In this document: one piece after another, positions 1 through 64,000 of the stretch
Layout of the letters: every line of letters starts with the position of its first letter
Position numbering within the stretch: the stretch's first letter is position 1
NCBI GenBank assembly: GCA_950295325.1
Contig: OX485804.1
Location: 55,738,001 to 55,802,000 of the forward strand
Length of the DNA stretch: 64,000 nt
Source: Polytrichum commune
Lineage: Eukaryota > Streptophyta > Polytrichopsida > Polytrichales > Polytrichaceae
Direction of reading: 5' to 3'
Notes under the pieces: generated by a model
Database searches by the model: none
What the model saw: only the letters and a program-made list of their open reading frames with translations
Told to the model about the DNA's origin: nothing
Made by a program: the position numbers and the translations under genes

Positions 1-439
1 TTCCTCATTGTATCTTACACATTTGCCCCATTCGATATTAAGCAAGGGAAGAAGCACAGCGTGCCATTTCTCATGGATACTTACGGGAGGAGGATTCTTA
101 TGCTGGAGGAGCTAGGTTGCGACCACTTTCCATGGTGTTATTTAAAAACCTCTTTTCCCAAAGCCCATTCCAATCTGAGGGTCAATGTAAATAGGATCAC
201 ATCTTCCCAAGTAAAGGTCAATGGATTTCTTCCCAGGACCTCCGTCAATTTCGCCAACCCTTACTATCATGAACCATTCCTCTTTGATGCTACTATCCAT
301 CATTTTAGGCTCTTCTGTGTCCATGATATGTGAGAGGGGATGCACCTGAAAACAATTAAGGTTGGGGGAAATGGAGCAAGTGAAGAACATTCAGCAAGAA
401 TATGTCTGCAAATTCTACTACTATGGAAGATGACCTCCA

Positions 440-660
440 GGAGACAATTGAAACCGGGAGAGCGGGCCGCTAGTTACAGGTGAACCGGTTGAGTTTGAGA
501 AATAACCGGTTCATGTTGAATGTTTCAGGAAATTTATGCATCATTTTAGAGGAATCTGGAGAATATACCTCCACGTAGTAAAGAGAAATCGAAAGATGTC
601 AGCATGCAACCAGTTGGACTTGGAAACACTGGGATCTTTACTGGTTATGCCCAAAAATCT
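440..660 (+). repeat. half copy of the foldback repeat family found at 20247
   Basis: This stretch resembles one arm of the hairpin element at 20247-20694: the same order of blocks (GAACCGGTTGAG, GAGAAATAACCGGTT, ATCATTTTAGAGGAAT, TTATGCCCAAAAATCTCCC) with scattered substitutions. The second arm is absent, so this is a single-arm or truncated copy. Bases 1-440 show nothing I can recognise; the small ORFs there look like chance. Confidence 0.7.
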
Positions 661-714
661 CCCAAGACACTGCCAGGATTGCATCCCAAAGCATCTGCTC
701 TAGGAGATTCAGAA

Positions 715-1084
715 CTACACTAAATATGATATTTAGTGTCATCAATTCTGATTGTCTTGCTCGATACTAATTGTAAACCACGGTATAGTGTCACCAACAC
801 TCAATGGTTACCCAACATTATTTGTCATTTCTTGTAAGAAAAAAAATTGATGATTATAGATTTATAGTGTTTGCAATTATGATCACTTACCAAGATTATT
901 TTCATCCAAATTTCAATCATCCATGAAACTATTACTACAAGAGGAGGTAGGGTTTTGGCCAATGGATGAACTCATCCATCACCCATAACAATATTTGTTC
1001 ATTTATTCATAAGAGGTGCCATCCGAAAAGTTACCATAGTGACATAAAATACCATGTGACACTAAAATATCATATTTAGTGCAC
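715..1084. repeat. MITE family A, copy 1
   Basis: About 370 bp bounded by inverted termini (CTACACTAAATATG at the left, CATATTTAGTG near the right). A second copy sits at 61084-61460 in the same orientation and shares long blocks such as GGTAGGGTTTTGGCCAATGG and GTTACCNTAGTGACATAAAATACCAT. No coding sequence. The superfamily is unclear because I cannot define the target-site duplication. Confidence 0.7.
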
Positions 1085-2370
1085 CTACCCACCCACCAAC
1101 CCACCAATTGGGACTCGGTTAGACATGTGTTTTCGGAGGAGTTTCCACGAGAATGGCATCGACTTGACCAAGGTTTAAAGCGTCTCAAATTCTCTAACAT
1201 CAATCCTATATTTTTTTAGCAATGCACATGATGTAAGGTAAAAAAGTATTTGTAGATGACATCCCACACACCTTGCACCACTTCGAGGCCGTTTCTAGTA
1301 AGTTGCACAACTCTAACCCTAAAGGAAAAGCCATGCCCAATGCCTTAATATTGGGGTGCCACCATAATGAGGAAAGAATACATGAACCCATTCACACAAG
1401 GGAGAATAAGCACATTTATTTGAATGTTCATCCAAACCTCACAAGCTCTCTTCCAAATACCAGAGCCTTGCCCTGGCCTTGCATAGAGAAATATTTCTTC
1501 AAAAACATGCCACTTATTGGCTATGTCAGGCCTAGTGCTCCAAAACCTATAGTTAACAAGAAGGTGTAGGTTCGAAGAACCACCACGTCACCTACGTACA
1601 ATTCGAACGTTTGGATTTCTCTAAAACTATCCCAAATATATATATGGTTAAATATGTTGATAATCTTTAAACTAGTCTCTATTAATATCTAATCAATTTC
1701 ATGAAGCTTCATAAAATTAAAACTTAATATAATGTGAAATCAAAGAACATAGAAAGAACAATGTGTGTCGTTCATCATGTAAATTAATTGGTGTTGAGAT
1801 TGGTTGGATTTTATGGATTTTATTGCATACCTTCTTATGATGTCAAGCTTGGTTGAAGTCCACTGGTAGATGCACGGGTAGATCACTCTAAGGCATTTTT
1901 GTACACCATGTGTGGTTTGGGTTTTTTTTGTTTTGGGGCTATTTACCTTCAAGGGCTGAATTAAAGCCTCCCTATAATTACTTAAATTTCAAAAATGGCC
2001 CATTTGTTTGCACCCTTCCATTACTTATACTATCCAAGTCACTGCAAATTTTTGTACTTTATATTCCTTTTAAGTAATTTTGGACAGATGGAAATCCCAA
2101 TTATCATCCATTCCCGTGAGTCCTAAACCCATTTACATACCGAACTAAACATACCTTCTAGGATCCTTATCTTCAGCCCCTATATTAATTTTACAAAAAA
2201 ATAATGGCCCACGTTTTATGTCCATCTAACTTACTTATAATGGGATTGTCTACATTTAATGGCCCCTTCATTATTTGGAATTCCTTTATAATTTTTATTT
2301 CAAATGATTTTAATCCTCTCTATATTATGCCGCACGTCGTTTTTTGAAACGCACTAAGTGATCTACCTGT
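1085..2370. other. no supported gene
   Basis: AT-rich sequence with short open frames on both strands. On the minus strand, about 1565-1385 has a tryptophan-rich open stretch that might be a retroelement remnant, but I cannot match it to a family. I see no RNA gene or promoter here. Confidence 0.4.
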
Positions 2371-3795
2371 GGCCTTGGGGTGTGAGAGTTGTGCAAGATT
2401 TTATAATGTTGTTACTAATGTGACTAATACCTCGGCTGGGTATTAGTCACATTAGCCACATCATTCTATAATCTTATTTTATTGTATATTATATTGCATG
2501 CAAACCATTCCTATCATAACCATGACACAAACCAACACAGTACTATAAGTGTTTGACCGTTCTAACCATCCCTCAATTTCAAGCTGAATTTAAAGTGAAA
2601 TAAAACAAAAAATTCATAACAATTAGACACAAAATCAAATGCCCATAAAAACTTGCAAAATCGAAACTTCTCTGATGTAGCAACTATATCAAAAATTATC
2701 ACAAACCTAGGCCTTGGGGTGTGAGAGTTGTGCAAGATTTTATAATGTTGTGACTAATGTGACTAATACCTCGGCTGGGTATTAGTCATATTAGTTACAT
2801 CATTCTATAATCTTCTGTAATTTTATTTTATTGTATATTAAATTGCATGCAAACCATTTGTATCATAACCATGATACAAGCCAACACAATACTATAGGTG
2901 TTTGACCATTCTAACCATTTCTCAATTTCAAGTTGAATTTAAAGTGAAATAAAACAAAAATTTCATTACAAAAAGTCACAAAATCAAATTCCCATAAAAA
3001 CTTGCAGAATCGAAACTCCTCTGATATGCCAACTATACCGAAAATTATCATAAACTTAGGCCTTGGGGTGTGAGAGTTGTGCAAGATTTTATAATGTTGT
3101 GACTAATGTGACTAATACCTCGGCTGGGTATTAGTCACATTAGTCACATCATTCTATAATTTTCTATAATCTTGTTTTATTGTATATTAAATTGCATGCG
3201 AACCATTCCTATGATAACCATGACAAAAACCAACATAGTACTATATGTATTTGACCCTTCTGACCATTTCTCAATTTCAAGTTGAATTCAAAGTACAATA
3301 AACCACAATTGTTTTTTCAATGAGTCACAAAATCCAATGCCCATAAAAACTTGCATAATCGAAACTTCTCTGATGTGCCAACTATACCAAAAATTATCAC
3401 AAAATTACGCTTTTGGGTGTGAGAGCTGTGCAAGATTTTATAATGTTGTGACTAATGTGACTAATACCTTGACTGGGTAATAGTCACATTAGTCACATCA
3501 TTCTATAATCTTCTATAATATTATTGTATTGTATATTAAATTGCATGCAAACCATTCCTATCATAACCATGACAAAAACCAACACAATACTATAGGTGTT
3601 TGACCGTTCTAACCATCTCTCAATTTCAAGTTGAATTCAAAATCAAATAAACTAGAAAATACATAACAAGAAGTCACAAAATCCAATGCCCATAAAAACT
3701 TATAGAATTGAAATTTCTTTTATGTGACAACTATACAAAAAATTATCACAAACTTAGGCCTCAGGGTGTGAGAGTTGTGCAAGATTTTACAATGT
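2371..3795 (+). repeat. satellite-like tandem array, about 345-bp unit, 4 full units plus a partial one
   Basis: Units begin with GGCCTTGGGGTGTGAGAG or a variant near 2371, 2710, 3059, 3409 and 3757, giving periods of 339-350 bp. Every unit except the partial last one contains a near-perfect palindrome built on GACTAATGTGACTAATACC and its reverse complement, followed by AATTGCATGCAAACCATTC. Units differ by substitutions and small indels. An inverted copy of unit sequence lies at about 11220-11350, and the inner edges of both places share about 40 further bases (3828-3870 and about 11163-11205). Confidence 0.9.
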
Positions 3796-5529
3796 TACTC
3801 CATTTATGACTTAACATTTATATATATGATGTTTTTACTTGATCTTCTTTTACTTTGATATATTACTTTTATATTCGAGTTCAAAACATCAATTGGAATG
3901 CATTGATATTTGTTTGCATACACATAAAGGATAGGAGAATCCATCCACATCTTTGAAGACAGCGGCAATGATGGTGTGGAAAAGACATTGTTGTACGCTG
4001 ACACGTCAACATGGTGGCATTATGGCTAGGAGCAAGGCTAATTTTTCACAAAGTTTCCATGTCCACGTCCAAAAACCTTGAATTGAAAGGCAAAAAAAAT
4101 TGCAACCTGTCCCAAAACTGGTAATTTTTGAACCAACATGTCCATGGAAAGGTTAAAGAAAAAACAACCCGTCCCAAAACCAGTTCCATTAGTAATTTGT
4201 ATTTTTGCTAATTTCAGCTGCCACCACCCGCATTCCCTCCACGACACCCCCCATTTCTTTCATTTCAGTTTAAGCTCTTCCCATCGAGCAGGTTGTGAGC
4301 TCAATACTGTGCTCACATGTGTCCTTAACCTTAAAATTGCTAAAACTGAGAGAGTGTGATTGCATTGAATACTTGAAAAGATTAAAATATTAATGTTCAT
4401 TAGTTTAGTGGTGAATGGCGTTAAAGCTCATGTGATGAGGCAATTAGAAGTTAGGATTTTAGCTCAATTGATTTTGGATTTAGTGGTGAGTTGGGTAGTA
4501 CTTAAGGCAAGCCGTCTAAGTTCAGGGTTTTAGTGTCGGAATTAGGACCTCTCGCTGGTTGTTTTGGGGAAGGTTAGGGCTTTACGGATTATCCTAGGAT
4601 CTGAGGAATAGAGGAGGAGGAGCCTCGCTCTCTCGCTCTCTTTTTGGGCAGTTGAGAAAAAATAGAGCGCGGCGCAGCAGAGGGAGGCCGGAGGCAGGGA
4701 TTCGGAGAAGGTGAGACGAGGAGGCAGCTGGAGGCTGCCTGCAAGAATGCTACACAGAGGGTGAGGCTGAAAGGAGGCCAAATTCGGTCTTGCTGCCACA
4801 AGAAAACTACTGTAATGGCCTTGGCCGTGACTGCAAGGGGTCCATGATGCATTGGCCAGCGGAAGTGGCCAGGGGATTCCAGAAGGAGGACTAGTGAATT
4901 TCTGAAGGCCGGCATTGAATGGAGGAGACGAGTGGGTGAAAACAACGAAGGATTGCCAGCGGCAATCACATTGGGCATCATGTTGCCGGGTGGTCGCTAC
5001 CTCAGTCCGAATGATGTTCTCAATCCGCTGAGGTGGAATTCGCTTGTTGATTCCTGATTCATCGAATGTGAGCAAGACATTCTGAAGTTTAGCTGAGAGG
5101 CAAGAATGCCATCAGACAGGCATCGAAGCAGCAAGGCCTCAACCGTTGAAGTCAATGTAGTATCTGCACCCGGATGGCTGCGGCAGTAGTTGCTCAATAG
5201 CTTCCGAATAGGCTAATCACGGATAGGGTCGAAGGAGGATTCTGTCGCCAGGCGGTGAAGGGGCTAATGCGAGGGGGTCGACCTCGAATGCCTGGAAGTG
5301 GTCTCGGTGTGCACAAAAATGTTGCAGCAGACTCTCCTCAGAAGAGGTGCCTCAGAGGCCGGAAGGAAGGTCGGATTAAGTAGTGCAGATGGGCTTAAGT
5401 TGTGCAGACGAGGGTTGATGGTTCAGGGGCCTGGAACCGGGTTGGTCCAGACTTGGAATTCGGGAGAGGGCCCTGGTGATTAACGGAAGGACTTCAGGGT
5501 GTAGTAAATGACTAGGTAAGGGTTTTGAA
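3796..5529. other. no supported gene; GC-richer patch 4600-5500
   Basis: The stretch 4600-5500 is richer in G and C than its surroundings and carries a 177-aa open frame on the minus strand (4542-5075) without recognisable motifs. It could be a gene fragment or retroelement UTR. Around 4038-4062 the words ATTTTTCACAA and CATGTCC recur inverted at about 7528-7556, so a decayed inverted-repeat element spanning both is possible. Confidence 0.35.
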
Positions 5530-6409
5530 GGTGCATAAATACCCCCCCCCCATTAAATACCCCATTATCGCACGTGGTTACAGAACATAAGGGGGTGTGA
5601 CCCCCCCCCCCCCCCCCGAGCAAAGAAGTGGATGAATTCTCCTATCCTTCATGTTTCTCCAAATAAGCATCACTGCATTCCAATTGATGTTTTCAACTGG
5701 AATATTTGCACATGAAATGCGCAACAAAGCATCTAAAGTTTCTAACTTCAAACTAGTACGTAGATGACTTTTGATTAGGTTTTATTTAGGAAAACCACTC
5801 TCACATATTGCAGTGCATGACACAAAAAGGTAGGCTGCATCTCCTCGACCGCAAAGCCTACCATTTCATGTTTAGAGGGGGAAAAAAAAAAAAAAAAAAA
5901 AACCCAAATACTTCACTCAAAACCTCATAATCCCTCATGCCCAAAAGATACAGAAAGAATGTGCATAAGAGATACCTGACTAACTCAGAAATGTCAATGG
6001 GAAGAGCTTCAATACATGTGTCAGCCACAAACCCCCACCCTTATGCGTCGTAGTCCGGGTGAGAGCCTATGGCTCACATGTACTTGTTTTGTGACCTTGG
6101 ACTTGAATTTTGATTCCCAGTGCACCCACACAATTATATCAAACCAACACTTTTATTCAACTTGCACAAGGTTGGAGCATTAAGAAATACTTTTGTTCCT
6201 TAGCAGTCATTTTCTAATCTAATCAACCCAAACATCCACACTCTATCTCAAGCCTTCATCCACACCCTGCACTAATTAACTAATACCAACCATCAACTAG
6301 TTGTCTCAGGTCATGCCCATCACTTATAACTAACTAATCACACCCCCTTATGTTCTGTAACCACGTGCGATAATGGGGTATTTAATGGGGGGGGGGGTAT
6401 TTATGCACC
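5530..6409. mobile_element. non-autonomous DNA transposon with 71-bp terminal inverted repeats
   Basis: The left terminus 5530-5600 and the right terminus 6338-6409 are nearly identical inverted repeats, each starting GGTGCATAAATACC then a C tract (G tract on the right), with CACGTGGTTACAGAACATAA inside. The interior of about 740 bp has no ORF and contains a poly-C tract and a poly-A run. No target-site duplication is obvious, so the superfamily is not assigned. High arm identity suggests a recent insertion. Confidence 0.85.
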
Positions 6410-9400
6410 TCTCAATATTTTTTCTCACCCTATTTGTGGATATAAAGCTACTTTAATATATTTTTAAGCACCCTATATTTATTTGTAATTATTTATAGAG
6501 GCTAATTTTTGTACCGTATTTTTTTATAAATCGTATAAGTACCAAATAATAAACGAAATACTATAGCATTGCAAAATCGACTATGTAAAACATTTCATAC
6601 CATCCATCTTGTCATTCAATTGGTTTCAATTACTTATACCAATCAAAAATCATTCAAAGTACCTCTCAAAACATAATCAATAGCATTTGGGTACTAGTTA
6701 AAAGATTATCAATAAATATGGTGATAACAAAATATACAAGCTAACATAGACAAGTTGTAAACACGGATAGAACAAACAAGTATTACAATCAATTGTGACA
6801 AGACAAAGAATTTTGCACAACTAGTAGTAGTATTACCTACTCCAAAAAAAAATTACATTCAAATACAAGAAAGCTAAGAACAAAGCCATGATTATGTTAT
6901 TGATCCTACTACACACTTTTAGGGGGATCCAATATCTATAACCCTATTTATTTCTACTGAGAACTAAAGTGGAGGAATTATTCGCCACCCTATTTTACAT
7001 ATAATCATGTAGGAACATTTCTCCAATGCTATGGTAGATCTAACGAATTTCTAATTTTTACCCTCAACGAATTAAATTGAACTTATTTTTTTTATCTCAC
7101 GTACTTTCTAAATTCCAATAGTGACCCCCGGGCTTCTTTGAAGGGTAAGTAGGTCTTTATTTTTAAAATTTTGAACATGTTTATATATACTAATTCTTAT
7201 TCAATTGCTAAATTACCTTCAATTATAATCTTTGACATTATGTTCAAAAGATTCTAAATTTTGTGGTTGATGAATTAATATATGTAGGTGAATCAAGCAC
7301 TTCAAGATTGATAGTTTGATTGGGTATTGGTGGTTTGATTGCACTATGCTTATATTCACATGTCATATATGACATAATGTAATTGATATTTATACCATTT
7401 ATTCATTGGAAAAATTTATAAAAATGTTATTTTTTGAACATGTCCAAAGTAAATTTGACACGTCCAAAAACCGGTTCATTTTCTAAGAACTTGTCCACCG
7501 GAAATGTTTTTTTATGAAAATGTCCCTGGACATGTTAGGGACCTTGTGAAAAATCACCACTGGTTGGGAGTCCTGTAAGCATATTCTTCCAAAGCCGTGG
7601 CTATAGGCCTTTGCACATGGGTTTGCTCCGGTGCAAGGCGGCATGGCGAGAAAAAAATGGTATGGTGATACAATATACACCCAAAAAAAATTATATACAA
7701 TGTAGTAAGGCTTTTGCTATGACTTAAAACAACAAAATCCAGGGAACTAGGTCTCCAGGAAGACTAAGATAGTGTCTATAAGGGTTAATGTCACATTGGA
7801 TTAAGGTAACTAACAACATTTTATGACTTATCACATTCTTTACTCTTGTCCCCATCAAGTTCATTCACTCTTAATGGTTCATTGGTGCTCATTTTGAGGT
7901 GTGTGATTCTGTCCTATCTTAGGGAATTCTCTATCACTCTAAGGTCTTGACTTAAGTCAGTCGTGAAGCTCAAAAGCTTGGCGATAATCTTTGTATCCTC
8001 CCTTTCGGGTGCAATAGTCTTGTAATGCCATTTCCCTAATGCAATTAACTTTTATTGTCTCATGTGTGGGTTGGTTAATTACTCTTCCTTAATTGTGAAT
8101 TACTTCTCAAAGAAAGACAGGCTATAGCTAAGTTTACTCACGGATTAGCAAAGACAAGTTCCGAAACTATAGCCACCATTTCCACACAAGGGTAAAGTTT
8201 GGCGCCTCAAGCCTGTCATCACCACTTTACAATATGTAGATTTGTTTATGCAGTCTTAATATGTCTTACAACTCAATAAGCAATAAACAAAGGCATATAG
8301 CCATACGACAAAGTCAAGGTGCTCTTACCTTGTTTGGCAATTAATCTCATTCCTTTCTCTCCATTATTTATACATTGCTCAAATTTATGTACTGCTTCCA
8401 AAGAATTGCACTCCCGAACTCTCGTAATAATTGAATATCTCCCTCTCTATCTCTCGGCTATATACTTCTCTCGGTGCTTACGGTTAGTCCCACTGACTCG
8501 TCCTACTGATTAAGGAAAAGATAGCCCGCTTATGATTAACTTTCTGCTATGTTCCTTACTCATCATCCACGATCTTCGTCTCAGAGATAACTCTCCACGA
8601 TTATCCTATGTTTCACTGCGACTCATGGGCATGCTCCACCGACTATAGTGGCTAATAATCTGATCACTTAACTAAGTTTCATTTAGCCCTGGCTATAGCT
8701 ACGATCATGCACAGTAAGATCATTCCATCTCTCTCCAACTTAGGCTATTTGCTCATAACATTTCTATCTCCTCCATCTCTCTTAATCATTCAACTACTCT
8801 GCTCAATCAATCAACTCACAGCCACTCTTGCTTATACTCTTCATGATTATTGCCTAACCATTCACTTATCCCTCATGACAATCTCAATTATACTCACCAG
8901 TATCACTCTGGCCATATTTCATACATCCACTCTTTCACTCAACATCCTTACATTCCACAAAACTGCACTTTGATTATCCATCAAGTAAAACATCAACAAT
9001 GCTACCAGGCTATATCCTAGTCAGCCCACTGTCCTTACAAACACTGTCTATAGCCTATGTTCCTATCTCAGGATTCCATAGCTACGACTGTTTCTATCTT
9101 CTGCGCCTAGCCTATAGCCTGCGCTACTCTCCTAGCTCTCACAACTACAATCAGATTTACAATAGAAAATGATCTGTCTCTCTCATTAGAGAGAGACTCC
9201 TTATAGCCGGCCCCTTTCAGTAACTGCCGGCAAGCTGAGAACTGCTGGTAACTGTTTATAGCCTCCGATTCACACTGTCTTTAATTGTAAAATGTCTTTT
9301 TGAGTAGATTTACTAATACTTAGCTTCTTACCACTAGTGAAAGAAAAATATAGCCAAAAAATTCACACTACATACAACAAATGCCAAAATAATATATATT

Positions 9401-9500
9401 ATATACAAAAATAATTTAAATACAAAAAATGGTAAAAAATACTCTAGCTAATTCCAAAAAACTATAAATTTTACTACTAGAAATAAGAATATCTACTCAT
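6410..9500. other. no supported gene
   Basis: AT-rich intergenic sequence. From about 7690 to 9350 the base composition changes (many CTATAGCC, CTCTCTC and similar words), which may mark an old retroelement UTR or LTR, but I find no paired repeat in the window to prove it. ORFs here show no motif. Confidence 0.35.
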
Positions 9501-9507
9501 TATGACT

Positions 9508-11038
9508 ATCTTGTGGATCTATGGAATACCAATATTTTTTTTATTGGAATTCTAGTAGGTTTTTTAGTCTGAGCTGTCAATTGATGCTCCACCTTAGTTT
9601 TCAACCACTTCTTGTTCGTAAGAGTAAGACCTAATGTATAATTCTCTATTGCATTGTCTCTTTAGTCAAAATGTAAGGTCCCATGCACATGTTTTTTTCT
9701 TTTTACAAACAAACCATGTCCATTGTTTGTTTGAAACTTGTAAAGATATTGATGCAGAACAAATTGACCTTTTAAAGGAGCTCCTGCTGTAAACCATGTA
9801 ATTATGGATGATTCCATATCCAACGAATCAACATGTGACTTAATAAATGATTTTTTACTAAAATACAATTGACATACATTTGTGGGACTCTCATATAGGC
9901 CAACATATATATGATTCGTGGTTGATGTTTGTAGATGAAACTGATGGTCAATTTTCTCACCGAATGTGGACATTGCACTTCTCCATATGTTGCTTGCAAT
10001 CTCGTTGCCAATATCCTTGAATGCCTTCTCTTCATGAAGTGATATTTTGGATGAATGATATGGAACAACATTGTCACTAGCAATGTCTGCATAGGAAGTG
10101 TAACCATGACTATTATTTTTGTAAAATCCACGATGTGGATTTTGGGCATTCTGTTTATTTCTGTTTCCATAAAGAAGAGCCCCTTCATAATAAATGTTGG
10201 CCAATCTCAATGTTAATCTATATGTGCCTTCATCCAATATTTTGGAATATATATTAGAATAACATGATCTAATACCAAACTCTTGCTATTAGAAGTTATT
10301 TTCACACCATCAAATATGATAAAAGATGAAGATATGGTAGGCACCAAATGTTCATCTTAGAATACATCTTCCCACTTGTAATTATCATTGTTGTATTCTT
10401 CCAGATCCCAATATGGTTTTGTGTTGGAGAGAATCTTATGTTCATTCGATATATTAGAATAAACAATATGCATTGTTATTCCCGTTGGTAATTTCAAAGC
10501 TTCAACAATAGACTTGTATAATGCAGATGCATGTTTCACCTCACATTGAACAATCAACCCCAACAACAATTTATTTTTCTTGCTGTCAATAAATTTTTTG
10601 CAATATCAACAATTGCATCATAATCTGAAAGAGTTTGAATTATGAAACCTCGACAGTTCCATAAATTCAACATAGGCTTAGAATGCAATTTGTAATCCAC
10701 GTCCCAAAGATTTGGACATAGTTTACATCTTCTCCCTTCCTCTATGAATTTTTGAAGACAATTATCACATACTTTATGACGATGATGAATAACTGTACCT
10801 TTTGGGAGGTCTGCATCTTCACCGTTGAACAACTTTATGAAAATTTCATTTTTCAATGTATATTCACAAGGAATAACATACATTGTTGAATGACGTTGTC
10901 GTTTCTGATGTGCAAAATATGAGCACCCGACAAATCTAATTTCATTGAAGGTCAGCTCATATAGGTTTTCATCCTCTAAAAGTTTGTGATCTACTAGTAA
11001 AGCATACTTGCGTGGTTTCTGATTTGACAAGGATGCCA
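9508..11038 (-). pseudogene. broken intronless ORF with TET/JBP-like 2OG-Fe(II) dioxygenase hallmarks
   Basis: Reading the minus strand from ATG 11038, one long frame continues with only a few breaks: a one-base shift near 10580 (a run of A), an in-frame stop at 10357, another shift near 10245 and a TAA at 9662-9664. After this stop the frame stays open and still looks coding (ENYTLGLTLTNKKWLKTK) until about 9508. The N-terminal part holds a CxxC...CxxC zinc-like cluster (VCDNC...CKLC, about 10740). The C-terminal part has SHVDSLD (an HxD motif), then KGQFVL and LFVKRKKHVHGT, an arrangement fitting the metal-binding HxD...H of double-stranded beta-helix 2OG oxygenases, closest to the TET/JBP pattern I recall. 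Family assignment is from motif memory only. If correct, the intact relative would oxidise a methylated or modified DNA base. The breaks show this copy is inactive. Confidence 0.5.
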
Positions 11039-11162
11039 TTGTGTACAAAAGCTCAATAATGCAATTAAGATAAATGAATATATTTCTTGACGAAAGGATG
11101 TAAGAAAACGGTTTAGGATCTATAATATGACTCTACCTTTAAGGCCTAATAAAAATGTATAT

Positions 11163-11360
11163 TAAAATTAAAGTAATATATTAAAGTAAAAGAAGATCAA
11201 GCAAAAATATGCAATTTAATGATAGGAATGGTTTGCATGCAATTTAATATATAATAAAATAATATTATAGAAGATTATAGAATCTTGTGACTAATGTGAC
11301 TATTACCCAGTCGAGGTATTTGTCACATTAGTCACAACATTATAAAATCTTTGCTCGTAG
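11163..11360 (-). repeat. inverted copy of the 2371-3795 satellite unit
   Basis: The reverse complement reads as one satellite unit: AATGTTGTGACTAATGTGAC, the palindrome, AAATTGCATGCAAACCATTC, then the flanking words CTTGATCTTCTTTTACTTT that also follow the array at 3828-3870. It lies just upstream of the dioxygenase-like pseudogene. Confidence 0.85.
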
Positions 11361-11719
11361 TCGAGTAAAGGCCACAATATTGGCCCCCCCTTTCCCCCCC
11401 ATTGGAGTTTGAAATTGGCCTTAGAAGAATTTTGGCAAAATACTTCCAACAATGATCGGCCCGAGGACCTCATGCCCACCCTTAACCCAAGTCACTCGGG
11501 CTAGCCATCCATCCCCACCTTCTCCTTATGTCCCAATCCTCTTGGAATTGTATTTATACTTTTCTTACTCTAACTCCACATGTTGAAGTAATTTTTTCAA
11601 AGCCATTTTGAAGGCTTAGAGCTTATTTTTTGGGCATTTTAGCATGTTTTCGTGTACATGAGCATATAAGGTATTAATGACATTGTTGATATTGATTAGG
11701 TGTTGGTACATGGGTTCGA

Positions 11720-12151
11720 TTTCAAGCACCGATGATAGTGGCAATTCCAGGATTTTCACACACGGCCGAGGCATGTCGAAAAAAATTCGAGACGGTTTTC
11801 AAGCAATATAAGGAGGACAAACTTGCTAACTCAATTTCAGGAAAAGACCGGCACGAGTGTAAGTTTTATGATTCAATGGATCATTAGTGGCATCAGGCCG
11901 ATTTCGTTATGAAACATGTTAGTGCTACTACAATGGACAACACTAGTGTAGGAGGACAAGAAAATTCAGCAAATGTTAGTGACGATGTTTTACAACCGGT
12001 TAGTACCCTTCAATCCGAACCATCATCTGCCTCAAAGAAGAACAAGTTCCAGGACCAAGCTTTGCATTACTTTGGTAAATTGGTAGATAACAGTGTAGCA
12101 ATGTTAGATCACTTTGCTAGAACTAATAAATTGCTTCAAAAGGTGGATTAG
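11720..12151 (+). pseudogene. PIF/Harbinger Myb/SANT-like accessory ORF (3' part)
   Basis: The frame reads GFSHTAEACRKKFETVFKQY, then KEDKLANSISGKDRHECKFY, the signature of the Myb/trihelix-like second ORF of plant PIF/Harbinger transposons. An in-frame TAG at 11885-11887 replaces one of two expected tryptophans (DH*WHQ). After it the frame continues to a stop at 12151 with a helical C-terminus (HYFGKLVDNSVAMLDHF). The N-terminal half lies in an upstream exon or is lost. In intact elements this protein helps the transposase bind DNA and reach the nucleus. It converges with the transposase on the other strand, as usual for the superfamily. Confidence 0.7.
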
Positions 12152-12177
12152 CAAATGGATCGCCTTATTGAGAAGCT

Positions 12178-12720
12178 CTAGATATCATCATTTTCCATGC
12201 TAACATCTTCTGGAAATACTACCTTAGCTGTTATCTTGAACTGGTATTTGTAATAGATATCTGCTAGCATCAAGTGAAATTCAGTTGTTTCTTTTAACAT
12301 AATTTTTTTCCTCTCATCTCTATCTCCTCTTGTTTCAGCAATATTTTCTTCAAGCTTAAAAGTTATGTCCATCTCACTTGTGTCAATGTCATTGAATTCT
12401 ATTTGTACTACTTCTCTTTGTATGTTTTTCATCTCACTAATGCCGGATTCTAACACATGGAACAAATCCACATCTCTAAAATCACCAAAGTTTTGTAGAG
12501 ATGTTTTCTTCAACTCTTCTTCAGCATTTCTTGTCCAATTCATGTCAAACTCATCAGCATGAATTAGGCATAAATTATGAAGGCAAAGGCAAGTGGTTAC
12601 TATACCCGGAATGCTACGTAGTGGCATGTCAATCTTCTTAAGTAGAATCCTCTACTTCCCCTTTCACATTCCAAATGCACGCTCCACCGCCATTCTTGTA
12701 CTTGCTGACGAGCCTTAAGA
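12178..12720 (-). pseudogene. PIF/Harbinger transposase, C-terminal fragment
   Basis: The minus strand begins STRMAVERAFGM, then two stops where KGRWR would be expected, then RILLKKIDMPLRSIPGIV and TTCLCLHNLCLIH, the conserved C-terminal block of HARBI1/ALP1-like transposases. It ends in an acidic, charged tail at 12178. The N-terminal part of the same gene is at 18186-18959; the split occurs at the same conserved place (FIQSST / STRM), so the two are halves of one gene separated by about 5.5 kb of inserted DNA. Confidence 0.85.
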
Positions 12721-12992
12721 ATATCAAAAACGAAAGAATCCAAACCGAAGAAGTCGGCACTTCACAAACAAATTTATGAGGCAGAGCGCACTATTACTCT
12801 ATTAGAGGAGGATGCGCCAGAACAGCCGTTGATATCGTTGCGAAGAGGAAAGATAAGCACTTTATCGGTTCATCATAATGCATGTAAAGCATATTTATGC
12901 TTGTTTCCATAATTGTAGCAATAAATCCCTATCCTTTGTTGTGAAGTCCTTCATTACTCCTGCATGATTTCTGTTTTTTATATCATGTGCAG

Positions 12993-13970
12993 GAGCTGAA
13001 GACGTTAGAACTAGTACAGTGGGCAGTAAAAAGACGTCCTTCTCACTCCACCCCCGAGTTCAGGGTTCCAAAGCGCGTGACCCAAGGTTTGCCACGCCCC
13101 ACGAGTGCACCCGCCGTGAAGATGTCGCATACATCATGGCCCGACAATTCAATGGAGCATGATTTCTATGAAGAGGAACCTCCACTGGACGATGTGGCGA
13201 TTCCATCTTCAAATATCGATGATCGTGCTCGTGATTCAGAAGGTGGTGAGGACGAGGATGCAGCCATGTCACTGGACCTGGAGATCAAGAAATTGGAGTT
13301 GCAGAAGTTGGAGTTGTTAAGTTTACAACGTCGACGACAAGGTGGACAACACGCACATGCACAATACTTTGGAGGCAGTGCGCAGCATGGGCATGGACAT
13401 GGAAGCGATAGGCTGGAGTGAGACACGGTGATGCGGAAGGAGGACTCAGAGCTACGCAGTCGCAGACGAAAGATAGAGCTGCAGCAGCAAATGACAGTTC
13501 GGGAAAAAGAGCACCGTGGCAAGAAGAGGTACAGAGTGGAGGTTGACATGAAGGGCCATCCCTGCGGTCAAAACAAACCATTGTGGATGACGTGCCTGCG
13601 GGGCCATGCCCAGGATGTGGACTTCAGCGTCGACAATTACCACAGGCACAACACAACGATGTTGCTTTCCATCAAGCAACGTGTCGACAACACCTTTGAT
13701 TACGAAGGGGGACTTGGGCGAGTCACCGAGGAAGCCTTCCACTCGTTGTTGAAGAACCAGCTGAAGACTAAGAGAAATCAGCTGAAGAAGGCATTACTAG
13801 CTGGGAGGACGAAGCCTAAGCATATTCGTCAAGACCATTGGGTGAGCCTCTCAAAGTTGATTGTGGAAGAAAGGAAGATAAAGGAGGTGGAGAAGCTAAA
13901 AGAGAACCGGACACAATTGAAGAGGCCATCGATATCGGCTCGGGACTCAGATGAGATTGCAGAAAATCTG
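12993..13970 (+). pseudogene. TnpA-like (Ptta/En-Spm, Transposase_24) exon with an in-frame stop
   Basis: After an acceptor (CATGTGCAG, 12984-12992) the frame gives an acidic linker, a charged leucine-rich helix (LEIKKLELQKLELLSLQRRR) and a His/Gly-rich stretch, then TGA at 13419-13421. The same frame goes on directly (RKEDSELRSRRRKIELQQQ) into a Transposase_24-like domain: VDMKGHPCGQN, FDYEGGLGRVTEEAFHSLL, RQDHWVSLSKLIVEERK, KENRTQL. A donor GTAAGT follows at 13971. A further coding-looking exon may precede it at about 12720-12900. Such proteins bind the subterminal repeats of their own element. Confidence 0.6.
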
Positions 13971-14076
13971 GTAAGTTTTGGACCACCAGCCATTGTTTGA
14001 GGCAGTCAATGTTACATTCATTTTTCATGATAGGATTCAATGATCCACTTTGCAAGGGAAAACTATGTTGGTGCAG

Positions 14077-14450
14077 GCCATTGAATTGGAGAAGACTCTA
14101 ACACGGCAAGAACTTGACTTGTCCATGCGAAAGGAAAGGGAGGCTGTAACTAGGAAGGCAGGTGGCAGCCATGTCTCATCCATGTCTCCAGGAGGAACCA
14201 GATTTGATCGCATCTCGCCGTCCAGCATGCATTTGAAAATGGTGCCGGATAGAGACATACACAAACGCATGGATGGGTTAGAGGAGAGCATGAAGTTGAT
14301 ATTAGCTGCCTTGAAGATTCCACAAGAAGACGTCATACCTCCTCCAAATGTACAGCTGGAAGCCGTAGCTGCAAACAGCTCAGGAGATAACCTGGACAAA
14401 AATAACATTGTCACTGAATCTGGAAGTGATAGCGGAGGGGAGAAAATGAA
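14077..14450 (+). pseudogene. TnpA-like gene, next exon
   Basis: After acceptor TTGGTGCAG (ends 14076) the frame reads AIELEKTLTRQELDLSMRKE, a coiled-coil-like charged region, then DRDIHKRMDGLEESMKLILA and an acidic stretch. It keeps phase with the exon ending at 13970. The end of this exon is uncertain; the open frame runs on to 14526 but loses coding character after about 14450. Confidence 0.5.
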
Positions 14451-14529
14451 GATTTTTTTGGTTGTCCAACTTTTTTGGTTTTCCATAGTCATTTCAGATT
14501 TAAGTGTGAATAGGGTAGGACAATAGCCT

Positions 14530-16560
14530 GATAATATCAAACTAGAACGCAAATGTTAGGCTATTATCTCGAGATATCAGAAACTCTTGATATGTAGGGC
14601 TATGGTATGATTTGAGGGAGTGCAATCCCTGGACTCTCGTAGGAAAAGCATATAGCCTGACCTTGATTTGAGAGAGGGACCACTCTCTTCTTTGGCGAAC
14701 CAAATTGATATTTTGATTGATCGGCCATTGTGCCAATATATGAATTCATTTCGGCCATCGAGCCATTGTCTATTATCTTGAGTGAGAATTGTGTCCAGAG
14801 TTATTTGGATTTGTTTTACAATGTCCATGATCTGATGTTTGAGTGATCAGAACCTTTTAAGGTTTCTTTGAATTTGTATGGCAAGGGTCCATTGTCTGTT
14901 GTGAGAACAGCAAGTGTTAAAGAGGCGTTGAATCCTCGTTGTTTATGTTTTGAGAGAACTTCCAATTGCCTGTTATTCAACTGTGTACTCGAAGTAATAA
15001 TAATTGGAAGTCTATTGACTGTTTGTGTAGTCAGTTGAGACTGAAAGTTGAGAGGTTGATCGGGAGTGATTCCTGATTCAATTACCTGGGAGAAATTCTT
15101 GTGTCTATCATCTGAAGCAGAAATTGGTTTGTTGGATACCATCAATCTTGCAGGAAAGAGCTAAGTCAAATTCCAGGGTTAATGTGTGAGTGAAATTAAT
15201 GAGTTGAGTTGCAAAGTGAAATCAGAAGTTGCTCATAATTGGGGGCCATCGCTTCGATATTGGGAATTTGTTGTGCTGGATTTACCTTCGTATGGGCAGT
15301 AAGTTCGGAAGATTGAGAGCCTTGGGAAACTGATACAGTGACTAGAGAGATTCCGGAAACCAGAATTCCCTGCATGTTCTAATTGATTTCACTCATATTA
15401 TGTGCTGCTAAGTGAAAGCAGAGATTGTGAGAGGCCATCACTGTAATTGTTATAGTCTGATGAGAGAGAGAGTTTCGTGAAGAGTATAAATTCGCCTGAT
15501 TTCCGGAGAGTTCGTGCCGGTAGATGAAGCAGTCGTGAGTACACCCGTGACCCGATTTCCTTGGTGATTTCTGAGTAATTGAGTCTGAAACCATAGTCTG
15601 AGAGAGATTTCACTTATTGGAGATTGATAAGGAAGTGGCAGGTGCTGATTCTTCCAAGTACAGAGACGAATTTGAGCATCGGTGAGAAGTCCATAGGCTT
15701 GAAGGGATTTACTTTGGTGTTGATTAACCTGTGGAAAAGGAGCGGCCACTGTAGCAGCCACGTTGTGTCTCTTGGCGGACTGCTGTGGAGCCGAAAGGAC
15801 GGAAGAACCAGTCCATTGCCTGAAGAGTCTTCTGGAGCCAGGAGTGATCCAGCCGAACCTCAATAGACTTAACCTTTACAGGACGGTAACTTCTGTGTTG
15901 AGTTAATTGACAAATAAATTAATATTAATCACCTAACTCTCATAAGGATAATCAAATGATTAATTATTGAATTCCATTATGAATTATTCACTTGAGATTA
16001 AGAGTGATATCAAAGAGTGATGTTGCAAGCAACAGGGCAATAAGCTTATCTTTTGTGGTGGCAAGGTAAGTAACCAAAGACAATTGTCGGACTGCCACAT
16101 TAAATGAATGATTTAATTAATGAATACTGTAAAACCTTGTAAGGATTACCGACTGACATTTCATTTTACACTAAAAGGATTAATGGAGGAAAAGACCATG
16201 GGTTTTTCCAGAGGGCCTTCGCCTCTGGAATTAGACAACAAATTGGTACTACAAATACATGACAATTGACTATGGCTGTGCCTATGCTTGTGCACCGCAC
16301 TAATGTTTACATTAAATGAACCCACTGCCAGACTATTGTTTGGGGAATTAGATGAGTGAGGTGAGTGATTGTTGTCATTGCATGTACTGCTATTGAGAGA
16401 TACATTAACTTTTATTACACCTTTCTCATCTAAATGTTAATTCCAAATCTGAAATGAAGTGTAATAAACCAATCATTTACCTAATCAATCCTATTTGAGA
16501 CACCTAGTTATCATTACAATCACCTTTTAAGTCTTCCCTGAGTGATTCCCTGGGTTTTAT
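14530..16560. other. 2-kb insertion or long intron in the TnpA-like gene
   Basis: This block interrupts the TnpA-like exons. It has no convincing ORF of its own (the 137-aa minus frame at 15450-15863 shows no motif). The composition, rich in GAG/TTGA words and then AT-rich after 15890, would fit a retroelement LTR or UTR, but I could not find a matching second LTR. Confidence 0.35.
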
Positions 16561-16901
16561 TTGTAGCCAGAAAACTAACGGACAGAGAAGGGTACCACCA
16601 GTGAGTAGAGGAGGAAAGACAAGGGGTCGTTGGACGAGGGGGAGCAGAGCCGGTCAGAGAAGGGATCCCCTGTTGTTGAGCAGAGGAAGACACGGGGACA
16701 AGCTGTGAAACATAAGCAATCAAGTAATCATGCTGTCGTGGCAATAGATAGGAAAGAAGACAAAATGGGGGCTTACCAGGAGAAGAGCACATCAAAGATA
16801 AGGGGACCGAATGCACTGCACATTTGGTGTTTTTTAAACGGTTTGAATAGTCTTACTGGCAGTCCTCATTCCCTTCTTTACAAGTGTTTGTGTTATTGCA
16901 G

Positions 16902-17225
16902 ATAAGTGGACAAAAGGATGAAGGTTCATCGACCTCGAAATTTTGCAAAAGTGATGTTGTGGAGATCATGGGTGTTGCAGATGGGGAAGAAGAAGAGGTG
17001 GCTGGTATTGGCAAAGTGGTTAACTTGGAAGGGGGCAAATTGCATGGGGTCACCATTCCAGAAGGGTGTGTCTCCATGGAGGTGCAGAAGAGCAACCTCG
17101 ACGAGTACCTTCTCTATTGCAGCGTAGATTTGGACGACCCTCCCATCACGAAGATGGGACAAGCAGTAGGGAGCTTTATATTGTGGCCCATCCAATTCCT
17201 AAAGCATCCATGTGCACTTAATTAG
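16902..17225 (+). pseudogene. TnpA-like gene, C-terminal exon
   Basis: Begins after acceptor TTATTGCAG and reads GVADGEEEEVAGIGKVVNLE, then GKLHGVTIPEGCVSMEVQ, ending with MGQAVGSFILWPIQFL. The G-x-x-HG...P and final QAVGSFILWP block match the C-terminal domain (DUF8039-like) often fused to plant CACTA accessory proteins. A charged exon likely precedes it at about 16560-16815 (RKTRGQAVKHKQSSNHAVVA). Confidence 0.55.
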
Positions 17226-17279
17226 GCTAAAATAGGACACTATTCAATTTGGTTAGAACAATATGGATATTAGAGCTTG

Positions 17280-18180
17280 ACGTTGATTGTAGTGATCGAT
17301 TTCTATGAGCGGACTATATGTAGTCATTTAGTGTTTAGTGAACTTTTTGGATCTGATGAGTATGTTATGTGACCCAAGCTGACTATATGTAGTCATTAGC
17401 TCTAGTCACATGCTTGAAAGCAATGACTATGACTACATAAACAAATGTTGACTTTTCGCAATTTTCCTCAACGGTGTTCTCATATATCACATCCATATCG
17501 GCATATCGTTGGGCGTGATCTTCAATGTATCTAAAGTTTTGACTACAGTTTCACATACAAAGTAGTAACGTAACTGGAAATGATGACTACCAGTAATCAG
17601 GAAGCATACGCAAATTTTTAAGTGCATGACTATGAGTAGTCGTTTTTCTAGAATAAAAACCGTGGAGAATTAGTCAGAAACCAATATTGTATTTTTAAAT
17701 GTGACTAATTGTAGTCCCCCGGCACTACTGGATATAGTCACAACATCTCGAATGTTTACCAATACATGTGAATGGCTGACGAGCCTTAAGAATATAAAAA
17801 ATGAAAGAATGACTAATTATAGTCATCACGGTCATATTCTGCAACCACTGGCAGTCATGTTATGAGAACCCTAAATCATGACATTTTAGTCATTGAGTTA
17901 AAGAAGCTGACTAAATGCAGTCAAATAACTATGACTAATCCGAGTCACATATTCATGACTAGCAATAGTTACATTTCACGGGCTGCCCAGAATCGAGAAG
18001 CCAAAAATCTTTTGGGAACGCGCCATTGGGAACGTATGCCCGCAGATATGATTGTAGTCATATTTCAAAATATGATTTGTCCGTTATGACTGGGTTGATG
18101 ACTAAAATGGGTAGTAGTCATAAGGTCATTTTATGCCCGTTTTCAGTCACAAAACCCAGTCATATTTAGACTGTTTTCCT
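17280..18180. repeat. subterminal motif cluster of TGACTA / TAGTCA
   Basis: Over about 900 bp the hexamers TGACTA and TAGTCA occur again and again, often paired head to head with 2-6 bases between them (for example GACTATATGTAGTC twice, TGACTAATTGTAGTC, TGACTAATTATAGTCA, TGACTAAATGCAGTC). Pairs are about 40-80 bp apart. Arrays of inverted short motifs at element ends are how CACTA transposases recognise their own DNA. Confidence 0.75.
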
Positions 18181-18185
18181 AGTAG

Positions 18186-18959
18186 CACGTGCTTGATTGA
18201 ATGAAATTTCAATATTGTTTCTCCCTTGAAAGACCGGTCTTCTCTCATTTAAATGGTGTATAGAACTATGGGCGAATAGGATATGCAACATCTCCAATAA
18301 GCTTATATGGTAAAAATGTTTCACTCATAGTTTTTTTTCCAATTTCTGATTTTAAAAATAGGACACAATCATGTATACTACCAGTCCACCCAAAATCATA
18401 ATCCCAAAATTTGCATTGAGAATCCCACTACGCCTTGAAGTAAAACCGAATAAAATCCCTTCCTACATTAATATGAAGCATGATCTATACTAGGAGCTAT
18501 GATTGGAATGTAACTGCCATCTATTGCCCCTATAATGTATGGAATTCCATGCAAACTCTCAAATTCTAAAGCTATTTGCTTCATTCTTGACAATGTTGGT
18601 TTGGGAAAAACCAAAGGCCTCAAAATACTTTGAATACCCTCACATACTTCTCTCACTATGATTGAAGCACTTGACTTTGAAATACCATACAAATCGGCAA
18701 GTGTATGCAAATTATCACCGGTTGCCAATCGATGCAATGTCAAAGAAATTCTACACTCTATTGGAATACAAAGTCTTAATTTTGTATCTTTCTTGCTCAA
18801 CATGGGTCCAAGCAAATGACATAAATAAATAAAAATAGGCTTACTCACCCGTACACGATCTTTGAACATTTTTGCATTATATGATCTAAGAAGAAATTGT
18901 GACACATATCCACTTGGCCGGTCAAATTTCCACACCACCCTCTCCTTGCTCCCAAGCAA
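18186..18959 (-). pseudogene. PIF/Harbinger transposase, N-terminal and catalytic fragment
   Basis: The open part (18468-18959) reads KFDRPSGYVSQFLLRSYNAK, an HTH-like block HTLADLYGISKSSASIIV, and GIPYIIGAIDGSYIPI with the first catalytic Asp. Beyond a TAA at 18468-18470 the homology continues as CRKGFYSVLLQGVV, then after a one-base shift FWDYDFGWTGSIHDC (second Asp) and LPYKLIGDAAYPIRP*FYTPF with stops replacing tryptophans, ending FIQSST next to the CACTA-like insert. The protein is therefore dead by at least two shifts or stops in addition to the insertion. Intact relatives are nuclear DDE transposases that make TTA/TAA target duplications. Confidence 0.85.
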
Positions 18960-19299
18960 AAAAATGTTATCATCATAATTGAAGCATTATGGTGATACAT
19001 GATGGTTTTTTGAATCGCCATAGATGAAACGATAAAATACTTCAAAACCATAAAGTTCATAAGAGATCACAAAATCTCTCTTTTTCAATTATCCATGATT
19101 GAAGATCAAAGATAAGAAGAGAGAAATTGATGAGGATGATTAAGAGGAGAGCATGTCTTAAATAATACCAAAGAGTAGTGTTTTGTCCAATGTGTATGGG
19201 TTTTCCCCTCTTCATTCTTAAACACCCAAGGAGACATTTATATCCTACATGGGCCAAACTTGACAATTGGCAATTTGGCAATTTTCATTATCTTTTGAA

Positions 19300-20220
19300 T
19301 AAAATTGAACATTATATTACACAATTCTTATGAACATAATTCTTGTTGAAATCTTTTGATACAATGTGAATGTAGAGAATTATGGTTTTTTATCACAAAA
19401 AATCTTCACCATTAGGTGAACTTCTCTTCACCGGTGGACTTCTCCGGCGGACTTCTCCTCTAGGTGTTTAGACTTCAACCGGTCAAGACTCCTTAAGAAA
19501 TATTTTATTGCCTTTAATTCTTCTCCGGCACATCCACCATTTGCCTCATATAACCATGTCTTGGCCAAGCATTCTTGACCGACCGGAGGCCTTCTCCACC
19601 GTAGTGTAAACCGGCCCTCAGTAACGTGTTCGTTCCGGATGGTGTGTCGGTATTGACACATTGCTCTGAGTTACACCTTTACAAGTTTGCCTAGCTAGTA
19701 GGGAAACAGCAGCAGGCTGCTCTCTAAAACTAAGTGATGAGGAAGGCCGTACATACGTGGGCCTGGAGACACCACGACACAGATGTCAAACACTCTGAAC
19801 GAGGAATAAATTTAGAATGTCTTGAGAGTTATTATTGTTGTGGGGAGGTGCCCCTGCGCCCCTGCAGCAAGCAGCACTGATGTAAGAGAGAGCGAGAGAA
19901 AGCGGCTTCACATTGAATGAGCTCGAAAGGTGGCCCAGCCCAGAGTGTAGTATATATAAGCTTAGAGAGAGATATCACATTGTCATGCAAGTCGCGCATC
20001 ATTCATCATTCAATTCCAGCACCCCCACGAGGAGGCAATTTAATTACGACCGCCTGCTGGTTGCACCGCGAAGAGGCTGAGTGCCACGTCCCTCCAAGGA
20101 ACTTATATCAGCTCCTCCTGCTGCTGGCCCCACTTGCAAGAGCACAAAACAACTGGCAGGGTTTATCGTTGGGTTTCAACTTTCAAGGACCGGCCGGCAC
20201 TCGGGAAGGGATCATGGGTT
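19300..20220. other. no supported gene; GC-richer patch with a TATA-like motif
   Basis: A GC-richer stretch (19420-20220) contains GTATATATAAGC at about 19949 on the plus strand and a 121-aa open frame (19917-20282) that runs into the foldback element. A gene truncated by that insertion is possible, but I recognise no domain. Confidence 0.3.
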
Positions 20221-20246
20221 CCAGTGATCGGGGAGATTTTAGGGCC

Positions 20247-20694
20247 AATGATCGGGGAGAACCGGCAGTTAGTTACAAATGAACCGGTTGAGCTTGAGAA
20301 ATAACTGGTTGAAGTTCATCAAGACTGCAGGAAAATTACCGATCATTTTAGAGGAATTTATAGAAGAATATACCCCAATTTAATAAAGGAAAACCGGAGG
20401 ATGTCAACATGTAAGCGGTTGGACTTGCAAACACCAGGATATCTCAACCGATTATGCCCAAAAATCTCCCTGATCACTGTTTAGGGCATAATCGGTTGAG
20501 ATCCTAGTGTTCGCAAGTCCAACCGGTTACACGTTGATATCCTTCGGTTTTCCTTTATTAAATCGGGGTATATTCGTCTATAAATTCCTCTACAGTGATC
20601 AGTAATTCTCCTGCAGTCTTGATGAACTTCAACCGGTTAGTTCTCAAACTCAACCGGTTCATCTGTAACTTACTGTCGGTTCTCCCCGATCATT
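20247..20694. mobile_element. foldback (hairpin) element, about 212-bp arms
   Basis: The arms 20247-20459 and 20484-20694 are reverse complements with only scattered mismatches, around a 24-bp loop. Landmarks: AATGATCGGGGAGAACCG at the left outer end, CCCCGATCATT at the right, and ATTATGCCC...GGGCATAAT flanking the loop. The arms contain several AACCGGTT palindromes. There is no ORF of its own. Related fragments occur at 440-660 and 29322-29360. Such a palindrome would extrude as a cruciform and, if transcribed, give a long hairpin RNA. Confidence 0.9.
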
Positions 20695-21184
20695 GATCAT
20701 GAAGGTATGAGATCCGTCAACCACTGTACCTTATCATTCGTTTTCTCTTTGTGTCATTCCTTTACTTTATCTTGTTTTAAAACACGAGAATTATAAGTTG
20801 CAATGGGTTGATGTTGTTAGTTTTATGATAATCATGTGGCTTTCTTACATGTTGTACATTCTGCATATGCCAATTTGTCAGTTAGAAATTTGTCCCTGAG
20901 CATGCATTTAAAAATAAATTTAAAATTTAAAATTTAAAAAAAACTCAGTCATGTTTTAAAACAGATTTGAGGATTTACAAATTGCATCGTGTGTACTATT
21001 GAGCCTTGTGAAACATTTCAATCTGATGATTACTCTTCCAAAGGGTACCAAAATGTTAACATGTGTTACCGAAGTTCCTAACACTACAGTTATTTTTAAA
21101 AACCCGTTACAAATAGGTATCGCAAAGACAATGCATGAATGCCTAGATATAGCAAACACAACGGTACTTAGCCGAAGAGCTATG

Positions 21185-21515
21185 TTCATGGGTCCAACAA
21201 TAGATTCGAGAATAAAGACTCCGGATGTTGGAATCCTAGTGCTTCACATTAAAATTGAAGTGAGGGCAGCTGAACACAACTCATTAGCTAAATAATGTTA
21301 TGTAACTTCCAGTAACCCGATTCTCTATGATTCCAATTGAAGAGCTAAAAAAAGTCTCATTGGGTGGGATACTGAAAGCCTGGTGGCAACATGCATAACA
21401 TTACTCAGCTAATGAGTTGTGTTCAACTACCCTGACTTCAAATTCCGTCTGGAACATTAAGATTATGACATCCATAAGCTTTATTCTCGGATCTATCGTG
21501 GGGCCCATGAACTCA
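21185..21515. repeat. inverted repeat, about 115-bp arms
   Basis: The left arm 21185-21300 (GAGAATAAAGACTCCGGATG ... ACACAACTCATTAGCTAAAT) is inverted at 21400-21515, with about 100 bp between. The arms differ by roughly 15-20 percent, so this is an older MITE or foldback copy. No gene is visible in 20700-21180 or 21520-21830. Confidence 0.7.
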
Positions 21516-21836
21516 ACTCATCAACTCGGTGATGTTATGTGGCACAAGCAAACACCAGAAAGTTCAACTAATTGGCAACTGAAGAATTTTAAATGTTAAA
21601 AGAGGAGCTGCGGCCTGTTAGGTATCATATGAAATCACATTATTGTGAACAAGGGCAAGGATGTAATCCAAGAAGTGTCAAACAAAACACTTCCCATCAT
21701 CCCAAGTTGTTACTGCAAAGCATTTGGGGTTCAGAGATCTGCAGCAATTCGGCACCAGTATGAATAAATGCAACTGCTGCATGTGCTGCGAGTGCCTCAT
21801 GTGCCCAATAGAGTTATTTGTAACGTAAAGAAGATG

Positions 21837-22040
21837 AACCCATGGGTTTAGTCCCAAACCTTGAGTTTATGAGAATTAACACAAAGTCAACCAAGTTTTC
21901 TTGATGCTTAAATTGTCATACACAAAGAGTGGTGCCGGGTGATGAAAAACTGGTTTTCTAGCTTGTCCTAGTAGGATGGGTGGGCCAAGGCAGCCTATGT
22001 TGCACGGGTTGATCCAAGATTTAAGAGAGCGGGTCGCATG
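21837..22040 (+). repeat. dispersed repeat family B, copy 1
   Basis: Shares blocks TTTAGTCCCAAACC, TTTATGAGAATTAA, ACACAAAGTCA, CCAAGTTTTCTT and TTTAGCTTGTCCTA (or close variants) in the same order with 48300-48515 on the same strand. It is followed by a G homopolymer at 22049. No coding capacity; it may be SINE-like. Confidence 0.7.
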
Positions 22041-23164
22041 TACACTAAGGGGGGGGGGGTAGTCATTGGTTGGAGTAGCAATATACGTGTGAACAAATGA
22101 TAGGGTATTTTTAAAACATGGGGACAAAAAATTATAAATGGACTTAAGAGTAATATAGGGTATCGAAAATGGCATTGGACATCTTTAAAGTACTATAGGA
22201 TATGGAATAATAGGTAATTTGGAATTATAAGTAATGCAAGCCATTTTTTTATTAACCCAAAGTAGAAAATTTCATAATGATAGCATGTGAAAAAAAGAAG
22301 AGAATTGAAAGTAATACCCCCCCTATAAAATAGTGGTTGTTCGCACCTATATCCTTAACTATTTAACTTAATTTGTGTGGAATTGGGAGCAAGCACGTTC
22401 AAGTATACGAAAAAAATTGGAGTGAATATGGAACCTTCCTTTATATAGTAATAATTATAAAAAAAATGCATGTGTGCTTATTCTTTCAATGATTACCTAG
22501 CCTCTTCCCTAAAGGCCCCTCCTCCCATTTGTGCCCAGGGTGGACTCTTCATTGGAAACCTAAATGATGTGCATGGGTCACTTTGAAAATAAACCCCCTA
22601 CAAATGAGAAATTTCTAGAGAAAAACAAATGTATATCTACTAATTGTAGGCTATAAAAAGGACTCTTGTATTGATCGGTCAATTTTCAATTTAATGTGAT
22701 ACATGCCTCCACTACATATACAAAATGCAACATACAATACACTTTCACTTTCCAATGAGAAAGTCATTGAACATTTTTCCATCCCTATGATGTAGCTCGA
22801 CAATTGCATCAAACCTAGCACAATAACCTAGCCACAATTTGGATGGCAAACTCAAGGGAGCCAACGAACTCTCCAATAGCCTCCAATTTGTAAAATTCCA
22901 TAATCCAAATGCAAACCCTAAGAACAAGGGAAACCATTGGAGACTATTACCATATGACAACGATGGATGAAAACAAACATTGGATGAAACTAACACATCT
23001 ATTGTCAATTTTTTTTCTCTAAACCTTATGACCCCCTTTTGTACATCTATCTTTACACACACACACAAAGCTTTAGTGAGTTGTACATGTATTTTGGAAT
23101 TTCTATGTGGAATTGTTCAACCATTTATTGTCAGTCGTTGTAAGAATGCTTGTTAGAGTACGAT

Positions 23165-23317
23165 GTAGAGGACACTCTATTTTATCTTTACTAGTGCTGG
23201 AACGTAGTTTCCACGTGAGATACAAAACGTATATCAATCAATGCAAGCATGACACTTGGCAAAATCTGAAGAGAAGCTTTTAAATAAAATAAAATATTGG
23301 AATAGAGAGCCCTCTAC
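23165..23317. repeat. small MITE, family C copy 1
   Basis: Termini GTAGAGGACACTCTATTTTA and, inverted, GTAGAGGGCTCTCTATTCCA bound 153 bp. A relative sits at about 42155-42301 inside a PTH2 intron. The flanking stretches 22050-23160 and 23320-24800 hold no gene I can support. Confidence 0.65.
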
Positions 23318-24807
23318 ACTAACTTGCATGTTCCATAGAGTAGGTCTTGTTCCAAGTTGGTGGGAGTACACGAAAGGTCCAAAGCATGTACTTCATGTTC
23401 TCTTCATGTGATTGTTGAGTGCACCAAAAGTGTAATGAAGAAACACATTAATCCTATTCCAAATCCCGCATTCATAGTAAGGTGAGTGTCCCGTGAGTGC
23501 ACCTATATATCATGGATTGTGACATACTACGAACACCTTATTGTGTCGGTATATGATCACGTGATTGCCCCCCCTCCCCCCCAATTATAAATTGCACACT
23601 TCAAATGTTTTCCAAGGACAAGTTATAAACAAGGTCCGTTGACTAAATTGAAGCAAATTGAATGACCAATAAACACAATCTTCTAAAAGCAAGTGCATTG
23701 TTAACTACAATGGAGTCGCTCCCCCTAACAACACTTTGGAACACCATCTCACTCTCCTTTGTCTTGCAATTTGCCCAAAGAGGCACCTAGCATGCCTCAA
23801 TGGGCACTCAATATTGACTATAATCCACATGGTGGTCCGCCTACCTATCCCCACCAACCCATGCACAATCTACAAACAAGTGCACAAATACCTTGGACGG
23901 TTAGTTACATAAGATTAACACCTAATTAAAGGTCGAGAAAGGCTTCTTTTTGTTTAGGATCCTGACAACTATTTGTGCCCGTACATACTCTGAGGGAGTG
24001 GACTCATCATTGGAGACCAAAACCAAACCTTGGCTCATTTTAGAGATCAGTTTACATCAATAATCACTTACAATTGAACTCCATTTGAATCTCAAGCGAG
24101 TTATTAACGCCGTTTGTGACAGGTTATGATTAGTTGCAAAACTTTGGCCCATGTCAAAGACCACCCCCCTAGGTCTCTTCGCATAGGGTAGAGCGAATAA
24201 AAGACACCATGCATGTACCCTCCAGTGTTCAAGAGTGAAGTCTTCAATGCCCTTCAAACGTGATTTGGCCCTTCAAAATAAACCTCTCTCAAAACATCCC
24301 TTCAAAATGCAACCCCAAATTGAAAATGAAGACGTCACTTGAAACCCTCAATACAATATGCCCACCACAAGAATCAACAAGCTTAGGGCATTGTCACTAC
24401 AAGAAATGAAGTTTGATGGTTGATTCTCAATTCTGCACATTGTATTGAAAACGTGTACCATATGATTCATGCGCAAGTTTAATATGGATTATGTATTTCA
24501 TTTCTATATTCTTGGATTGACGTCTTGGATTTGAACCAACGCTTCACCTGAACGGCTGAAATTCGATAACCCTTCAAAATGAAATTCATACGAGGGCTTC
24601 AACCTTGAACACTTGTACCCGCCCTTTGCCCAAGGTGGAGTTACAAAGGACGGGAGACTGTCCACGAACAAGACACACTAAACTACAAGTCTCCTTGGTT
24701 GGTGGAACAGTCCCATAAATGTGAAAGGGCGGGGCTCCCCTTATTACTTTGGTCCTCTAAAAGCTGTAAGGAACTGCAGGCAGGCAAGCAGGAGGCCGCC
24801 TCCTCCA

Positions 24808-25475
24808 ATTATTTTGGGCAGATAGAGCCTTAACTTGGCTTCGTGGTGCCAAAAGTCCCCCCTGCCCAATCTGGCACTCGACGTGCTGCACACAGACTTC
24901 ATGGCGTAAGCCAAATAATTTCACCCGATGCTGCTCAAGACAAAGACGTTCATGACACGCTAACACTCATGCTGTGCATTCTCTTCTTAACACACCCCCA
25001 CTCCACTCTACTCTTTTCTTTTCACGTACTAATAGTGCACCCACACACTTATCGTTGCGGGCCACCAGTGAATGGGTTCTACCAGCATTGGTTACATCTA
25101 GTGGCTCTCACCGGTCAAATCAGAGCTAAAAGTGGTCCAATTGTTTTGGGCAGATAGAGCCTTAACTTGGCTTCGTGGTGCCAAAAGTCCCCCTTGCCGA
25201 ATCTGGCACTTGATGTGTTGTAGACAAAATTCATGCCATAAGCCATATAATTTCACCCGATGCTGCTCAAGACAAAGATGTTCATTACACGCTAACACTC
25301 ATGGTGTGCATTTTCCTTTTAACACGCTCCACTCCACTCCACTCCACTCATTTCTTTCCATGTACTAATAGTCCACCTACATACCTATTGGTGCGGGCCA
25401 CCAGTGAATGGGCTCTACTAGCATTGGTTGCATCCAGTGGTTCTCACTGGCCAAATCGGAGCGAAAAGTGGCCTT
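24808..25475 (+). repeat. direct tandem duplication, about 333-bp unit
   Basis: The two units, 24808-25138 and 25139-25475, both begin near TTTTGGGCAGATAGAGCC and run through CGATGCTGCTCAAGACAAAG and GCGGGCCACCAGTGAATGGG. They are about 85-90 percent identical by eye. The small ORFs in them are alternate-frame by-products. Confidence 0.85.
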
Positions 25476-25714
25476 CACTGATAAGAGCCATTCGTTGGTC
25501 ACCCACACCAATAAGTGTGGGCATGCTATAAGTGTACATAATAATATTCAGCTGCAATGAGTAGTTCCATTCCAGAATTAACCAACCACAGCTGGGGCTA
25601 CTAGTTTATTAGGTCGCACCTACTACTAACAAGCATCCCGGAGCTTGCACCTTATATGATAGGTTCCTAGCCCCATCCAATTTGGTTACTCAACTGGATA
25701 ATGGTATGTACTTA

Positions 25715-26060
25715 TAGTAAACTAAGGTAGGCGTCCCTACATTGAACATAGTATTAATTGAGACAACTATATTTGAGTGGCATGGGGTTAGGTTTGGATC
25801 TAAGAACATACGTAAAGAGTTACAAGTTTTAAAAACATTGGATTGTATGCTAACCATTAGACTAGGTTCAATGTCCACATGGCTTGGGGGGGGGGGCACC
25901 TACATGACCATTTCATGGGCATTAGAATCTTCACTTAGATAATGAATAGGTAAGATATTCATATGAGTTCCAAATATTATGAGGCAATTGGCTACTGTGG
26001 ACACAATTTGATCTGCTAATCATTTCACACTAGTTGCGTGTTGTTCATCCTATGAGAGGT
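25715..26060 (+). repeat. MITE family D, decayed copy
   Basis: Shares with 40632-41015 and the reverse complement of 44708-45062 the ordered words CTAAGGTA, ATATTTGAGTGG, GGATCTAAGAA, AGATATTCATATGAG and CCTATGAGA. The right terminus is not clear. Contains a G homopolymer at about 25886-25895. The stretch 26060-26840 has no supported gene. Confidence 0.6.
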
Positions 26061-26844
26061 GGGATGTAAAGAGAAAAAAAATCCAAATAACAGACGTCTA
26101 CCTTATGGGAATCGCAGTTCCTTATCATTGATTCTCTTGCAATGCATGGTTATATGATGTACTATAATAGTAGAATTTTGATCCTTATTCATGAATTTCA
26201 AATATGTCTAGTGGAAGAGAATTACATTGTTGATGGTAAATAATTGGGGTGACTTACCCTTGGATGGACTATAATGTGGCCCACAATGTACATCATCATG
26301 CATAAAAGTAGTGTGGAACCTTATACATGAGCATGGAATTGTTTTTGCATCAATCTGTCATACTTGAAACTTTCAACCTTTAGAAAATAACATCTAACAA
26401 GGATAATTTGGGGAAATAATCATTTTCAATTTGGCTAGATTTATTTATTTTAAATTGATTTTAGATTGAAACTGTCCAGGTAGGACCAATATGAATTGGA
26501 TCTCACTTTGTTGGAAGTCTTTCAAATGCACATTGTTTTCTAAACTCTGATTGATAGACTACAACCTACAACCTAAACCTCCAATGTTATATATTGTTAG
26601 TTGGAATACAATGTGCATCCACAGTATTATCCCTAGTATTTAAGTGTTGGTTTCCTTGTATATTGTGGGCCCCTCTTCTCAAGAGTAATGCATGTTGATT
26701 ATAAGACACGATGCTATAGCTGACATAAATTGATACCTAGCCAATTAGATATGAAGACAATGTGCATATTAGGTGCAATTGAATCCTATAAAGGGGATCT
26801 TGGCCCTTACAACTGTATTAAATATGGCAACAAATAAATTTGGA

Positions 26845-27755
26845 GGCAATACAACAAAACACGTCTTTTATTCCAACACCCACTTCACTACATGTCTTTT
26901 ACTACTATAAACAGTGATTGGAGGAATTATAGAAATCCACCTTTGCTCATTTCATGTCTGAATGAACTTTGCAGAGTCATGGTAGTAAAGTGGGACAACA
27001 ATTCAGTTGGGAACGCACTTGTAAACGTGTTTGGAAACGTCTAATAGAACGTGCATGACTGTGGATAGTGAAGTGGTCGATTTTGATTTGTCAAGTCAAA
27101 GTGCCATATGTTTCAGTCACGACGACCATATGACCTCACAACGTAGGCAAAATACCAATGTTTGATGTCAACATTATTTTACATAGTAAAGTAAATATCA
27201 CGACATCAAGTGAGAAATATATGCCATTTTCGTATTTATTCATTCTTACCAGTCACAGACGCTTACTACATAACGTTATTGACTTCCCACATTGTTGTCC
27301 GCGATTACGGGAAACAATAATGTGGGAAAATTAATTCAACTAATCTTCGTCACGTGGAAACATATTTGTTTCCACCATGTTGTTAACGTTGAATAATAAT
27401 TTGGAATGTATGTATATACATTACACATGATATGACTTTGTGTAGTGAAGTGCAAACACCATACATGACTAGTGCCAGTGTCATGAGTCCACTAGACTTA
27501 GTTATATGGATGTGTGTCTTATCTTACCTATATTGATGAGACATAGTGAAGTAGGACATGACTTTATGAGGTAAAGTACATGGAGCACCCCAAACTTCAC
27601 TGCCATTGGGAATGTCCTGTCCGACATGACTACGACCATACTTTACTGCTTGTCTGAAGCGACTGGTCGTTTTCCACGGCAGTAAAGTCCTGGTTTTCTC
27701 ACTTGTAGAAGTTGAAAAACCCAGTTGTAAAAGACGTGTTTTGTTGTAGTAAGGT
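26845..27755. mobile_element. non-autonomous CACTA-like element
   Basis: The left end TACAACAAAACACGTCTTTTA and the right end, read inverted, TACTACAACAAAACACGTC, closely match CACTACAACAAAA-type CACTA termini. Inside, the word AGTGAAGT/AGTAAAGT or its inverse (ACTTCACT, ACTTTACT) is repeated about ten times near both ends (26880, 26985, 27062, 27187, 27443, 27547, 27597, 27640 and 27682), like subterminal transposase sites. There is no transposase gene. Length is about 0.9 kb. Confidence 0.65.
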
Positions 27756-27808
27756 TTTGTATACCCCACAACCCATTAGGGTTTCTAGGGTATTTATCAA
27801 CTTTTAGC

Positions 27809-28202
27809 ATCCCTTTAAGGTATGTGGGTGTAATTTGGTTCTTTTTTCATGTTCTCAAGCTTCTACCGATTAGACTTACACAACATAACTCGTGTTGCAT
27901 TAGCAAATCTACAATGAAACTTGTGCAAAAGTTGGATTGAAAATTGGATCTCCCCTATCTTAGTTACGATTATCGGAAGTGCATGTTTGTTGATTTCTTA
28001 ACTAGATATATAAGTCCTCCCAATTGTGTTCACTATTGAGTGTAGAGTAGTTATTAATATTTGAAGGTGTAGTCCAATCTCTTATAAACACGTGTCATTA
28101 TGATGTTTGTCTCTTTGATCCTCACCGAGCCACATACCAATCTAAACTAAGAGCCCGGTTAAGAAAGTAACCTCATAACACCCACATACCTTAATGGAGG
28201 GA
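27809..28202. repeat. MITE with about 30-bp inverted termini
   Basis: Left CCCTTTAAGGTATGTGGGTG and, inverted at the right, CCCTCCATTAAGGTATGTGGGTG-like sequence (28179-28202). The interior of about 340 bp is non-coding. Further right, to 29360, I see no gene. Confidence 0.55.
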
Positions 28203-29364
28203 AAATATACTGAATGTTTTTATTCACTTGGCACTAGAATCTAAAAGGTGCCTATGATGCCCGTTGTCGAGGTGTGTTGTTTATGTGTGACTTTGCTATG
28301 TTTTATTGTTGTTTGTTAGTGGTGGTTGGTACTCGAGCTGCAGTGACGTACACACGATCGCTATTTACACGACAACAAATTATGTTTCAAATCCCATTAA
28401 CTGTTACGATATCATACAGTTATGTTTTGATATTTTTTTCAATTTGCCTATGAACCCAAATAATTGTTGATCTATTTAAAAAGAAGAAGAAGTTGAAATC
28501 CTCTCTTCAAATGTAATGAACTGAAGTTGAAAGAAAGAGAAACTCCGGTCCCTTTTTAGCAAGGGGCCAACGTGAATAAAGTGTCCGTTCGTAATGCCAA
28601 TGAACCCGATGGCCACTGGACAAGGGGACACTGGGACAATACTACTCTCCCCTTTCGAGGATGGACACTATAGTGACACACTATACTAGTTCCTAGCTAG
28701 CCACTAGTGCCTTGAAGATACCGGACATGGTATCCCCCCAAAGGGCTTTGAGGTACCCATACAACAAGGTCCAAGGACCCCCCACCATAGTTGGGTGGGA
28801 ACTGAAGTTGACATATTAAGAAAATGTACTGAATAAAGTTTCAAACCCCCTTTTTATTTTTTTTCCAGGAATGATAAGTAAAGGATGTGGTGAGACTCAT
28901 AGAAATTGTGCACACATAAGTCATACCTTATGTCGAGCCCCTAAGTTGGTCCCAACTTTAGGGCCACTTCACACATGAGCCAAGAGCCGTGGGCATGAAA
29001 TTGTGAGAGCCCAAAAGAAGTCTCAAAAGGCCATCCCAAGACACTTCCAAAATCATTTTTTTTTGGTCACGGGCCCTCAAGTGTAGTGTCAAGTCAAATG
29101 TGACCAAGCCCTCAACCAAATGCTACTTTCAATGAGTTTCTATTCATGTGGGGTCCTCACACATGATAAAATATAATAAATCAAGGGTTGTGAGATTTCG
29201 GAGTGCCACGGTCTACTGGTTTTGTGTTAGGCCTACCTCCAAGAGGTGGTTTTATGAAAACAGTTCAACAAGTGACCATGAAACATGATCCATTTGATGC
29301 CATGTAGGACTCCATCCATGTAGACTCTCAACCGATTATGCCCAAAAATCTCCCCGATCACTGC

Positions 29365-29625
29365 ATGTGATATGATGAAATAACACAAAGTCAACAATGC
29401 AATAATGACCACATTTTCAACGATGACAATGTGATGCATGCGAGTGTGTGGGTTGAATTCTTTGGTGGTGTAGTTTAATGTCAAAACCCGTGATACATGA
29501 GAGGGAAACGTGACAACAACAAGAAGTGAGATTTAAAATGAGAACATCCGTTCCAAGGAATTTTGGGATATAAGAGAATGAGTGACATTAAGGGGGTTGA
29601 TAGTACAGAGGTTAGAGTGTAAAAC
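29365..29625 (+). repeat. dispersed repeat family E, copy 1
   Basis: Shares AACACAAAGTCAAC, GAATTCTTTGGTGG, GGGAAAC(G/A)TGACAA, AGTGAGATTT and TTTTGGGATATAAGAGAA with 37330-37690 (same strand) and with 60315-60690 (inverted). In the 37.3-kb copy the reverse complement contains CTCAGTTCAAATCTCAC, which resembles a Pol III B box, so a tRNA-derived SINE is possible. A 40-bp piece of the foldback family (AACCGATTATGCCCAAAAAT) lies just before it at 29322-29360. Confidence 0.65.
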
Positions 29626-29639
29626 CCAACGGCCAGAAC

Positions 29640-29765
29640 TCCGGTTGACGCCACGCTCACTCACCGTTGGCCGTTAAGGTCCACCGTCGTCCGCTGGTCG
29701 GTCGCTGGTCGCTCACCGTTGGCCGTTAAGGTCCGCCGTCGTTCGCTGCTCGCTCTTGCACTCGC
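29640..29765 (+). repeat. short direct repeat in the XTH upstream region
   Basis: CTCACCGTTGGCCGTTAAGG followed by TCC(A/G)CCGTCGT(C/T)CGCTG occurs twice about 55 bp apart. The stretch is GC-rich compared with the flanking AT-rich DNA and lies some 330-450 bp before the XTH start codon, so it may belong to the promoter. Confidence 0.6.
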
Positions 29766-30008
29766 ACTCGGTTGCTCGCCAGCAGCCGACTCCTCCTCAT
29801 TCATCATTCACCTCCGATGATGGAGCTGGCCGCCACTCATCATAATAATTTCTGACACCCACACTTTGGAGCATGGAATTAACAGTGTTGAATCTCTTCC
29901 ACCTCTTGCTCGTGTACGCAGCTACCCGATCGATCTGACTCGCCCACCCGCGCTCCTACATGCAAGTATATCCAATGCTCCCGGCCTGGCCTGCAGGTAT
30001 CTAACATC

Positions 30009-30016
30009 TATAAATA
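30009..30016 (+). promoter_or_regulatory. TATA box of the XTH gene
   Basis: TATAAATA stands 82 bp before the XTH ATG (30091), in a sensible place for a core promoter with a short 5' UTR of about 50 nt. It is the only good TATA-like word in this GC-rich stretch. Not tested for other elements. Confidence 0.55.
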
Positions 30017-30090
30017 TCCTTCAGTTGCTGCTGCTGCTCCAGAAGTGTACGCCGAGGCCGCCGACGGCTCTTGAAAGTGCGAATTGTCTC

Positions 30091-33000
30091 ATGGCGATGC
30101 AATTGCACGAGTTGGCGGTGGCGGTGCTGCTGCTGGTGGCCAGCTGCAGTTGCAGCATCTTTTGGGTGGAGGCGCAGCAGCAGCAGCAGCAGCTCCAGCC
30201 CTACATTCCTTTCCAGAATTCCAAGTTCCAGAATGACTTCTTCGTGGAGTGGTCGCAGTCCAATGTGGCCGCCGTGGATGGGGGCCACACTCTTCAGCTC
30301 AGCCTCAACGAGGCATCAGGTGAATTTGACTTATTGACAACTTAAATTTTCATCGCCTACATTACAGAGCTTGGAGATGCATTCATAGATGATGTTGGAC
30401 TTGTGTGTGTGTGTGTATGAAGGAGAGTCAGGCCACAGACGTACGATCGAACACGCCGGTTTCGAAACGGAGTTCGGTGGTATGAAAAGGTAAATAAAAT
30501 TATGGCTTTGATTCACATGTGCCTAATCTTGAGGAGCCTGGTTTCAAGGTTGGTGCCTCTTTGTTTTCGTTAAAACTGTTCCGATCTTGAAACCCAGCTC
30601 CCCAAGCTTAATAGGCACATGTCAAAGGCCAAAATTCTTTTACCTTGGCCCACCGAAATCCGTTTCGATCGAAAAATGGCGTTTCGAACGAACCGTGTGT
30701 GGCGTCCACATGAGAGAGAGAGAGAGAGAAAGCGCGTGCGCTAGTGGACGCACTTTAAGTTTCTGATTTTCTGTGCACCCTACCCAATCTGCATGTGAAA
30801 TTTGGCGGACCTGGATATAATTTTTGACCAACTTGTTCGCTAGACTTCCCATTCATGGTGCTCACTTTAAATGAAAGGGGAAGCAATATTCCTTGAGATC
30901 CCTCTAAATAATTTTGTCGATGTCCAGTTTGAAAGTATAGAAAGAAAGATGCAGAGAGGGAGAGAGATGACGTCAACCTTAGGTTGGCGAAAATGAGAGA
31001 CGATTCACTCTTATCACAACCACCGAATAAATTCGGATCCTGTAAACCGAGACTGTTTCTGGGGTACGTTAAGGGACAAAATGGTCTCCTGTTGGGAAGA
31101 GGTGGGGGATTTTACAAATAGAATAAGGCCAACTCGAAGTGAAGAAACACCATGATGGAGTTATAGTGGCACGCCATCTGATCTCTTCTTTTGAGACTAG
31201 ACCGAGCTGCGCCTGCTTAATCATGTGGGAGACAGTAGACTTGCGTTCAAACTCCTTCAGATGCATGGAAATTAATCTAATACCGCGTAGAGAGGATATG
31301 GGGGAAATCTCACGAGACTTGAGTTCTATTTAATCCAAGCTCGTTCACAGTATATATAGTTGTGCTGCACGTTTGTTACTGTCGCATGATCAGCGGCATT
31401 AGCAATGGGGTGTAATTGTAATTGATTCATTATACTGGGAGCAGATCAATCCGAGCCCACGATTGGTTTCTGACTGAATTTTTGGGCGAAATTTGTGTTT
31501 GCGTTTGTTGATGGTATTAAAACATTAGGCACTGCGGTGTCATCGACGAACAAATTCCTGTTTGGCTACATCCGAGCGTCAATCAAGCTGATTTCTGGCA
31601 ACTCCGCAGGCACCGTCACCACTTTCTATGTAAGTTGTAACAGCTCCTCTTCTTCACTAATCTCACTCCATTTCATCATGTACCATATGAGGCTTACTCA
31701 ATATATTATCATCACAACTCCGTGGACCTTGATCTCCCTGCATTTGCTTCATCATCTCATCTCATCTTTGGATGCGTTGATATTGACTGACGCCGCTAAT
31801 GCTAAAAGTATGGCCATTTCATTTCATGTGGGCTTGCTAAGAAAACCCTCACCATTATAACTCATTATCAAGTGTGCACACCACATGCATGATGCACGGG
31901 TAGAGAGTTGCTGCAGAGGGGACCATCTCTCTTGATCAACTTCCTTTTTTTTTTGAGACAACAATTGAAACAAGTGTTATCCAATGCCAAAAAACACACA
32001 AGGCCACCGGTACCCGATTAAAAAAGAGATTGGGGCTCTCTTGGGTGCACCCGATGGAACCAAACCACCCCACTATGCCAACATTGGGCGCTCTAGTGTT
32101 TCATGCCATTCTTCTAGTGCTGATCTTCTGATACGGATCCATCTCTCTCTCTCTCTCTGCCCTTAGTTTCTTGGGGTAGACCTAACATTAGTTTCCATAT
32201 TGTTGTGCAAATTAGGCCGTCTTGTCTTGAGGTTTATGTAGAAAATATCAATCCTAAGAGGTGATCCCTCCGTAGGGTTTGCCAAACCGCAGGCCGTCTT
32301 GTTTTCAGATTCGAATCGCATGGAATCACCTTCAGGGTCGATCCCGGCTGTTTAAGATTTTTTTCAATAATAGTAAACAATGAACAGGTAGTCGAAGATT
32401 AATTAGTGGTGCGGACTCCAGACATATGAAGTAAGATGAGAAGGTTGTTGCTCGATCTCTAGAATGCCACTGTGATGTCACGTGTTAGAAGAAGCTTTGT
32501 AGAATGTCAAGCCCCATCGCTCTCGGATCAGTTTCCCCATGCGAGATGTGGTCTGATCAACATATTTATGTTGATTTGATCTCAAGGGACTAGATTAGTT
32601 GCAAAATATGGAGTGTACTCAGGCCCCCGCAAACTTCGCTTACTCAAACCAAAGCGACCTCGGTAGTTTGAGTGTTCGTGTGATTGTGGGCAGGTAGATA
32701 GCTCCAAGAACATTCTGCAACGGCTTGAAATTCCGGAGGGAGTGTAGTTGAAACTCTGTGACGATCTTGATGCAAACTGCCCCGCCTGTTCACACTGGAA
32801 TTTAGTATCATAGTAGTCACCTGCCTGGGACCTCCCTCCCGCCACTTTCCACTCTACAATTATTAGCACCTCTGGCTCATCAGGGTCTTGCTGCTCTGTT
32901 GTTGACCCTCAAAGGACGCGGCCCTGTCTCAATGTACGGTTCTGGATTCGTGGTGTCAATGTAAACTCCTCCGTTAGCAAGGTGAAAACGCAGCAAGTTG

Positions 33001-36000
33001 TTTCAAAACAATCATTTTTGGATCATTTGATTCCAAAAATGCCATCAAAGGCCTCGAAATAGTCTAGTGGACTCGAGTTGGAATGCATCAGCCGTCAGTC
33101 TTGTAGGGGACGTGTTTTTACTAGAGCCCCTTCATCCACGATGGATGAGTTTACATAGACGCCATGAACCCCAAGCCTCAATATGCATCCATATGCACAA
33201 TACATACGAGCCTCATAAAGTTTAGAAATCACCATTTTATATATTCATGGGTTTGAATCCTCATCATTTACATTGTCTTATTTCAAGGATAAATTCTAAA
33301 ATTATGCTCATGTTTGGTGTTGTTCATCGAAATGCAATGTATGTGTTTGCATCCAAGGGCACCCATGCTGCCATATTTGAACTCGTAGATTCAATAACAT
33401 GTAGGCATTCAACCCATTCAAAAAGTGCATTTGAAGAATAAGTTTATTCTAGATATTACGGTTGCTTTTGACATAACTTGCTAGCTAATAATGGAGTATG
33501 TAGCTCAAACACATGCTTTTGTGCTTGGAAAGGCCTACTCTAGATCTCTTGAACACTTAAGGGTTTAGGTGGATGGTCACTTCAAGAGGTTGAATGTATA
33601 ATAATAATAATAGATTGATAAAGTCTTGTATGTTTCTCATTGGCAATTGATAGGGGATTCCAAGTTCCAATACATCAAAGCATGCCTTATTTGAACTCCA
33701 TATGCAAAAGTTATTAGGGTTCATCAAAGTTTTATCAACTTGGTAGATGATTTAATATATGTCTGGCAACCAAATTAAAATTTTCATCATATTGATGACA
33801 CTCTTTCTTAATGACACTCAAGCGTTTTGTTTTGGGGTCCCGGTGATCTGGTGTAGTTTTCTGGCAATAAGGTTTTTCATAACCTACTTTACATGTGAGC
33901 CGGTTCATTTGCCAAATCAAAATCAAAACTTCAGACAACCCAATCAATCATATTTTTATTGGCTTTACCCTATGGAACAAGACCTAGGAGTGGTCTCCAA
34001 AATGGACGAAAGTTTGGTAGCCAACTAGAACCGATCACATATGATGTTAGTACCTCGCTCAAGATTCAAGTGAAATCCAACTCCAAATGATTGTTGACGT
34101 AAAATGATCTCTAAATGAACCAAAGTTTGATCTTGGTGGGATAACCAAGTAGATCCAACTAGCCACGCACGTGCGCAAGATAAGACCAAGGCAGAGCACT
34201 CTTGCAACTTAGCCATTTCTTATTATAAGTGCAGGGAAGATTAACCAAAGCATATCAATGAATAGCTAGCTAGCCGATATATAAATCTTGATCCGTGTAA
34301 GGTCGATCATAGTATGGGCCGATCAGAATTTTTTTTGCTAAGTCTTGCCCCGTGCACTGTCATGCAGCTTTCGTCAAAGGGAGACCAGCACGATGAAGTG
34401 GATTTTGAGTTTCTGGGCAACAAGACGGGGGAGCCTTACATTCTCCAGACGAATGTGTTTGCGGGTGGAGTGGGTGGCCGGGAGCAACGCATCAACCTTT
34501 GGTTTGACCCACGCCAAGGATTCCATTCATATGGAGTGGTTTGGAATCACAAAACTGTCTCGTGAGTACCTCTCCCTCCCTCCTTAATTAAGATTTAGAT
34601 GAACCAACATATACACTCGTTTCTTGTTGGATGCTTGAACCCTTGTCTCCAAGGAATTAATGTTTCGTCTCAATCCCTTAATTAAGGTTCACTGCTTTCT
34701 TAATTCGACCGGTTCATCACACGGGTCTCAAGTCTTAAGTCCCAGTTCACTCCACGTCAATCCATGCAATCATATTAGCCGTTGTGAGCATGGAAGTTGG
34801 GAGTTACCACTTCACACGGGTCTCAAGTCCTATATAAGTCCCAAGTATGGCACATGGATGCCTGCATGGCAACACTTTTCTGGAGGTGAGGGTTTGGGAC
34901 TTGTGTTGAGTGTTGGTTGAGCAAAAACCTAGATTCAACTCTTAAACACAAGTTTTGAGATTTTTTGCTGCATAAAATTATCAAGTTCTGATTCAAATGG
35001 ATGTAAACTATACTTTCATGGTTTCTACAAGCTCAAAGTTGGGACTTGTTGGCATGAGTGGCACTTGGGACTTGGGACTCCATGTGAACCGGCCCTTAAT
35101 CCACTTATAATTTACGTCAAATAGGCATGTTGTGGAATATTTGACATGACACACTAATTTTAATGCCACACTCAACCATATATTATTTAGTGTACTCAAT
35201 GATGTTATGTACGTGCAGCTCCTTGACCTTGCAATTTGCTTACTTGATAATATTGGAAGACTACGTATCACTATTAATTTGTTGTCAAAGTGTGGTTGGT
35301 TGGTGGGTAGTTGATTGTACATCAATTACAAAGAAATTATATGGAAGGTCTACTTAGAGTCATTGTGTGTATTTTGGATTAATGGTAAGCAAATCATGTG
35401 CAGAATGTACGTGGACGAGGTGTTGATCCGGGTGTTCCACAACCACGAGGCCCATGGGCAACCTTACTTGAGCAGGCAACCCATGGGGGTGTATTCTAGC
35501 CTCTTTGACGGCTCCCAGTGGGCCACCCGGGGGGGTCTTGACAAAATTGACTTCACACACGGCCCTTTCCATGCTCACTATGCTGACTACGTGCTTGACG
35601 CTTGCGCAGTGGATGAAACCAACCCCTTTGCTAGTGCACATTGTCTCGATCCTTCCTCAAGTAAGCGACACTAACTGGCACAAATTAACCCCTCCTCTTT
35701 CACATAAATACAAACCTTGAGATTGTATGTATCAATCGTTCCAAATCATTTAGTTTCTTGAATATGCAACTACCTCTTTAAATTAAATAGCCTAACTTTG
35801 AAGACATACAACACCATATGGGGAGAGAGGGCAATCCCAATTTCACTAATAATACATTATTAGAATAAACTCTTGTAGCCTATGCGTAAACTATCCGTAA
35901 CCATCATTTTATAAGGAAATTGATCAAGTATAGATGAAATTAAATCGATTTGATATATAAATATAGGATATTTTACAGGGATAATTTTACAACTCAATAG

Positions 36001-36517
36001 TCCAAGGAAAACATTCGCAAGTTTCTTGACCTAATAGTTTTCAAAAGAGAGCCATTGCCTCATGTTTTTAACTGGAAGTAAGGAGACAAGTCGTTTACAT
36101 GGCAGTCTATGCTCTCTCCCAATACCCCATGTTGTGAAAGGACTCAAGTGCAAATTTGTTTTTATATGTTTTTGTACGATTTGTCACAAAAATGCCCAAA
36201 CTCATTGTCTACCGTGTTTCAATGTTGAACAAGACCCTACAAGATCCGGGTGAGAACCCTGCAATTCATATGGTGTTTGCATCCCTAAAACTGAATCATT
36301 GACTTGAATATTTTTGTGATTTCCTCTCATGTATTTGGTCCTTGATTTTGCAGAGGAATGGTGGAACTCAAAGAATTTCCACAAGATACCCGACAGCCGA
36401 ATAGGCCAAATGAACTGGGTCAAACAAAACTTCATGGTCTACGATTACTGCACCGACACAGAGCGGTATCCCATGGGCCTGCCATTCGAATGCACCTTCG
36501 ATGGTCATCAGCAATGA
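30091..36517 (+). CDS. xyloglucan endotransglucosylase/hydrolase (XTH), 5 exons, 314 aa
   Basis: Exons: 30091-30319, 31529-31629, 34368-34561, 35404-35660 and 36354-36517; all junctions are GT-AG and the frame closes exactly (945 nt). This is a GH16 enzyme that cuts and re-joins xyloglucan in the cell wall. Residues 1-28 form a signal peptide ([14 protein letters not shown]), followed by a six-glutamine run. [20 protein letters not shown] leads into the catalytic motif [10 protein letters not shown] (Glu120 nucleophile, Asp122, Glu124 acid/base), with an N-glycosylation site N128-K-T right after it as in most XTHs. Later come [18 protein letters not shown] and the C-terminal XET_C domain ([16 protein letters not shown]) with conserved cysteines. 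Whether it is mainly a transferase or a hydrolase cannot be read from this. Introns 1 and 3 carry MITEs, and intron 2 is 2.7 kb. The ATG at 30091 was chosen because it starts the signal peptide directly after the TATA-proximal leader. Confidence 0.95.
30458..30675. repeat. palindromic MITE in XTH intron 1
   Basis: Arms of about 90 bp: TTTCGAAACGGAGTTCGGTGG at the left (30460) and its inverse CCACCGAAATCCGTTTCGA at the right, with ACATGTGCCTAAT / ATTAGGCACATGT-like sequence further in. It is about 218 bp long and non-coding. In the pre-mRNA it would form a long hairpin. Confidence 0.75.
31630..34367 (+). other. XTH intron 2, 2.7 kb
   Basis: The largest XTH intron. It shows no ORF with recognisable domains; a GC-richer block at about 32470-33110 interrupts the AT-rich background and could be an inserted element (LTR-like), but no paired repeat is visible. 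The donor is GTAAGT and the acceptor CATGCAG. Confidence 0.5.
34709..35092. repeat. MITE family F in XTH intron 3
   Basis: Inverted ends: CCGGTTCATCACACGGGTCT at the left and, inverted at the right, CCGGTTCACATGGAGTCCC, continuing AAGTCCCAAGT. A diverged relative lies at 47551-47850 (CCCATTCACATGGGGTTCCA ... GGGACCCCATGTCAACTGG). Internally it repeats GTCTCAAGTC/AAGTCCCA words. It fills nearly half of the 842-bp intron 3. Confidence 0.75.
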
Positions 36518-37329
36518 TCGATCCATCGATCAGCGGCCTCCTCAAGATTCAATTATCTGTTCTTGAATTGACACCATTGACAACCTTATGATGAAGTTCA
36601 CGTGACTCGTGCGATTCTAGTTGTCACTCACTATCTGTGGATGACGATGCTGCGTTTATCGACCTTCGAGAGAGAAATGGAAATTTAAAAACTATGATGA
36701 GCTGTTGCTCAAACTGACTCACAAGATCAACCTTGTCATAAGTTCTTCTTCAGAATAGGGAAATCAGAACTCTTTCTACGTGTTTTCAATTTCTACATTG
36801 TACAAACTCAAATCTCTCCTGATGATCCTGAAGAGTGCCTTCATGTTGCCTGACTCAATTGTAATCCGGACCCATGTCAATGTAAAATTATGATGGATTC
36901 GATCTATCAGCAATCAGGCTATTTATCCCTGCATTAATTGTGCTCTCAAAGAACATACATACATCACGTAAATGTCGGATCCAAGGTCCCTTGGAAAATG
37001 CTCACTTCTTGCAAAATGTTATCACTCACGTCCTCCTAGGCATTTAAGAGTTATTGCAATTCAAGTGTTTAGTAGAACTTGACATGGTGATTGTCGTTGG
37101 AGGAAATCTGAAGCCTTTTGGTCCAGATGACTAGGTCGTAAATCTGATTTACTATTGCAATAAAAATTGATGTGTCGTGTTGATTAGAGTGGCGGTCTCC
37201 ATGAGTTGTCATGTTGCAACAAGTATCTCGTAATGGCTCCTTCTTTGGATGCCACCCAAAATTTGTAAGATCATTTGCATGGTTCGTTGATGAATTATAG
37301 TGCAGGCCACACAATCAAATGGATATTCT

Positions 37330-37690
37330 AAACTTCGCAATATCACGCAACCAAAGTGCACGTGATATTGAGGAGTCATGTAGTGTTAACATGGATGCGT
37401 GATAAAAGAGAATTAGTGTAGCATATGACATTATGGATTAACACAAAGTCAACATTATAATAATTACAATAATTACAATGATGACAAGGTGATGTGTGTG
37501 AGTGTGTGGTTTGAATTCTTTGGTGGTTTATTTTAAATTCAACACATGTGATGTATGGGAGGGAAACATGACAATAAGGAGTGAGATTTGAACTGAGGAC
37601 ATCTGTTCCCTAGGGTTTTGGGATATAAGAGAAGGAATAACATTAAGGAAATTGATATTACGCAGTTTAGAGTGTTATAGTGTAGCGATT
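37330..37690 (+). repeat. dispersed repeat family E, copy 2
   Basis: Longest plus-strand copy; its left part (AACCAAAGTGCACGTGATAT ... AGTGTTAACATG) also appears inverted at 60595-60660. It is non-coding. The B-box-like word on its reverse strand lies at about 37587-37603. Confidence 0.7.
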
Positions 37691-37961
37691 AAGTAAAGAT
37701 TGTTCACTTGAAGTATTGGTCACTTTGCAAGTGAGCATATAATTCTTGTTTAGGGTAAAGATATAGGTCTTTTTGAATGCGTATCAATAGTAACAACCAA
37801 TCTAGCAGACTAGAAGTAGCCATAAAGCCTAGTGGACTTCAAGCTCTTCACAAGAGTAGTTGCCCTATTATGTAACTGGAAATGTTAGTTTTCAATTACA
37901 TAATCTACATAATCCTTCAATTTTTTTTTGTAGATGTGTATTTATATCTAAAAAAATTGAG

Positions 37962-38678
37962 TTATCTTGAACCCATGATGTTTCTTGTGCCTTCACGAGA
38001 CTTGAACGTTTCCCATTTTTGTTGATGAGGTGGTTTCCTTTGTTGTTGAATACGGGATGATAATGCCACCTTCACTTGAACGTTTCCCATTTTTGTTGAT
38101 GAGGTGGTTTCCTTTGTTGTTGAATATGGGATGATAATGCCACCTTCTTCATTACTAGCTTCATGGAAAACATTCACCAATGTAGGCTTGACTCGCATGA
38201 GCTCTTGCATAAACTCCATGAAGTCCACACTCCTTGCAACTCTCGGCCATGGACCCTTCACCTTCGCACTTACAACAATCGCTTCCCCAAACACAATGTC
38301 TTGATTCGTGACCATCGCTGCAACATGATTCTTGCGCAATATTTTGGCGTTTTCCTCAACATAGATGCGGTAGTTGTTGAACAAGGAGCTCGTCTCTGCG
38401 ACACGGAATCGTTTGTCGTCAACACATATTAATGCATCGCGACTTGTACTATTCTTCTTTTGTTTGGTTTTTGCCAAACTACCTTGATTTCTTGTCATGA
38501 TGAAGTTCAAGCTACTTAACCGGAACAACTTCCAACAATTCAGTATAGCGTCACCCTCATCGAAGAGACTTGGATAAATGTGGATAGCATTCTTGTGAAC
38601 TCGGCCTATCAATTTGATATTTAAGGGCCAACATGATGCGTCCATGTTGATGACTTCCCTTAGTGATGGATGTTTCAA
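37962..38678 (-). CDS. unrecognised ORF, 238 aa
   Basis: A 717-bp open frame on the minus strand, long for this AT-rich region. It reads like a basic soluble protein (NYRIYVEENAKILRKNHVAA, GPWPRVARSVDFMEFMQEL), with no signal peptide, membrane segment or motif I know. Its last 60 or so codons lie in a 74-bp tandem duplication (about 37998-38147); since 74 is not a multiple of 3, the two copies are read in different frames, which argues that the C-terminus is not conserved. It may be a transposon-derived or single-exon gene fragment. I do not assign a function. Confidence 0.3.
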   Translation of the reverse strand: MKHPSLREVINMDASCWPLNIKLIGRVHKNAIHIYPSLFDEGDAILNCWKLFRLSSLNFIMTRNQGSLAKTKQKKNSTSRDALICVDDKRFRVAETSSLFNNYRIYVEENAKILRKNHVAAMVTNQDIVFGEAIVVSAKVKGPWPRVARSVDFMEFMQELMRVKPTLVNVFHEASNEEGGIIIPYSTTKETTSSTKMGNVQVKVALSSRIQQQRKPPHQQKWETFKSREGTRNIMGSR

Positions 38679-39237
38679 ACTAAGGAGAGGACGATTTGCT
38701 TGTCGAATGTGCTACTACTTCAAGCACTAAGTGTTGATCTCAAAGTGCAATTTTTGATATGCATGATAAGAAACAAACCAAAACGTGCTTTTGATGTTAA
38801 ATTGCTACAGTTTTGTTATATAATACCCGCCTCTTCAAATATTTTTCAAAAGGATTTGCACATCACACATCTTGGTAGTCTTTGAGTTCAACAAACCTAT
38901 CGCCTTCAAAGTTTGGATGCAAGACCAGATGGTCTCGTGTGGAATGGAAGTACTCCAAATAGCAATCCCCATAACTAGTGTTGTGCATACTTTTACACTT
39001 TTCTCACATTAAAAAAAGTATCATAAAAGAAAAAATTAGAAAAAAGTAAAAAGTAAAAAGTAAAAATTGAGAAGGTGAACAACACGTGAGGAAAATTGGT
39101 GCAGGTGGATGAATAAGTAGGGACTGGATGGATGATGCATGAAATGTTTCAAGAAGCTACATACATACTCTCAACAAGCAAATTTACAAGAATAGTGCTG
39201 AAGCGATGAATGGTTGGATGAGAAAGTGATGACTAAG

Positions 39238-39759
39238 TTAGATGGATGATGGACTCTGTTGATGGATACCAAAAATGTCTGCTTCATAACACTTTGAGAC
39301 TTTGAATGCTGGATGAATGATATGGATTGTGGATGGATGATGGGATATTGTGCTGGATGAAGAATCTGGCTTCTTGCAGAAAGGAGGAGCGTTGTAACTT
39401 AGCCATTGGAATGAGGTTGGAAAAAGTTTCCGAGCGTTCGAACTTTGTGGATTGAGCGAGCTTCGGAGAATTTCGTAGCTCGGAAGAAGAGGCAATGCAT
39501 TCATCTCCAACGACTCATCAACCGCACCAACAATGTTGAGGCTCCCCACCCGCGACGCTCGTTCGCAGCCTGTGCATTTCTCAAACTCAAAAATCGATGC
39601 TTCTTGATGCATTTTGGTGTGACAATGCAATTGGGCAAAGGGATGTGGAATTTGATGGAACGAATCTTTGTAGCTCCGACAGGGTTGAAACTTCGACGAT
39701 AGCCTAGTTGAAAGCCTTCTGTTTTGGAATGTTTTTGAAGGTCTGGGATGCAATTGCAA
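39238..39759 (-). other. open frame of unknown status, 173 aa
   Basis: An uninterrupted minus-strand frame upstream of PTH2 with a serine/proline-rich composition and no recognised domain. Position and strand would fit a divergent short gene or an upstream transcript, but chance is equally likely. The sequence between here and 40632 likely contains the PTH2 promoter and first exon. Confidence 0.2.
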
Positions 39760-40631
39760 TAGGAGGAGATCTTTTTGTTTAACAGGCGGACTTGGTGTAC
39801 CTGGGCTTGCTCCGAAACCCTAAAATTAAATTCTCCCTGTTTTTTTTTCTACCTGCTTGAGACCTCGGCTGTGTAATTGCGTCCCGGCACAGAGAGGGTA
39901 TTGCTTGTTCGGATTTCTCTGGTGCCTCCTATTTGCTCGAATTTTGCCCAATTGAAGATTGCATTAGGGTTCATGTATGTAGTGTAGTTTCCAGAGCTGG
40001 TTTTCTGAAGAAGCGTCAATCACTTTTCTTATTGTACGAGTCAATAGAAGGAATCCTGTATAAACAGAGCAATTTGTGGAGCTCCGGGTCACTTATCTAA
40101 GTTTCAGCTCAGCTCATTTTAGCAGAGCATTGAGAAATCATGTGGAATTTGGAAATTATTCCTCGATCATTGTCATACTAGCTTGTTTTTAGTGATGTGG
40201 TTTCTCAGTCTTACAATTCTTACCTTTGTCTATTCTTGTGCTGGATATCGGCAGATGTGCACATACTTCTTTCTTTTATATTTTTGTGTGTGTGTGTGTT
40301 TCTATTAAAATTAATCTGTTTTGCAAAAATGATCCTGGTATTTGTAATCTGTTCTAGAGGAATGACAGCATCGTCCCTGACCTACCATTCTAATCAAATG
40401 GATTCAGTTTATTAGCTTAAGTCGTGGGATTGTGGAGGAAGCTTTTGCAATTTGAGTGAAGTCACATGAATTACATGTAAAGGGGATTGAACAATTTTGT
40501 TTAGGAGCTTGAGCTTGTAGTCGTATCTTTGGCAAGAGGTGTCACTTGAGAACATCCTGTATTCACTTGGTAGTTTCTGAAGAAGGGTAATAGGATTGAT
40601 GAAATACCAAGGAGGTAAGTAGACTAGTGTG

Positions 40632-41015
40632 CTAAGGTAAGTGGGCCTAATTTGGTTGCTTATCTTAATCAGACACCTATATTTTAGTGGTGTATGGTTA
40701 GGTGTGGATCTAAGAATGGACACCAATAAGGCATTATGTGTTTGCAAGAGACTGGACTACTTGCTCAAAATTTGTTAACTTTTTTAGGTTCAAGGGTCGG
40801 CATAATTGAGGAGATGTATATGATCATTCAAGAAGAAAGATAATCTTCGCTTCAAAGATGAATAAGATATTCATATGAGCTCCAAAAATTATTGATGAAA
40901 ATAGCTATATCCTCGATTCGGATGTGCTAATCATCTCAAACAAATCGCATCTTTCATATCCTAGGAGAAGTGGGTGCAGAGCTAATTGTGTTTGTTTTAG
41001 GCCCACTTACCTTAG
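40632..41015. repeat. MITE family D, best copy, next to the PTH2 splice site
   Basis: Perfect 16-bp terminal inverted repeats, CTAAGGTAAGTGGGCC at 40632 and GGCCCACTTACCTTAG ending at 41015; 384 bp. Its right end is only 46 bp before the first recognised PTH2 coding exon (41062), so it supplies the DNA just upstream of the branch-point zone. Relatives are at 44708-45062 (inverted) and 25715-26060. Confidence 0.85.
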
Positions 41016-41061
41016 TAGCCACTGTTCGTTTAGCTGATGAGATGATCTGTTGGAACTGCAG

Positions 41062-43826
41062 ACAACGAGGAGGGAGACATGGCTGTCCAAAGCTCTCAAT
41101 CCTGCCAGCTTACTACCAGGCATCATCATAGGGTTTTTAGTTGGCCTTTGGGTGGAGATTCCCAAGGGAGGGTTTAGCAGGGGTTCTTCTCGAGAAGATC
41201 CAGACCAGCCTGAGAGGCAAAGGAAAGGCAGTGTTGGGGGCCGAAATCAAGGGCACCAGGGTAGCACCACCTTAACTAATGCGGCTGCGGCAAGTGATGA
41301 GGGTGGAGAGCTGAAAATGGTAAGAGAAATTCTTTCATAAGGGGCATTTTACACTAGAGCTTGAGGGACTGCAACCATTGAAACTTAAAACCTCTCAGTG
41401 GTGGAAAAGGCTGAGACCGTCCCACTTCACTGTTTACTAGAGCTTGAGGGCGTATGGGACCACTGGAGTTTGAGAACCCAGTTGTATGTGGCTTTGGTAT
41501 GAGAATCTCATGGTACCGGCCCTTGGCCATAGTGTAAACAGACCTAAGTTCATCACCTTCTATGTCCAGGCAACCTTTGGAGGAGGTTGAATACACAATG
41601 CTCTACTATAATCCTCTTAATAACTGACCTGAAATTCACTAGGGGTTGTGTCTTTCCGCTGCCTTGTGTTGTCAAAATTTTAACTTGTCCTACTCACACT
41701 GGTTTTACACACCCATAGTAAATTTGTAAGGAGATTCTGCTTTCTCACACTTCTGATGGACCTTAATTGTGTGCGATTTAAGAAGGTTGCCTGTAATATG
41801 TTGGATCTTTAATATGTTGGATCTTGCCTCAACACAAATTTTGAGAGGTTTGCCAAATTGGAGCAGGTATTCGTTGTGCGGCAGGACCTGAAAATGGGAG
41901 GCGGGAAAATTGCATCACAATGTGCACGTAAGATCTTAACTTGTCATGGAACGTCTATGATTGTTATTTCCAATCTTCTTGTTCAATTGTATCCAACAGA
42001 GCAGATGTTTTGAATTGTTTCCACCTTTTGGAGGTTTCATAAGATACTTCTTAGCGGGACAGGATACCTAGGTTGTGATTGCCTGCAATTTCAGATGCAC
42101 ATACGGGTGGAACATCACAGCGTGAATTTCTAGAATAGAGAAGGATGACTTACTGTAGAGGGCGCTTTATTTCCTCTTTAATAGTGGTGGAATGTAGCTC
42201 CCACATGGGATTTAAGTGGGCCTCAACCAATGTAGGAATGATATGGGGCATAAGTTGAAAAGAAAGTAATCAATTCTTGTTGAAATAGAGATCCCTTCAT
42301 GGTAATGTGTTCGCTCTGTTACACCTTTTATCAAGGTGAATCTGAACCAATTTCAAGGCATATCGTACCTGTAACAGAGTGGGGCCATCTTTGTGACCCC
42401 ATTCAGGATGACTGTTTAAAAGCTTGGGTTTGATGTGCTTATTTCCAGTTCTCTCATTTGCAGATGCTGCTGTTGGTATATACAATGAACTACTGACAAA
42501 GCAACGAGTGCTGTTGAGAAGATGGGAGGATTGCGGTCAGCCAAAAATCGTTGTAACATGCAAAAGTCAACACGAAATGTAAGGACAGCCCCATGGATAT
42601 GGTGTATTTACGGACACTTAATTTTCTGAAGTCCCAAAAAAATATGGATCACACCAGATTCTCCTTTCCAAATCATGAGTACATGGGCACAAGTAGACAT
42701 TTAGGTCTGCAAGGATGTATTTTATTTAGATAGGTAGGGTTTCGCACCACAAAGTATTTCTACCTAACTTTAGGTTAGGAGGGTTAGCTACCGTTGAGGA
42801 TGGTCTCAGCCACGTGTCAGCACATGATGAAACATGGGTTAAATATAGGTGTCTTCGTGATGGTGGAAGTGCAAAGTGCATGTAGGTACCATTAGAGGTA
42901 AGTATAAGTTACCGAGTGGTGCTAAGGAAATGAGCTGCTGAAACCTTATCATAAATGGTAAAGTTACATTAGAGTATTGATTCCAACATATACCATTGGC
43001 CATATGGCAAAGGCCAGCATATACCGTTGAACTATAGCCAACTATATGCATATAAATGGCCAACATGTACCAATGAGAACTAAAGTTGCCAGGTGATGGG
43101 AACCCTACCATAATGGGGAAAGGCATCACCTATTCGGTTTTATAATAAGGTGAGGGTGATTGTTTAGGGAGATTATCAACAGCACTTGATCTGTTTGTGG
43201 ACAGGAATGAGTTGCGTAACAAAGCAGACAGGGCGGGTCTTCCAACTTTTACAGTTGCGGATGCAGGTCGCACTCAGGTATAGAAACTCCAAGTTGGCTA
43301 CAAGTATTCCCTAGCTCTTTAAATGCCATGTTCTGAACATTATTCTCGTAACCATCACAAGTTATCATTATGTCCACTTTCCCAACTTCCACATGTTTCT
43401 CCATTATCATGTCATTTCTTGAGTTTAAATACAACTTGTCAATTTTTACACCTTGGAAAGCATGTGATAAATCTCATATAAGTCAATGTTTACATCCTGT
43501 AAAGCATTCTATTACTCTAACGACATCAATACTGCGTACGTGTACAGGTGGCAGCAGGTTCAAAGACAGTGCTCGTGATCGGACCAGGTCAGACTCATTC
43601 GTGTGCATAACTAGTGCATTTCCAGTTGGGCTTGATGGGGGATATTTTTTGGGTATGGAAAATGAGATTTTTCTTGCAAATTTTCAAATTCAGGTTCACG
43701 AAATCTATGCGAATGAGTCGGTGTGCTATATTGGAGGAAGAATTGCCTGTACTGAGGCAACTTGATTTTGTTGCAGGAGCAAAGGCATCAGTGGACTCAA
43801 TTACTAGGCAATTAAGGCTTTTGTAA
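41062..43826 (+). CDS. peptidyl-tRNA hydrolase 2 (PTH2 family), first exon not identified
   Basis: Exons recognised: 41062-41319, 41867-41927, 42464-42578, 43205-43277, 43548-43587 and 43777-43826 (stop TAA); all GT-AG, 597 nt, frame closes, 198 codons. The enzyme releases tRNA from peptidyl-tRNA that fell off ribosomes. The N-terminal exon has a membrane segment (LLPGIIIGFLVGLW) as in mitochondrial PTRH2, then a Gly/Ser-rich linker. The PTH2 domain follows: VFVVRQDLKMGGGKIASQCA, HAAVGIYNELL, PKIVVTCKSQHEMNELRNKA, PTFTVADAGRTQVAAGSKTV, LVIGPG, ending SITRQLRLL. The first exon must lie upstream since this exon opens in phase 0 with no ATG. Two weak candidates are an ATG at about 40365 (ending before GTTTAT) and an ATG at about 40329 (ending before GTATTT). 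A MITE separates either from 41062. Confidence 0.9.
42155..42301. repeat. small MITE, family C copy 2, in a PTH2 intron
   Basis: GTAGAGGGCGCTTTATTTCC at the left and, inverted at the right, GAAGGGATCTCTATTTC, with GGTGGAATGTAGCTCCCAC inside as in the copy at 23165. It lies in the intron between 41927 and 42464. Confidence 0.6.
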
Positions 43827-44707
43827 ATTGCCTACAAAGTGTAACATTGCTTTTTGCCCTTTTGAAGATTTTGTTAGTTGATAGAAGAGTGTACTCAAAG
43901 GTTGTCACTTAGAGCAAGAAGAGGAAAGAAGTGATGACTTCGATGTTGCCATCCCCGTGAATCATAGTGTTGCTTCAACTTCAAGTTAGTCTAATCTTAT
44001 ATGTAATCCCAAAATGGACATCATGAGAATTAAAGGGACCTTGAAGACTACTGCCTTCCTTTCAAAGGTGAGCACCTTGAACGGACATGGACAAACCAGC
44101 CCATCCCTAGGTTTCCACTAGTTTGGTTGAAAACATCTGGCTCACTTGGATAGTCCCACTATGATTGGGTGGACTATACTGGGAGGATGCACGGGACACC
44201 ATTAGAGCACTATTCTGGCTTTATGCAACTTGACCTCAGAGATCCCACAAGATTGGGCTTGAGGCCTTGGGTTTTAGCCACCCTTCACCAAATTACTTCC
44301 TTACCTAGGGTTAGAGAAAGCATGAGTCTCAGCATGTTGCCCACACAAATTTGAGTGATAATCTGTGACGAAAAGTGCAAATTGCTCAAATAGGTCCAGG
44401 TTAAACAAGGTATCTGACTGATCCAGTGGGTGACAAGTGGTTCAAATGCACATTTCATGTATGTGAAGTAGCAAAGTAAATGTTAAACCTGAGATACATT
44501 GAAACAGGTATAATGAACAGAATTGGTCTAGCATTGAAGATCACCAAACCCTACCACATCACCTGCGTGATTATTTGATAAGGTCATTGAGTTCCTGGAT
44601 AAAAAGGCTGTTTTGAGCAAACTTCTGATGCTTCCCACCCAAAAAATCTTGAATAGTAGTGGACTCATCAGAGATGAGCATTAGATGTTTGAACTTGTTC
44701 AATCTTT

Positions 44708-45062
44708 GTCAAGTGGGTCTTAAATGGACATTTTTAGCTTTGCATCCACTTCTCATAGGATATGGGAACACAATTGTGGCCATTGTCATTTCCCCCATAA
44801 TGTTTGGAGCTCATATGAATATCTCTATTCATCAATGAAGTGAAGATTCTCTTCTCATAAATGATCATATGGGCCCTAATTATGTTGCCTACTAAACCTA
44901 GAATTGTTAACAAATTTTTGAGCACATAGTCCAAAAAATACATCTAACGCCTGCCTTTTGGTGTCTGTTCTTAGATCCACACATGACAACGCACCACTCA
45001 AATATAGGTGTCTGTTTAATATGAGCTAACAGAGTTGGGTCTACTTACCTTAGTCTAAGTGC
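44708..45062 (-). repeat. MITE family D, inverted copy
   Basis: On the minus strand it starts CTAAGGTAAGTAGACCC and runs parallel to the 40632-41015 copy (GACACCTATATTTGAGTGG, GTGTGGATCTAAGAA, AGATATTCATATGAGCTCCA). It lies between PTH2 and TBCA; the rest of that 1.5-kb spacer has no supported gene. Confidence 0.75.
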
Positions 45063-45377
45063 CTGGTCCATGTGCATTTCTGTGCATTTCTGTCTGCAAC
45101 TGCCAGTTATTTCAATCTGTTCATCTCATTTGCAGCAGTCTGCTAGGGAGTTAGTAGGTAAAGAGGTTAGGGAAATAACTGCAGACTCGATAGACCCAAC
45201 CATTCTGCTCAAAACTTGTAACTCACATTCTTCAACTTGAAGTTGTGATTGATGCTCATATTTCGTCTTTCGACAATCATAATAAGATTCTAAGCTACAG
45301 GTACACAAGAAGAGGTAATCAAGGTATCTCCTGTGGTCACAGGTAACTAATTAGTTGATTAATTTGCTGGAATAGCA

Positions 45378-47015
45378 ATGGCGGATCTGAAGAGTTTGAA
45401 GATTAAGACTGGGATCTGCAAACGGGTGATGAAAGAGATGCAGTCTTACGAGGCGGAAGCCGAGCGGGAGTTTGCCAAGGTTGAAAATATGAAGAAAAAC
45501 CACGCTGATCCGTCGGACATCAAACAACAGGTTGCATTAGAAATAAATTCACAAACCATCATCATTTGGCTCTGATCATTTCAATATTTTTCGCCCGCAT
45601 ACCCCGTCACCCATAACAAAGGTCATTTACAACATTCCTTCTTGTATAGAAAATCTATTCAACAGTAACTGCCTCCACCTGGTAATTGTGTGAGCATGGT
45701 GGATTATTGGCCAACTTGGAACAAAAACAGTCATTAATTCATTGTCAGGAACACTTTGAGAGATTAATTTATACTACAACCTGGACTTCTCATCTTTTAT
45801 AGCTACATAGTACAAACTCATCAGGACCATAGACTTTAAGAACAAAGGGATTTGAACCTGGCAACATGTTAAGTGCAACTCCTATGGTCACCATAAAACA
45901 ATTCTCTCAAAAATCATGCTCAGTTTTTTTGTCCAATCAGCCGTATCCTCGACCCACAAATAAGAATCTATAGACATCATCATAAATCCTCATTGTCCAC
46001 CAATTATCAAGAGTGAGATTATCAAGAGAGAGATGACCCTTTAAAGTCATTTTGACTCTCAATCCTTGAGGGTCAGAAGGGTTTTAGAAGGTTGCCTCTT
46101 TGCCGATAATTAGTATATAATGAGGATTTGGACATCTTCTAGGCTTCCTGGGTGAAATGAACATGTGGCCATGCCCCCCAAAAACCCTAGAAAACCGATT
46201 ATTGAGAGACTGTTTTTACAGTGATCAGGGATATTGTTCTAAGGTTAGAATCAAAATGTTTGAAAGCCTGCAATGCATTGTTGGTGGCAGGAACATGTAC
46301 TTGAAGAATCCTACATGATGATTCCAAATTGTCGAAAACGACTCGAGTCTGCACTCACAACTCTGAAGTCAGCAGTGGTAAGCTCTCACCATACACTCTC
46401 ATGAATTGTGTCATTAAAATTAAGGCATGTGGGCCTATTGTGGACATTTCCAACTCCACACACAACTCAAGTCATTAAATTTGATTAAAAACCATCTCAT
46501 CCATTTGCAATTGCGAATCACAAAGCCTGTCCTCTCAAGTCTCAAGGTCAGAGTTGAGAAGCAAACATTATAAAGAGGTCAAAGTGAAGATTCTCAATTC
46601 TTCACCACCTTTAAGTGATTGCACATGCCCTCCTCATTTGTGTTGATTGTTGAACTTAGAGTTTTGAGCACATAGTCCAATCTCATTATAACATGTGTCA
46701 TTTTCGTGTCCATTTCTAATTACAACCCTTGCCAAAAACCACTTAAATATAGGTGTCCAATTAAGAAGAGTGACCAGATAAGCCTTGTGGCTTCCCAGAA
46801 TTTTAACATCAATTTCATTTCACAAGGCCCGTATACCCTACAGTTAAATGTTGTGGGTAGGATCATCGGATCCCTCTCCTGAAGACTCGTTTTTAACGCA
46901 AATTTTTTTTGTGTGGCAGAACAAGTGTGAGGCTGAAACAACTGCCGAGGAGAGTGAAGAACTTTTGGTGGCAACAGAGCTCGTTGCCCAAGTCCAACCA
47001 TTGTTTGCTGAATGA
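45378..47015 (+). CDS. tubulin-folding cofactor A (TBCA), 3 exons, 111 aa
   Basis: Exons 45378-45530, 46291-46377 and 46920-47015 (TGA), all introns phase 0 and GT-AG, giving 111 aa, the usual length of the family. TBCA is a small cytosolic three-helix chaperone that captures beta-tubulin intermediates on the way to the alpha/beta dimer. The sequence matches throughout: MADLKSLKIKTGICKRVMKE, QSYEAEAEREFAKVENMK, ADPSDIKQQ | EHVLEESYMMIPNCRKRLES | NKCEAETTAEESEELLVATE. The protein is highly charged with no signal peptide. The start follows AATAGCA and aligns with family N-termini. Intron 1 contains a MITE (45973-46136). Confidence 0.95.
45973..46136. repeat. MITE in TBCA intron 1
   Basis: Inverted ends GACATCATCATAAATCCTC at the left and GAGGATTTGGACATC at the right, with CCAATTATC / GATAATTAG further in; about 164 bp. 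Non-coding. Confidence 0.6.
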
Positions 47016-47550
47016 TCTCTTGCGCCACCTCATAAAATTAATCTCCTCGGACTTCATAAAAATGTTGAACAGAAATTTACCTAATTTCCTTAACAATTCT
47101 GGCCTCTTCCCACATCAGAGTCCGGACTTAAGAGGCCTTCTGTACGTGAAAAAGCTACAGCATTCTTTCGCAATTTAGGTCCTTCTAAAATATTAAGAGC
47201 AAGTGCTCGCTTCGAATGATTTCAAATTACCTGCAACTGCCCATTGCACTATTGCCAATGACCAATATTAACAAGGACTCCAAGGTAATATTTCCTCTCA
47301 CGAGAAAGAGGTTCGATGTTCAAGAAGTTTGCTACCCATTCACAATGCCCACTATTAACAATGATCCCAAGGTATTATTTCTTTGAGCCGCAAGAAAGGG
47401 GTTCATTATACAAGAAGTTCGCTACCTTGAAGTTCGCTAACATTAACTCATGGCATTAGGGTTGAGATTAGGGTTGCAAGAGGGTTTACTTTAATCATGG
47501 GGCAATCCACCGGTCATCTCAATCTACCAAAGGTCCTCAAAGTATAAGTA

Positions 47551-47850
47551 CCCATTCACATGGGGTTCCAAGTCCAAAGTCCCACTTCACTTGAGGTCAA
47601 TATGTGCAATTTCAGCCGTTGAGAGCATGGAAATTGGGACTTACCACTTCACACAAGGTCCCAAGTCCTAAGTCCCAAGTATGACATGGATGCCTACATG
47701 ATAGCACTTTTTGTAGATGAGGCCCAGGGCTTGTGTTGAGAGTAAGGTCTAACTATACTGGATATAAACCACACCTCAATGGTTTCTTGAGGCTCAAAAG
47801 TCGAGGCTTTGCCTTCATGTTGGAACATGGGACCCCATGTCAACTGGCCC
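47551..47850. repeat. MITE family F, diverged copy
   Basis: About 300 bp matching the XTH intron 3 element: CACATGGGGTTCCAAGTCC ends, GTTGAGAGCATGGAAATTGG, ACATGGATGCCTACATG and CTTGTGTTGAG. Confidence 0.65.
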
Positions 47851-48299
47851 TAAGTTATGCACATGACATCTACCAAGGCAGTCTAGAGAAGTAGAAACCA
47901 AAACTAGGAGCAGAAAAAGTTTAATAGAGTTATTTGCAAAGTGTCTCAAAAACGAACACTTTTGAAGGGATTTTTATTAAGAGCTCGTTAGAGCATCTTG
48001 TGTCTTTGAAAGTTGGGTGAACCTCCTTGGACCTCCTCATTCAATCCTTTCAGCTTCAAGAGAACTTTTAGTATCTATCCATCACCTTAAATCCCCACTT
48101 AGCCTATGCAAGGCTAGATGAGCCCACCATTAATTCAAGTCTTAAGACAACTTCGGTGACATTATGGATAAGCTATAGATTTTGCACACATTTTGGGAAC
48201 TCCCTCTTACATAGCACTTTAGGACTCTCATAGCTTGTTATAGTCCCAGCCTTGTGCACATCAAGACTATTTTAGCTCATTAGAGTTATGCGTAAAGTA

Positions 48300-48515
48300 A
48301 AATGCATGAAACCATGGATTTAGTCCCAAACCATGGGTTTATGAGAATTAATACAAAGTCACCCAAGTTTTCTTAAAGCTTAAATTTTCACCCACAAGGA
48401 GTGGTGTCCAACTATTAAAAACCGGGTTTTTAGCTTGTCCTATTACAATGGGTGGACCAAGCTAGCCTTGCATAGGCCGATCCGGCAGTTAGAACAACGG
48501 GTCCCATGTAAATAC
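48300..48515 (+). repeat. dispersed repeat family B, copy 2
   Basis: Same order of blocks as 21837-22040, about 80 percent alike by eye. No coding potential. Confidence 0.65.
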
Positions 48516-49900
48516 CCTTCTTTAGATCCTCAAATTCTCTCAAAGGGTGAGAGGTGGGAAGAGGAGGTCCCAACGTTTGCACCCAACTCTCAAAGCAGAC
48601 TCCAACACACAATGAGCTAGTGAGCTCTTGACAGAAAGTTTCCTCAAAGAAGGATCAAACCCACGATTTCATCTCTCTTTGAGGGATTTTACAATTAACT
48701 CTATTATGGTCTCGATTTCTATGGTCTCGATCACTTGTCTTGGAGTTAGAGAGTCTTATCTATCTTGAATGAATAGCATATGAATGTAAAGTTCTCATTT
48801 CATTCACGTGGATAGACCCTGAACATGGGAACCAAACCCAAACCCAAACCCAAATATAAAGCATTTGGAGAGACAACCATTCCAAAACCCAAATATAAAC
48901 CATGTAGAATTTTGAAAGAGGGAGGCATTTGGGAAACGTTGTTACCTACATGTCAAATTGCAAGTGGCCACCTTATAATGGATAACCCTGCAGGGTGTAA
49001 TGTCTTTTTTCAATGGTTAGCTCGAACATTTAGTTGATGATTCATCCACAATTGAATCAACTCGTACTTCACCTTTCAGGTATTGCAACCTTTAAGCATT
49101 GAAATCAAAGATTCGATGAGTTGTCATAATCTTGAAATGCTATGTAGCATTGTCTTCATGTTATGGTCTTTCTGGCTATTCCCTAATAAGCTCTCAAAAC
49201 TCACCTTTACGCCAACTCACAGAGAGTTTGACTTCAAGACTTTATGGATAAACTCCATGGATGGATTTGAAAGGACTTCAAAAACTGAATACTCGCAATT
49301 CTCATCATCTTGCCCAAAAAAACGTCAACACCACAAGTGCTCAGAAATCTGGGAATTCTGCCGTCATCAACTGCACATGAGATTTTTTGGTAGAAGTTCC
49401 CAATGCATAAATCTACACTCACCATCATCATCAACACGGGATCGACGACGTTGCTGATTCCACGTACGGAGGAACAGAGGCCCATGAAGGGCAGGTGTTA
49501 AGTCATAGATAAACCAAAAAAAAATTCTAAAACTAGTCCTGCTTACCCTTGTGGGGCATCTGTTTCTCCAAAACCATGGCCTAATTCTTTTCTAAGCTAT
49601 GGGGTCAGTGGTCAGTGTTGTCATGGCTTGCTTAATTAATCTGGCCTCGAGTAAAAATCAGTTTTTGGATCTGACTGCCAAGGTAGATAGATGGGGAAAG
49701 CTGCATGATGAACCCTGAAAATTTTGGGTAAGGCTTTAAAAAAAAGGATGGGAGATGAAGAATAGTGTAATCGTTGTACAAGTAGAGGCCTGGTTTGAGG
49801 CAGAGGAGGGAGTACACGACAAAAACCTGCCTCCGCAATATTTCAAGAGATTCTGCACAGTATTGGAGTTGCGATGGGGAAAGGGATCAATTGATCAGGG

Positions 49901-52900
49901 TTAGGGTGATGGGCTTCTTGAGGTCCACGAACCCGACGGTTTGATTGATTCCAGAACCTGCACTGCTTCTGCCATAGTTGGCCGTTTGCCAGGCACCTGC
50001 GAAGCAACAACAACTGAATTTTTCAGCTCAAGAAATCGAAGCAGAAATATTTGAAGTTCAAGAAACCATAATATTCAAGTTCCCAACAGAATTACAAGAT
50101 GCTAACCCCACAGAGAGGAGGCATGAAGATCAAGTCTCCAGTTCGTTGATCCTACTTCCCTGCCATGCGAGTCACTTATTTCTCTTCAAAATCAGAATTC
50201 AGAAAGTACCAAGATTAGCACCTAGATTAGCATCATGTTGTACTTTGTTGTGATTGAATGAATGTAATAAAATTTGGTGAAAGATCATTTTTGAGGTTTG
50301 TCAAGAGGTCAATCCTACTTTCCTGGCATTATAAAAACTTTTCTTCTCTTCAAAATCAGGACATAGAAATCAGAACGTAGTAAGTACCCACAGACAATCA
50401 CAAGATACTGATCACGCATAAAAGTGTCAGTGTCCCATTCACGAGTAACTTCAGTCAATCCTACTTCCCTGGAATGAAAGCTACTTTTTCTCTTCAAATT
50501 CAGAATGCAGAAAAAAATCAGGAAGTAGAATTAGGATGTAGAAGTACCAATCGCAATCACAAGACGATAACCAAGAGACATCAGGCATAAAGGACCGAGT
50601 CTCTGATTTACAATTCACTTTGGTCGATCCTATTTCCCTGGCATAAGACCTGATTCTTCTCTTCGAAACCAAAAGCAGCAATCAGGATGTAGAAAGTACC
50701 AAAAACAAAGAAGAAGATGCTACACCTCAAAAGATCAGCATGAAGGGTTAAAGTTCAAGATCAGAATGTAGGAAGTACCAAACACAACCACAAAATGCTA
50801 ACCTAGAGAGCACCCGGCATGAAGATTTGAGTTCCTCATTCAATCGTGATGTAGGTCAATCCAACTGTCCTGGCATGAGAGCTACACAGAATTCTTGATG
50901 TGGAAAGAACCAAACGCAATCACAAACTGCTAAACTAGAGAGGTCAGACACAAAGGATTCAGTCTCAAGTACTAACTTCGGTTGGCCTACCTCATTCCCT
51001 GGCATGAGAGCTCATTTTTCTAAAATTAGCTAATTTTCGAATTTTGGACTTCGAAATCCAAAATTCAGAAACCCGGATGTAGAACCAGATTATAGAAAGC
51101 GCCAACCCACAATCACAAACTACCAACCCATCAGGCATAAAGAATCAAGTATCCAATTCACATGCAGCTTCGGTCGATCGTACATCCCTACCATGAGAGC
51201 TAACGTTTCTCATTGAAATCAGAATCCAGAAAGCACCAAACACAATCACAAAATGCTAACCTAGAGGGGATCAGAGACACTAAAAAATTCAGTCTCCAAT
51301 TCACAAGTAGCTTGGTTCAATTTTACTTCCCTGCCATTGGGACTACTTCTACTCTTCAAAACCAGGGTGTAGAAAGCACCGAACACAATCACGAAATGCT
51401 AACCTAGAGAGCATCAGGCACAAAGATTTGACCACTTTCTCTCCTCAAAATTTCCTCGGCGGAAGACAGAAGGAGAGGAACAGGATGGAATGGAATTAAA
51501 TGCAATTTTTTACCTGAGAAGTGCAGACAAGAGCCAGCTTGAGAACTTGGACGACCTCACTCTCCGGGAACAGCGTGAGTTTGGAGTCGAAGCAATCGGG
51601 TCCTCGTCCTTCCTCCAGAGTGGAGATCACATACTCGGCGAGCACGTTCTGTCCACCTTCCGGGTTCTCGACCGGATGTCGACCCGTGACCAATTCCAGG
51701 AGCACCACCCCGAAGCTGTACACATCACATTTAGCTGTGACTTCGGGCTTCGAAAAATTCGCTCCTCCCAGCTCCGGAGCTGCATATCCTCGCATTGTGT
51801 GGAACTTCCGGGTGGCAGCGTATGTGTCCAGGATGGGGAGAAATTTACCCAGGCCGAAGTCACTGATCTTTGGTTCAAAGCTTTCATCCAAAAGTATGTT
51901 GACTGAAGACAGGTTGAGATGCAACACTTGTGACCTGTACCACAATTGATTACAGTAAGCAACAACTCATCCCATTTCACGCACAATGTTTGCTTGGAAG
52001 AGCACCGAAGACCAAGATAATGATGATGATGATGATGGAACACACAGAGCTCCAAAAAATCTACTCGGGTAAAAGACTTGTGACCAGTACCACAATCTAT
52101 TCTAAGCAGCCCATCGATTTGACGCACAATGTTTGTTTCGATGTGCATCGAAGACGATGATGATGATGATGTAGTGAAACATACAGAGCTCCGAAACATT
52201 GACTGAGGTTGAGATGCAAGACTTGTGACCCGTACCACAATCGATTATTGTAGATTAAAGTCCACCCATTTCACGCACAGAATTGGAAGTGTACCGAAGA
52301 AGATGGTGATGTAATGGAACGTACAAAGATTAAAACATTGACTGAGGTTGAGATGCAAGACTTGTGACCTATACCACAATCCATTATAAGCAACCCACCC
52401 ATTTGACGCACAAAACTTGGAAGTGCACCGACGAAGAAGAACATGATGTAATGGAACATACAGAGCTCCAAAATTTTGACCAAGGTCGAGATGTAAAACT
52501 TGTGACCAGTACCACAATCAAGGCAACCCACATATTTGACACACAAAACTTCGACTGTAGGCAAACCCACACATTTGACGCACAAAAGTTGGAAATGCAC
52601 CAAAGTAGAAAAGACAGCAATATAATGGAACGTACAGAGCTCCACAATTGATTCCATGGCAACCCATCCATTTCGACGCACAACCATTGGGAGTGCACCG
52701 AAGAAGAAGAATAAGATGTAATGGAACATACAGAACTCCAAAGAATTGACTGCGGTTGAGATGCAAAACTTGTGACCAACACCACAATCGATGGTGGCTA
52801 AACCCACCCAATTTGACACACAAAACTTGGAAGTGCACCGAAGAAGACGAAGGAGAAGATGTAGTGGAACATACAGAGAGCTCCAGGGATGAATGACTAA

Positions 52901-55900
52901 CCTCAAATCATGGTGTAAATAAGCAAGCCCGCGGGCGACACCAGTGGCAATGCGGAAGCGTCTGGACCAAACAAGAGATGTCTGCGAGCTCTGCTGCTGG
53001 TGCAAATGAGCAGCTAAAGTTGAATTTGCAATGTAATCAGACAACATCAACTGCATCGACGAAGACCAGTAGTAGCCTTGAAGAGTGACCAGATTGGTGT
53101 GCCTCATGTCTCCCAAGCTGTTCATCTCCGACTCAAACTCTTCCGAGTTTTTGATCCGCCCTAACGTCTCCAGTTTCTTAATAGCAATACTTAGCCCATC
53201 ATCAAATGTCGCCCTGTACACAACTCCAATAGAGCCACGCCCAATCACACATTCCTTGTTCAAAAGAGCTTTGGTCCCTGTTTCCCAATCTTCGAATCGT
53301 GTGGGTAGAACTTTGTTGAACAAGACAAGCTTCCCTACAATAGGGCTAACATCTGGGGTTGGAGGTGTGCTCTCATACACCAAAATTTCTGTTTTAGGTT
53401 GTTGAGTTTGCTTTTTCATCGCCCATATGCTGAGCAATGTGATAAGGATAACCCCCAGGGCTATGACTCCGGCTGCGGCTATGGCGATCAGTGCAGAAAC
53501 AGACAACAATCTTCTAGTTGTGTGAACTGAAGGGGGAGATGGGGATGGAGTCAGCTTGCATGGAATGCTCAATGGTGGTCCACATAACCCTGGGTTTCCG
53601 AGGTACGAAGTGTTTCCGAATCGGCCAAGAGCATTTGCCACCGGAATGCTTCCGGACAACAGATTGTATGAGACATTGAAATTAGTCAGGTTCACCATGT
53701 CGCCCAGGCTGCCTGGAATGCTGCCGTTCAGGGTGTTGTTTTGGAGGTAGAGCTCTCTCATGCCTGCAATTTGACCTAAGTCGGAAGGAATGCTGCCTGT
53801 GAGGCTGTTCATGGATAGGTCCCTGAATCATCACACAAACAAGACACATCGTCAACAGAATTTGACGAATTAGTGCTTATGAAGTTTTCGCTCTCCGAAT
53901 CTGATGTCAAGAAGCTTGCCACCGGATGGGATAGGAGCAGGGAATCTATCTTAGCCTGGTTCTGTGAGGAGCCCAGAATCATCATCACAAAAAAGCACGA
54001 CAGTTCAAGCATATCAGAGTTTTATGAACTTTCATACTTCCGAATCTGATGTCAAGAATTTTTCCACCAGATGAGATAGGTATTCAGAGACTAAATAACG
54101 AGGAATCTATCTTAGTCTGGTTCTGTGAGGAGCCAAGAATCATAATCACAAGCATCAAGAGACTACAAGCATAACAGAATTTGATGAACTTTTCGTTATC
54201 CGAATCTGATGTAGAAGTTTGCCACCAGATGAGATAGGTATTCAGAGAAACAAACGAACGAGGAATCGATCTTAGTCTGTGTCTGTGAGGAGCCCAGAAA
54301 TCTTCACAGGCATCTCGAGACATTGAACATAATAAAATTTGATGAACTTTGCCACCAAATGGGATAGGTATGCAGAGAATGAACGAGGATTTTTACTTTA
54401 GTCTGATTTTTGTGAGGAGCCAATCATCATCATCATCACAAGGAAAAAAGACATTATGCATAAATACAGAATTCGATAAACTTTTTCCTCTCAGCGATTT
54501 ATCAAGGAGGAATTTGCCATGGCCAGATGGGAGAAGGAGAAGGGAGACTTACAAGGTTCGAAGAGAAGTGAGGTTGACAAAATTGGGAGGAATGATCCCT
54601 TGCAACCCTGCGTGTGACAGGTTGAGAAGCTCCAAGACACCAAGCTGCCCAATCTCCGAAGGTATTTCTCCACCAAGCTGGAAGTTGTCTCCGAGGCTCA
54701 CAAAAGTGAGTTTCTCCAGAGTGCCAATCTCCAGTGGAATGCCACCCTGCAGATCGTTGTGGCTCAAATCCAAGTAAGTGAGGTTGGACACATATCCTAC
54801 TTCCGAAGGGATGGAGCCTGAAATGTTGTTTTGATGTAAATCGACATAACCCAGGCTTGTGAGGCTTCCGAGTGCAGATCCTGGTATGAAGCTCGAGAAG
54901 CCATTCTCGGCCAGGTTTATGCCCAACAGATTTGTGCAGTTCCCTATCGACGAGGGAATGGCACCGGAGAGTCTGTTGCCTGCAAGTGACATGTAATGTA
55001 ATGTGTCACAATACTGGAACAGCGATGGAGGCAACTCTCCGCTGAAATAGTTCTGGGACAGATCCAACATCCGCAACCGTGCCAGGTTGCCAAGACCGCC
55101 GGGTATGGCTCCCGACAACGCATTCTCACTCACATTGAGCTTCCATAGCGTCCCTGCACACAAAGCCAAAGCAGATTGTCACAATACTGGTCTCAATTCG
55201 GCCACAGCAAAAACCAAAGTCAGAAATGCAAGGGGAATGAAAGGTCGACGTTCGACAACAGCGGAGCACTCTTTCCTCCCAGATTGCTCAAAACAACACC
55301 TAGATTAGAGCGAAAATCCATCTTGACATGGAAAAACAACACTCCTTTACTTGCTCTCAACTTTCAAGCATGCTTGCAGTAATAGCGTCGATGGTAGAGA
55401 AGAGTGTTCTAATATCAAGAATTTGTGACCTAGGTGGGAATTTTTAGTGGCGAGGACTAAGCGCCAAATCACAAGACTGTCTCACTTTGGTAGCAAAAAC
55501 AAGTCAGAAATGCAAGGGGAAAGAAAAGGTCTTCAGGACTCAAAACAACACCTAGATTAGGGCGAAAATCTAGACTTGCAAAAAAATTAAAAAAATTAAA
55601 ACTCACTACTTGCTCTCAATTGTCAAGCAAACTTGCAGTATTAGCGGCGGCAAAGAAACAAGTGTTGAAACATGAAGAATTTGTGGGCGAGGTGGAATTC
55701 TTTAGTGGCGAAGGCTAAGTGGTATCAATTTCCAAAAGCTCGGGAGAAATAGGTTGCAAAAACAAGTCAGAAATGCAAGGAAAAAAAAAGGTCGACCATC
55801 ATCAACAGCAGCACACTCTTCCCTTCCAGATTGCTACCACACTCTTTAGAACTCAAAACAACACCCAGCGTAGGGCGGAATATGATCATCTTGACTTGCA

Positions 55901-56486
55901 AAAAATAAATCCTCCACTTGCTCTCAACTTTCATGTAGGCTTGCAGTTGCAGTGAAAGCGTCGGTAAAGAAGGAGAAGAAGAGCGCAGAAAACATCAAGA
56001 AATTTCTGGGCAGAGGTGGAACATTTTTAGTGGTGAGGACAAAGTAGGTAAAGTACCAATTTCCGAAAGCTCGGGAGGGATAGGTCCCGAGAAGTTGTTC
56101 CTGGAGAGCACGAGGGTCCTCAACGTGGACAGATTTCTCAGTGCAGGCGAGATCGGCCCCGAAATCCCAGCGCCGGTGAGGAAAAGCTTCAAAACTGTGC
56201 GATTGGAGTTGCAAGTCACCCCAACCCACAGACACGGATCTGGTTGTGAGCTAGCATTCCACGAACTCAGTGATCCCTGGGGATCAGCCACAGCAGCTTT
56301 GAACGCCAGGAGAGCCTCTCTCTCGCCAGTGTTCACAACTAGAGCTGTCACTGTCCCCACACACAAAAGCAAGAAAATTTCAACCGCCAATATTGCAGCC
56401 CGGATCAACTCATGTCGCCATGGTGGAATGCTAAACTGTGAGGATTTTGATCCTGTCCGTGTCACCTTTGCCATTTTCTTGTTCAC
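49901..56486 (-). CDS. LRR receptor-like kinase of the At1g12460 type, 5 exons, 822 aa
   Basis: Exons (minus strand): 56057-56486, 55153-54553, 53822-52902, 51934-51514 and 49996-49901 (TAA); GT-AG junctions, 2469 nt, frame closes. The start could also be Met5 (56474). Order: signal anchor (about residues 24-48), LRRNT ([13 protein letters not shown] ... CLWVGVTC), LRRs up to about residue 410, a proline/serine linker, a membrane helix (about 449-478), then the kinase. P-loop GRGSIG (about 538-543), beta-3 Lys559, and DFG (676-678) are present. The catalytic loop reads HLNLSSVN (656-663): HRD is HLN and the following Lys is Ser. The Arabidopsis relatives also have HLN, so this clade is probably catalytically weak or a pseudokinase that signals by scaffolding. 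Acts at the plasma membrane; ligand unknown. All four introns hold tandem arrays. Confidence 0.93.
49997..51513 (-). repeat. intron 4 tandem array of the LRR kinase gene
   Basis: The 1517-bp intron is almost wholly built of about eight units of 130-230 bp. Each has variants of CCTACTTCCCTGGCATGAGAG (landmarks near 50151, 50314, 50460, 50630, 50860, 50990, 51180 and 51323), then CTCTTCAAAATCAG, AGAAAGTACCAA, CACAATCACAA, TGCTAACCTAGAGAG and CAGGCATAAAG. Unlike introns 1 and 3 I see no copied exon sequence. Confidence 0.85.
51935..52901 (-). repeat. intron 3 tandem array carrying copies of the exon 4 start
   Basis: Units of about 140 bp. Each unit, in gene orientation, contains GATTGTGGTAnnG followed by GTCACAAGTnTTGCATCTC, i.e. 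the 3' splice site plus the first 20-40 nt of exon 4. Copies end at 52085, 52230, 52369, 52507 and 52777; the true exon start is 51934. The AG is kept only in the true site and in the 52369 copy. A unit without this part lies near 52640. Confidence 0.9.
53823..54552 (-). repeat. intron 2 tandem array of the LRR kinase gene
   Basis: Four units of about 127-161 bp marked by TGTGAGGAGCC (53963, 54124, 54284 and 54411), preceded by GGAATCTATCTTAG-like words and CCACCAGATGAGATAGG. The sequence is unrelated to the other intron arrays. Confidence 0.85.
55154..56056 (-). repeat. intron 1 tandem array carrying a copy of the exon 1 end
   Basis: About three units of 260-330 bp, marked by AGTCAGAAATGCAAGG (55219, 55503 and 55765) and CTCAAAACAACACC. 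The segment 55721-55753 repeats the last bases of exon 1 and the donor region (true copy 56051-56084): the copy reads CCCGAGCTTTTGGAAATTGAT where the true site has ATTG|GT, so the donor GT is lost. Confidence 0.85.
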
Positions 56487-57070
56487 ATACTACTCCTACC
56501 ACCACCCCCACTACTACTAATACTACTACTACTGCTACTCCTTGTAGAGATTCTTCTACTTCTCTTTCTACCGATACTCCGAATGCTTCAAATTCTGCAA
56601 CCAGGGTTGGGGTTGTAATTATTGTTGCTGGTAGTGGTGGTGTTCGTGTTGGTGAGCACTGTGATTGCCCGGTGTCATCATGGGTTCCGCATTCGGTATT
56701 TGAGGAATATTGGCTTACAAACTTCTTCCTCAGCTCCATGCCTTCATTCACAATTCCCTCCTGATGATAATGATGATGCTGCTGCTGCCCATTTGCGTGT
56801 CCTACCTACTTGCCCATCAATGGTGTTGGTGTTGGTGTTGGTGTTGAAGATGATGATTCTCACCTGAATTTACTCCCACTTCTCTGATTCCACCGGAAGG
56901 CATAAAAAAAGGTTGGCAAGAATGAATAAATGAATTAATGATAGAGAGAATGAGAGAATGAATGAATTCCGCCCCCTTGAATTCTTCTCGAGCCTCAAAA
57001 AAAACCTACATTCCTCTTCTTACACGCCTTCTACACGATGATGATGATCACAGGTCTGCACTGGATAATC

Positions 57071-57072
<2 letters not shown>

Positions 57073-57114
<42 letters not shown>
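57073..57114 (+). repeat. (GA)n microsatellite upstream of the LRR kinase
   Basis: A pure GA/CT run of about 42 bp, 590 bp upstream of the LRR kinase ATG. On the gene strand it is a CT tract; CT/GA tracts are common in plant 5' regions. ATG/CAT and ACT trinucleotide runs flank it (56515-56540, 57036-57050). Confidence 0.9.
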
Positions 57115-57116
<2 letters not shown>

Positions 57117-57159
57117 TGATTTCTCCTCGTATAAATAATAAGTTAGTGCATATTCTCAA

Positions 57160-57905
57160 CGGATGTCAAGGATTGCCACCACCACTCCGGAGCGAGCTTC
57201 CAAGTGGTCTCCGGACACCACCACCATTTGACCACCAACTTAGTAGCAGCAACGACACACGGACAAAGGCACTACGGAAGATTCGCGGGTCACGTGATTT
57301 GTGGAGTTTTTGACAAAACACTTTCAGGGAATCTGTGATGGAACCACTCAACTCAGCTCAGCTCAATTCAAATCAACTCAACTCAACTCATCCGCCGCCA
57401 TTAAAAAATCCATCACAAATTTCATGCCCTGTCTCATCATTCCCCAGTGGCCAGACAGACAGGCCTTCTGCAATCCTCAGCAGCTCGTGATGATGATGAT
57501 GATGATGACATTGATGATCCACGCCCAGTACTACTCACAAATCTCTTCAAACCCGCTAAACAACAAATAAGAACGAGGATTGCCACCACGGATCTGTCCA
57601 GGGTTGTCTTGTCTCCTCCCCAACTTCAAATAAAAAACAACACAAGTAGGTAGAGGACAGACAGCTCGGAGCTTCCTTCCTTCCAACTTCGCGACACACG
57701 GACAAACGGTACTGCTGGAGATCCGTGGGTCGCGTGATTTCTGGAGTTTTCCCACAAAACCTTCACCACTCCACCCATCCGGAGTAACAATCTACATTGC
57801 GCTATCTCATCCCTGGGCACCAAAATCTCCAGCTCGTGATGACGATGATGATCCTCAGTATGAGGAACTTAGAAATCTCTTCCTGCAAACCTGCTCATAC
57901 TGCGG
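57160..57905. repeat. imperfect tandem duplication upstream of the LRR kinase
   Basis: Two units. Shared landmarks: GGATTGCCACCAC (57170 / 57577), CGACACACGGACAAA (57253 / 57692), CACGTGATTTGTGGAGTTTT versus CGCGTGATTTCTGGAGTTTT, and CAGCTCGTGATGA (57481 / 57830). Spacing varies from about 350 to 440 bp because of indels. This is probably part of the LRR kinase promoter or 5' UTR. Confidence 0.75.
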
Positions 57906-58269
57906 AGTGAGTAAGTGAGTGAGTGAGTGCGTGCAGCTTCCTTGGTAAGTTAAGTTACATTAACCCATGCTACTGCTACTACTACTGCTCCTCCTGTGAT
58001 CGATTGACCGATCGATCGATCGATCGCTCTGTTGCGAAGGCAGGGAATCCAATCGACGTTTTGAGCTGCAAAACAAAGTGGGGATTGTCACAGGAAGGAA
58101 GCAATGCATGGCAACGGATGGAAACGTGCGCTGTTTGGAAGGGAGCACATTGTGGGAAGCTGTTTGCACCAGCAACGGCAACGGAAGGGCCACCGAGAAA
58201 GCCTCGCAGCGGGGGACGGGACATCCCAGGACGGCTCTGTCCTGGGATCGGACGGGACGGGCTGGGTCG

Positions 58270-58335
58270 AGTCGGGTATCTGGGATCGGGTATCTGGTAT
58301 CTGGGATCGGTTATCAGGCGTCGGGTATCGGAAGA
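58270..58335. repeat. short GGGTATCTGGGATC minirepeat
   Basis: Variants of GGGTATCTGGGATC occur four or five times in a row within a GC-rich block (58200-58600). The block has open frames on both strands because it is GC-rich; none shows a domain. Confidence 0.7.
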
Positions 58336-58599
58336 ATGAGTCCCGGGACGGGCATGCGGGGAACGTGGGCTCAGGCACGTTGTTGGTAGAGTTCGCATTT
58401 GCTCGCGTTCCCCTATGGTTCCTATATGTTCCCTATGTTCCCCGTGGTGCCAGGCTGGTGTGTTGGCGTCTTTTGTGTTGGCGGCAGCTGCGGTTGCCTT
58501 TCAGCGGCTATAGGGGCGCCTTCTTGAGTCCTCATTTGACAAGGGCTCTTGTCCAAACTGGGTCCAAAGTGTGGCCTCTAGTGGCAGTCTGAAGGCGGG

Positions 58600-60000
58600 T
58601 TTACGTCGCTAGGGTCGAGGACCAAAGAAACTCCAAAATCAAGTGATTGTGTTGGTCGAGAGCATACTTTTGGACACAAGGAGTTTACATTTACACGATG
58701 TTCACACTAGGACCGGTGGTTGGCTCACAACAGGGGAGGGTTCCCCTTATGATAGGAGCCTTTGTCTTGTATGCAGTGAAGTGAGCGGATGAACTTGCAC
58801 TGCATGTAATGCGCATGTAATGCAGTGAGGTTGTTGTGACTAGGACGAAAAATCCCTCATTTTTGGAAAGAGGTGATCTTTCCCTATCAAGAGGGACTCA
58901 CTCCTCCTGTTGCCAAGGAGCATCGAATTGGCCCTAACAATGTGGGCACAGCATTCGAGGGTTTGGGTTCAAGGTATGAAAAAATGAAGTGGCTAGCATT
59001 AATGCAGCGCCACTTTCCAGTCAAATCTTGCCGCTCCCCGTTCAAGAAAACGTTCATTCCTTCTAATTTTTCCAAACAGTTTTATGATTCACAACTATTA
59101 ACCAGACGAGACAAGTTGCCATCCCATCGAACGATTCAAAGGGCGATCGCTTCGACCTCTTATCACTATGCATGTCCACTTTTGGAATGCCAATTTGTGT
59201 GGTCAGCAATTGCTAACCATGTAAGACCACCGTAATAGTACTAAGCAACTAGATAGCAGTCTCTCTCCAAAGACAAAAGGTTGTGATCACATAACTCCAC
59301 TATATTACAAATGTTTGTAAGAACATTTACACTACACAACTTGAATGCTTCCCCATGAAAAGGACATCTTGGAATCAAAGAAGAATTATACATGCCCGAT
59401 ACGTGGTCCCACGGAATGAATTGAGTAACGTTATAATCATAATAAATTCCATATAGAGTTGGAAGTGGCCGCTTTGAGATCACATACGTTACTACTCCAC
59501 ATGTCGGAAGTGCACAACCAAACAAAGATGGGAAGGGATCCGGGCCTTGAAGTCTACTTTCCCTTCCTTTTTTTTCTTTTTTGGAAACACATGCGGGAGC
59601 GTTGGCCTCCATAATTTTATACTGCACAAGATACCTCCGCCCCGTACTACAAGGAGATTCCAAACGACTTGTGGATGAAAGTGAGCCTTTCTCTTCATCC
59701 CAAAATAATGTAACATAATTGCCGAGGCCCCACCCCACCCCCTTCACATGATTTGGGCCAAAGCCATGATGAGGAAATTCACCATACTATTCTCCCTCTT
59801 TAGTATGACACGTTTGGGAAACACAAAAAAAAAAATTGTATTATCGAGGTGTCGTCTTCTCATTAATATGACAAATGGCGTAAAGTTGTCGTATTATGGA
59901 GGGAATACGTAAACATAAGTAATACGAGCTTAAATATATATGGCCAATATTGTATTGCCATGATACGGAGTGAAACTCAAGACGGTTCATAGTCAACATT
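58600..60000. other. no supported gene
   Basis: The two longest open frames (58873-59235 plus; 59241-59747 minus) show no family motif and no splice context. They could be fragments of unknown genes or chance. Confidence 0.35.
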
Positions 60001-60019
60001 TAAGGATAACTCTCTGTAA

Positions 60020-60160
60020 CAGTATTCAAATCCATAATAGTGTTAAGTGGGACTGATAGTATTCCACATAATATTCTCCATGTTTAGTCTAGATGTGGGG
60101 GATATTCTATGAAATACTATCTGGTCCACATAACATTGTTATGGATTTGAACAATGTTAT
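60020..60160. repeat. short foldback, about 60-bp arms
   Basis: TTCAAATCCATAATAGTGTTA at 60027 and its inverse TAACATTGTTATGGATTTGAA near 60122-60142, with ATAGTATTCCACATAATAT / ATATTCTATGAAATACTAT in between. Non-coding MITE-like hairpin. Confidence 0.65.
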
Positions 60161-60314
60161 GTCATACAAATTAAGGAAGGGCCACATGGGCATCCCAGTG
60201 TGAAGCCCAACCCAGTACCTCAATACATGAATTTTGGATGACACAATATAGGTCCAGGTTGGGTACATGCCCATCTTAACCTCAAAAACTTATTGAATAG
60301 CTTTTACTCTGGTA

Positions 60315-60690
60315 AAATCAATAGACCTTGAAGTACAATCTACACTATGTTATATCAGCCTCTTTAATGTCACTCCTTCTCTCATATTCCAAAACCCTAG
60401 GGAGTGGATGTTCTCAGCTTAAATCTCACCCCATGTTGTCATGTTTCCCTCCCATATGTCATGGGGTTTGACATTAAAATAAACCACCAAAGAATTCGAA
60501 CCACACACTCGCACGCATCACATTGTCATCATTGGTAATTGTTGTCATTATTACAATGTTGACTTTGTGTTATTCCATAGTGTCACGTGCTACACTAATG
60601 CTCTTTTATTATGCATGCATGTTAACACTACAAAACTCCTTAATATCACGTGCACTTTGGTTACCGCGTCGAGCATGCTATTACGGAGTT
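60315..60690 (-). repeat. dispersed repeat family E, copy 3 (inverted)
   Basis: Reverse complement of the 37330-37690 repeat over most of its length, including CACGTGCACTTTGGTTRC at its right side and TGACTTTGTGTT in the middle. Confidence 0.7.
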
Positions 60691-61083
60691 TAAAGTGTAT
60701 GTTGAAGAGCCTAAGGTAGGTACACATTGATTAGTAGGGTCAAATGGTCAACTATGGTTGGGTTATGGCTACAAGTTGGGATGGTCACATATTTTCAATG
60801 GTTGTGCTTATGGTTGGGATGGCTCAAGCTTATGTTGTATTCAAAATGTATGATTTGTATGCAAATCATACATGACCGATCATGATATTCTTAAAGGCAG
60901 TCGTAAATGACAACTTCTTTTAGAAAAAGCATGAATTAAGAGCATCTCCACCGGCAAGGGTTGGGCTCTAATCAAGGTACCTAGCCTTGAAAATTGGTAG
61001 TTGTTGAGGGCACGGTGATGGATCAATGTAGGTATTAAATAAGCTTACCAAATGTGGGGATGGACACCTTGGGTTTGAGTACG

Positions 61084-61460
61084 CTACACTAAATATGGCA
61101 TTTAGTGTCACCAATTCTAATTGTCTCGCTCAATACTAATTGTAAACCGACGTATAGTGTCACCAACGCTAAATGTCAACCCAACATTATTTGTCATTCC
61201 TTGTAAATTTTTTGGGGGATTATAGATTAACAATGTTGCAATTTCTATCACTTACCAAGTGATTTTTCATCTAAATTTCAATCATCCATGACAAATTGTC
61301 ATCACGAGTTGCTAACAAGAGAAGGTAGGGTTTTGGCCAATGGATGAACTCATCCATCATTGATGACAATATTGTTCACTTATTCATAAGAAGTGTCATC
61401 CAAAAAGTTACCGTAGTGACATAAAATACCATATGATGCTAAATATCATATTTGGTGTAG
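61084..61460. repeat. MITE family A, copy 2
   Basis: Inverted ends CTACACTAAATATGG and CATATTTGGTGTAG, 377 bp; the best-preserved copy of the element at 715-1084. Neighbouring stretches 60700-61080 and 61470-62800 hold no gene I can support; 61660-61710 has a small palindrome around GGTATAATAGCACGGTATTATACC. Confidence 0.8.
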
Positions 61461-62811
61461 TTGCCGGGTGTTGTGAGTTACAATTAAGAAGGGTTGGGTT
61501 TGAAACCTCGAGAGGTCCCTAGCAAGTTGGTGACGCCTAAAATTGCTATCCCTTGAATGAGTCTATGTGCAATGCCTACCAACTACTTTTGCAACTTGGA
61601 GCTTTCGTTGGTATTTAGTGTGGAATTTTTTTGATATGAGTATTGGTGTGTATAATTAATTTCACTATAATACCCGTGGTATAATAGCACGGTATTATAC
61701 CACCTCAAATCCATCTATATTTGTATAATTGGCATATTTGTAATACAGACTCCACATTTTCTTTATCACTATGTTTGCAGTGAGTGGTGAGGTCATCCTG
61801 TGTGTATCAGCAATGAAAAAGAACAAATGTGAATCATGGAATCACTTTGGGGCCATATTCAAGCCGGAGGGCAACAACTCTTCGTACTGTAAGTGTTTGG
61901 CATGTCATGAATCGAAAGTTACGTATGATTCCATGTTGTGTATAATAAATACACAATGATATTATACGGTACTATACAACGCACTTTTTGCCCAATGCAA
62001 TTATACAAAATAGTAGATATGAGATGCCTTGGTGTGACCTTAGGTTTTTGGTAATGTGGAAGAAGGTTTCCATGGTTATATATTGTGAAGGTTGGATCTC
62101 CTTTACACTTGTGTTTATTGAAAAGTAGTGGAGAGAGTGAGCAAATTAATGTTCAGGCAATGAATTTGTAGAGTTTGGATTTTGGACATGGGCAACTTCA
62201 GTCTATGAGAGAGTTTGAATCTAGGTATTCATGGAGTGAATATCTTCCGATTTGGAGATAATGTTAGTGATGAGGAGAAGGACGTTTAATTGCCTCCTAA
62301 TATGCAATTAAAGGTCCACAAAACCCCCACATCGCTTTCAATTCATTTGAATTTGATTCAATTTTAGGTGCTTTACACCTACACAAGTGAATTTCTTAGT
62401 AACTTCATTGATCATCCCAATTAGTGCGCGTGGTATTCATTTCTAAAACACGCATTGATTTGCCAAGTCTCCAAATTGGTGCAGGGTGAATTTTTTTATT
62501 GAGTGGTAATAAATTCACAAATACGTGCTCGTTCACTATACACTTCAAGAAAATTATCGCGTGTTCCAAGGTGCTTGTAAAGTGATTGAAAAGGCATACG
62601 TAAACACACGCTTGTCGGTGAATAGTGCCAAGCTAAATACTGTCGAGATGAGCATCGCTTCATGCACACACTATCAACCCTCTGTCACCAACCGAGATAA
62701 TCAATGCAGTCTCAACCACGATCCTACCCCCAACCCAAACCCTACACACGGTTTCTAAAGAGGTCGAACTCATCTTTCATTTCGATGGCTGCCGTCTTTG
62801 ATTGATTTGTA

Positions 62812-62938
62812 CTCCCCCCATCCCATAATGATTGTCCTACACCCCAGAGTTTTATGTCCCAAAATGTTCGTCCTAGGATAAAAACGAAAAAAGAAAAATT
62901 CCAAAAATAAGACAATCATTATGGGACGGATCGAAGGG
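62812..62938. mobile_element. Stowaway-like (Tc1/mariner) MITE
   Basis: Left end CTCCCCCCATCCCATAATG following TA, and right end ending CATTATGGGACGGATCGAAGG (inverted), with GATTGTCC / GACAATC inside; 127 bp. This closely matches the CTCCCTCCGTCCCA termini of plant Stowaway elements with their TA target duplication (the right TA is mutated). Confidence 0.8.
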
Positions 62939-62939
62939 A

Positions 62940-64000
62940 ACATTTGTTGTTCGTTTAGTGTAAAAAAAACACGTCGGATCTCAATACACACATACTTTAA
63001 ACTTTCAAAGGGGTCTAAGGTACAAGATGTCCTATAGATCTCGGTCGAAGCCGGCCATAGCTAGGGTTTCGTTCAAAAGCTGGCAAATATTGTGCGCCCA
63101 CGAGTTCCCAGTCAGGCCCGGAGGCGAGGGGGCAACTGTCTGAGCGGCGACAAGTGAAGTAAGTTAGCAGGCCCCAAAGAGACGGTAAAAGTACCCCAAC
63201 ACATTGAACGAACTGCCAACACCGTTCCTGGCAAGGGCCTAACAAACGGAGGCACACACAAAGGGCACATCGCCCACCTATATATGTATCTATGTACAAA
63301 GCGTGCGGCCGTTTTGGGTTTATGAATTAGTTGACTAACGGGCGGGCTAGCTAGAGAGCATCGTGGTGGTCTACCGATCGAAACGGCTTCAAATTCAAAC
63401 CGGGAATGTGAAAAGACGGTGAAGAATTGTCGTTCCTTAACCTTGAAGTTCGAATTTCCCAACCAAATCGGCTATGCGATTGATGAAATTGAAGTAAATT
63501 AACAGTCCAGGAAGTCGAGAAGCTTATGGGACTGAAAGTACATCAAACATGCTAGTTTTGAGTGCGAAGTGCGGTAGCCTCCGTGAGGTAAAGTTTAATG
63601 TCAACTTGATGGTCCTGAAGAAGACTTTGAAATCGGTTTAGTGAGGGTGGCTCTCGACTTGCCTTATAGGGAACTTGTTTGTAAACAATGGACGGGTTTA
63701 CTTAAAACACCATGAAGCTCAAACCACTAGCAATAAAATCAAGTATGTGTAAGTTGGGAGTGCTTCATGGCTTGCCATTGGAGGGTTGGAGGGATATGGC
63801 CCTTGTGTATGTCTATGGCGATGGCTTGGGCTACATGTATTGCCCCCCCCCCCTCTAATTTGATTATAAATGAAAAACACGGTCAATTATGCTATGACAC
63901 ATATTGATAATTGCTTTGCACTGATTGCACCCCGACATGAACATTAGAGACCCCACATCGTTATAAGGTAGCTGACCCATTCTCAACCACCACCATGTTT
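62940..64000. other. no supported gene
   Basis: GC-richer near 63015-63470 with two overlapping minus-strand ORFs without motifs. A C homopolymer lies at 63842-63853. Confidence 0.4.

Follow-up and report, generated by a model that had tools for sequence, protein, structure and literature searches.

Intron 3 of an LRR receptor-like kinase gene in the moss Polytrichum commune seems, as read from the DNA, to have expanded roughly sevenfold from its probable starting size through side-by-side copying of a segment that includes its 3' end and the beginning of exon 4. We consider it highly probable (roughly 85%) that an ancestral intron of about 140 bp grew by tandem duplication across the intron/exon 4 junction. 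All positions refer to the window, the whole stretch of 64,000 nucleotides that was analysed (contig OX485804.1, positions 55,738,001 to 55,802,000).

The kinase gene and the array in its third intron

The predicted product carries both LRR repeats and a protein kinase domain (Pfam), which identifies the gene as an LRR receptor-like kinase (Table 1). The exon frames on either side of intron 3 and the kinase domain were confirmed, and among solved structures exon 4 matches BRI1 best.

Table 1 Coordinates of the kinase gene, its introns and the units of the intron 3 array
Feature	Position	Strand	Description
LRR receptor-like kinase gene	49903..56474	-	Five coding exons, 818 aa predicted; exons join in frame; Pfam LRR and protein kinase matches
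Intron 1	55154..56056	-	903 bp; repeats in tandem, each about 290-330 bp (self-comparison)
Exon-1 end copy within intron 1	55722..55754	-	Final 29 nt of exon 1 with the adjoining donor, which reads AT in place of GT; score 46, shuffle maximum 25
Intron 2	53823..54552	-	730 bp; repeats of about 160 bp in tandem, extending through the acceptor into exon 3 by 2 nt
Exon 3	52902..53822	-	Reading frame
Intron 3	51935..52901	-	967 bp, GT-AG; tandem array of seven units of about 140 bp
Unit U0	52739..52881	-	143 bp; TG copy of the acceptor and exon-4 start at 52777, aligned 52792-52737
Unit U1	52643..52738	-	96 bp; without exon-edge part
Unit U2	52469..52642	-	174 bp, extra internal duplication of about 39 bp; TG copy at 52507, aligned 52518-52483
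Unit U3	52332..52468	-	137 bp; AG-keeping copy at 52369, aligned 52386-52338; shortest branch in unit trees
Unit U4	52192..52331	-	140 bp; GG copy at 52230, aligned 52247-52199
Unit U5	52053..52191	-	139 bp; decayed TG copy at 52085, aligned 52096-52073
Unit U6	51887..52052	-	Last unit; contains the true acceptor (51935) and exon 4 up to its 48th nt
Exon 4	51514..51934	-	Reading frame; source of the copied edge (SQVLHLNL...)
Intron 4	49997..51513	-	1517 bp; tandem array

The motif G/GTCACAAG, which stands at the true acceptor (51935), recurs at 52085, 52230, 52369, 52507 and 52777, exactly where the original prediction had placed five extra copies of the acceptor and the start of exon 4. These acceptor-plus-exon copies score 70, 65, 54, 52 and 38, whereas none of 200 mononucleotide shuffles exceeded 27. 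Their exon-4 part aligns over 40 nt (52777), 31 nt (52369 and 52230) and 24 nt (52507), within the predicted 20-40 nt, whereas the copy at 52085 falls short of it with about 12 nt. Starting from 51935, the acceptors follow one another at 150, 145, 139, 138 and 270 bp, the last step spanning two units, one of them U1; the spacing of about 140 bp thus holds. The proposal that each unit also includes the beginning of the intron is borne out by seven occurrences of a CTCTGTATGTTCC-like motif in the array. Comparison of intron 3 with itself and with exon 4 gave BLAST matches with E-values down to 2.6e-87 that extend up to 24 nt into exon 4. Stop codons are scarce in the intron (15, against 29.3 in shuffles).

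The copies lie head to tail, with intron and adjacent exon sequence in register, as expected of tandem duplication across the junction. Where units meet, the sequence reads ...TTTTGGA|GCTCTG, in which exon 4 (...CTTTTGGA|TGAA) and the intron start (...CCCTGGA|GCTC) are fused at a TGGA present in both parents, so that exon sequence is joined to the interior of the intron; this junction supports the earlier suggestion that an intron of about 140 bp was duplicated together with the exon edge. Four exon-4 copies share a 5-nt and an approximately 3-nt deletion relative to exon 4, the copy at 52085 being too decayed to score. As the four carry the same two deletions, they look related rather than independently captured, and the exon-4 copies as a whole look like one capture that was amplified afterwards. 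Support in the unit trees is poor (17-49% with iqtree, 0.15-0.82 with FastTree), too low to put the duplications in order. No copy of the exon 3 end was detected in intron 3 (score 20, shuffle maximum 25; a separate scoring likewise gave nothing above its maximum), at a sensitivity that an old, fully decayed copy would escape.

Taken together, a duplication would have joined exon 4, at a TGGA 48 nt into it, to the TGGA near the intron start, thereby placing the upstream acceptor and its copy of the exon-4 start inside the intron and leaving an intact pair at the downstream end. The single captured edge would then have decayed, and the decayed unit probably multiplied to seven, as the shared deletions suggest. 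Exon 3 is presumably spliced to the last acceptor, since use of 51935 leaves the conserved kinase reading frame intact. The copies upstream of it would act as decoys, four of them lacking AG and the fifth, at 52369, giving a truncated product if used. Local duplication of the same type probably also accounts for the form of introns 1, 2 and 4 and of some receptor-kinase introns elsewhere in the genome.

The original prediction dealt with intron 3; all four introns of the gene are in fact tandem arrays. Tandem-duplicate clusters occupy 3,834 bp in or across the edges of these introns (4,117 bp in total), compared with 2,543 bp in the other approximately 60 kb of the window. Beside the captured donor edge of intron 1, the best acceptor-edge copy in intron 2 has weaker evidence (score 32, shuffle maximum 25); it was not counted, as in a second scoring it reached 24 against 20, above the maximum yet below the threshold of +6. 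In intron 4, alignment scored against shuffles found no exon-edge copies.

Origin of the array and fate of the copied acceptors

Tandem arrays are prone to assembly errors, and a tandem cluster was present in 6 of 10 arbitrary five-kb pieces of the genome, so that both collapsed or repeated reads and an ordinary non-coding minisatellite or transposable-element fragment, resembling exon 4 by chance, had to be considered. The latter is very improbable, given exon-edge scores well above the shuffles and in register with the acceptor, and given that intron 3 has no match elsewhere in the genome at the sensitivity of the search. An assembly artefact is hardly credible: the units differ pairwise by 14-32% and carry unit-specific indels, far above read error. 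In a genome search that skips very common words, introns 3 and 1 returned self-matches only, and intron 4 one other match of 67 bp; a dispersed intron-making element (introner) or transposon was accordingly not recognised for introns 3 and 1, the search having covered introns 1, 3 and 4.

As first reported, the acceptor AG, which the true site has, is kept only at 52369 and is altered to TG or GG in the other four copies. The pattern had been suggested to fit loss under selection; as stated, that reading is unsupported, and the loss is compatible with selection and also with ordinary decay. A stronger version, in which selection against mis-splicing purged the upstream acceptors and growth of the array required each new decoy to be disabled, strikes us as doubtful. 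It would account for the loss of AG in four of five copies whose flanks are invariant across the six acceptor-bearing units (the 8-base ATTGTGGT upstream, with two variable bases before the A, and 10 bases from the G of AG), as well as for the GT-to-AT change in intron 1 and an AG-to-TG change in the intron 2 copy. However, at a mean per-copy difference of 0.25, at most one intact AG in five is expected with P = 0.12 (0.06 after intron 1 is added at the same divergence), and the copies, sharing deletions, are not independent. The A of AG is, moreover, one of seven columns among 125 that changed in at least four of five copies with at least three letters, further CAG and TAG triplets are present in intron 3, and captured sites elsewhere in the genome are intact (AG in locus L051, GT in L015 and L029).

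The single AG-keeping copy might instead be a functional alternative acceptor, a retained poison site whose use adjusts kinase levels by way of a truncated, decay-prone mRNA. Splicing to 52369 would give ...VDFNLQ and, 40 codons past the junction codon, an in-frame stop at 52245-52247, in line with the early stop anticipated near 52245; no other unit has so short a branch as the one that holds this copy (0.03-0.04 for U3, 0.13-0.26 for the others), and L051 has an analogous intact decoy. Even so we regard this as distinctly improbable, as only one of five relative-rate tests for U3, that against U2, reached significance (p = 0.004), and a unit with the fewest changes would spare its AG by chance too. 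Neither branch lengths nor relative-rate tests established slow evolution of U3 as a sign of function.

Exon-edge copies in other receptor-kinase introns

Exon-edge copies, counted only where the score was at least 6 above the shuffle maximum, were also found in kinase introns of L015, L029 and L051, and in none of 50 chaperonin and kinesin control introns at the same threshold. The captured acceptor of L051 is followed by 20 in-frame codons and a stop. Outside the window, 3 of 15 kinase introns compare with 0 of 50 controls (one-sided P = 0.010), a sample to which L012, L015 and L029 were added after repeats had been seen; among the eight introns of the second batch (eight loci), picked blind, one had an exon-edge copy. 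Receptor-kinase bias of the capture appears, from these counts, suggestive only. Seven of the first twelve kinase loci yielded a testable intron (L011, L014, L031, L032 and L033 did not), and in the second batch L056 and L057 gave no intron between matches. Intron edges were taken from match ends, and are approximate, for L013, L016, L030, L034, the second batch and the controls, and the gaps in L053 (the second) and L054 may include unmatched coding sequence.

The controls comprise 47 of the 51 gaps of one set and one gap each from L045, L047 and L048; they are mostly shorter than the arrays (103-649 bp in the main set, about 2.8 kb in L045). Two of the 50, L004 and L025, stood 2 above their own shuffle maximum, below the threshold of 6. 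Long kinase introns also exist in loci without a tandem cluster (L030, 1,238 bp; L034, about 576 bp). An acceptor-edge copy in L012 was rejected with a score of 25 against shuffle maxima of 24 and 27, as was L014, where two exon matches flank a tandem pair but the exon edges were not located.

Among the other loci listed for the exon 3 protein (E 1e-20; 129 of 952 candidates scored), 13 of 19 read through the position of intron 3 without an intron, so intron 3 itself could be young. Its creation by duplication is conceivable; the intron-less loci do not separate gain from loss.

Relation to known systems and significance

According to Ma, Lan and Niu (2016, PMC4974935), a tandem duplication across an intron/exon boundary occurred in the potato RdRp gene PGSC0003DMG402000361 and created an intron with a cryptic donor, for which 106 RNA reads are given. 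In the moss gene, by comparison with that account, the copies appear to have been absorbed into one longer intron rather than forming a new one, and in intron 3 the unit multiplied to seven, with four of five copied acceptors lacking AG. On this published description the type of event is already known; what sets the present case apart is the apparent absorption into one longer intron and the recurrence. The Rogers model, as outlined in a review (PMC3443670), derives intron gain from tandem duplication of an AGGT-containing exon segment. Here too local tandem duplication alters intron content, and the exon 3/exon 4 junction reads AG|GT; unlike the outlined model, the kinase unit is about two-thirds intronic and copies an acceptor that already existed, and no intron is demonstrably new. 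Repeat units with an AG|GT-like site also recall the AGGT dual-specific splice sites described for tandem-repeat genes (PMC10809524), whose main case there, polyubiquitin, has coding repeats and sites in use, whereas the kinase repeats are intronic and carry candidate sites. Three kinase decoys read TG, a dinucleotide for which PMC2374985 reportedly gives verified human cases as an alternative 3' splice site, a warning that the TG decoys need not be dead. Among the literature matches listed, with subscription papers mostly outside coverage, we found neither this gene nor receptor-kinase introns of such construction described.

L051, L029 and intron 3 present apparent stages along one path of intron lengthening, with the splice junction itself part of what is copied: two units with an intact decoy acceptor, two units with a copied donor, and seven units with the decoys mostly lost. 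This makes testable how the spliceosome chooses between nearly identical acceptors spaced 140 bp from each other, and whether selection eliminates the decoys. A broader reading, which we think unlikely, is that introns in this plant are repeatedly lengthened by tandem duplication across splice junctions, with a preference for receptor-kinase genes, and that this keeps generating decoy splice sites with stops behind them, some of the sites still intact (as in L051 and U3), so that such decoys might adjust receptor levels and offer a path for their evolution.

Tandem units in intron 3

The minus-strand LRR receptor-like kinase gene has five coding exons that join in frame to 818 aa, with Pfam leucine-rich repeats in exon 2 and the protein kinase domain in exons 3 and 4; it probably resembles Arabidopsis At1g12460. 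Intron 3 consists of seven tandem units of 96–174 bp each (48 nt of exon 4 being counted in the last), six of which contain the acceptor region. The array is confirmed where it was originally predicted: the five extra acceptor copies end exactly at the proposed positions, and the units do carry exon 4 sequence, since the acceptor plus exon 4 matches score 38–70, while none of 200 shuffles scored above 27. The acceptor bases also bear out that AG is changed in four of the five decoy acceptors, as the upstream copies are called here, and kept at 52369 alone.

Coordinates of features (window positions; those of L loci, other loci of the same genome, are local; acceptor bases in transcript order)
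Feature	Coordinates	Strand	Remark
Coding exon 1	56474-56057	minus	
Coding exon 2	55153-54553	minus	
Coding exon 3	53822-52902	minus	
Intron 3	52901-51935	minus	
Decoy acceptor	ends 52777	minus	TGTTG
Decoy acceptor	ends 52507	minus	TACTG
Decoy acceptor	ends 52369	minus	TATAG
Decoy acceptor	ends 52230	minus	TACGG
Decoy acceptor	ends 52085	minus	TACTG
True acceptor	ends 51935	minus	TACAG
Coding exon 4	51934-51514	minus	
Coding exon 5	49996-49903	minus	
L051 acceptor and exon copy	3328-3467		nearly intact, AG kept; second receptor-kinase gene
L011 duplicated coding end	1936-2461	minus	closest paralogous kinase
L012 tandem arrays	3978-5841		another receptor kinase
Window tandem repeat	2371-3796		349 bp, 4.1 copies, 87% matches
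Window head-to-tail pair	24804-25471		about 334 bp, 87% identical

Intron 3 contains only 15 sense-direction stop triplets, where 500 dinucleotide shuffles gave 29.3 (sd 3.6). The open frame from exon 3 extends about 209 codons into it. No such shortage was found in introns 1, 2 and 4 of the gene.

Origin of the array

The unit junction reads TTTTGGA/GCTCTG. Its exon 4 parent is CTTTTGGA/TGAA, 48 nt past the exon start, and its intron-start parent CCCTGGA/GCTC; a single exchange or slippage at TGGA would produce exactly the observed junction. Relative to exon 4, 5 nt following CTCAACC and about 3 more nt close to the end are missing from the copies; four copies could be scored for this, that at 52085 being too decayed. 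Because exon 4 retains the kinase-domain frame, we infer deletions in the copies, not an insertion in the exon. Being common to the copies, they point to a single capture of exon edge and splice site followed by amplification, rather than repeated captures; probably the captured edge decayed first and the unit was multiplied in its decayed state. Unit trees are weakly supported (17–49% in iqtree). Junction-crossing duplication is a sound account of the array.

In potato, an RdRp gene gained an intron through duplication of a stretch running from the 3′ part of one intron into the beginning of the following exon (PMC4974935), the same class of event with a different outcome. A review regards tandem duplication of AGGT exon segments as a genuine route of intron gain (PMC3443670); intron 3 lacks that form, as no copy of the exon 3 end was detected in it when scored against shuffles.

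Exon-edge copies in other introns

Introns 1, 2 and 4 (903, 730 and 1517 bp) are tandem arrays too. Six clusters of tandem duplicates, 3,834 bp altogether, lie in or across the edges of the four introns, versus 2,543 bp in the remaining ~60 kb of the 64-kb window, which includes a tandem repeat and a head-to-tail pair outside the gene; captured edges aside, the gene's coding exons contain none. Intron 1 holds a copy of the 29 nt that end exon 1, plus the donor, with GT changed to AT. Repeats of intron 2 extend past the acceptor, 2 nt into exon 3, the best copy having TG for AG, with a weaker match that falls below our threshold of clearing the shuffle maximum by 6. Scored against shuffles, intron 4 yielded no exon-edge copy. 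Genome searches with introns 3 and 1 returned self-matches only, and that with intron 4 one extra 67-bp match.

Local tandem clusters occupy 0.5% of bases in chaperonin loci (n=10), 1.6% in kinesin loci (n=12), 5.2% in 5-kb pieces at round coordinates (n=10) and 13.4% in receptor-kinase loci (n=12), where some clusters fall inside long open frames and may represent coding sequence (e.g., L033 and L031). Five further kinesin loci picked for long gaps had none; five of eight additional kinase loci had at least one. At the +6 threshold, exon-edge copies were found in 0/50 control introns, 2/4 introns of the window gene, 2/7 of a first kinase batch (L015, L029) and 1/8 of a second (L051), a receptor-kinase bias that is a lead and not a result because part of the first batch was picked after its repeats were known.

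The 246-bp L029 intron is two ~120-bp copies, the second with 22 nt of exon end and the donor GTGAGT changed to GTGGGA. In L015, the copied part is 8 nt of exon together with the donor GTAAG, which reads GTAAT in both copies. The L051 copy precedes the true acceptor by 140 bp and includes about 59 nt of exon; its frame is open for 20 codons (VADFGLARNSSDTHTHVSTS) before a stop.

Two further loci show tandem duplications. In L011, a second copy of the 3′ coding end lies downstream (164 bp, 88% identity), a further case of a coding end partly copied in tandem. L012 has arrays in an intron and directly past the next exon match, with one weak candidate exon-edge copy.

Possible selection against decoy acceptors

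The original prediction held that the AG changes would fit selective loss of competing acceptors. With the divergence measured within the array (on average 0.25 per site and copy), the probability of at most one intact AG in five is 0.12, or 0.06 with the intron 1 donor copy included at equal divergence. Seven of 125 columns, that of the A among them, show three or more letters and a change in four or more copies. Two more variable bases adjoin the A, and all six acceptor units are identical over an 8-base run shortly before it and over the 10 bases that begin with the G. This may indicate an unusual rate at the splice site, though the copies are related. The AG-bearing copy may simply be the least changed, since its unit has the shortest branch; relative-rate tests of that unit were significant in one of five comparisons. 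Given the P of 0.12, the kinship of the copies and this short branch, selection is possible but unproven.

The decoys should not yet be called dead: repeat-bearing human genes can use AG/GT sites for both donor and acceptor functions (PMC10809524), and TG is reported to function as an acceptor (PMC2374985).

Intron 3, L015, L029 and L051 each keep at least one copy whose splice dinucleotide is unaltered, leaving intron 1 as the sole exception among the five counted captures; this argues against the idea that purging had to occur. The wider pattern of exon-edge copies merits a genome-wide count.
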